A stretch of DNA of 36,456 nucleotides from Mycobacterium sp. (GTDB lineage Bacteria > Actinomycetota > Actinomycetes > Mycobacteriales > Mycobacteriaceae): contig JAOPVX010000211.1 in NCBI GenBank assembly GCA_025965975.1, positions 1 to 36,456 of the forward strand. The letters run 5' to 3'. Below are positions 1-36,456 of this stretch, piece after piece. A program made the translations under genes and the position numbers. Under the pieces are notes generated by a model. It did no database searches, had not been told where the DNA came from, and saw only the letters and a program-made list of their open reading frames with translations. Within the stretch, counting starts at the first letter, position 1. Each line of letters begins with the position of its first letter.

Positions 1-102
1 TCAATCCGTGGGAAACATAAGCACCGCCAGTACTTGACATGTGACACCACTATTGCCCGAATACCATCGAACGGGTGGCGGCAGTCGGCAGCCCGATGCC
101 GC

Positions 103-1136
103 CTACGGCTCGAGCCCATATCCTGGATTGTCTTGTACAGCAGCGCGTACGGCGCTGCGGGCCGCGGTGTGGAAGGCCTCGAGTTCACCGGTGATGTCCG
201 GGCCGGTGGGCTGGTAGATGACCTCGGTGATGCCTTGGGCGGCGATTTCGTTCATCCGGCGGCCGATCTCGTCGGCTCTGCCGGTGAGGGTGGTCTGGGT
301 GATGGCCTTCCAGCTGCCGGCGGCCCATGCGGCGGTGTCGGCGCGGTTGAGCGCGATGAGGTGCTGGTCATGGACCGCGAGGTGGCGATCCTGCGGCGGC
401 GTCTGGTTGATGGCGTCGAGCCAGACGTCGCCGGCCGGCAGCGTGGTGACGTCGCCGCCGAATTCGTAGGCGGCGTGGTAGGCCAGCGCGTTTCCCGGGC
501 CTGCGGCTACCTGCACCCGTGGTGAATCCAGGGATTCGCCGTCGGCCAGGACGGTGCCGTGCACTGCGAGTACGGCCCAGTCGAATTGTGGGGCGAAGCG
601 GGTCTGGCCGTTGACAGTGAACAGCCCGTCGGCCAGCTCGGTGGCCACGGCGAGACCTTTGGGGCCCAGCGCCGAGATGAGGATGGGCACGTCGATCGGG
701 CGCTCGGGTGCGTATCCATTCGGGTGCATCATCTGTATCCGCGTGCCCTGCCACTGCACAGTCGCGCCCGCGAGCAGGCCGCGGAATGCGGCCACGTAGT
801 CGCACAGATACGACCAGCTGGTGGGGGCAGCGCCGAGCGCACGGGCAGCGGCGAAGCCGGTGCCGAACGCGACCGCGCCCGGCCCGGCGCAAGCGCCGCC
901 AGCGCAGCTGTGGCTGAGGCGTTGACCATAGGGTGGCGCACAGTGGGCACGAGCACCCCCGGACCAAGGCCGATGGTGGTGGTGCGTTTGGCAGCTAACG
1001 CGAGCATCATCCACACGTCGGGGCTCTCGTGCGGTGTGTCGAACAGCCATGCCCGGTCGTAACCGACGTCTTCGGCGGTCGCGATGTGCTCGGGGGAGTC
1101 CAGCGAGGTGGCGAACTGGGCGGAGATCTTCATCAT
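103..1136 (-). pseudogene. LLM-class F420-dependent oxidoreductase, frameshifted
   Basis: The N-terminal part, read from the ATG at 1136 (MMKISAQFAT...), has the TIM-barrel start of luciferase-like F420 oxidoreductases, including a D-T-P-H-E segment and a conserved T-I-G-L-G-P-G-V strand. The frame is lost at about 875-885, inside the usual L-A-P-G-R region. The rest of the barrel continues in another frame to the stop at 103 (ILISALGPKGLAVATELADG, then a C-terminal helix). Joined, the two parts give a near full-length protein of about 340 residues. It is the last gene of a minus-strand run with the SnoaL-like and Ddn-like genes, which are also broken. Hydride transfer with F420H2 is known for the family; the substrate is unknown. 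A single-base assembly error cannot be excluded. Confidence 0.8.
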
Positions 1137-1150
1137 GGGTCGGCTTCGGG

Positions 1151-1528
1151 TCAGGCCCGCGTGGGGAACGTATCGCCGAACATGGGCAGCCTGCTCTTGG
1201 ACTCCTCGGCGATGGCCTCGTCCTGCACTACGTCCCAATGTTCGGCGATCAGCCCGTCTTCCGGGCGCACAATGTCTACGGCGATCCTTTTGGCCCGCGG
1301 CCCGGTGGTAGACAACCTGCCGTGCAGCATCACGTAGTCACCGTCGGCGACGGTTAGCGGGTTCTCGTAGCGCCTGTCCGGCGGCGAGGCCTCGACCAGG
1401 TTGAAGAGGCCGTCTCGGCCCGGCGGGATGTGTGCGCTGTGCTGGATGTAATCGGGCGATCAGAACCTTTGCGCCGCTGCGTAATCACGCCGATTGAACA
1501 AGGTGTCGAACGCCTCCAGCACCAGCAC
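1151..1528 (-). pseudogene. SnoaL-like polyketide cyclase family protein, nonsense mutation
   Basis: The reading frame gives A-F-D-T-L-F-N-R-R-D-Y, a stop, then SPDYIQHSAHIPPGRDGLFN and the C-terminal VDIVRPEDGLIAEHWDVVQD, which is the SnoaL/NTF2-like fold typical of mycobacterial nuclear-transport-factor-2-like proteins. The TGA at 1460-1462 sits where the family has Trp (F-W-S-P-D-Y), so TGG to TGA is the simplest lesion. No ATG is visible; GTG at 1528 or 1522 is the likely start. It follows the Ddn-like stop by about ten bases in the same frame and precedes the LLM gene by 15 bases, so it was the middle gene of an operon. The role of these proteins beside flavin oxidoreductases is not established. 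Confidence 0.75.
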
Positions 1529-1537
1529 CTTGTTGCG

Positions 1538-2062
1538 CTACTCGGCTCGATTGCCGATGGACGTACGCGGCGCGATTGGCTCGCACACCATGATCGGGGA
1601 TGTCGCGTCCGCCGGCGAGCCGTCGATACTCGGGAAAGTGCGGCCAAAATCGCTCGGCCACCGTCCAGTAGTGCCGCTTCTCGTCCCCGCTGACCTCAAG
1701 GGCCTGGAACTCCTTGACGCTGACGCCGTCCTGAAGTCGGACCCGAAGGTGGGCAACCAGATTGGCGTACCACGACGGGTTTGCGGGCGCCCCGGCCGCG
1801 GATGCCACTGCCACGTACCGGTCACCGTCGACGATCGGCATCACCGGGTTCTTCCGATCTTCGCCGATCTCACACCAACCGACGTCAGGATCACCACCGG
1901 CCGGCCCTTCCAGCGTTCCGCCCTCGACGCCGCCGCTGGCTTGTCGGCCACCTGTTTGCGGATGCGTTCCACCGGGCTTGGCACGTACACACCGTCAAAA
2001 TTGCTCTCGGCAATCAGATTCACCTCTCGCCCCCTCGATGTCCGGACCCCTCCCGCTTCCAT
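1538..2062 (-). pseudogene. Ddn-like deazaflavin (F420)-dependent nitroreductase family protein, two frameshifts
   Basis: Start ATG at 2062. The protein reads R-P-V-V-I-L-T-S-V-G-V-R-S-A-K-I, then in a second frame PVMPIVDGDRYVAVASAAGA and NPSWYANLVAHLRV, then in a third frame IMVCEPIAPR. This is the split-barrel Ddn family (K-S-G-K-x-R-x-x-P-V, G-A-P-x-x-P-x-W-Y-x-N-L). The first shift, near 1854, is explained by one missing base in the codon after A-K-I. The second, near 1599-1603, is explained by one extra C in a CCCC run. The family reduces nitro compounds or quinones with F420H2. The gene is divergent from the TetR gene at 2206 and starts right beside a palindrome, so it was probably TetR-controlled. 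Confidence 0.8.
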
Positions 2063-2080
2063 TTAGACAGGTCGGACTAA
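2063..2080. promoter_or_regulatory. Probable TetR operator 1 (18-bp palindrome)
   Basis: TTAGACAGGTCGGACTAA is an imperfect palindrome of the form TTAGNCNGNNCNGNCTAA placed immediately upstream of the Ddn-like start codon. The segment AGACA-GTC-G recurs in the second site at 2180, which supports one regulator binding both ends of the divergent gap. Binding by the neighbouring TetR is inferred. Confidence 0.5.
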
Positions 2081-2179
2081 AGCTGAAGATAACCGTAGCC
2101 TGCCGGCCCTGTCAATGCCTGTCACCACTGCAGGCGCGATCGCGCGTGTGTCGCGTGCACGGACACGGATCCCGATGTT

Positions 2180-2191
2180 CAGACAAGTCTG
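2180..2191. promoter_or_regulatory. Probable TetR operator 2
   Basis: CAGACAAGTCTG is an inverted repeat (CAGAC, 2-bp spacer, GTCTG) lying 14 bases before the TetR start. It resembles site 1 and is well placed for autorepression. Confidence 0.45.
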
Positions 2192-2205
2192 TTTGGTAAA
2201 CTGCC

Positions 2206-2800
2206 GTGATGGCGACGAAGACGGCGAAACGGCTTTCGGCGCGCGAACGCCTGCTCGCAGCATCGGACGAGCTGTTCTACCGAGACGGTGTGCATTCCAC
2301 CGGGATCGACGCCGTCATCGCGAAGGCCGGCGTGGCAAAGGGCTCGCTGTATTACATATTCGGCGGGAAGGATGAGCTTGTCACCGCGTACCTTCGAGGC
2401 CGCCTGGACGCGTGGCGCGAGCGCGTGGACGCGGCACAGGCAGGCATAGATGATCCGGAAGAAAAGATCCTCGCGGTGTTCGACGCGATCGCCGACTATG
2501 TGGCACTTCCGGAGTTCCGGGGCTGCCCGTTTGTCAACGCCGCCGCCGAAGCGCCGGCGGGTGAGGCCCATGAGCTAGCCATCAAGGAGTACCGCCGCTG
2601 GGTGCGCGAATCCTTCCTCGGGCTTGCCGCAGACACCCGGGTGGCCGACACCGCATCGCTGGCAGATGCCCTCATCGTCTTGTATGACGGGGCACTTGCC
2701 ACCGCGGAAGTGGCCAGCACCGCGCGTACCGCGGCGATGACCGCCAAAACGCATCGCACGGCTCACCATCGCCGCTGCAAAAGCCTCCAGCCCGGCCTGA
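2206..2800 (+). pseudogene. TetR/AcrR family regulator, 3' frameshift
   Basis: The first ~180 residues are a normal TetR protein: HTH segment S-T-G-I-D-A-V-I-A-K-A-G-V-A-K-G-S-L-Y-Y at about 30-50, then a ligand-binding core with GCPFVNAAAE. Near 2746-2749 an A-run (GCCAAAACGC) appears to hold one extra A. Removing it gives a natural tail (A-K-R-I-A-R-L-T-I-A-A-A-K) ending at the TGA at 2798-2800. As it stands the frame runs on to 2967 with about 65 unrelated residues. Start is GTG 2206 or ATG 2209. The DNA-binding domain is intact, so the altered protein may still bind. Its presumed targets, the divergent Ddn-SnoaL-LLM run, are also broken. Confidence 0.75.
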
Positions 2801-3697
2801 TTCGTGGACAAATGTCCACCCGCCCGGAGCCGAACATGTCTCAAGGCCTTCGCGCCGACGTGACGACTTCAGGTTCACGTCGAACATCACCGGCACTCGA
2901 CGACCTACTGCCCGTTCTGGCCGCGACGACAACGTGCGGCCTGACGCCCAAATGCCTTGGAGTCTAGCGTATTTGCGGAAATCACCCGTCGTCACAACGA
3001 CACAGCGCGTCGACACTCGTACAACGCAGGACCTGCTTTCCGCACGTGCCGCGCTCACTAGATGCAGAGACCGACTGTCCGTCACCGGTTTCCGCACGTT
3101 TAGTGGATAATACATATTATCCATGAGAGCCGGAATATTCTTGTAGACAACATGATTCAACAGAAGTACAAGTGCTAAGAGTGGCACACGAATCGAATTC
3201 GCAGCCTCGTTCTCCAGGTGTGAATCTGTGAGCACTGGACCCTGTGCCGCCGATACCATTCCGACGGAGGCGGTCATGCTCGTTGTCTAGCGTGACCGGG
3301 CGACGCGGTAGACGTGCTGCCTTGCCTTTCATTGGTGGCGTGCCGACCCACTGATATAGGGGAGGAGCCGCCCAGATTGGTGGATATCAGCGGTTACCGG
3401 TACGTGTGTCCCCTGACTTTTATCACTGTCGCGGATCCCGCGATGTTGTGGGACTGTGACCTGCGGATTCGGCTCGTGGTTGGTGCGGATTTGTGCACTA
3501 GGCGCGGGCTCGTAGATTGCGGTCGTGGCGTCGGCGATAGGTACGCCGTCAGCACGGCTATGGACGCTGCTATCGCTGGGCACTTTCCCCTTATTCTCAC
3601 GGTTCGCGTGGCTCGGTTGGTGGCGTACCCGCGTTTGATCGTGAACGCTCGAAACCGGTGGGGTGTGGATGGTCTGTGTGAAACGACGTCAGGGTGT
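2801..3697. other. Non-coding or degraded gap, AT-richer than its surroundings
   Basis: I recognise no gene here. The open frames lack family motifs and overlap each other. The stretch from about 3090 to 3200 is clearly richer in A/T than the rest of the window and contains the palindrome at 3104-3123. The segment TTTCCGCACGT occurs twice (about 3038 and 3089). It separates the convergent TetR and LysR genes and may be a remnant of transferred DNA. Confidence 0.5.
3104..3123. promoter_or_regulatory. 20-bp palindrome, orphan operator-like site
   Basis: TGGATAATACATATTATCCA has perfect 9-bp arms around a CA centre. It is AT-rich in a GC-rich genome and resembles a dimeric-repressor operator, but no intact gene starts next to it. 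Confidence 0.5.
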
Positions 3698-4588
3698 TTA
3701 GGTGAGTGGATAGTTTCGTCCGACTCCTCCGCACCCGGCCTGGGCAAGCTCGACGAATTCGAAGACGAGCGGGTCGTGGCGCGCGGACATCCACGCGAGT
3801 CGCACCTCGTTTGGCGCGATGTCAGTAATCGGCACCCTCGCCAAATCTGCACGCTGGAAGTACATGGCCGTCGACTCGGGCAACACACTAAAACCGCGGC
3901 TTGCTGCGACGCGCTCCAGCTTCTCTTCAACACTGCGGGCGTCGACGAAGGCCGGACGTCGTCGATCACGCAACTCCGTTGCGATAGCTTGCCATTCGGG
4001 CACCACCTCCGGGTGCTGCAACAGATGCTCGTCGGCGAGATCGGCAATGCTGACCATTTTCTTTCCGGCCAGCCGGTGAGCGCTGGGCAAGATCGCGACC
4101 CGCGGCTCGCTGAATAACGACAGCGACTGCAGTCCTGTCAGATCGGCTGGCATCCGGACATACCCGACATCGGCGCGGCCATCGTGCAGCACGGTGATCT
4201 GATCGGTCCAGTCGGTTCGCAATACCTCGACGGTGAGTTCAGGATGCGCGGCGCCCAGAACACGTACCGGTTCGGACACCCTCAAGCCGGGCATGAATCC
4301 CACCGTGAACGTGGCCGTTTTGCCGGCAGCCCGAGCGACCTGACGCTGCGCGGCCTCGGAGCTGGCCAGCAACCGCACGGCCTCGGCGAGCAGCTGATTG
4401 CCGGCCTCGGTCAGTTGCGTGCCGCCGCTGTCGCGGATGAGCAACTGCGCGTGCAGTTCCTTCTCCAGCGCCCGGATCTGGCGGGACAGCACGGGTTGGG
4501 CTACGTGCAACCGTTCAGCAGCGCGCCGAAAGTTCAACTCCTCGGCCACGGCCACGAAGTAGCGGAGTTTGCGCAGGTCAAGATCCAC
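3698..4588 (-). CDS. LysR family transcriptional regulator
   Basis: 296 residues, the usual LysR length. The N-terminal winged HTH is clear: L-R-K-L-R-Y-F-V-A-V-A-E-E-L-N-F-R-R-A-A, then AERLHVAQPVLSRQIRALEK, followed by a periplasmic-binding-protein-like effector domain (F-T-V-G-F-M-P-G, D-V-G-Y-V-R-M). I chose the GTG at 4588 because GGAGG lies about five bases upstream; a TTG 15 bases further up is in frame but less likely. A perfect inverted repeat with a T-N11-A core lies 18 bp upstream (4607-4625), and the divergent gene at 4698 is the expected target. That target is now a truncated chimera, so this regulator may be an orphan. The inducer is unknown. Confidence 0.9.
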   Translation of the reverse strand: MDLDLRKLRYFVAVAEELNFRRAAERLHVAQPVLSRQIRALEKELHAQLLIRDSGGTQLTEAGNQLLAEAVRLLASSEAAQRQVARAAGKTATFTVGFMPGLRVSEPVRVLGAAHPELTVEVLRTDWTDQITVLHDGRADVGYVRMPADLTGLQSLSLFSEPRVAILPSAHRLAGKKMVSIADLADEHLLQHPEVVPEWQAIATELRDRRRPAFVDARSVEEKLERVAASRGFSVLPESTAMYFQRADLARVPITDIAPNEVRLAWMSARHDPLVFEFVELAQAGCGGVGRNYPLT

Positions 4589-4606
4589 GCGGCCTCCTAC
4601 CAAAAC

Positions 4607-4625
4607 CGATACCTACACGGTATCG
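4607..4625. promoter_or_regulatory. LysR box (T-N11-A, 7-bp perfect arms)
   Basis: CGATACC-TACAC-GGTATCG lies between the divergent LysR gene and the chimeric ORF at 4698. It fits the T-N11-A consensus for LysR-type recognition sites and probably controls both directions. Confidence 0.7.
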
Positions 4626-4697
4626 CACGCGACACGACAGGTCTTGGACGCCGCGACGCATCGGCGGCAGGCTCTGTTCGGACGAGAGAGAGCAGAT

Positions 4698-5249
4698 ATG
4701 ACGGTATTGGTCGCGGGAGGCTCGGGCTACATTGGCCAGGCCACCGTCCGCGCTCCGAATGCGCACGGACACCAGGCAGTCGCGCTTACCCGCAACGCCC
4801 GAGCAACCCGGCGCATTGAACTGGCCCAAGCCGGTGGTGGTGGACAACCTGTGCCACAAATATTTCCAGCCGGCCTGCAAGGCATTGGACCGGCTCGGGG
4901 AGCCGCGGCGCGGGCGTTGACGGCGGCGGATTACGGGCCGGCGCAGCCGGCTGCGGCGATGCCGCACTCCGATTACCCCCTGCAGGCGCTGCTGTACAGC
5001 GTTGTGCTGCACCGGTTTTTGCGGTGGCGCCAGCCCGGCCATGACCCGTCGCGGCATCTGCGCAGGGTGCGGTATCTGTTCCTGAGGGGCATATGGGGGG
5101 CGCAGACGCCGGTGATCGGCGGGGAGCCGTGTGGGGTGTTCAGCTGGCGGCCGCCGGTGGAGCCGATGACGGCATTGCCGGATCTGCTGGCGACGGGGGA
5201 GCGAGCTGCGTGGGTATCGACGTTGACTCGTTCGGGCCGCGGTTTGTGA
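4698..5249 (+). pseudogene. Chimeric ORF: SDR/NAD(P)-binding N-terminus joined to a RecB C-terminal fragment
   Basis: The ATG at 4698 begins a Rossmann fold, MTVLVAGGSGYIGQA..., with the G-G-x-G-Y-I-G motif of NAD(P)H-binding, NmrA-like proteins. Homology stops after about 37 residues. From about 4910 the same frame carries L-T-A-A-D-Y-G, then SDYPLQALLYSVVLHRFLRW and a G-V-F-S-W-R-P-P segment, typical of the nuclease-proximal C-terminus of actinobacterial RecB. Just before it, a D-x-L-G-E-P segment in another frame suggests a further shift near 4900-4912. Two unrelated genes were therefore joined by a deletion or recombination event, leaving a 183-residue open frame. Neither half can be functional in its family role. 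Confidence is high for the SDR start and moderate for RecB. Confidence 0.65.
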
Positions 5250-5358
5250 CCGGGGTGCCCGGGAAGAGGCCTCGATGCAGGTCACATAGGCGCTTAAGAA
5301 TGGCACGCTGTGCGATGTCGGCGCATCGCGACCGCTGCGAATGTAGTGCCACGGCATT

Positions 5359-5955
5359 TCAGGGGCCGATTCCGTCGAACAAGTTGGTCACCAGGGCATC
5401 GACGAACCCTTCGGTGAGCGGCTGGTCGGGGAGCAGCAGACGGTGGTAGCACGCTCCCCACAATTGGTCGATGACCGTCTCCGGATCGAGGTCGACTCGC
5501 AGCTGTCCCCGTTGCTTGGCCCGCTCCATCGCCTCGACGGCCAGCGCCCTTCGCGGCGACGAATACCTCTGCAAATAAGCTGCTTTCAGTTCTGGGTCGG
5601 TTTGCGCCTGGCCGATCAGCTCCGCTATCGCCGGGCCTGCCGGGCTGTCGCCGATCACGTGGACGAACGCATGCAACTGGGCGCGCAGATCGGCCCCGAT
5701 GTCGCCCGTGTCCGGGAACGCCAGTACCGGCTCGACCCTCTTGAAGTAGCCGTCAAGAGCCAGCGCGCCCTTCGACGGCCACCACTTATACAGCGTCATC
5801 TTGCTGGCGCCCGAGCGGCTGGCGACCTTGTCGAAGGTGAATCCAGCCATCCCTTCCTCGAACAACAGTTCACCGGCGGCCTCGATCACCTCGCGCCTGA
5901 CCTCGTCGGCGGGTCGCCGTCCTCGCCCGCGGCGAGGTCGACCGATGGTGTGCAT
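5359..5955 (-). CDS. TetR/AcrR family transcriptional regulator
   Basis: 198 residues from the ATG at 5955, which has GGAGAT just upstream; the open frame extends further 5' but that part is not TetR-like. An Arg/Pro-rich N-terminal arm (R-P-R-R-G-R-G-R-R-P) precedes the HTH, FTFDKVASRSGASKMTLYKW at about 40-60, followed by a helical ligand-binding domain (PAGPAIAELIGQAQTDPELK). The basic arm is typical of TetR proteins with an AefR-type C-terminal domain. It is divergent from the SDR gene at 6035, and the 79-bp gap holds two near-identical 20-bp repeats that probably serve as operators for both genes. The ligand is unknown. Confidence 0.9.
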   Translation of the reverse strand: MHTIGRPRRGRGRRPADEVRREVIEAAGELLFEEGMAGFTFDKVASRSGASKMTLYKWWPSKGALALDGYFKRVEPVLAFPDTGDIGADLRAQLHAFVHVIGDSPAGPAIAELIGQAQTDPELKAAYLQRYSSPRRALAVEAMERAKQRGQLRVDLDPETVIDQLWGACYHRLLLPDQPLTEGFVDALVTNLFDGIGP

Positions 5956-5972
5956 GAGTATCTCCTCGGAAA

Positions 5973-6019
5973 TATATGGACGAACTGTACACTTAATCGT
6001 ATATGGACGCAACGTACAC
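5973..6019. promoter_or_regulatory. Twin direct-repeat operator between TetR and SDR genes
   Basis: TATATGGACG-A-AC-T-GTACAC at 5973-5992 and TATATGGACG-C-AAC-GTACAC at 6000-6019 are direct repeats 27 bp apart, sharing TATATGGACG and GTACAC. They occupy most of the divergent promoter region and are the obvious candidates for cooperative binding by the TetR at 5955. Confidence 0.65.
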
Positions 6020-6034
6020 AACAAGGAGGCAGAG

Positions 6035-6763
6035 ATGACCTGGCGTGTCGCAATCGTCACAGGAGCGTCGGGCGGTATCGGCCACGGCGTAGCCGTCCGG
6101 CTTGGGCAGGCCGGCATGGCAGTGGCCGCGCACTATGCGGGTAACAAGGACCGCGCTCAAGCAGTGGCCGACGAGGTGACGTCGGCCGGTGGCCGCGCGA
6201 TGGTGGTGTCGGCCGATGTCGCCGACGAACCGCAGGTAGCCGCCATGTTCGACAAGGTTGAGGCCGAATTCGGCGGCATCGACGTGGTGGTGAACACCGC
6301 TGGCATCATGCTGCTCTCGCCGCTGACCGATCTGAAGTTCGCCGACTTCGACCGCATGTATCGCACCAACGTGCGCGGCACCTTTGTGGTGAGCCAGCAA
6401 GCCGCGCGCCGGGTGCGGAATGGCGGCGCCATCATCAACTTCTCCACCTCGGTCACCAAGATCGCTGCACCGGGCTATACCGCCTATGCCGCGACCAAGG
6501 GTGCGGTCGACGCGATGACCCTGATCCTGGCCAAGGAGATGCGCGGGCGGGATGTCACCGTGAACGCTGTCGGGCCGGGGCCGACCGCGACCCCGCTGTA
6601 TTTCGAAGGCAAGTCGCAGGAAGTCATAGACCGCGCGAAGTCGGCCTCGCCGCTGGAGCGCTTGGGCGAGCCCGCCGACATCGCCGAGGCGGTCGCCTTC
6701 CTTGCCGGGCCCGCGCGGTGGGTCAACGGCCAAGTCATCTACACCAACGGAGGAGTGGTCTGA
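6035..6763 (+). CDS. Short-chain dehydrogenase/reductase (FabG-like)
   Basis: 242 residues, classical SDR. Cofactor motif T-G-A-S-G-G-I-G at 9-16, N-T-A-G at 87-90 (NNAG in most relatives), and catalytic Ser139, Tyr151 and Lys155 (Y-A-A-T-K). The C-terminal G-Q-V-I-Y-T-N-G-G is family-typical. The ATG at 6035 follows AAGGAGG at the ideal distance; an upstream in-frame extension runs through the operator and is ignored. It oxidises or reduces a hydroxyl/keto substrate with NAD(P)H; the substrate cannot be read from sequence. It is one base from the next SDR, so the two form an operon controlled by the divergent TetR. Confidence 0.9.
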   Translation: MTWRVAIVTGASGGIGHGVAVRLGQAGMAVAAHYAGNKDRAQAVADEVTSAGGRAMVVSADVADEPQVAAMFDKVEAEFGGIDVVVNTAGIMLLSPLTDLKFADFDRMYRTNVRGTFVVSQQAARRVRNGGAIINFSTSVTKIAAPGYTAYAATKGAVDAMTLILAKEMRGRDVTVNAVGPGPTATPLYFEGKSQEVIDRAKSASPLERLGEPADIAEAVAFLAGPARWVNGQVIYTNGGVV

Positions 6764-6764
6764 A

Positions 6765-7691
6765 ATGAGCAGCAACCCCAAAGTCATTCTTGTCACCGGC
6801 GCGTCGAGTGGGTTCGGTGCCCTGATGGTGCGGGCGCTTGCCGACGCGAAACACACTGTGTATGCGGGCATGCGCGATGTCGAGGGCCGCAACAGGGAGG
6901 CCGCCGGCACTGCTCGCGCCTATGCGTTCGAGCTCGGCGTGACGGTGCGGCCGATCGAGATGGACGTCTCGGATCAAGGCGCGGTCGACAAAGCGGTCAG
7001 CACCGTGCTGAACGAGCAGGGCCGCATCGACGTCATCATCCACAATGCCGGCCACATGGTGCTCGGGCCCGCGGAGGCGTTCACCCCCGAACAGGTCGCC
7101 GCTGTCTATGACACCAACGTGGTGTCCACGCAGCGCGTCAACCGTGCGGTCCTGCCGCACCTGCGCGCCCAGCGGGACGGGCTGGTGATCTGGGTGGGCT
7201 CATCCAGCTCGCGTGGCGGAACACCGCCCTACCTGGGGCCGTACTTCGCGGCGAAAGCGGCCGAGGACGCGCTGGCCGTCAGCTATGCCGCCGAGCTCAC
7301 CAGGTTCGGCATCGAGACGACGATCGTGGTGCCGGGCTCCTTCACCACGGGCACCAACCACTTCGCCAACGCAGGCCGGGTCGCCGACAGCGACACTGCG
7401 AACGTGTACGAGGCGGAGTACGCCGGCCTGATGGATGAGGTCAGCGAGAAGCTGGCCGAGCTGGCGCCTGATGACGCCGACCCCGCCGAGGTGGCCAGAC
7501 AGATCGTCAAAGTTGTTGACACACCGAAGGGTTCGCGCCCGTTCCGAGTGTATATCGACCCTGCCGACGACGGTGCGGAGGACGTTTTCCGGATCGGTGA
7601 CCGCGTCCGCCAGTGGTTCTATCAGCGGATCGGCCTGGATGATCTGCTTAGCGTGAGCAGTCCAGCGTCACCGAGATCGACGAGGCGATGA
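6765..7691 (+). CDS. Short-chain dehydrogenase/reductase, long variant
   Basis: 308 residues. T-G-A-S-S-G-F-G at 11-18, H-N-A-G at 93-96, Ser cluster at 146-149, catalytic Tyr160 and Lys164 (Y-F-A-A-K). The G-F-G variant and the long C-terminal region (D-D-A-D-P-A-E-V-A-R-Q-I-V) place it with SDRs annotated as oxidoreductases of family DltE/YusZ type. ATG at 6765 begins one base after the previous stop, so expression is probably coupled. The last ~12 residues (S-P-A-S-P-R-S-T-R-R) are unlike relatives and may come from a late frame change. Substrate unknown. Confidence 0.88.
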   Translation: MSSNPKVILVTGASSGFGALMVRALADAKHTVYAGMRDVEGRNREAAGTARAYAFELGVTVRPIEMDVSDQGAVDKAVSTVLNEQGRIDVIIHNAGHMVLGPAEAFTPEQVAAVYDTNVVSTQRVNRAVLPHLRAQRDGLVIWVGSSSSRGGTPPYLGPYFAAKAAEDALAVSYAAELTRFGIETTIVVPGSFTTGTNHFANAGRVADSDTANVYEAEYAGLMDEVSEKLAELAPDDADPAEVARQIVKVVDTPKGSRPFRVYIDPADDGAEDVFRIGDRVRQWFYQRIGLDDLLSVSSPASPRSTRR

Positions 7692-7746
7692 CCTGGAGCA
7701 CCAACGCGTTGTCCCCTTCGCCAAATGAGGACTTGACCAGTCATGC

Positions 7747-7784
7747 AAGGCCCAACATCGGCGCGTGTTAGCGATGTTGGCCTT
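7747..7784 (+). terminator. Stem-loop after the SDR pair
   Basis: AAGG-CCCAACATCG pairs with CGATGTTGG-CCTT over 13 bp with one bulged C and an 11-base loop. There is no T-tract, as is common in mycobacterial terminators. It separates the SDR pair from the aldo/keto reductase gene. It could instead be an RNA processing site. Confidence 0.55.
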
Positions 7785-7813
7785 CCTCAACGCCAACGAG
7801 TAAGGACGCAATC

Positions 7814-8815
7814 ATGCGAACCAAGAACCTGGGAACCCTGGGCGCCACGTCGGCAATCGGTCTGGGGCTGTTGGGTATGAGCGGCGGTGCATACGGAGCC
7901 ACCGATCGCGCAGAGAGTATTACCACCATCCACGCCGCGGTTGACGCCGGAATCACGCTGCTCGACACCGGCGACTTCTACGGTATGGGGCACAACGAAA
8001 TGCTGCTGGCTGACGCGCTAGAAAAAATGGATCGCAACGCCGTTCAGATCAGCGTCAAATTCGGCAGCCAGCGCGGCCCAGACGGCGCCTTCCTCGGCTT
8101 CGACGCGCGCCCGAACACGGTGAAAACATCACTCGCATACTCCCTGCAGCGACTACGCACTGACCACATCGACGTGTATCGCCCGGCTCGACTCGACCCG
8201 AGTATTCCCATCGAGGACACAGTCGGGGCGATAAAAGAGATGATCAATGCTGGCTACGTGCGCCACCTCGGACTGTCGGAAGTCAGTGCAGAAACCATTC
8301 GACGCGCCCACGCCGTTCACCCCGTCAGTGACCTACAGATCGAGTACTCGCTGATCTCCCGCGGACCCGAGGGCGAAATCCTGGACACATGCCGCGAGCT
8401 CGGTATCGGTGTTACCGCCTACGGTGTGCTGTCGCGCGGACTGCTCAGCGGCCACTGGTCAGCAGACCGCACCGATCTTGGCGACTTCCGCACCCGCAAT
8501 CCACGATTCAACAACGAGAATCTGAGCCGCAACCTCGCCCTCGTCGATCGACTGCGAGACGTAGCGGCCGGTCTCGGCGTCTCAGTAGCACAGGCCGCGA
8601 TCGCGTGGGTGGGCGCTCAGGGCGACAACATCGTCCCGCTGATCGGGGCACACACGCGCCACAGACTCGCCGAATCCTTAGGCGCGGTCGACGTCGAATT
8701 CACTGCCGAGCAACTCGCCGCGATCGAAGAAGCGGTGCCGAAAGGTGCAGCCGCTGGTGACCGCTACGACGCCACCCAGATGGCGATGCTCGACAGCGAG
8801 CACCACGACGTCTAG
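7814..8815 (+). CDS. Aldo/keto reductase
   Basis: 333 residues, full length for the AKR (Tas/YakC-like) TIM-barrel family. Catalytic Asp51 and Tyr56 (L-L-D-T-G-D-F-Y-G) and Lys82 (S-V-K-F-G) are present. The usual His of the Y-Y-x-H-R-V-D-P strand is replaced: here Y-R-P-A-R-L-D-P with Ala125. The C-terminal NADPH-binding loop (V-P-L-I-G-A-H-T-R-H-R-L) is intact. ATG 7814 has TAAGGA upstream. Family members reduce aldehydes or ketones with NADPH; loss of the His may shift pH optimum or substrate. The next gene, for an MBL hydrolase, is 117 bp away on the same strand. Confidence 0.9.
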   Translation: MRTKNLGTLGATSAIGLGLLGMSGGAYGATDRAESITTIHAAVDAGITLLDTGDFYGMGHNEMLLADALEKMDRNAVQISVKFGSQRGPDGAFLGFDARPNTVKTSLAYSLQRLRTDHIDVYRPARLDPSIPIEDTVGAIKEMINAGYVRHLGLSEVSAETIRRAHAVHPVSDLQIEYSLISRGPEGEILDTCRELGIGVTAYGVLSRGLLSGHWSADRTDLGDFRTRNPRFNNENLSRNLALVDRLRDVAAGLGVSVAQAAIAWVGAQGDNIVPLIGAHTRHRLAESLGAVDVEFTAEQLAAIEEAVPKGAAAGDRYDATQMAMLDSEHHDV

Positions 8816-8932
8816 GAGCTGGAGCGTTCGACGCTGCACGCCCCGTAGCGGCACGGATCGTGTTGGCTGCCAGTGACTGCAGGACATCAACCCCTCTGAG
8901 ACCACCGGATCAAGTAGATATGGAGCGACACG

Positions 8933-9867
8933 ATGACACGCGATTCACTACCGCCGGGATGGACCCGTTTCCGGTTCGGCGATATCGTCTGCACGGTAGT
9001 GTCCGACGGGATCCTCGAAATGGGACGCGCCTGCGCCAACTTTCCCACAGCCGACCCGGCGGATCTCGATCGATTGTTGGTGGAGCACTACCTGCCGGTC
9101 GAAAACGTTCGGCTCAACCAAAACCTTCTCATTGTCGACACCGGCGAGAGGCGGATCCTGTTTGACACTGGAGTAGGAATCAATGCGGAACTGGGGCGCG
9201 CGACGTTCGGCCCGGCCACAGGTCGGGCCATCCCGAACATGCGGGCGGCCGGCATCGACCCAACTGACATCGATATTGTCGCCATCACCCACGCCCATCC
9301 AGACCATTGTTGGGGATTGGTCGACGACGATGGCAACAGGCTGTATCCCAACGCGGACATCGCAATAAGCGCTAGCATTTCGAGTATTGGACAGACCTTT
9401 CCCGCGTTGAGACGGCTCCCAACGAGCATATGAAGGATCATTTCAGGGGCGCGCACAAGAATCTGATGCCCTACCGCGACCGCCTGCTCCTACTCGACGA
9501 TGGATCCGAACTGGCACCGGGAATCACCGCCATCGCGACACCCGGACACAGCCCCGGGCACCTCGTATATTGCATTACCAGCGACGGGCAGACCATGATC
9601 TGCTGGGGGGACTTGTGCCATCATCAGGTTCTGCTCCTCAAGCGACCGCAGTGGGCATTCCTCTTTGACTACGACCAATCCGCTGCCACGAATCAGCGCA
9701 CGCGGATATATGACCTTGTCGATACGAACCGGTTTGCTGTCTTCGCCTATCACTTCCCCTTCCCGGGGTTCGGTCATCTCGTCCGTGACGACGGCGCGTA
9801 TACCTGGTTGCCCGCCGAACTTGACCTTGCGGCACCTGCCACGGTTCACGAAGGAGCCTCGAAATGA
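8933..9867 (+). pseudogene. MBL-fold metallo-hydrolase, one frameshift
   Basis: The first frame (8933-9433) carries the metal site H-A-H-P-D-H at residues 120-125 (T-H-A-H-P-D-H-C-W-G). The second frame, open through 9376 to 9867, carries H-F-E-Y-W-T-D-L-S, then T-P-G-H-S-P-G-H, G-D-L-C-H-H and Y-H-F-P-F-P-G, the remaining ligands. The frames join at about 9374-9376, where one missing base would restore a ~310-residue quorum-quenching-lactonase/AttM-like or related hydrolase. An ATG at 9430 could start a C-terminal piece, but it would lack half the metal site. It overlaps the amidohydrolase start by 4 bp. An assembly error is possible because everything else about the gene looks normal. Confidence 0.82.
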
Positions 9868-10820
9868 GAGCGCCCAGAATCGATATCCACAGTCATTTCG
9901 TGCCGGATTTCTACCGGCAGGCGCTCCTGGACGCGGGGCATTCTCGCCCAGACGGCATCAAGGCCATCCCGGAATGGTCCGCGCGCTCGGCCCTTGCGCT
10001 GATGGACGAACTGAATATCCGAACATCGGTGCTATCGATCTCGTCACCCGGTGTGCATTTCGGTGATCCTCGCGGCGCCGCAGAACTGGCCCGACACGTC
10101 AACGACGAAGGTGCGCGCATCTGCGCAACGTATCCCGGACGATTCGGGTTGTTCGCCTCCGTGCTCGCCCCCGAGATCGACGCTTCGGTAACCGCGCTGC
10201 GCCGCGCGCTTGACACGCAGCACGCGGACGGGATTGTCCTCGAAACCAATAGTCACGGAATGTATCTCGGTAACGAAGCGCTTGAACCGCTGTATGCCGA
10301 ACTTCATCAGCGCCAATCAATCCTGTTCATTCACCCTACGACACCGTGCGGCGAGGATCTTGCCCTCGGATACCCGAAGCCGATGCTGGAATTCATGTTC
10401 GACACCACGCGATCAGTCACTAACATGATCCTGTCCGGGATACTCGAGCGGTATCCGGACATGAAGGTGATCGTGCCTCATGCCGGCGCGGCGCTCTCGG
10501 TGCTAGCCAACCGCATCGAACTGCTCTTGCCGCTACTTACTCCGCCCGGCCAGCCCGCACTCCCGAGCGTCCGTTCCGCGCTGGCTCAATTGCATTTCGA
10601 TCTCGCTGGCGCACCCATAGCTGAGCTCCTCGGAGCTCTGATGCAGGTTGCCGATATCGGAAAGATCCACTACGGCAGTGACTTCCCGTTTACTCCAGCT
10701 GCCGCCTGCGTGGCCCTTAGCGACCGGATCGACGAGACACCAATGCTCGATGACGCCACCAAGATGCGCGTGCTCGCCGAGAATAGTCGTGAACTCCTCG
10801 ACGGGGCACACACAACTTGA
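9864..10820 (+). CDS. Amidohydrolase-2 family (ACMSD-like decarboxylase/hydrolase)
   Basis: 318 residues. Metal ligands appear in order: H-S-H near residue 9-11 (I-D-I-H-S-H-F-V), His in F-I-H-P-T-T-P, His in V-P-H-A-G-A-A-L, Asp in Y-G-S-D-F-P-F. This is the amidohydrolase-related/ACMSD group, whose members decarboxylate or hydrolyse aromatic acids or ring-opened products. The ATG overlaps the stop of the MBL gene (ATGA), so translation is coupled. With the upstream SDR, AKR and MBL genes it suggests a small catabolic module for an aromatic or lactone-type compound; this is inference. Confidence 0.88.
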   Translation: MRAPRIDIHSHFVPDFYRQALLDAGHSRPDGIKAIPEWSARSALALMDELNIRTSVLSISSPGVHFGDPRGAAELARHVNDEGARICATYPGRFGLFASVLAPEIDASVTALRRALDTQHADGIVLETNSHGMYLGNEALEPLYAELHQRQSILFIHPTTPCGEDLALGYPKPMLEFMFDTTRSVTNMILSGILERYPDMKVIVPHAGAALSVLANRIELLLPLLTPPGQPALPSVRSALAQLHFDLAGAPIAELLGALMQVADIGKIHYGSDFPFTPAAACVALSDRIDETPMLDDATKMRVLAENSRELLDGAHTT

Positions 10821-11128
10821 TCAACTCGAGCAGCGCGTCGAACGAAAGCACCTGGACCCCGGGAGGGGTGGCCGCAGAGCTGCGGAACGGCACTTCGGTG
10901 ATGTTCATCGGGCTGTTCGATCCCCTAACCCCTTCGAAACTCGTGTCCGTTTTTGACTATACGGTGTCGCCGCGGTCCCTAGGCCGAACGACGGCATCGA
11001 CATAGCTGCTGTCCTTGAGCCGTAGCAGCACGCCGTTGGCCAGGACTCGAGGGGATGTCGGAGTACGGGCCAGCGCGGTTCGTCGGGCTGTGTTGCCCGC
11101 CAACCGTGGTCGGCCGGCCCGGCGTTCA
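10821..11128. other. Gap between convergent genes, no recognised gene
   Basis: Several minus-strand frames are open (for example one ending V-L-S-F-D-A-L-L-E-L-I-K near 10820-10910 and one ending S-S-Y-V-D-A-V-V-R-P near 10960-11070) with protein-like composition, but I cannot assign a family. They may be remnants of one minus-strand gene. Confidence 0.3.
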
Positions 11129-11242
11129 TCAATCGACGGCCGCCTTGATGACAAGAACAACGTCAAGCAGGCCAATCATGACAAGGCCGATTCCGAGATA
11201 CGTGGGCGGTCGACGGCGGGACAGCGGCAGGTCGCGGCGCAT
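11129..11242 (-). CDS. Small single-pass membrane protein (hypothetical)
   Basis: A 37-residue frame, M-R-R-D-L-P-L-S-R-R-R-P-P then TYLGIGLVMIGLLDVVLVIK: a basic, Pro-containing N-terminus followed by one hydrophobic helix. The positive-inside rule would put the N-terminus in the cytoplasm. It begins 26 bases after the DUF1684 stop on the same strand. The ribosome binding site is weak, so this is tentative. Confidence 0.4.
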   Translation of the reverse strand: MRRDLPLSRRRPPTYLGIGLVMIGLLDVVLVIKAAVD

Positions 11243-11268
11243 AGGGCGATCGACCCCGCAGGCCCGAC

Positions 11269-12036
11269 TCACCGCGGATTTTGTTCGCCGGCCTCGACAG
11301 CGATGGAGAGCCTGTTCTCCGATGGTGCCACCGGGCACGTCGCATAGTCGGTGAACGAGCACGGCAGGTTCGACGCCCGGTTGAAGTCGACCGCCACTGG
11401 GCCGTCGGCCTCTGGTGCGGCGATCGAAAGTGACCTGGCGCCAGGGTATGTCGTCACGCCGCTGGTGGCGTCGGTGAACAGCACATGCAGCCCGCCGTCG
11501 GGGCGGCCGAAGGCGACGAGCTGCTGTGCGGCACCGGCCAGTTCGAAGTCGATGACGCCGACGGCGTTGTGGTGGTGTTCGAGTCCTTCGACGACGGCGC
11601 CCGTCGTGACGATCTTCGGCTGCTCGTACCCTGTGAACGTGCCTGTCACACGCCACCGTTGGCTCGGCGGGTAGGCCGGAATGCCGTGGTATCGCGCCAG
11701 GTGCGGCGATTTCGGATCGTGCACCCGCAATGCGACGGAGCCGGTTCGACGGATGACCTCGATTCGCCGGTCGCCGTCGGTGACGAGCAGCCCCGGCGCG
11801 CCCTCAACCGGCTCCAGTTTCTTGGTTCCGTCGATGCCCTCGACGTACACCGTGTTGGCGTCTGCTCGCCAGCGGCCGGGAAGGTCGGCTACGGTCTCGG
11901 ATTCGTCGGTGAGCCAGTACAAGCCGGTGATGCTGACCCAGCCGAGCGGATCGCCATAGTAGCGTTCGCGCTCAGTGTGCCACTCGTTCCAAGCGGCCTC
12001 GAACGTCGCCTCGGTGGTATCCCCGGTGATCGTCAT
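11269..12036 (-). CDS. DUF1684 domain protein
   Basis: 255 residues, the full length of the DUF1684 family. Typical features are E-R-Y-Y-G-D-P-L-G-W-V-S near the N-terminus, R-W-R-V-T-G-T-F in the middle, and V-D-F-N-R-A-S-N-L-P-C-S-F-T-D-Y-A-T-C-P followed by P-x-x-N-R-L near the C-terminus. The two Cys of C-S-F-T-D-Y-A-T-C are conserved in the family. Function is unknown. There is no signal peptide. It is last but one in the minus-strand operon of three LLM monooxygenases, 50 bp after the gene at 12087; an AAAGGA precedes the ATG at a long spacing. A role in sulfur-compound breakdown is suggested only by its neighbours. Confidence 0.85.
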   Translation of the reverse strand: MTITGDTTEATFEAAWNEWHTERERYYGDPLGWVSITGLYWLTDESETVADLPGRWRADANTVYVEGIDGTKKLEPVEGAPGLLVTDGDRRIEVIRRTGSVALRVHDPKSPHLARYHGIPAYPPSQRWRVTGTFTGYEQPKIVTTGAVVEGLEHHHNAVGVIDFELAGAAQQLVAFGRPDGGLHVLFTDATSGVTTYPGARSLSIAAPEADGPVAVDFNRASNLPCSFTDYATCPVAPSENRLSIAVEAGEQNPR

Positions 12037-12086
12037 GATGCACGCGTTCCTTTCTCGTGGTGGTGTCGATGACTCGGATCGATGGG

Positions 12087-13487
12087 TTAACCTGTTGCGC
12101 TGCGGTCGGTCTGGACGCTGCGTCGTCGCGTCAGTGGTTCACGAAGTCCGAGGTGACCGCGCAGCGTCGTCGACGTGTATTTGGTCCGGTATACGCCGCG
12201 TTCCTGCAACTCGGGCACCAGCCAGTCGACGATCTCGTCGAGTCCGCCGGGCACGATGTATGGCGAGATGTTGAAGCCGTCGGTCGCGCCGGCACGTACC
12301 CAGTGGGCGAGTTCGTCGGCGACCTGGCCCGGCGTGCCGACGAATCCCGAGCGCGCCGAGGTTTCGATCGCGACCTCGCGCAGCGACAGGTTCTTGGCCT
12401 CGGCGAGCGCACGCCACTCATTGGCGATGGCGATCGGATCCTTGCCGTCCCTGGCCGCGCCGCGAGTCACCGAGATCGGTGCAGGTACCGGGTCATCTTC
12501 GGGAAGTGGGCCATCGGGGTCGCGGTCGGAGAGGTCGCGCCCCCACACCTGACCCACGAGCGACAACGCTGTCTGGCCGGTGTATTGGCCGTCGAGCACC
12601 CAGCGGCGCTTCTCGTCGACTTCCGACGCCTTCTGAGCCAGCACGATCTGGGTTCCCGGCAGGATCTTGATGTCGTTGGCCGGCCTGCCCGCGGCGAGCA
12701 GTCGCGTGCGGATGTCGTTGGCGAAAGCGAGCGCGTCGTCGAAGTGCGTGCCGTGCCGCGAAAAGATGACATCGGCGTTGGCTGCCGCGAAGTCGCGGCC
12801 CGTTGGCGAATCTCCGGCCTGGAAGATGACCGGGTGTCCCTGCGGGCTGCGCGGCAACGTCGCGTCCAGCGAGATGTCGAACTGCGACGTCGAAATGTCC
12901 GGGTGCCGTATGGCATTCGGATCGGCCCAGGTCTCATACTCGGTGGAGGTCGCGATGGCGTCGTCGGCCCACGAGTCCCAGATCGCGCGGGCGGTGCGGA
13001 TGAATTGGCCGGCCCGCTCATACCGCAGTTCGTGATCGAGGAAACCGCCGCGCCGGAAGTTCTCCCCGGTCCAGGCGTTGTCGGTGGTGACGGCGTTCCA
13101 CCCCGCCCGGCCCCCGGAAAGGAGGTCGAGGCCCGCCAGGCGTCGGGCGAGGTCTGCGGGTTCGTTGTACGTGGTGTTCTGGGTGGCGACCAGACCGATG
13201 TGTTCGGTGATGCCTGCCAGCGCGGTCAGTTGGGCGATGGCGTCGGGGCGGCCGGCGATGTCGAGGTCCAGGATCTTGCCGTCCTGCTCGCGAAGTCGCA
13301 GACCCTCCCCGAGGAAGAACGCGTCGAACAATCCGCGCTCAGCCGTGGTGGTGATGCGGCGGAAGGTCTCGAAGTCGATCTGTGAACCGCTTGCTGGATC
13401 TGACCAGATCGTCGTGTGGTTGACGCCTTGGAAGAACACGCCGAAGTGCACGTGTGCGTCGGGTCGGGGTACGTCGGCGGTGCTCAT
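12087..13487 (-). CDS. NtaA/SnaA/DszA-type FMN-dependent monooxygenase
   Basis: 466 residues, the usual length for this luciferase-like group. F-F-Q-G-V-N-H-T-T-I-W near the start, A-E-R-G-L-F-D-A-F-F-L-G-E, then N-T-T-Y-N-E-P and G-G-R-A-G-W-N-A-V-T-T with the family's conserved G-R-x-G-W-N core, and H-P-V-I-F-Q-A-G-D-S-P-T-G-R, a flavin/phosphate-binding strand. Members use FMNH2 from a partner reductase to cleave C-S or C-N bonds (DszA acts on dibenzothiophene sulfone, NtaA on nitrilotriacetate). The ATG at 13487 is 7 bases after the previous gene's stop. No flavin reductase gene is in the window. Substrate unknown; an organosulfur compound is inferred from context. Confidence 0.9.
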   Translation of the reverse strand: MSTADVPRPDAHVHFGVFFQGVNHTTIWSDPASGSQIDFETFRRITTTAERGLFDAFFLGEGLRLREQDGKILDLDIAGRPDAIAQLTALAGITEHIGLVATQNTTYNEPADLARRLAGLDLLSGGRAGWNAVTTDNAWTGENFRRGGFLDHELRYERAGQFIRTARAIWDSWADDAIATSTEYETWADPNAIRHPDISTSQFDISLDATLPRSPQGHPVIFQAGDSPTGRDFAAANADVIFSRHGTHFDDALAFANDIRTRLLAAGRPANDIKILPGTQIVLAQKASEVDEKRRWVLDGQYTGQTALSLVGQVWGRDLSDRDPDGPLPEDDPVPAPISVTRGAARDGKDPIAIANEWRALAEAKNLSLREVAIETSARSGFVGTPGQVADELAHWVRAGATDGFNISPYIVPGGLDEIVDWLVPELQERGVYRTKYTSTTLRGHLGLREPLTRRRSVQTDRSATG

Positions 13488-13494
13488 GGGTGAT

Positions 13495-14553
13495 TCAGAC
13501 CTTCGCGTAGCGGTTGGCGGGTCGGGCGAGGCCGAGGTTGGTCCGCAGCGAGGACCCCGGTACCGGTCGATGCGCCACGCCGGACTTGAGCAGGGCGGGC
13601 AGGGCGTAGCGTGCGAGCGCGGGTAGATCTTCGTCGATCACGGTGGGGAACAGACGCACACCGTCGGCGTGGACCGCGAGATCGGTCAGCAGGTCCACCA
13701 ATCCGCGTGTCGTACCGGTGTACTCGAGCCGCGGGCTGGGGTCGGCCTGCTGGTGTCGGTTCAGCGCGGCGAGGCGGTCGGCGGCAGATTCGTGCGGGGT
13801 GTCGAGCGTGACGTCGATCTCGATGAACGTCAGCCCGCTGCTGCGACGGGCTGCATCGACGGCCGCGTCGCGATCGCTCTCGGTGACGAGCACGACGTCG
13901 ACCTGCTGGCGATCGGCCTCGGTGCCGAACACCACCAGTTGGCCCTGCGGCGGTCTGGGAACGATGGCCGGGCCCTTCACCGTGAACGACTCACCTTCGA
14001 AGTCGATGTAGTGCAGCTTGTCCCGGTCCAGGAACCGGCCGCTGGCGTAGTCGCGGATGACGGCGTCGTCCTCCCACGAATCCCACAGGCTGCGGACCAC
14101 GGTGATGGAATCGCGCTGCTCGCGGTCCAGGTCGGCCTGTTCGGTGAGGATCGGTCTGCCCCACGCCGTTGCGGCCGCCGGATCGGCGACGCGAGCGGCG
14201 ATCCAGCCGCCACGACCGCGTGAGGAATGGTCGAGGGTGGCCAGTTGCGAGGAGGTGTGGAACGGCTCGGCGTAGGTGGTTTCGACGACGGGAACCAGGC
14301 CGATCGTCGAGGTGGTCGCGGCGACGAACGACGCCCGGTTGACCGCGTCGACGCGGGCTCTGATGCCGACCTTCGGCGGCAGGATCGAATCCTCGAACGT
14401 CGCCAGCGTGAATCCGGCATTCTCGGCCGCACGCACGTTGCGGGTCAGTACTCGTCCGCTCAGCGACTCGCTCGGCGGATGGTTCGCACGGCGCCATGCG
14501 GCCGGATGACGTCCCTGGCCGTCCAACTCGATGCCCAGCGCGAAAACGCTCAC
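13495..14553 (-). CDS. LLM-class flavin-dependent monooxygenase (divergent NtaA-like)
   Basis: 352 residues, shorter than DszA/NtaA (about 450). V-R-A-A-E-N-A-G-F-T-L-A-T-F-E-D, then T-S-T-I-G-L-V-P-V-V-E-T-T-Y-A-E-P and G-R-G-G-W-I-A-A-R match the family core, and Q-G-Q-L-V-V-F-G-T-E corresponds to the flavin strand. It lacks the usual insertion in the second half and is more divergent than its neighbours. Start GTG at 14553 overlaps the stop of the preceding gene by 4 bp (GTGA), so translation is coupled. It probably works with the flanking monooxygenases on related substrates. Confidence 0.85.
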   Translation of the reverse strand: MSVFALGIELDGQGRHPAAWRRANHPPSESLSGRVLTRNVRAAENAGFTLATFEDSILPPKVGIRARVDAVNRASFVAATTSTIGLVPVVETTYAEPFHTSSQLATLDHSSRGRGGWIAARVADPAAATAWGRPILTEQADLDREQRDSITVVRSLWDSWEDDAVIRDYASGRFLDRDKLHYIDFEGESFTVKGPAIVPRPPQGQLVVFGTEADRQQVDVVLVTESDRDAAVDAARRSSGLTFIEIDVTLDTPHESAADRLAALNRHQQADPSPRLEYTGTTRGLVDLLTDLAVHADGVRLFPTVIDEDLPALARYALPALLKSGVAHRPVPGSSLRTNLGLARPANRYAKV

Positions 14554-15620
14554 ACCACAACCTCTTTGCGGCTCGACTGCGCGGCCAGCGGCCTGCTCGG
14601 AATCTGCCTACGAAGAACCGGAGAGACGTCGGCCTGGAACAGGTCGAGGCTGCGACGCTTCTGGGCGGCCGTCACACCGTCGGCGTCGGCACTGAGGTGG
14701 ATCACCTCGTGACCGAGCTGCTCGCGGTAGCGACTCACCTTGTCGATCACTTGCTGCGGGCTACCGATCAACGCCGAGCTGCGGGCGACGAAGTCCTCGA
14801 TCGAGTCGAACACCGCTGGCAGCCCGGCGTGCCGCTGAAACGCCAAGCGGGTCTCGAAGGCCAGCCGGTACTCGGCCGCCGCCTGCTGGGATGTCGGCGC
14901 GATGTGGAAGCCGGCAGTTCCCGCGCCGACCAACGCGTCCTCGGCTGAGTGACCGTAGAACTCCCACCGCTGCCGGTAGTGACGGACCAGGTCGGCGTAG
15001 GGCTCGATCGGGTAGGTCACGTTGGCGGAGAAGATCGGGTCACCGTGACGTGCGGCGAGGTCGACGGAATCCCTACTCGTCGCACTGCCGTGCCAGATCC
15101 GGATCCGGCGTTGCAACGGCCGGGGGAGTGCTTTGGCGTTCACGAGCGGCGGCCGGAACCGGCCCGACCAGGTCACGTGTTCGCTCTCCCAAAGCATGCG
15201 GAACAGCTCGTAGCCTTCACGATTGCGGTCCCACTGGTCGGCGGTGGTCACGTGGAACAACTCGGCCTGCGCTGCACCGTTGCCCTTGCCGATGATCAGT
15301 TCCAGCCGCCCGCCGGACAGGTTGTCGAGCGTCGAATAGTCCTCGAACGCGCGCACCGGATCGAGCAGACTCAACGTTGTCACCCCGGTGAACAGTGCGA
15401 TTTTCGACGTCCGCGCCGCGATGTTGCTCAGCACCACCGGCGGGGAGGACGAGATGAACGGATCCTCGTGACGCTCTCCCACCGCGAAGCCGTCGAAGCC
15501 GAGTTCCTCGGCGAGCACCGCATTGTCCACGACCTCGCGCAGCCGATCGGCCGGACTCTTCTTCGCACCGGTCACGGGATCCGGATGATGAGTAATCAGC
15601 GTGATCAGCAGAAACTTCAT
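14550..15620 (-). CDS. LLM-class flavin-dependent oxidoreductase (bacterial luciferase-like)
   Basis: 356 residues from the ATG at 15620. M-K-F-L-L-I-T-L-I-T-H-H-P, then L-G-F-D-G-F-A-V-G-E-R-H-E, T-S-K-I-A-L-F-T-G-V-T-T-L-S and L-S-G-G-R-L-E-L-I-I-G-K-G-N match the luciferase-like barrel; I-R-I-W-H-G-S-A-T-S is the flavin-binding strand. The open frame extends 5' to 15764 but homology starts here, and a 13-codon ORF with a good ribosome site ends in an ATGA overlap with this start. It is the first main gene of the operon running down to the DUF1684 gene. Needs reduced flavin; substrate unknown. Confidence 0.88.
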   Translation of the reverse strand: MKFLLITLITHHPDPVTGAKKSPADRLREVVDNAVLAEELGFDGFAVGERHEDPFISSSPPVVLSNIAARTSKIALFTGVTTLSLLDPVRAFEDYSTLDNLSGGRLELIIGKGNGAAQAELFHVTTADQWDRNREGYELFRMLWESEHVTWSGRFRPPLVNAKALPRPLQRRIRIWHGSATSRDSVDLAARHGDPIFSANVTYPIEPYADLVRHYRQRWEFYGHSAEDALVGAGTAGFHIAPTSQQAAAEYRLAFETRLAFQRHAGLPAVFDSIEDFVARSSALIGSPQQVIDKVSRYREQLGHEVIHLSADADGVTAAQKRRSLDLFQADVSPVLRRQIPSRPLAAQSSRKEVVV

Positions 15621-15658
15621 CGGTGACCCTCGGCGGCCGAGTCGGTTGTCGTGGTCAC
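15617..15658 (-). CDS. 13-codon leader ORF coupled to the LLM operon
   Basis: GTG at 15658 follows GGAGGAG at 7 bases, better than the site of the main gene. It encodes M-T-T-T-T-D-S-A-A-E-G-H-R and ends in TGA overlapping the next ATG (ATGA). It may be a translational coupler or leader peptide, or the fused ends of a deleted gene. Too short to support by composition alone. Confidence 0.4.
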   Translation of the reverse strand: MTTTTDSAAEGHR

Positions 15659-15889
15659 ACCTGGTCTCCTCCATCGGTCCCGGCCGGCGCACCCGCACGC
15701 CCGGGACTGGGTGGTGTTGCTGTAGACGAACCTGCTCGTCGGCTGATTCATTCCCGCACTGCACCCATCGATAGAGCCGTCGGTCGTGGTGATGATGGTC
15801 TGGCCCTCATGTCTCGCTTTCTCGCCGGATCCAGGTGCGCCCGTGCTAGGTCAGTCGGCTGCCATATCGACGGTCGAGGCCCGTAACCC

Positions 15890-16078
15890 TCAAACGAGGT
15901 AGTAGAGCGCGTCGGATCTCGGGGTCGCGCCGGCAAGCGCTGCGCCGCGGTGTTCGCCGTCGAGACTTGCTTGCGCGTGGCGCAGTGCTTTGAGAGTCGC
16001 CGAGTCTTCCTCTTCTTCTTCGACGAAGACCTGCTCTGCCGGGAACCAGCGTTGGAAACCGATGTTCGTCAAAACGCT
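15890..16078 (-). pseudogene. Possible C-terminal (STAS) fragment of a SulP-type anion transporter
   Basis: The minus frame reads S-V-L-T-N-I-G-F-Q-R-W-F-P-A-E-Q-V-F-V-E, then four Glu, D-S-A-T-L-K-A-L-R-H-A. That resembles the end of STAS domains in SulP sulfate/anion transporters (G-F-x-x-W-F-P-x-x-x-V-F, S-A-T-L-x-A-V-R). No transporter barrel is present upstream, where the frame degenerates. From memory of the family only; the assignment is weak. It lies next to the YeiH-type sulfate exporter. Confidence 0.35.
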
Positions 16079-16263
16079 GCGCTGGGTGAAGGATATGGCC
16101 CGGTTGGTACGCGTGCGACGGCGAAGTCTGTTATGGCGTCGCGCCGCCGGCGGCAGCACCCTGCTTCCTAGATTCACCGCGATCCGATGTGTTGGTGAGC
16201 CGTAGTACGCAGGCGACGATGAGGCGGCGCCCGGCTGGGCGCCGGCAAGAGGTGGAGGCTGTG

Positions 16264-16416
16264 ATGGCGGAGTCCGAAGTGCCACACGAGACAGGGGAGG
16301 CCGCATCGCCCGGCAGCTGGATCGTGCGGGTTGGTGCCGATTGGTGGGCGATGATTCTCGGGTTGACGATCACCGCGCTTGCGGTGGTCGGTGTCCTGCC
16401 GAAGATTCCGTGGTGA
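16264..16416 (+). CDS. Small membrane protein paired with the sulfate exporter
   Basis: 50 residues from the ATG at 16264 (GTG 16261 is also possible). An acidic start ([12 protein letters not shown]) is followed by [22 protein letters not shown] and P-K-I-P-W: one transmembrane helix with a D-W-W motif at its entry. It ends 4 bases before the YeiH gene. As I recall, larger YeiH-like proteins begin with a comparable D-W-W-A helix, so this looks like that N-terminal helix encoded as a separate gene. A subunit or regulator of the exporter is inferred. Confidence 0.7.
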
Positions 16417-16420
16417 TCCG

Positions 16421-17548
16421 GTGAGCACGGTGCGCACCGACCTCGATCCGGTCGATGAGTCTTTCACTGAGGATACGTTCGCCAGGACCCGACCGATCGA
16501 ATACGTTCCAGGCCTGCTGCTCCTGATCGCGGTGGGGGTGTTGGGCAAGTACGCCGAGGTGTGGTGGCTGGCGCTGGCCAAGCATGAGCACTGGACGGTG
16601 CCCGACATTGAATTCGTTCTGTGGGCGATCCTCATCGGCTTGGTGATCGCCAATACCGTTGGGCTGCATCGGATATTTCGGCCCGGTGTGCTGACGTATC
16701 ACTTCTGGCTCAAGGTCGGTATCGTGGCGCTCGGTTCACGTTTCGTCCTCGGCGACGTCCTCAAGCTCGGCGCAACGAGCTTGGTGCAAATCGTCGTCGA
16801 CATGATCGTGGCGGGCACGATAATCCTGGGCGCCGCACGACTATTCGGCTTGTCGGGAAAGCTCGGTTCGTTGCTGGCAATCGGCACGTCGATCTGCGGG
16901 GTGTCGGCGATCGTTGCCGCCAAGGGCGCAATCCGGGCCCGCAATTCCGACGTCGGCTACGCGATCGCGGCGATTCTTGCCCTAGGCGCGGTGGCGTTGT
17001 TCACGCTGCCGCCGTTGGGCCACGCGATCGGCTTGACTGATCATGAGTTCGGTTTGTGGGCGGGCTTGGCCGTCGACAACACCGCCGAAACCACCGCGAC
17101 GGGCTACCTGTTCTCCGATGAGGCAGGCAAGATCGCGGTGCTGGTCAAGTCGACGCGCAATGCGCTGATCGGCTTCGTGGTGCTGGGATTCGCGCTGTTC
17201 TGGGCGGCGAGGGGAGAGGCCGACCAACTGGCGCCCGGCGCCGGGGCCAAGGCCGCGTTCGTGTGGGAGAAATTCCCCAAGTTCGTTGTCGGGTTCTTGG
17301 CGGTGTCAGCAGTCGCGACGGCGGGCTGGCTCAGCAAGGGCCAACTGGCCAACGTCGCCAACGTTTCCAAGTGGGCGTTCCTGTTGACATTCGCCGGCGT
17401 TGGGCTGTCCACCGATATCCGCCAGATCACCCGCAGCGGGTGGCGGCCGTTGGTGGTTGCCGTCATCGGATTAGTGGTCGTGGCGGTTGTGTCGCTCGGG
17501 TTGGTCCTGCTTACCTCGCGCGTGCTGCACTGGGGCGTAGGGTCGTGA
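16421..17548 (+). CDS. YeiH-family putative sulfate exporter (UPF0324)
   Basis: 375 residues with about ten hydrophobic helices. Family signatures include [15 protein letters not shown], then [26 protein letters not shown] and [10 protein letters not shown], all conserved in YeiH/UPF0324. The GTG start at 16421 follows the small membrane gene by 4 bases; a longer in-frame extension overlaps that gene. The family is annotated as putative sulfate exporters on limited evidence. Here it would remove or redistribute sulfate or sulfite produced when organosulfur compounds are oxidised, consistent with nearby monooxygenase genes (inference). Confidence 0.9.
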
Positions 17549-17618
17549 ACCGCGAAAACGACCGGGGGCCGGCACCGTCGGCTCCAACAAGCGATGCGCC
17601 GCGTGTCGTGGATGGGGG

Positions 17619-17936
17619 ATGGTGATGGGCCGGCAAGCCAGCTACCTGACCTCTGCTACCAAAGCCCGTCCGCTTCGACTGCCCAGCGCGACTGCCGACG
17701 AATGGGAGTGGCAGCGCTATGGACGATGCCGAGGAATTCCCTCGGAAATCTTCTTTCCCGAGGACGACGGCCGCGACGGTTGTCGGCGACGCGAGGCGCA
17801 GGCCAAACGGATCTGCCAGGACTGCCCGGTAGTGACGGCATGCCGCGAACACGCCCTTCGAACACCGGAGCGTTACGGCGTGTGGGGTGCGATGTCGGCG
17901 CGTGAACGCGCACGGCAGCGATCGTCCCGCAGGTAA
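17619..17936 (+). CDS. WhiB-family Fe-S transcriptional regulator (WhiB3-like)
   Basis: 105 residues. The four cluster ligands are Cys37 (Y-G-R-C-R-G), Cys66 and Cys69 (I-C-Q-D-C-P) and Cys75 (T-A-C-R), followed by the G-V-W-G-A turn at 87-91 (usually G-V-W-G-G) and a basic tail. The stretch W-E-W-Q-R-Y-G-R-C-R-G-I-x-S-x-x-F-F and R-x-Q-A-K-R-I-C is closest, from memory, to WhiB3. There is an extra Cys55. Such proteins carry an O2/NO-sensitive [4Fe-4S] cluster and bind the sigma factor. ATG 17619 and ATG 17625 are both possible. WhiB3 is linked to redox and sulfur balance in mycobacteria, which would suit the neighbourhood. Confidence 0.88.
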   Translation: MVMGRQASYLTSATKARPLRLPSATADEWEWQRYGRCRGIPSEIFFPEDDGRDGCRRREAQAKRICQDCPVVTACREHALRTPERYGVWGAMSARERARQRSSRR

Positions 17937-18103
17937 CAGCGCCGCACCGATCGCGGGTCGGCCTGAGCGGCTACGGCAGGGCGGGTCTGGCCGTCGACGA
18001 CGCGAAGAACGCGACCGACGACGTGGCTGCGCCCTAGCGCTGAGTTGCATACACGCTGATTTCAAATGTGAGGCGACTGTGGCTCTCGCCCTAGTCTTCA
18101 GCG

Positions 18104-18238
18104 GTGATCGACGATCTCCCCATCTACGGGCCCGACGGGGCAGCGGTGGTGCTGACGCGTGCCAGCGGCCGCTGGCCATGGGTAATCGCCGCGCTCGGCG
18201 TCGTGATTGTCGTCCTGGGCGGGCTGCTTGTGACCTAG
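18104..18238 (+). CDS. Small single-pass membrane protein (hypothetical)
   Basis: 44 residues from the GTG at 18104: M-I-D-D-L-P-I-Y-G-P-D-G-A-A-V-V-L-T-R-A-S-G-R-W-P then WVIAALGVVIVVLGGLLV. One transmembrane helix at the C-terminus, a short acidic/polar cytoplasmic part. Codon use is typical of real genes here. No family recognised. It lies 167 bp after the WhiB gene on the same strand. Confidence 0.5.
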   Translation: MIDDLPIYGPDGAAVVLTRASGRWPWVIAALGVVIVVLGGLLVT

Positions 18239-18251
18239 CACTGCCCAGAAG

Positions 18252-18450
18252 TCACACAACGGTGATCGCTCCCGGGCCGGGTACCGGCGTGATGTCGCGC
18301 GCACCCAATACGACATGGCCCGCGCCGCAGGTGAGTTCGAGGGTTCCGGCCGGGTAAACACCCTGGCCGATATCGTGGGCTACGTCGTTGGCGATCCCGA
18401 AAGCGTCGTGATAGGCCGGGCGGCGGCTGACGCAGCGCAGGCCGTTGGCC
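18252..18450 (-). pseudogene. Unrecognised protein remnant
   Basis: A minus frame without a start reads A-Y-H-D-A-F-G-I-A-N-D-V-A-H-D-I-G-Q-G, then TLELTCGAGHVVLGARDITP and ends at 18252. Composition is protein-like and it cannot begin properly, so it looks like the tail of a lost gene. Family not recognised. Confidence 0.3.
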
Positions 18451-18521
18451 GGCTACCCGAATTGCGTTCTGGCCGTTTTTAACCCGGGCGGTGAGGCGCG
18501 TCGGTACGTAGATTTGCGGCC

Positions 18522-19057
18522 GTGACGCGCGTGAAGTACACCTACTGGCCTTTGGCAACACCAGGTCGGCGGGACCGTGGCGGCACCCCGACATCGACAA
18601 CAGCACGGCCGGCGTGCGGCGCCGGCTGATCGAGCACGCCCGGACCGCCGAGGCGGGCGCCCTCGACGCGCTGTTCTTCGCCGACGGCCTCAACTACGGC
18701 CCACCCGCGACGTGGGCGTACAAGACCACAGAGGACTTCGAGCCACTGACCACGACCGCGGCGCTGTCGTCGGTCACCGAGCGAATCGGGCTGGTCGTCA
18801 CCGGCTCCGCGATGCTGCAACACCCGTATCACTTCGCGCGCCAACTGCTTTCGTTCGATCACCTCAGCGGCGGGCGGGCCGGGTGGAACCTCGTCACCAG
18901 TTTCGCGCAGGCCGCTGCCGACAACTTCAGCGCCGGGGCCACTGGGTCGTGTCAGGCGCGAAAATACCATGCAACAGGTGGTCTTTACGCCGACCGGCTC
19001 GATGTGCTCGGCCGCGGCGACGAAGGCGAACTCCTGACCGCGCTGATCCGCTCCTGA
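18522..19057 (+). pseudogene. NtaA/DszA-type monooxygenase, N-terminal third only
   Basis: V-H-L-L-A-F-G-N-T-R-S-A-G-P-W-R-H-P, L-D-A-L-F-F-A-D-G-L-N-Y-G, H-P-Y-H-F-A-R-Q-L-L-S-F-D-H-L and S-G-G-R-A-G-W-N-L-V-T-S-F are unmistakable for this family. The GTG at 18522 is two bases out of frame with the body. Homology ends near residue 130 (A-A-D-N-F-S-A) where an intact protein would have about 300 more residues. The rest is missing, replaced directly by an acyl-CoA-dehydrogenase-like fragment. Confidence 0.85.
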
Positions 19058-19064
19058 TCCTGGC

Positions 19065-19394
19065 GTGACACTGGTCGACGACTGGCGCGGTTTCGGTCAG
19101 CGCACCACCGCCAGCGGAACCGCGCGCTAACACCGTGTACGCGCCGAGCGTGGTGACGTATTCCCAGCTGCAGAGCGGTTCAGCTATCAAGCCCACTTCT
19201 ACCAGATCGCAATGCTTTCAGTGCTCATCGGCATCACTCGGGCGGCGTCGCGGGACGGTTCGACGGCTCTCACCGGACGCAAACGCAACTACCCACAGGG
19301 ACTCGCCGAGGTTCCGTCAGCCGATGCGCAGCTGCCACAGATTATCAGCGAGGTGTCCGCCGATGTGTTCCCCGCGGGGGCAGCCCTGACGCAG
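19065..19394 (+). pseudogene. DszC/SfnB-type acyl-CoA dehydrogenase-like flavoprotein, internal fragment
   Basis: V-D-D-W-R-G-F-G-Q-R-T-T-A-S-G-T-A, a TAA stop at 19128-19130, then V-F-P-A-A-E-R-F-S-Y-Q-A-H-F-Y-Q-I-A, L-A-E-V-P-S-A-D-A-Q-L and I-I-S-E-V-S-A-D-V-F. This is the middle part of a DszC-like flavin monooxygenase. Both ends are missing, and the stop interrupts what is left. It is truncated at about 19394 by the opposite-strand fragment. Confidence 0.75.
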
Positions 19395-19395
19395 A

Positions 19396-19683
19396 GCAGT
19401 CGCAGCGCCATGGCAGACATCAATAGCGACGGATCGTTGACCGGGATCTGCGCGGCCGGCGGATGGCGGCCGCATCGCTGGCGCCGTAGATGTCGTAGGT
19501 GCCCGGCACATCGGCGATGAACAGACCGTCGAACCTGCCGCGCTCCAACCGTTTCGCGAGCTCCGCCCAATAGGCCAGATCCTTGTAGTGCGTGGACTGG
19601 TCTTGCGGGTGCCGCCGCAAACCGGGGGACTGGTGGGCGACGCAGTTCATGTCGAACGCATTGACGCGAATCGTACGGGTCAC
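19396..19683 (-). pseudogene. NtaA/DszA-type monooxygenase, N-terminal fragment on the opposite strand
   Basis: From a GTG at 19683 (or ATG 19719): [38 protein letters not shown], a frameshift near 19460, then A-A-Q-I-P-V-N-D-P-S-L-L-M-S-A-M-A-L. Only the first ~100 residues survive. It abuts the DszC-like fragment tail to tail, marking a rearrangement endpoint. Confidence 0.8.
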
Positions 19684-19719
19684 CGGCGCGATTCTCGCGG
19701 GAACGCCGAGGGCGATCAC

Positions 19720-20222
19720 TGCTTTCTCTCAACGCGATTCAAAACCGAAGTGTGCAGTCGAATCTGCGGGCTCAGCCACGACGGAGTCCAACCCTAGGCG
19801 CAGATCGAGATCGCACCCGCGGTCGGGAACGTCGCGACGAACGTTTCACACCTCGTGTGCGACTGAACCCGTTGTGGCACAGTCGAACCCCTGGCGCTAC
19901 CCAGGCGGGCCATCCCAATCGATGGCCTCTCCGCGAACGCGGCCACGATCGGTGCCAGGCGCTGCCGCCAACTATTCTCGATGCGAACACTGCAGAGCCG
20001 CAAGCGAAGAGCCACCGAAGTGCGCAGTTTAGATCATTCCGATCGGTAACCTGTGCGGCCTGCGCCGTGCTGCGTATGGTCAGCACCTGTCTGGCCATCA
20101 GGCCACGGGGACGTCCGGGTCAGCGGTTGGCGACACCTCGGCAATGGCGCCTGGAAATCACCCCTGATCCTCCGTCAGAACGGATGCCGCGTGGAACTGA
20201 CAAGCACTGGCCCCGAGCTCCC
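19720..20222. other. Upstream region of the metNIQ operon
   Basis: I see no gene here. An inverted repeat ATCTGCG (19762-19768) / CGCAGAT (19799-19805) flanks a 30-base loop. A short Cys-containing stretch (V-T-C-A-A-C-A-V) lies in the metN frame at about 20050. I could not fit a SAM riboswitch consensus. The promoter of metN should be in the last 200 bases, but I cannot place it. Confidence 0.4.
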
Positions 20223-21224
20223 ATGATCGAGATCGAGAACCTCACTAAGCGATTCGGGGACCGCACCGTCCTCGACAACATTTCGCTATCCGTCGGTAAC
20301 GGCGAGATCCTGGCTGTCGTCGGCCCGAGTGGCGCGGGCAAGAGCACGTTGTCGCGATGTGTCGGCTTCCTGGAGCGTCCGAGCGGCGGCACGGTCCGCG
20401 TCGACGGCAAGGACTTCACGAGGCTAGAGGGGACCGAGCTCGTCGCTGCGCGTCGCAGTGTCGGCGTCATCTTCCAGACCGCGCCGCTGCTGCGACGTCG
20501 GACTGTCGCTCAGAATGTCGCGCTGCCGCTCGAGTATCTCGGAGCCACCGACAGCTCCAAAGAGAAGCGGGTTGCCGAGCTGCTTGACCGGGTCGGTCTC
20601 AGCGATCACAGCGGGCATCGGCCCGCACAGCTCTCCGGCGGCCAGAAGCAACGGGTCGGGATCGCACGTGCGCTCGCCCTGGGACCCTCGTACCTGCTGT
20701 CGGACGAAGCGACCGCGGGTTTGGATCCATCCACGACGAAGGCGATCCTTGCGCTTCTCAGCCATCTTCGCGACGAGTTCGGCCTCGCCATCATTTTGAT
20801 CACTCACGAGATGGAGGTGGTCCGCCAGATCGCCGACTCAGTGGCTCGCATCGACGGCGGGCGCATCATCGAAAGTGGCCCGGTCGACGACGTCATCCTC
20901 GACCCCACCTCCTCGCTCGCTCGTGAGCTGTTGCCCGACCGGCCGAGCGTGGCATTCTCGGGCTCCGGTGAGATCTGGGAGGTCTCGTACGCGTCGCGCG
21001 AGGTGCCGCTTGATTGGCTCACGTCCATCCACACGGTGCCTGGCATCTCCGGGGCGCAGGTGAGTGTGCTCAGCGCCAGCGTCGAGGCGATCCGCGGAGT
21101 AGCGGTCGGGCGCGCGATGCTCGCCATCTCCCCGTCCGCGCCGGCCGGGTTCGAAAGCTACCTCAACGAGCGCGGACTCCATGTGGTGGCCGTCAAGTCC
21201 AAATCCGAAGAGACAGCCGCATGA
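20223..21224 (+). CDS. metN: MetN-like ABC transporter ATPase
   Basis: 333 residues from the ATG at 20223; the open frame extends 5' to 19752 but without homology. Walker [10 protein letters not shown] at 34-42, signature L-S-G-G-Q at 137-141, Walker B Y-L-L-S-D-E-A at 157-163, His195 of the H-loop, and a C-terminal NIL domain from about 250, which in MetN is the allosteric ligand-sensing domain. It energises uptake of methionine or related organosulfur compounds. Its stop overlaps metI by 4 bp. The monooxygenase downstream suggests a substrate that must be oxidised, such as a sulfone or sulfonate, rather than methionine itself. Confidence 0.9.
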
Positions 21225-21904
21225 ACTTCGCTGCGGGAGAGGATTTCAGCACGCCATGGGACAACGTCCCCGACCTGCTCCTGCCTGCCTACGGGCAGAC
21301 GTGGCTGATGGTCGGCATCACCATGGTGCTCGTCCTGCTCATCGGCACCCCTGTCGGTATCACCCTGCACAACACCTCCGACTTCGGCCTCTTTCCCAAC
21401 CCGAAGGTGTTCGCGGTCCTGAACACGATTGTCAACGTCGGTCGCTCGCTTCCGTTCCTAATCCTGATGACGGCGATCATTCCGGTGACGCGGTTGCTCG
21501 TTGGGACCACGATCGGCATCGCGGCGGCGATCGTGCCGATGACGACTGCGGGTGTACCGTTCTTCGCGCGACTCGTGCAGAACGCCCTGCGGGACGTGCG
21601 GTCCGACGTCACCGACATGGGCCAGGTCTCCGGGGGAACCCACATCCAGCTGATCCGGACGGTCCAGTTGTCCGAGGCTCTCCCGGCTCTCGCCGGCGCG
21701 TTGACGGTCAACATCATCGCGATGATCGAGTACTCGGCCATTGCGGGCTCGATCGGCGCTGGCGGTGTGGGGAACCTGGCAATCACCTATGGCTACAACC
21801 GTTTTGACCACAACATCATGATCGCCACGGTGATCGTTCTCATCGTTACGGTCCAGGTCGTCCAGCTCGTCGGCGATCGGGTGGTCAAAGCCCTCACGCG
21901 CTGA
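21221..21904 (+). CDS. metI: MetI-like ABC transporter permease
   Basis: 227 residues, five to six membrane helices. [44 protein letters not shown] (ATPase-coupling loop region) and [15 protein letters not shown] are MetI hallmarks. The ATG at 21221 overlaps the metN stop (ATGA); translation coupling keeps the stoichiometry. It forms the membrane channel for the MetN dimer. Confidence 0.92.
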
Positions 21905-21946
21905 CTCCTCAGTAAACCCCAACTCCAATCAACCAAAGGAATATTC

Positions 21947-22846
21947 GTGACCAATCTGACCAGCTCGTCCGTCGGTGACGGCATCGAGCTCAAGAAGAAG
22001 AAGCGGTGGCCGTGGGTGGCCGCGGTCGTCGTGGTGGTCATCGCCATCGCAGGTGGCGTCATCTACGCGAAGATCTCCAACCAAGACAAGCCGTTCGGTA
22101 CGACATTGAAGGTCGCGACTTGGAGCACCGACATCGCCGCCGAGAACCTCTTGAAGTACATCACCGATGAGGTGGCTCCCGGGCACGGCGTCACCATCGA
22201 GCCGGTCAAGATCGACAACCTCATCGAAATCAACCGCGCCGTCGATGCGGGCACCGTCGCGGGCAACTTCTTCGAGCATCAGCCGTTCCTCAACGACGCC
22301 ATCGCGGCCAACGGATTCAAGCTCACGCTCGCCGCACCGACGTTCACCTGGGATCAGGCGTCCTACTCGGATAAGTACCGCAGCTGGAACCAGGTGCCCA
22401 ACGGCGCCAAGATCGCACTGCGCGACGACCCCGCAGGTCAGGCGATCGCGCTGTTGGATCTGGCGGCGGACAAGCAGATCACTCTGAAGCCGGGGAAAGA
22501 CACCGTCCAAGGCCTGCCGCAGTTGTCGGACGTCCAGACCAACCCCAAGAATTACCAGTTCGTGCAGGTCCCGATCGGGCAGCTGGCCCGCAGCCTCGCC
22601 GACGTCGACGTCATCGTCGTCCACATCTCCGACGTCTACGCCGCGGGTCTGTCCGAGAACCAGATCATCGCCCGCGAACCGGCGCCGAAGGGCAGTGAAG
22701 GTGGGCTGGTCGTGAGTGACAAGCACGTCAATGACCCCAACCTTCAGAAGCTGATCGCGACCTTCAAGGACCCGAAGATCGCCGAGTTCCTGCAGACGAC
22801 GGACAACGAGTTGATTCGCAACACGCTAGGACCCATCAACCCGTAG
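21947..22846 (+). CDS. metQ: MetQ/NlpA-like substrate-binding protein with a membrane anchor
   Basis: 299 residues, GTG at 21947 after AAAGGA. A Lys-rich start (E-L-K-K-K-K-R-W-P) precedes a hydrophobic helix V-A-A-V-V-V-V-V-I-A-I-A-G-G-V-I-Y. There is no Cys, so no lipobox, unlike classical NlpA/MetQ lipoproteins; it is probably held by an uncleaved anchor. The NlpA domain follows: L-K-V-A-T-W, then D-A-G-T-V-A-G-N-F-F-E-H-Q-P-F-L, and A-L-L-D-L-A-A-D-K-Q-I-T-L. The family usually has Y-F-Q-H where this has F-F-E-H, in a ligand-contacting stretch. Its substrate is probably a small organosulfur molecule. Confidence 0.9.
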   Translation: MTNLTSSSVGDGIELKKKKRWPWVAAVVVVVIAIAGGVIYAKISNQDKPFGTTLKVATWSTDIAAENLLKYITDEVAPGHGVTIEPVKIDNLIEINRAVDAGTVAGNFFEHQPFLNDAIAANGFKLTLAAPTFTWDQASYSDKYRSWNQVPNGAKIALRDDPAGQAIALLDLAADKQITLKPGKDTVQGLPQLSDVQTNPKNYQFVQVPIGQLARSLADVDVIVVHISDVYAAGLSENQIIAREPAPKGSEGGLVVSDKHVNDPNLQKLIATFKDPKIAEFLQTTDNELIRNTLGPINP

Positions 22847-22873
22847 TCGCGACCCGCCCGAAGGAGGCTCCTC

Positions 22874-24283
22874 GTGAGCAAACGACCGTTGTACTATTCG
22901 GCGTTCGTCATGAACACCGCGTCCCATGTACTGCATGGGCTCTGGCGCACTCCGGAGGCGGAGAACCACAAGTTCAACTCGCTTCCACACTGGACGTCTT
23001 TGGCGGCTGAAGTGGACAAGGCCGGTTATGATCTGCTGTTCTTCGCCGACGTCTTCGGACTGCGGGCGCCGTGGAATGGCAACTGGCGCAAGGCCGTCGA
23101 GGGTGGCATCCAGATCCCGGTGAACGACCCATCGGTACTGGCCTCGGCGCTGGCGGCAGCGACTGACAACCTGGGCATCGTCTTCACCAGCTCGGTCGTC
23201 CAGGATCATCCGTTCAACTTCGCGCGGCGGATGTCCTCGCTAGACCACTACACCGAGGGCCGACTCGGGTGGAACATCGTGACCAGCTTCAACGAGAACG
23301 TGTTTCGGAGCTTCGGCCACGAGGGCACGCTCAACCACGCCGAGCGCTACGAATGGGCCTATGAGTACGTCGATGTCACGTACAAGCTGTGGGAGGGCTC
23401 GTGGGACGAAGACGGACTGGTACAGGACAAGGAGCGCGGAATCCATTCCGACCCGGCGAAGATCCACAAGATCGACCACGTCGGGAAGCGGTACAAGGTC
23501 GAGGGCCCGCACTTCGTGACACCGTCGCCGCAGCGCACACCCGTCTTGTTCCAGGCGGGCTCATCTCCCGCGGGCCAGCTCTTCTCCGCCCGAAACGCCG
23601 AGGGTGTCTACATCAGCAGCCCGAATCCGGAGGCAGCGCACAACCTGACCAGCGAGACGCGCGCACTGGCCGCCGAAAACGGGAGGGACCCCGAGGACAT
23701 CACCTTTGCGCAAGGCCTGTCCTTCGTCATCGGTGATACGCACGCCGAAGCGGTTCGCCGCAACGACGAGCTCAAGAGATACCTCGACCTGGAAGGCATC
23801 GCGCTGCATGCCCTTGGCGACGCAGGGATCGATGCCGGCGGCTTGCCGCTGGACACTCCGATCAGCCAACTCGGTGAGTTCACGGGTGTGAAGAGCTTCA
23901 TCCGCTGGGCGGCCGAAGTGTCCGGCAACGACGAGCCAACTATCCGCGATATGGCGTGGGTGCTGGAGGGGGCAAACCGAGTCGTCGGCACGGCCGACGA
24001 GATTGCCGACCACCTGGAGCAGTGGCGCGAGGCGGGCGTCAATGGCATCAACGTCTATCACGCGACCGTCCCGGGTTCATTCCGGGAGGTGGCAGACCGT
24101 CTCTTCCCGACGTTGCGGCAGCGAGGACTGATTTCCACCGATAAGTCCGGAACGCTGCGTCATAAGCTGCTTGGCCGCGGTGACCGGCTGCCCGACACGC
24201 ACCCGGCCGCTGCCTACCGTGGCGCCTTCAACGACAACAATCTGCTCAACGACATCGTCGAGCCGATCAGCGCCCCAGGCTAA
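22874..24283 (+). CDS. NtaA/SnaA/DszA-type FMN-dependent monooxygenase
   Basis: 469 residues, full length. F-V-M-N-T-A-S-H-V-L-H-G-L-W-R near the start, Y-D-L-L-F-F-A-D-V-F-G, I-Q-I-P-V-N-D-P-S-V-L, H-P-F-N-F-A-R-R-M-S-S-L-D-H, R-L-G-W-N-I-V-T-S-F-N-E-N, and T-P-V-L-F-Q-A-G-S-S-P-A-G match the family. GTG 22874 follows a perfect AAGGAGG. It is 27 bp after metQ, so it is co-transcribed with the importer. The obvious reading is import of a compound by MetNIQ and cleavage by this enzyme with FMNH2. The flavin reductase must be encoded elsewhere. Confidence 0.92.
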   Translation: MSKRPLYYSAFVMNTASHVLHGLWRTPEAENHKFNSLPHWTSLAAEVDKAGYDLLFFADVFGLRAPWNGNWRKAVEGGIQIPVNDPSVLASALAAATDNLGIVFTSSVVQDHPFNFARRMSSLDHYTEGRLGWNIVTSFNENVFRSFGHEGTLNHAERYEWAYEYVDVTYKLWEGSWDEDGLVQDKERGIHSDPAKIHKIDHVGKRYKVEGPHFVTPSPQRTPVLFQAGSSPAGQLFSARNAEGVYISSPNPEAAHNLTSETRALAAENGRDPEDITFAQGLSFVIGDTHAEAVRRNDELKRYLDLEGIALHALGDAGIDAGGLPLDTPISQLGEFTGVKSFIRWAAEVSGNDEPTIRDMAWVLEGANRVVGTADEIADHLEQWREAGVNGINVYHATVPGSFREVADRLFPTLRQRGLISTDKSGTLRHKLLGRGDRLPDTHPAAAYRGAFNDNNLLNDIVEPISAPG

Positions 24284-24499
24284 ACGCGCCGGTCGACTAT
24301 GTGTCGGTGGTCGTCTCAGATGACTCCGTGCAGTGGCGGCGGCGTGCCGTGCAGCTGAGCGCATCCGATGTGCGAAACTTCCATCGGACCGGATCGTGCA
24401 AGGTGTGGGCGCGGGCGTTGGGCCAGTAGTGATCGAGATTCAAATCTGCTGCCACACTGCGGGTTTCCACTGACCTCGAACAGCGCGCTGGCTACCTGG

Positions 24500-24845
24500 T
24501 TAGCGGCCTTGTCGGCCCGGGATCTTGGCAGTGGCGACCGCCAGCGACGCTTTCGCGGAAGATTCGCCGGCGATCAACCAGGACGCGACGAGTGCGGTGA
24601 TGGTCAGTGTCAGTGTCAGTGTCGAGCCGAGCCGCTGCCCGATGATGTCCGACACCGGCTGTTTGCGGATGTACGACGTCCCGAGATCACCCCGCGCCAG
24701 GCCGCCGAGGTAGTCCAAGTACTGGACGATCACTGGGCGGTCGAAGCCGTACTGTGCATTGACGGCCGCCACCTGCTCCGGTGAGGGCTTGCTGTCGCGC
24801 CGCCCGCAGTGACAGCGTCGAAGAGCAGCACCATCGTCGCCGTGG
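24500..24845 (-). pseudogene. DppB-type ABC permease, N-terminal fragment
   Basis: T-M-V-L-L-F-D-A-V-T-A-G-G in one frame, then K-P-S-P-E-Q-V-A-A-V-N-A-Q-Y-G-F-D-R-P, L-G-G-L-A-R-G-D-L-G-T-S-Y and R-L-G-S-T-L-T-L-T-L-T-I-T in another, as in the first third of peptide/nickel permeases (L-G-L-D-Q-P...R-G-D-L-G-x-S). One frameshift near 24790 and truncation after about 100 residues. No partner genes remain. Confidence 0.75.
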
Positions 24846-24947
24846 TGTCGGAAGCTGCCTGGAGATCGGCACAGTGATTCAACGATCTCTTCACGCGTTT
24901 GGTATGTCGCTAAAGCCGGATGGTTAGTTGCCCGCTCCGGAACCACA

Positions 24948-25949
24948 ATGACAGTCATGCTCCCGGTTCTCGATCTCGCTGAAGCGGACGGCGACGCCTC
25001 GGCGTTTCGATCACGACTTCGTGAAGCCGCCCACGGCTCCGGCTTCTTCTATCTGGTCGGTCACGGCGTACCCCAGAAGCAGTTCGACCAAGTGCTCGGG
25101 TTGGCGCGGAGGTTCTTCGCCCAGCCGCTCGACGTCAAGAACGAGATCAGCCAGCTCAAGAGCGCGCAGTTCCGGGGTTATTCGCGACTCGGAGGCGAGC
25201 TGACCAACGGCACCGTCGACTGGCGCGAGCAGATCGACATCGGCCCCGAGCGGCCGGTGATCGACGGCGCCGAGGGCTACTGGCGCCTGCAGGGCCCCAA
25301 TCTGTGGCCCGCCGCGCCCGTCGGCTTTCGCGCGGCATTCGAGAACTGGGACGACGCGCTGTCTGCGGTGGGGCTCAAACTACTGCGCCACTGGGCGGTG
25401 TCGCTGGGCGCCGCCGAACACACCTTCGACGCGGCGTTCGCCGACCTGCCTGCCACGCTGATCAAGGTGGTGCGCTATCCCGACACCGTCGAGACGTCCC
25501 AGGGCGTCGGCGCGCACAAGGACTCGGGTGTGCTCACCTTGCTGCTGGTCGAACCCGACTCGGAGGGGCTTGAGGTGGAGCTGACGCCGGGGCAGTGGAT
25601 CGAGGTGCCGGCGCTACCGGGCGCGTTCATCGTCAACGTCGGTGAGCTGCTCGAGGTGGCGACCGGCGGCTACCTGCGTGCCACCCGCCACCGTGTGCGC
25701 GCGCCGCGCCATGGCGCCGACCGGGTGTCGATCCCGTACTTCCTCAACCCGGCGCTGGACGCATTGGTCCCGATCATCTCGTTGCCGTCCGAGCTCGCGG
25801 CGCTGTCGCGCGGCGTCGAGGCCGACCCCGACAACCCGATCTTCAACACTTACGGCGACAACGCGTGGAAGTCGCGAACCCGCGCGCATCCCGACGTCGC
25901 CGAACTGCATCACGGCATCGCACCCAAGGGTGCCGCCTCGGCGTATTGA
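24948..25949 (+). CDS. 2-oxoglutarate/Fe(II)-dependent dioxygenase (isopenicillin-N-synthase-like)
   Basis: 333 residues. DIOX_N domain (G-S-G-F-F-Y-L-V-G-H-G-V-P at 31-42), then the Fe ligands His190, Asp192 (G-A-H-K-D-S-G) and His248 (A-T-R-H-R-V), and the 2-oxoglutarate carboxylate pair Arg259-x-Ser261. Start ATG 24948, or ATG 24957. Members hydroxylate or cleave small molecules. Its place between the importer/monooxygenase block and a LysR gene, with a SfnB-type flavoprotein after that, suggests a role in breaking a C-S bond. TauD-like sulfonate dioxygenases belong to a different subfamily, so this is not a clear TauD. Confidence 0.88.
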   Translation: MTVMLPVLDLAEADGDASAFRSRLREAAHGSGFFYLVGHGVPQKQFDQVLGLARRFFAQPLDVKNEISQLKSAQFRGYSRLGGELTNGTVDWREQIDIGPERPVIDGAEGYWRLQGPNLWPAAPVGFRAAFENWDDALSAVGLKLLRHWAVSLGAAEHTFDAAFADLPATLIKVVRYPDTVETSQGVGAHKDSGVLTLLLVEPDSEGLEVELTPGQWIEVPALPGAFIVNVGELLEVATGGYLRATRHRVRAPRHGADRVSIPYFLNPALDALVPIISLPSELAALSRGVEADPDNPIFNTYGDNAWKSRTRAHPDVAELHHGIAPKGAASAY

Positions 25950-26014
25950 GCGGCGATTTCATCGGGCTGATCGCAACCGTGTGCGGATGGCCGCGCGCCG
26001 TTTAGATTTCCGAC

Positions 26015-26968
26015 GTGTTCGATGTGCGCCGGCTGATCGTGCTGCAAGAAGTCGTGCGGTGCGGTTCACTTTCGGCTGCCGCGGCATCGCTGAGCTACAC
26101 CACGTCGGCGGTGTCGCAGCAGATCACTGCGCTCGAGCGCGCCGTTGGATCCACGCTGCTGGTCCGCAGCCCGACCGGGGCGCGACCGACAACGGCCGGG
26201 ACGCGGCTGCTCGAACACGCCGAGGTGATCCTCGGCGCGATCGGGGCCGCCGAGCGCGACCTGGCTCAGCTGGCCACAGCCGGACCAGGGGTGGTGCGGG
26301 TGGCGTCGTTCGCGAGCGCCGCCGCCACGATTCTGCCGCGGGTGTTCGCTCGGTTCAGGACGTTGTTCCCCGACATCGAACTGGACTTGGTGTCCGCCGA
26401 CCCCGAGGAGGGCGTCGCGATGTTGGGCAGAGACGGCGTCGACGTCGCCGTGATCACCGAGGTGCCGGGGGAGGATCCCGAGTTTCCCAGGGTCCATACG
26501 GTCGCGGTGTACGACGACGAGTTTTTTGTCGTGCTGCCCGCGCGGCACCGGTTGGCCGCCGCCGCGGAGGTGCCGTTCGCGGCGCTGGCGGGCGAGCAGT
26601 GGGTGGTGAGCACGGAGACGGGTACCTGCCCCGATGTCCGGGTCTTCCAGCAGGCGTGCAGGCGCGGCGGGTTCATTCCCTCGGTCACCTTCCGCGCCGA
26701 GGATTACTTGACGGTGCAGGGTCTCGTCGCGGCGAATCTGGGTGTGTCGCTGGTGCCTTCGCTCGCCGCGGGCGGTGTCCGCGCGGATGTGGCGTTGCGT
26801 CGGGTCGCGGGCAGACGTCCGGTCCGGCGCATCGCGCTGGCAACCGTCGACCCGCCCGTGGGTGGGACGCCGCTTGCTACGTTTCTGTCGCTAGTTCGCG
26901 CGGTGGGCGCGCACATGAGTGCGGAGGTGGTCTACAGCGTTCCTGAACGCCCCTTTAGCGTCGCTTGA
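26015..26968 (+). CDS. LysR family transcriptional regulator
   Basis: 317 residues from a GTG at 26015. HTH: L-I-V-L-Q-E-V-V-R-C-G-S-L-S-A-A-A-A-S-L, then S-Y-T-T-S-A-V-S-Q-Q-I-T-A-L-E-R, followed by the effector domain (V-R-V-A-S-F-A-S-A-A-A-T-I-L-P-R). It resembles the actinobacterial subgroup that starts M-F-D-V-R-R-L. It lies 65 bp after the dioxygenase and 42 bp before the SfnB-like gene, all on one strand. It probably controls this sulfur-related block. I see no clear T-N11-A box in the flanking gaps. Confidence 0.92.
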   Translation: MFDVRRLIVLQEVVRCGSLSAAAASLSYTTSAVSQQITALERAVGSTLLVRSPTGARPTTAGTRLLEHAEVILGAIGAAERDLAQLATAGPGVVRVASFASAAATILPRVFARFRTLFPDIELDLVSADPEEGVAMLGRDGVDVAVITEVPGEDPEFPRVHTVAVYDDEFFVVLPARHRLAAAAEVPFAALAGEQWVVSTETGTCPDVRVFQQACRRGGFIPSVTFRAEDYLTVQGLVAANLGVSLVPSLAAGGVRADVALRRVAGRRPVRRIALATVDPPVGGTPLATFLSLVRAVGAHMSAEVVYSVPERPFSVA

Positions 26969-27010
26969 CTCGGGTTTCACCAGCAAGAGGACCCACCTAC
27001 CGTTTCCACC

Positions 27011-28243
27011 ATGACAACCACCGAGAGCACCACCCCCGTCCTGAGTTCAACCGACGAGGCGCTGACGACGGCCCGTTCCGTCGCGGCGACCATCGCGATC
27101 GACGTGGTCGAGCGTGAGCGCACCGGGACCTGGCCGGAGCCGCAGCTAGAGCAGGTCGCCGAGTCGGGTTTGCTCGGCATCATCGTGCCGGCCGCCTACG
27201 GTGGTCCAGACCTTCCGCAATCGACTGCTGTCGAGGTGTTACGCATTCTCTCCCAAGCGGATTCGGCAGTGGGTCAGCTGTTGCTCTCCCACTTCGTGCT
27301 CAGCGCCGCGATCCGGGCGCTCGACGGTGCCGACCCGGCGCCGCGGCTGTTCGGCGATGTGCGCGCTGGCGCGCAACTCGGCAACGCCACTGTCGAGCAG
27401 GGTACTCGCACCAGCGTTGAGCGGCTCACCACCGTGACGCGCCGGGACGACGGCAGCTGGGTGCTCAACGGCAAGAAGTACTACGCGACAGGGACGTTAG
27501 GGGCCACCTGGATTGGGGTCGCGGCCCGGGTTCACGGTACCGAACCAGCCCATGCCGCAACGGTATTCGTCCGGCCGTCGGACGCAGGAGTCACGCTCAA
27601 CTTGGACCGCTGGTCGTCGTTCGGTCAACGTGGCACCGCCAGCGGCGAAGTAGTCCTCGATCAAGTCCTCGTCGATGACGCGTTCGTCATCGACGAGGGC
27701 CCCGATCCGGATCCGGTGACGGCCCCGCCGTCGGTGCTCGGCGCATTCGATCAGGCGCTGCATGCCGCAGTGGACGTCGGTATCGCGCGTGCCGCGCTGG
27801 AAGATGGGGCGCGGTTCGTCACGACCCGCAGCCGGCCCTGGTTTGAGGCCGAGGTAGACAGTGCTGCCGAGGAGCCTCACATCGTGCGAAGGTTCGGCGA
27901 ACTGACCGCGCGGCTGTACGCGCTGGAGGCGCTTCTCGCGCAAGGTGCCGGGCTCGTCGACGCCGCTCTGGCCCAACCCGAACTGACCCGCGCAGCCGCC
28001 GCAGCGGCATCCCTGAAGGTCGCGGCCGCCAAGGCGCTTGCCCAGGAGTTCGCCGTCGAGATCGCCAGCGGCATCTTCGAACTCGCGGGTACGTCGTCGA
28101 CCGATGGTCGATACGGCCTCGACAGGCACTGGCGCAATGTACGAGTGCACTCCCTTCACGATCCTGCCCGGTGGAAGTACGTCCACCTCGGCAACTACAC
28201 CCTGCATGCCACCCTGCCGCCCCGGCTGGGTGTTCTCCTCTGA
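27011..28243 (+). CDS. SfnB/DszC-type acyl-CoA dehydrogenase-like flavoprotein
   Basis: 410 residues. N-terminal helices with G-L-L-G-I-I-V-P-A-A-Y-G-G-P-D-L, L-N-G-K-K-Y-Y-A-T-G-T-L in the flavin domain, a central F-G-Q-R-G-T-A-S-G-E-V segment, and the C-terminal signature D-P-A-R-W-K-Y-V-H-L-G-N-Y-T-L-H. That tail is typical of the SfnB/DszC group, which uses reduced flavin and O2 on sulfur compounds (SfnB in dimethyl sulfone use, DszC in dibenzothiophene use) rather than oxidising acyl-CoA. ATG 27011; no strong ribosome site. The MetE-like gene follows 26 bp later. Confidence 0.9.
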   Translation: MTTTESTTPVLSSTDEALTTARSVAATIAIDVVERERTGTWPEPQLEQVAESGLLGIIVPAAYGGPDLPQSTAVEVLRILSQADSAVGQLLLSHFVLSAAIRALDGADPAPRLFGDVRAGAQLGNATVEQGTRTSVERLTTVTRRDDGSWVLNGKKYYATGTLGATWIGVAARVHGTEPAHAATVFVRPSDAGVTLNLDRWSSFGQRGTASGEVVLDQVLVDDAFVIDEGPDPDPVTAPPSVLGAFDQALHAAVDVGIARAALEDGARFVTTRSRPWFEAEVDSAAEEPHIVRRFGELTARLYALEALLAQGAGLVDAALAQPELTRAAAAAASLKVAAAKALAQEFAVEIASGIFELAGTSSTDGRYGLDRHWRNVRVHSLHDPARWKYVHLGNYTLHATLPPRLGVLL

Positions 28244-28269
28244 AGTCCTTCGCCACAAAGGAATTGGCT

Positions 28270-29313
28270 ATGACCACGTTCTATCTCACCGGCAGCATCA
28301 ACGTTCCGACGATCCACGACGCCTTCCACCTCGTCGGCTCGCGCCTGCAGCCGGGAGTCAGCCGCGTTCCCGATGGCGAGCCGGGCGATCGCGCGAATTG
28401 GGTGCTGACTCAGGCCGCTTACTTCTTGAACAACCCGACCCTCGACGTCGTCGACAACAAGGCCAAGGTCCGCGCCGGAACCGCGGTGTCGTTCCCGCCC
28501 ATCGATTACCACACCGTCGCCGCCGAGTCCTACGCCGAGTTCAAAAAGGCTCGTGAAGACGGTGCTGTCGAGCCCAATTCCCGGTTCCTGGTGTCGATCC
28601 CGACTCCGTTCAACGCGGTCAACTCGTTCGTGGAGTTCAATTCCCAGATCGAGGTCGCCGACGCCTATGAACATCGGCTGCGCGACAGCGTCGAGGCCAT
28701 TCAAGACGTGATTCCGCCCCGCGATCTGGCGATCCAATGGGACCTGCCCACGGAGTTGGCGACGATCGAGGGCTGGTTCCCGAATCCGTACAGGGCGCTG
28801 GAGCCGATCTTTGCCGCCACAGCCCGGCTGGCGCACTGGGTACACGACGACGCCGAACTCACGTTCCACCTCTGCTATGGCGACTCCAAATTCGGCGCAT
28901 CGCCGTTCATGGGCGACCCGCCCGACGAAGAGGCCGCCGACCGCGGCGGCCGCCACATCCTGCCCCGCGACGCCACCGCGATCGTGAGACTGGCCAACGG
29001 CCTGTCACGGCACGTACAGCGGCGCATCAACGCGGTCCAGGCCGCCACCGTCGCGGCGTGGACCAAACGGGCCCATTGGCAGCCACTCGCCGACCTGGCT
29101 CTCGAACCTCATACCGAAATCTATCTCGGACTGGTGCACGCCGACGACGGCGCTCTCGGCGCCCGTGCGCGCATCGCGCTGGCCGCCGAATTCCTACCCG
29201 ACTTCGGTTTGTCCACCGAATGTGGGCTTGGCCGCCACTCGACCGAACAGCTGGAAGCCATCCTCGTCGCGTGGCACGAACTCGCCAGCGAGCGCGCGCC
29301 GGCGCTCGCTTGA
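28270..29313 (+). CDS. MetE-like (UROD/MetE superfamily) zinc-site protein of unknown function
   Basis: 347 residues from the ATG at 28270, with AAAGGA upstream. It has the fold markers of cobalamin-independent methionine synthase C-domains: an N-terminal V-P-D-G-E-P-G-D-R-A-N-W, W-D-L-P-T-E-L at 157-163, His200-x-Cys202 (T-F-H-L-C-Y-G-D) and Cys318 (S-T-E-C-G-L-G-R). In MetE the H-x-C and C-G-L pairs bind the zinc that activates the thiol. The length is half of MetE and there is no N-terminal folate domain. It directly follows the SfnB-like gene, so a methyl- or thiol-transfer role on a sulfur compound is plausible. Function not established. Confidence 0.75.
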   Translation: MTTFYLTGSINVPTIHDAFHLVGSRLQPGVSRVPDGEPGDRANWVLTQAAYFLNNPTLDVVDNKAKVRAGTAVSFPPIDYHTVAAESYAEFKKAREDGAVEPNSRFLVSIPTPFNAVNSFVEFNSQIEVADAYEHRLRDSVEAIQDVIPPRDLAIQWDLPTELATIEGWFPNPYRALEPIFAATARLAHWVHDDAELTFHLCYGDSKFGASPFMGDPPDEEAADRGGRHILPRDATAIVRLANGLSRHVQRRINAVQAATVAAWTKRAHWQPLADLALEPHTEIYLGLVHADDGALGARARIALAAEFLPDFGLSTECGLGRHSTEQLEAILVAWHELASERAPALA

Positions 29314-29325
29314 CGGGGCGTTGCG

Positions 29326-29445
29326 CGGCGAGTTCGCCTTCGGCGATGCGGCGCACCGCGTTAGATGAAGACGTCGATCTATTCAAACGTGTTGCAAACG
29401 CGAACGATGGCCACACCCGTGGCCTTCAGGCCCAGACGCCGCTGG
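29326..29445 (-). pseudogene. Decayed partial copy of a cysteine desulfurase 3' end
   Basis: This stretch aligns base by base with the 3' end of the intact cysteine desulfurase at 30030-30170 (both contain the C-C-T-T-C-G-G and G-A-T-G-C-G-G-C-G-C-A-C-C-G-C blocks). Read on the minus strand it gives R-R-L-G-L-K-A-T, a frameshift, C-N-T-F-E, then an in-frame stop where the intact gene has Glu, and I-D-V-F-I followed by a second stop. Only about 40 codons survive. It is either a partial duplication or the last trace of a second desulfurase. Confidence 0.8.
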
Positions 29446-29455
29446 GTATGCGGGC

Positions 29456-29725
29456 TCAGCTCGTGGCGACGAGGGATGCGGACCTGCCATCTCGAAGCAG
29501 TTCGCCCCAGGCGGCGAATGCTTCTGCGTGTCCGGCCGACGACGCGCCACTGGCCAGGGCTACCAACCCGGCTGCGAGGCTGCCGATGCCGATACCTGTC
29601 TGGTTGACGACCCGAACGAGTTCCTCGAAGGCCTGCCGGTCTGAGCAGCCCCGCAGCCCGACCAGGATGCCGACGGCCACGTCGATCACTCGCCGCGAGG
29701 AGTCCTCCGCTCTGCGATAGCTCAT
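29456..29725 (-). CDS. ANTAR-domain protein (short or truncated)
   Basis: 89 residues from the ATG at 29725: R-R-V-I-D-V-A-V-G-I-L-V-G-L-R-G-C-S-D-R, then Q-A-F-E-E-L-V-R-V-V-N-Q-T-G-I-G-I. This is the RNA-binding ANTAR three-helix domain, which binds dual-hairpin antiterminators. Most mycobacterial relatives also have an N-terminal GAF domain; here there is none, and the upstream sequence is a transporter remnant, so it may be a stand-alone ANTAR protein or the C-terminal end of a broken gene. The tail (A-E-A-F-A-A-W-G-E-L-L) is an Ala-rich helix. Confidence 0.7.
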   Translation of the reverse strand: MSYRRAEDSSRRVIDVAVGILVGLRGCSDRQAFEELVRVVNQTGIGIGSLAAGLVALASGASSAGHAEAFAAWGELLRDGRSASLVATS

Positions 29726-29744
29726 GGAGCCATCGTGCTCGACG

Positions 29745-29914
29745 ACCGGGCGGCCGCCAACACTTCGGCGCGAGCAGACACAAAGTCGCGCCGATGTGGC
29801 CGAAAACGAACTCGTCCACCGGCTTACGACGAAAACCACCTCGAAGGTGGCAAAGGAGAGCCCACGCAGAAGAAGAACGTCGTACCACTCGACGGTGATG
29901 CCGATGAGGCTGGC
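29745..29914 (-). pseudogene. MHS-family (MFS) transporter fragment
   Basis: A-S-L-I-G-I-T-V-E-W-Y-D-V-L-L-L matches the first helix of metabolite:H+ symporters (S-x-I-G-T-x-x-E-W-Y-D-F), with frameshifts, then P-V-D-E-F-V-F-G-H-I-G matching the next helix (R-P-x-G-x-x-x-F-G-H-x-G-D). About 55 codons in two frames. It lies just upstream of the ANTAR gene. Confidence 0.65.
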
Positions 29915-30029
29915 CTGGTGTGCTAGACGACAACGGCGGCCGAGCGTGGTCGGACGCGCGGTGAACGAACAGCCATGCCAGTGCGCCGCTGCCTCGACTC
30001 TGGGCGAGGGGCACGGCCCCGTCGTCGGG

Positions 30030-31886
30030 TTAGACGGCCACCTCGCCTTCGGAGATGCGGCGCACCGCCTTGATAAAGAAATCGATCTCTTCAAACGTGT
30101 TGTAGAACGCGAACGATGGCCGCACCGTGGCCTCCAGGCCGAGGCGCCGCAGAATCGGCTGTGCGCAATGGTGTCCCGCGCGCACCGCGATGCCCTCGGC
30201 GTTGAGCGCCTTGCCGACCTCCAGCGGTTCGTGGCCGGCCAGCACGAACGACAGCACGCTGGCCTTCTCCTGCGCGGTGCCGACCAGCCGCACTCCGTCG
30301 ATGTCGGCGAGCAGCGGTGTCGCGTAGTCCAGCAGCGAATGCTCATAGGCCGCGATGCGCTCGATGCCAACACGTTCCACGTATCGCAACGCCTCGCCGA
30401 GGCCCACCGCGTCGGCGATGTTCCCGGTGCCGGCCTCGAACTTGTTCGGCGGGCCCTGATACAGCGACCGCTCCAAGGTCACATCGGCGATCATGTTGCC
30501 GCCACCCTGCCACGGCGGCGTCTCCTCCAGCGCTTCCTCAGTCGCGTACAACACCCCGATGCCCGTCGGCCCGTAGATCTTGTGGCCCGAGAAGACGAAG
30601 AAGTCCGCGCCCAACTCCTGCACGTCTATGGGGAAGTGCGGGACCGACTGGGCGCCGTCGATCAATACCCGGGCGCCGTAGCGGTGGCCCAGTTCAACGA
30701 TCGTCTTGGCCGGGGTGAGCGTGCCCAGAGCGTTCGAAACATGCGTCGCGGCGACGAGTTTCGTCTTCGGGCCGAGCAGGTCCTCGAACTCGCTCAGCAG
30801 CAGGTTGCCTGCATCATCGACGGGAGCGACCCGCAGGATCGCGCCCGTCTGCTGCGAAAGCAGTTGCCACGGCACGATATTGGCGTGGTGCTCCAAGTGG
30901 GTGATGAGGATCTCGTCGCCGGGGCCCAAGTGCTTGCCGCCCCACGCGTAGGCCACCAGGTTGATGGCCTCGGTGGTACCGCGCACGAAGATGATCTCCT
31001 CGCTCTTCGACGCGCCGATAAATCGCCGCACCGTGTCGCGGGCTTCCTCGTAGGCGTCGGTGGCGCGGGACGCGAGCTCGTGTGCCGCGCGGTGGATGTT
31101 GGAGTTCTCGTGTTCGTAGAAGTACGACAACCGGTCGATCACGACCTGCGGCTTTTGTGTGGTGGCAGCGTTGTCGAACCAGATCAGCGGCTTGCCGTTG
31201 ACGGTTTCGGAAAGGATGGGAAAGTCCGTGCGCACCGCATTGACGTCGAACACCTCGTGTTCGTCGGGTAATCGAGGCACCGGCTCGCTAGGCGGTGCGC
31301 CCGTCAGGAAGTAGTAGTTCGCTTCGTCACCGACGGGCGCGGCCCCCGGTGCATCCGACCAGCCGAGGTCGCCGACCGTCGGCGCCTCGGGCAGCCAGCC
31401 CGGCGCCGAGCCGCGCGGGGACACCGGGGCGGCGGGTGCCGACCCAGCCAGCACGCCAGGGATGGTGGGCACGATGCCCGACGACGGCGGCACCGCGTAC
31501 GGATCCAACACGCTTTCGACGGTGTAGGCGGCCGACGGCGCCGCCGTCGTGTCCGGTGCATTGCCCCGTGGCGCGACGGGCACCGCTTGCGGAATACCTT
31601 CCGGCTCAGGAGAAGTCGGCGCCGCCACGTAGCCGTCGGTCGCCGGCACGAGCGGCGCGGATGGCGTGAAGGGGCTGGCGGCACCTGCCGCCGCGGTGCC
31701 GGCGGAAGCAGCCGCAGTCGTATCGGGCACGTTGCCGCGGGGCGCGACGGGCGACCCCAGCGGCGGGCTGTCCGGTCCGGGACGGCTGGTGGCGGCGAAC
31801 AGCTGCGACGCCAACGCCGCGAGTTCGGCTGCGCCGATGGGTAGGTCGCTCTCGGCGTCTACCGACCGGTACTCACTTGTACTCAT
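30030..31886 (-). CDS. Cysteine desulfurase, encapsulin cargo, with long disordered N-terminus
   Basis: 618 residues from the ATG at 31886. The C-terminal ~400 residues are a SufS-type enzyme: F-D-N-A-A-T-T-Q-K-P at 238-247, PLP-binding Lys436 (S-G-H-K-I-Y-G) and catalytic Cys574 (R-A-G-H-H-C-A-Q-P). The first ~205 residues are Pro/Ala-rich and disordered, starting with L-A-A-L-A-S-Q-L-F-A-A at 22-32 and holding three P-V-[AS]-P-R-G-[NS] motifs at 46-52, 103-109 and 154-160. Such N-terminal extensions target the enzyme into family 2A encapsulins in cyanobacteria, and mycobacterial relatives carry the same arrangement. It takes sulfur from cysteine to form a persulfide. Its start overlaps the shell gene by 14 bp. 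Confidence 0.95.
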   Translation of the reverse strand: MSTSEYRSVDAESDLPIGAAELAALASQLFAATSRPGPDSPPLGSPVAPRGNVPDTTAAASAGTAAAGAASPFTPSAPLVPATDGYVAAPTSPEPEGIPQAVPVAPRGNAPDTTAAPSAAYTVESVLDPYAVPPSSGIVPTIPGVLAGSAPAAPVSPRGSAPGWLPEAPTVGDLGWSDAPGAAPVGDEANYYFLTGAPPSEPVPRLPDEHEVFDVNAVRTDFPILSETVNGKPLIWFDNAATTQKPQVVIDRLSYFYEHENSNIHRAAHELASRATDAYEEARDTVRRFIGASKSEEIIFVRGTTEAINLVAYAWGGKHLGPGDEILITHLEHHANIVPWQLLSQQTGAILRVAPVDDAGNLLLSEFEDLLGPKTKLVAATHVSNALGTLTPAKTIVELGHRYGARVLIDGAQSVPHFPIDVQELGADFFVFSGHKIYGPTGIGVLYATEEALEETPPWQGGGNMIADVTLERSLYQGPPNKFEAGTGNIADAVGLGEALRYVERVGIERIAAYEHSLLDYATPLLADIDGVRLVGTAQEKASVLSFVLAGHEPLEVGKALNAEGIAVRAGHHCAQPILRRLGLEATVRPSFAFYNTFEEIDFFIKAVRRISEGEVAV

Positions 31887-32796
31887 GGAACTGATCCACC
31901 GCGACGTCGTCGAGCACTGCAAGCGCGTCGTCGGTGAGCACAGCCAGCGAGGAGTACAGCGTCACCAGATACGACGCGATCGCCGACCGGTCGATCCCGG
32001 TGAACCGCACCGACAGCCCCGGCGCCTGCTCGCCGACCAGGCCAGGCTGGAACAGCCCCACCACGCCCTGGCGCTCCTCGCCGGTGCGCACCAGGAGGAA
32101 TTTCGTCTTACCGTCCTCAACGGGCACCTTGTCCGACGGCACGATCGGGATGCCGCGCCAGGTGATGAACTGGGCGCCGAACAGGCTGACGACGGCCGGC
32201 GGCACGCCGCGGTAGGTGGCCTCCCGGCCGAACGCGGCCACACCCAGCGGATGGGTGAGGAAGAAGCCAGGGGTCTTCCACACCTTGGTGATCAGCGCGT
32301 CGAGGTCGTCGGGGGTGGGCGCGCCCGCCAGCGTCTGAATCGTCTGCTCCGGCGTCACCTGCGACAGCAGGCCGTACTCGGGATTGTTGACGAGCTCGGT
32401 CTCCTGGCGTTCCTTGATGGTTTCGATGGTCAGCCGCAGCTGCTGGGCGATCTGGTCGTGCGGGCTGGAGTACAGGTCGGAGATCCGGGTGTGCACATCG
32501 AGGAGCGTCGAAATCGACCGCAGCGTGTATTCGCGTGGGCTGGTCTCGTAGTCGACGTAGGTCTCGGGCAGCGGCTCCTCGGTGCCGACGCTTTCCTCTG
32601 AGTGGATCGCGACCTGTTCGGGGTTGACCACGCGGTTGACCCGGTAGATGCCTGCCTCGACGGGCACCCAGCTCAGCAGGTGCAACAAGAACCGCGGGGT
32701 GATGGTCGACAGCTGGGGAACGGTCTTGGTGGCATTGGCGAGTTGTCGTGCGGCGAGATCGCCGAGCGCCTGTGACTCGTTCTGGGCTGTCGTCAT
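31873..32796 (-). CDS. srpI: Family 2A encapsulin shell protein (SrpI / major membrane protein I)
   Basis: 307 residues from the ATG at 32796, with GGAGG 7 bases upstream. L-A-N-A-T-K-T-V-P-Q-L-S-T-I-T-P-R-F-L, then L-L-S-W-V-P-V-E-A-G-I-Y-R-V-N-R, the Y-E-T-S-P-R-E-Y-T-L-R-S-I-S segment and Y-G-L-L-S-Q-V are characteristic of SrpI/MMPI, an HK97-fold encapsulin that assembles a protein shell and is abundant in M. avium and M. leprae. It has the extended N-terminal arm and no cyclic-nucleotide domain, which marks family 2A rather than 2B. It is followed, with a 14-bp overlap, by its cysteine desulfurase cargo. The system is linked to sulfur starvation and storage in cyanobacteria. Confidence 0.95.
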   Translation of the reverse strand: MTTAQNESQALGDLAARQLANATKTVPQLSTITPRFLLHLLSWVPVEAGIYRVNRVVNPEQVAIHSEESVGTEEPLPETYVDYETSPREYTLRSISTLLDVHTRISDLYSSPHDQIAQQLRLTIETIKERQETELVNNPEYGLLSQVTPEQTIQTLAGAPTPDDLDALITKVWKTPGFFLTHPLGVAAFGREATYRGVPPAVVSLFGAQFITWRGIPIVPSDKVPVEDGKTKFLLVRTGEERQGVVGLFQPGLVGEQAPGLSVRFTGIDRSAIASYLVTLYSSLAVLTDDALAVLDDVAVDQFHEYK

Positions 32797-32934
32797 GATG
32801 TACCTCCGACTTGGTCTCAATCAGGGCGTCACTCTGTTGGACATCCCCATCATGGGGCAGCGCCGGGCGGCGCGCATCGTTACAACGCAGCGGGATGCAA
32901 ACCCACACGTTGCAGTGTTGTCGGCGCGGTGTCG

Positions 32935-32947
32935 TATGGTATGGGCG
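32935..32947 (+). promoter_or_regulatory. Extended -10 element giving a leaderless transcript
   Basis: TATGGT at 32935-32940 fits the mycobacterial -10 (TANNNT). Seven bases after its last T lies the G of GTG at 32947, where a mycobacterial transcript starting at +1 would have its first codon. This supports a leaderless mRNA. No -35 is needed for such promoters. Confidence 0.65.
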
Positions 32948-33012
32948 TGACACAGCCCACGACGCCGCGCCTTGGTTACGCGCGCTGCCTCGTCGTGCGT
33001 TGTTGTTGTTGA
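32947..33012 (+). CDS. Leaderless poly-cysteine leader peptide
   Basis: 21 codons from the GTG at 32947 to the TGA at 33010-33012. The peptide starts M-T-Q-P-T-T-P-R-L-G and ends V-V-R-C-C-C, with Cys at 14, 19, 20 and 21: three consecutive TGT codons before the stop. Cys is rare in this genome, so the cluster is meaningful. Short leaderless ORFs ending in Cys runs are known in mycobacteria as cysteine-responsive attenuators upstream of sulfur genes. An ATG at 32941 in frame is the alternative start. This one precedes a TQXA-like gene and is divergent from the encapsulin operon. Confidence 0.8.
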   Translation: MTQPTTPRLGYARCLVVRCCC

Positions 33013-33096
33013 TTTTCTGACGCCATCCCCTTGCGTTCAGGCCCGCCCTATCTGGCGGTGTGCCGACACGCGCTGTTCAGAGCCCAGAAAGTCAAC
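33008..33096 (+). promoter_or_regulatory. Cysteine attenuator: helix sequestering the ribosome binding site
   Basis: GTTGATTTTCTG (33008-33019), which covers the last Cys codon, the stop and seven bases beyond, can pair with CAGAAAGTCAAC (33085-33096) through 12 base pairs with one G-U. The second strand contains AGAAAG, the only ribosome binding site candidate for the ATG at 33100. A ribosome stalled on the Cys codons would cover the first strand and free the site; fast readthrough would let it form. A small hairpin CCGCC-CTATCT-GGCGG lies in the loop. Confidence 0.7.
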
Positions 33097-33099
33097 CCC

Positions 33100-34374
33100 A
33101 TGACCGTCCTCTCGTTACCAAGGCCCGCACGCCTGCCTGTCTGCGTGCGTCGGCACGTCCGCGCCCGAGATGTCGACGTTGCGCGGATGACGCGCTACCG
33201 CGGCGGCACCTACTCGCACACGGTCGACAAGATCGTGTTCACTGACGGTTCCTCGGCACGCACGGATCTCATCCGGCTCAACCCGAACATTGAGGCGTAC
33301 TCACTGGACTTCACCGGACACGCCCCGACCAAGCCATCGCGCTACCGCGCGGCGACGTGGTCGGCGGTGCCCAACCTGCGGACCCGCGCCCACGAGGCGG
33401 AAGTCGACTGGATACTGCGCAACTCGTATCCGGCATTGGGGGCGGCAGAATTGAGCCGCCGGTTGCGCGCCGCCGGCTACCCGCTTGGCTCGGCGAACGT
33501 CGCTGACCACGAGGCCATTGCCGCGACCCAGGCCGCGATCTGGCACTTCACCAATGACCTGAACCTGGACAACCGCCCGCGCAACGTCCCGATCGCAGAG
33601 CGCCGCACGTCCAATGGGATTTTCTTCGCGTTCGATGGCGAGCCCGAATTGGGTGGCTACTCAGTCGAACTCGCGTCGCGCACCGCGGTGACACTGATTC
33701 TGCAAAAATCGGTCGACGGCCACACCTGGCGCGACGTGACCGCCTCCGGCCTGAACGTCGAAGCGGGGAGGGGCACGCACCGCAAGGCGCTCGGTGTCGG
33801 CAGTACGGTGTCTCGCAGCCGCCACGGCCGCCGCGGTGCAGGATACCGGTATTACCGCCTCGTCGTCCTGGCCGATTCCGCTGTACTGGTCGGCGCGGTG
33901 CGGTTCTGGCTCGACGGCTCGGCCCCGTACCGCAACACGGAACGCGTCGTGCACGTGTATGACTACCTGCTCGCCGGTGCGAAACGGGCCAGGGAGAACA
34001 CTGTCGCCGCAGAAATCCTCTCCGATGACGCGACGTTCGTCGACGACCTGGTGGGACCGTTTCAGCTGCAAGCGGCCCACAGCGCGTCGCTGACGGCCGT
34101 CGATGCGGCCATCGTCGACGCCGACGGACGGGCGATGACCGGCCCTGTCGAGCCGGGCACCGAGTTCTACGTCCGTCCGCAACCGGGCCGGGCCGGCATG
34201 CTTGTCACCGCGATAGTGCCGGCGACATCGAATGGGTTTGGCGGACAGGTGATTACGGGTGTGGCACACGACGACGCGAACAGCCGACTGACGCCCCTCG
34301 CGCTGGCCATCCCGGCACCGCTCGTGGTCGACTTCGCCATCTACCTAGAAGTACGGCGAACCGTCGCCCGCTGA
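33100..34374 (+). CDS. TQXA (thioester-domain)-like protein lacking the thioester cysteine
   Basis: 424 residues from the ATG at 33100. M-T-R-Y-R-G-G-T-Y-S-H-T-V, then E-A-Y-S-L-D-F-T-G (residues 66-74) and T143-Q144-A-A-I-W-H-F match the thioester domain of Gram-positive surface proteins, where a Tyr-Cys forms a bond with the Gln of TQxA. Here the Cys is Ser68, so the bond cannot form. There is no signal peptide or sortase motif, so the protein is probably cytoplasmic or exported by another route. The second half (residues ~190-424) is a beta-rich region that I do not recognise. Its translation is probably controlled by the poly-Cys attenuator just upstream. Confidence 0.7.
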   Translation: MTVLSLPRPARLPVCVRRHVRARDVDVARMTRYRGGTYSHTVDKIVFTDGSSARTDLIRLNPNIEAYSLDFTGHAPTKPSRYRAATWSAVPNLRTRAHEAEVDWILRNSYPALGAAELSRRLRAAGYPLGSANVADHEAIAATQAAIWHFTNDLNLDNRPRNVPIAERRTSNGIFFAFDGEPELGGYSVELASRTAVTLILQKSVDGHTWRDVTASGLNVEAGRGTHRKALGVGSTVSRSRHGRRGAGYRYYRLVVLADSAVLVGAVRFWLDGSAPYRNTERVVHVYDYLLAGAKRARENTVAAEILSDDATFVDDLVGPFQLQAAHSASLTAVDAAIVDADGRAMTGPVEPGTEFYVRPQPGRAGMLVTAIVPATSNGFGGQVITGVAHDDANSRLTPLALAIPAPLVVDFAIYLEVRRTVAR

Positions 34375-34837
34375 CTACCTCGGCACGCGCTCCCACGCCT
34401 CGTCTGTACTGGTGCGCCGCCAACCGCGTCGTCACCGAAGAGAACCTCACCGGCAAAATCCCTGGTTTGTATGGAAAGATGAAGGACGACAAAGCTTCTG
34501 AGTTCACATACGTCTGCTACCTGTCTTCCGATTGTCTTGATACAAACGTCCGTGCCGACCGCACCGCATTCAGCATCCCGGGCATAGCCCTCGGCGGCTT
34601 TTCGCCGTCGACCCTACCCGGGTGCGCAGTCCGCGTGATATGCCGCGCGTCGAGCGCATTGTTCCGTATGTGCGCGCGAATTTCTTTGCCGGAGAAGAGT
34701 TCCGGGATCTGGGGGACGGCGCGCACGCGCGACTCGCGGTGGCTCCGACGCGATAGGTTTCGGACATGATGAAGTGGGGGCCTTCTTGGGCCGCCTCCGC
34801 CGCCTCCAACTCGGCCCACCACTGTCGGAAGACGGCC
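34375..34837. other. Gap with no recognised gene
   Basis: Short overlapping frames without family motifs. A minus frame continuous with the VOC remnant reads F-R-Q-W-W-A-E-L-E-A-A-E-A-A-Q-E-G-P-H-F-I-M near 34740-34835 but has no recognised family. GC content dips near 34460-34550. Confidence 0.35.
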
Positions 34838-34885
34838 ATTACCTCGTTTTCGCGTTCCTCGATTACCTCGTTTTCGCGTTCCTCG
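34838..34885. repeat. 24-bp perfect tandem duplication
   Basis: Two identical 24-bp units, 34838-34861 and 34862-34885, beginning ATTACCTCG and containing GTTTTCGCG. The copies are exact, so this is recent. It adds 8 codons in frame within the VOC fragment. Confidence 0.9.
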
Positions 34886-35016
34886 ATCAAGAGGGTGGCG
34901 AAATCGAATATCCGTACATACCAGTCGCTGGCCGCCAGCGGATCGCTGGTCGGCACAGTCACGTGGTATTCGCCAGTCAACAGGGGCGCTCGATTATTCT
35001 TGCCGCCGCGAGACAA
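34838..35016 (-). pseudogene. VOC/glyoxalase-fold protein, N-terminal fragment
   Basis: E-Y-H-V-T-V-P-T-S-D-P-L-A-A-S-D-W-Y-V-R-I-F-D-F-A-T-L is the start of a VOC-superfamily protein (V-x-D-x-x-x-S-x-x-W-Y-x-x-V-F-G-F). After ~50 residues it runs into an 8-codon duplication (I-E-E-R-E-N-E-V twice) and unrelated sequence. Only the first beta-alpha-beta unit remains. Confidence 0.65.
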
Positions 35017-35144
35017 CCCTTCGACCCTCGGCCGCGCTTCTACAACGCCGAACTACAGCGGCTGCGCCCGCTCGCGCAGGTCCTGTGCCTGTGGTTCTGG
35101 TCGTTCCTACCAATAAATTGACGGATGCGTTTAGTGTCACGCCC

Positions 35145-36230
35145 ATGACCCGGATCCGTTCTCTGTTCCAATGGCTGTTTCTCCTGTCCGCCGTCGCTAT
35201 CGCTTTGCTACTGGCCGCTCCAGCGTGGGCGGCATACGTCATCTACGTGCAAGGGACTAATAACTTCACTCCGGGTACTCCCAATGTGCCGGTCAGCACC
35301 ATCTTCAATGGGTCCTTCAGCAACCAGGCGAACTTCGGCGCGGATCCGTTGACCGTCCAGAACCTGTCGTATCCGGCCACATTCGGGCTGCTGAATGTGC
35401 TGACCTACCACGGGCACGGGCTGCCACCGACACTGAACAAGTCCGTAGCCATCGGTGTGGCCGCCCTGGATGCCCAGATCAAAGCGGATCAGGCTGAGAA
35501 TCCGTCGGCGAAAATCTACGTCATCGGCTATTCGGAGGGCGCAATCGTGGGAACCCAGGAAGCGCTGGCGTTGCAGGGACAGGACCCCGGCACGTACACC
35601 AACATCACCTTTATCCTCGCCGGTAATCCCGAGCGGGCTGCCCCCAGCGGCGGCGGGGTAGCGACCCAGATTCCCATCCCCATCACCATCCCCGGTGTGG
35701 CCACCGTCGGCGGTGGTGTGCTGTCGGCACCGACTCCGACCAACGGTCCGACGATCATCGACGTCACGAATCAAGGCGATCCGGCCGCCAACTTCGACCT
35801 GGCACACCCGCTGGCCATCGTCAGCGGCGCGTTGAAAACGTTTTCGATGCTGCTCACGGGTAATCCCACCGGCCCGCACAACTACACCAACACCGTCCTC
35901 ACGCCCGCGATGGTCACGTCGGGTACCTACGTGACCCCGGCCACCCCCGGCTACGTCGTCACCACGACGGGGCATCTGACCGACGTGTTCATCCCCAGCA
36001 CCACGCCTAGCCCCGCACCGCACCTACCGGTTCAGTTGGCCCAGCCGGTCACGAGGTTGCGGCCGGTGAGTTCGACAGTGCAATCCAGCGCGTTTACGCC
36101 TAAGCCGATTGCTACACAGCAGGTCACCAAGCCAGTTGCTACACAGCAGGTCACCAAGCCGGTTGCTATGCAGCAGGCCACCAAGCCGACCCACACCCAA
36201 CAGCACCTGGCAGGGCAGGACGGAAAATAA
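35145..36230 (+). CDS. Secreted PE-PPE domain serine hydrolase
   Basis: 361 residues from the ATG at 35145. A signal peptide (R-I-R-S, then a hydrophobic core A-V-A-I-A-L-L-L-A-A-P, A-W-A) ends about residue 29. The PE-PPE domain follows, an alpha/beta hydrolase with the nucleophile elbow G-Y-S-E-G at 128-132 (Ser130), then D-V-T-N-Q-G-D-P, which has the likely catalytic Asp, and a C-terminal His region (H-P-L-A-I-V). Such mycobacterial proteins act as cutinase-like esterases on lipids. The C-terminus is a low-complexity tail of three 9-residue repeats (T-Q-Q-V-T-K-P-V-A type), probably cell-wall spanning. Not a PE or PPE protein itself. Confidence 0.9.
   Translation: MTRIRSLFQWLFLLSAVAIALLLAAPAWAAYVIYVQGTNNFTPGTPNVPVSTIFNGSFSNQANFGADPLTVQNLSYPATFGLLNVLTYHGHGLPPTLNKSVAIGVAALDAQIKADQAENPSAKIYVIGYSEGAIVGTQEALALQGQDPGTYTNITFILAGNPERAAPSGGGVATQIPIPITIPGVATVGGGVLSAPTPTNGPTIIDVTNQGDPAANFDLAHPLAIVSGALKTFSMLLTGNPTGPHNYTNTVLTPAMVTSGTYVTPATPGYVVTTTGHLTDVFIPSTTPSPAPHLPVQLAQPVTRLRPVSSTVQSSAFTPKPIATQQVTKPVATQQVTKPVAMQQATKPTHTQQHLAGQDGK
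36109..36189 (+). repeat. Three 27-bp in-frame tandem repeats
   Basis: Units start TTGCTACACAGCAGGTCACC at 36109 and 36136; the third at 36163 differs at a few positions (TTGCTATGCAGCAGGCCACC). Each encodes A-T-Q-Q-V-T-K-P-type nonapeptides at the C-terminus of the PE-PPE hydrolase. Copy number may vary between strains. Confidence 0.9.
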
Positions 36231-36247
36231 ATGAAGCCTCCGTTCGG

Positions 36248-36456
36248 ATGATCGGGGTCGTAGGTTCTCTTGCGGAGTTCGAGCAAGAACTTGTGAAGGA
36301 GCGCACCCCGCTCAAGCGAGTCACATCTCGGGCCAACGGCAGGTAGTTCGGGCGTCCCGGCAAGGTGGATGACACCGAGCACATCGCCACCGCGAAGCGG
36401 ATGAAGGCCGACGGTCACACGGCGAAGGACATCGCCAAGTACCTTGGTGTATCCCG
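36248..36456 (+). pseudogene. Serine recombinase (resolvase/invertase), C-terminal part with a stop
   Basis: G-V-V-G-S-L-A-E-F-E-Q-E-L-V-K-E-R-T matches the long E-helix of resolvases, then A-N-G-R, a TAG at 36344-36346, F-G-R-P-G-K-V-D-D and the C-terminal HTH A-K-D-I-A-K-Y-L-G-V-S. The catalytic N-terminal Ser domain is absent, since only 17 bases separate the first codon from the previous gene's stop. It runs off the window. It is a relic of a mobile element and marks a likely rearrangement boundary. Confidence 0.85.

Follow-up and report, generated by a model that had tools for sequence, protein, structure and literature searches.

The window, by which we mean the whole 36,456-nucleotide stretch of Mycobacterium sp. 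DNA that was analysed, carries a gene for a TED/TQXA-family protein preceded by a short leader and, on the other side of that leader, a divergent encapsulin shell gene with the gene for its desulfurase cargo (Table 1). The probable start of the shell gene, judged by eye, is the ATG at 32796. Many genes between 7814 and 29313 resemble organosulfur-scavenging genes; profile matches include a luciferase-like monooxygenase (PF00296) and an acyl-CoA dehydrogenase, and inspection by eye added genes of YeiH-like type and for MetNIQ-like transport, together with more flavin monooxygenases. This contig could represent a sulfur-limitation region.

Table 1. Positions of the leader elements, the downstream gene and the divergent encapsulin genes within the window.
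Feature	Position	Strand	Evidence
Cysteine desulfurase, encapsulin cargo	30030..31922	-	NF041166, 849 bits (cut-off 800)
Family 2A encapsulin shell gene (SrpI), divergent	31873..32820	-	PF19307, 321 bits; NF041162, 501 bits (cut-off 380)
-10 box TATGGT of predicted leaderless promoter	32935..32940	+	Sequence; TANNNT counterpart in 90/90 loci
Poly-Cys micro-ORF of 21 codons, from GTG to TGA	32947..33012	+	Translation; Cys-rich counterpart in 90/90 loci
Run of three TGT (Cys) codons on which the ribosome would stall	33001..33009	+	Sequence, translation
5' arm of masking helix; shares bases with the final Cys codon and the stop	33008..33019	+	Sequence, fold, duplex energies
3' arm of masking helix, carrying the ribosome-site candidate	33085..33096	+	Fold, duplex energies, shuffles
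Target gene for a 424-aa TED/TQXA-family protein with no visible signal peptide	33100..34374	+	PF08341, TIGR03934, hydrophobicity
Ser68 codon, position of the reactive Cys in classical thioester domains	33301..33303	+	Ser in 89/90 proteins
Gln144 codon, retained Gln of the TQxA motif	33529..33531	+	Gln in 87/90; three unmatched by search pattern
CBM32/discoidin-like domain, about residues 158-279, putative insertion in the TED fold	33571..33936	+	

The leader is compact. Six bases separate the -10 box from the GTG of the micro-ORF, which translates to VTQPTTPRLGYARCLVVRCCC and closes with TGT TGT TGT TGA at 33012. The 5' arm of the helix, GTTGATTTTCTG, pairs with the 3' arm, CAGAAAGTCAAC, over 12 pairs, one of them G-U, and the best ribosome-site 6-mer before the ATG at 33100, GAAAGT (33087-33092), lies within the 3' arm. 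The original prediction had named the -10 box, the GTG micro-ORF, its Cys-Cys-Cys-stop end, the helix and the ATG, and all are present and correct to the base. It had also named RNA folding of 32947-33120 as a check; the predicted fold (-60.5 kcal/mol) contains the 12-bp helix. The fold of this whole leader is moderately unusual (z -2.38; 4/200 shuffles fold equally well), and a duplex as strong as that of the two arms arose in 8 of 20,000 shuffles of the 26 nt preceding the ATG. The string TGTTGTTGTTGA occurs three times in the whole assembly; the two copies besides that in the leader lie opposite long coding frames. The window has no Rfam match at the gathering score, and no sigma-70 consensus promoter was found at 32800-33200 by a scan whose reach does not extend to -10-only leaderless promoters.

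To follow the leader across the genus, we searched 396 Mycobacterium genomes with the downstream protein and obtained matches in 146, of which 136 are long and ten weak or partial. We examined 90 loci (the window and 89 others) from 89 Mycobacterium genomes, 30 returned by the protein search, including that of the window, and 60 picked by hand. A GTDB scan gave 288 relatives; named species that carry the TED gene within its best 80 are, among others, M. peregrinum, M. neoaurum, M. gordonae, M. szulgai, M. lepraemurium and M. lepromatosis. A Cys-rich micro-ORF with three to eight Cys codons lies upstream of the TED gene in all 90 loci, starting in frame with ATG in 86 and with GTG in four. An unbroken run of at least three Cys codons precedes the stop in 72 loci; in the remaining 18 the run is interrupted, as in CCCCRCC. 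A TANNNT hexamer begins 12 or 13 nt upstream of the micro-ORF start in 90/90 loci, a count that is not independent, because the hexamer was used to pick the start with 11-15 nt allowed; the narrow 12-13 nt spacing, which this choice does not impose, is informative. The conservation of the Cys-rich micro-ORF and the box in 90 loci rules out a chance origin of the leader. Two loci (L092, L093) have a longer micro-ORF of 33 codons with an altered N-terminal part, the same Cys-run end and a helix. In another, L091, the Cys run is broken (CCRCI) and the helix is lost, possibly reflecting a decaying attenuator.

We considered TTG 33031 and GTG 33058 as alternative starts of the TED gene and found no support for either, as homology begins at ATG 33100 with conserved residues. 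This ATG is invariant in a 55-row alignment.

We then asked how well the helix is kept in relatives by pairing, in each of the 90 loci, the 26 nt that precede the TED ATG with 18 nt surrounding the stop of the micro-ORF. The mean duplex energy is -13.9 kcal/mol, compared to -6.4 kcal/mol when the 3' arms are shuffled (-7.0 in the best of 200 rounds) and -5.8 kcal/mol with a window 30 nt further upstream. Control windows inside the TED gene (1,710 in total) average -7.0 kcal/mol, and 1.1% of them reach -13.9. The duplex is at -10 kcal/mol or stronger in 88/90 loci; in L091 the pairing is lost and in L087 it is weak. In an in-silico stall test, we barred the bases beneath a ribosome stalled on the Cys codons from pairing. 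With this mask, the probability that the ribosome site is unpaired rises on average from 0.14 to 0.43 over the 90 loci, whereas 30-base control masks, placed at the 5' end or in the middle of the spacer, leave it at 0.14. Accessibility gains greater than 0.3 were obtained in 39/90 loci with the stall mask and in 0/90 with either control mask. Conservation, helix position and the stall test together support well the attenuator reading with which the analysis began, and the leader probably works by such a mechanism.

Covariation in the helix is modest. We divided the loci into those without cysK (class W, 55 loci) and those with it (class K, 35 loci). With the arms in register, 86% of cells pair in class W, compared to 34-66% with the arms slid, and 93% pair in class K, compared to 24-57%. 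Changes on both sides of a pair occur at three pairs in class W, where slid controls give up to four, and at no pair in class K. The two classes differ by a U-A pair swapped for C-G (UUUUCUG/CAGAAAG versus UUUCCUG/CAGGAAG). When arms were exchanged between classes, the own arms paired better in 38/41 and 32/33 distinct cases in the strict direction, and only in 27/41 and 27/33 in the tolerant direction. Within class W, own arms outdo those of other members in 33/41; within class K they are no better than those of others (15/33). Given that slid controls equal the helix on the count of two-sided pairs, we dropped covariation as proof of it. The original prediction had looked to relatives for pairing with compensating changes, and the outcome is mixed: the pairing is kept in 88/90 loci, with one loss and one weak case, and the compensatory changes are few.

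The protein encoded downstream matches PF08341 at 44.3 bits (cut-off 22) and TIGR03934 at 58.3 bits (cut-off 30.4), both above curated cut-offs, in agreement with its earlier description as TQXA-like. At the position of the reactive Cys it differs from classical members: the residue is Ser in 89/90 TED proteins (the remaining one was unmatched by the search pattern) and Cys in all six classical TED segments aligned. The Cys-Gln thioester pair of functional thioester adhesins is thus absent, with Ser standing for Cys. A hydrophobicity scan shows no export signal: across 90 proteins, no 19-residue Kyte-Doolittle mean within the first 60 residues exceeds 1.14. Searching solved structures by sequence yielded two matches only, at E 0.1. 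Foldseek ranked 6fwy first with low TM-scores (0.32/0.42), and a second look with VIA-align gives stronger evidence than Foldseek; the fold matches considered are those of the TED and CBM32/discoidin types. Among 298 genomes of the order outside Mycobacterium we found no full-length TED protein; matches beyond the genus are at the level of the domain only (best E 4e-14).

Cysteine is scarce in this protein, with a mean content of 0.22% over 90 proteins, 45 of which have no Cys at all. The 19 other genes of the window average 0.41% and eight of them lack Cys. Since other genes in the window are also Cys-poor, we rejected Cys avoidance as proof that the TED protein is adapted to starvation; its low Cys content is only suggestive of such an adaptation.

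The TED gene travels with the encapsulin. A SrpI match lies divergent to the TED gene in 88/90 fetched stretches; of the other two, one has SrpI just outside the stretch (L026, genome G205) and one lies near a contig end (L051). Across the 396 Mycobacterium genomes, SrpI matches occur in 134 (133 above cut-off), all of which have TED, and no genome has SrpI without TED. Conversely, 134 of the 136 genomes with long TED matches have SrpI. The exceptions are G183, where TED sits at a contig edge, and G240 (L054), where SrpI was found only as a 36-residue remnant and the leader and TED gene are intact, a natural case of TED without encapsulin. Because the two genes are linked, part of this co-occurrence reflects shared inheritance. 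One genome (G098) carries a second SrpI copy (C1:1375660-1376361) without a second TED match. Our literature search, in the texts it reached, found no reported contact between a TED protein and an encapsulin.

We propose that transcription would begin at or beside the GTG at 32947, such that a ribosome loads on the extreme 5' end of the RNA and reads the micro-ORF. When charged Cys-tRNA is plentiful, the ribosome would reach the stop and depart, leaving the 5' arm free to pair with the 3' arm and to hide the TED ribosome site. When cysteine is short, the ribosome would stall on the TGT codons and cover the 5' arm; the helix would then not form and the TED protein would be made. Our best explanation of the whole, to which we assign a probability of about 0.8, is that the leader is a cysteine-responsive translational attenuator and that the TED protein most likely assists the desulfurase encapsulin next to it, as an accessory in the cytoplasm that acts when cysteine is scarce. 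What that accessory does is a guess: it might return shell-held sulfur to CysK, or it might restrain the desulfurase. A fuller version of this proposal, which we put forward tentatively and consider rather doubtful as a whole, makes the TED protein, as a Cys-poor cytoplasmic protein with a thioester fold, an overlooked third component of the mycobacterial encapsulin: the change of the reactive Cys to Ser would permit its synthesis in starvation, the Cys leader would switch it on, and it would dock on the shell to feed stored sulfur back into cysteine synthesis or to stop the desulfurase from consuming cysteine.

The leader could instead act mainly on transcription, with fast translation of the micro-ORF exposing the RNA to Rho, a stalled ribosome preventing termination, and the helix secondary. 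Rho was proposed for the leaders of mycobacterial cys operons by Seliverstov 2005 (PMC1262725), whose accessible text calls the prediction weak, and our scan of 32800-33200 found no intrinsic terminator, so that termination would need to be of the Rho type. Under this model, however, the complementarity to the ribosome site, held at the strength given above in all but two loci, would be superfluous, and we consider the model unlikely. The micro-peptide might also have a function of its own, for example in sensing metals or thiol/redox state, instead of gauging cysteine supply. The N-terminal part of the peptide is indeed conserved within clades, but what different clades have in common is limited to the Cys-rich end and its placement over the helix, and these suffice to explain the layout; we give this idea almost no credence.

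The neighbouring genes bear on another possibility, that the leader truly serves cysK and that TED is a passenger in between. A cysK gene (TIGR01139) lies directly 3' of TED in 35/90 loci, the distance ranging from -14 to +68 bases; in 19 of these the two genes overlap by the four bases ATGA. Moreover, among seven TED-lacking loci with a close cysK and a located start (four further loci, whose start was not located, are left out of this count), five carry the same type of leader directly before cysK; six loci with a more distant cysK, about 64% identical, have no such leader. Against a passenger role, 55/90 loci, including the window, retain both leader and TED and have no cysK in the 1.2 kb or more fetched downstream, and the 93%-complete assembly of the window contains no close CysK at E <= 1e-80. 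For the window this alternative is already unlikely, and overall we regard it as highly improbable. Those 55 loci thus make TED a client of the leader in its own right. Given that the leader is found before cysK, before TED-cysK or before TED, it therefore serves each of these in different species.

The leader is thus real and conserved across the examined Mycobacterium carriers, and it is, judged by its anatomy, a cysteine-responsive translational attenuator. The type of attenuator is already known and its client is partly known; the new part would be the nature of the client and its tie to the desulfurase encapsulin. For a protein of obscure role, ML0840 in M. leprae, control by cysteine is now predicted, and this protein is tied to a sulfur-handling encapsulin, the shell of which is the 35-kDa mycobacterial antigen. 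The encapsulin field gains a candidate partner and an expected condition, cysteine shortage, and the field of mycobacterial small ORFs gains a conserved case in 90 loci with a masking helix that can be read across the genus.

The closest mechanistic relatives are the poly-Cys leaderless ORFs of M. smegmatis, for which Canestrari is said to have shown cysteine-dependent attenuation in 2020. Like the window leader, these are said to have a helix that masks the ribosome site. Both have a micro-ORF with contiguous Cys codons, leaderless in M. smegmatis and predicted to be so here, and the dependence of ribosome speed on cysteine in that system, as citing papers report it, is here proposed from the sequence. 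The window differs in its client, a TED protein beside a desulfurase encapsulin. Attenuation had been proposed earlier, as speculation in the accessible text, for the leaders of cysA2, nirA and Rv0485 (Shell 2015).

The locus itself has a partial precedent. According to the accessible text of Seliverstov 2005 (PMC1262725), leader peptides with Cys runs precede mycobacterial cys operons, in which MAP2122 and ML0840 are extra genes; this M. avium/M. leprae locus is orthologous to ours and, with its leader and TED gene in a cys operon, corresponds to class K. That text describes no conserved hairpin and no homologues beyond two, whereas we find the masking helix across 90 loci and add the TED identity, the encapsulin linkage and the loci without cysK. 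The claim in the original prediction that the protein was new to sulfur therefore stands only in part: the two orthologues had already been placed in cys operons with such leaders, and an uORF before a TQXA gene was on record for M. abscessus. Within the texts our literature search reached, ML0840 was met only as an antigen or a hypothetical gene. The accessible part of PMC3040138 lists it with 434 aa and a homologue MAV_2053, and with none in its M. tuberculosis, BCG, M. marinum and M. ulcerans columns.

A further parallel comes from M. abscessus. In the accessible text of PMC4974804 (2016), an uORF before the TQXA gene MAB_0219 is among the ribosome-protected uORFs, which are described as similar to uORFs predicted for M. 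smegmatis and M. tuberculosis. Like the window leader, this uORF precedes a gene for a TQXA-domain protein, and from its name and likely genome position we infer that MAB_0219 is the orthologue of the window TED gene. The word "cysteine" has no occurrence in the main text of that paper; the link to cysteine is made here. An RNA-seq table for M. abscessus sigH (PMC13340314, 2026), in the part accessible, gives MAB_0219 a log2 value of -4.07 for wild type versus complemented strain, and genes for sulfonate transport and alkanesulfonate monooxygenase follow the same course. Because the knockout-versus-wild-type cell for MAB_0219 contains a misprint and, for the sulfur genes, the three columns do not add up in sign, only this co-movement is usable; it may reflect sulfur limitation.

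In the encapsulin survey PMC8346489, the accessory genes encountered most often are those for serine acetyltransferase and rhodanese, and thioester is not mentioned in its accessible text. No paper that our literature search reached joins leader, TED and encapsulin, although the Pfam-sorted neighbourhood tables of PMC8049743 might list PF08341. Compared to the classical thioester-domain proteins (PDB 6fwv, 5a0g, 6fwy, 2xid), the TED protein of the window differs in that Cys is replaced by Ser, in that it has no visible signal peptide, and in that it combines a CBM32/discoidin-like insert with a sulfur-gene context.
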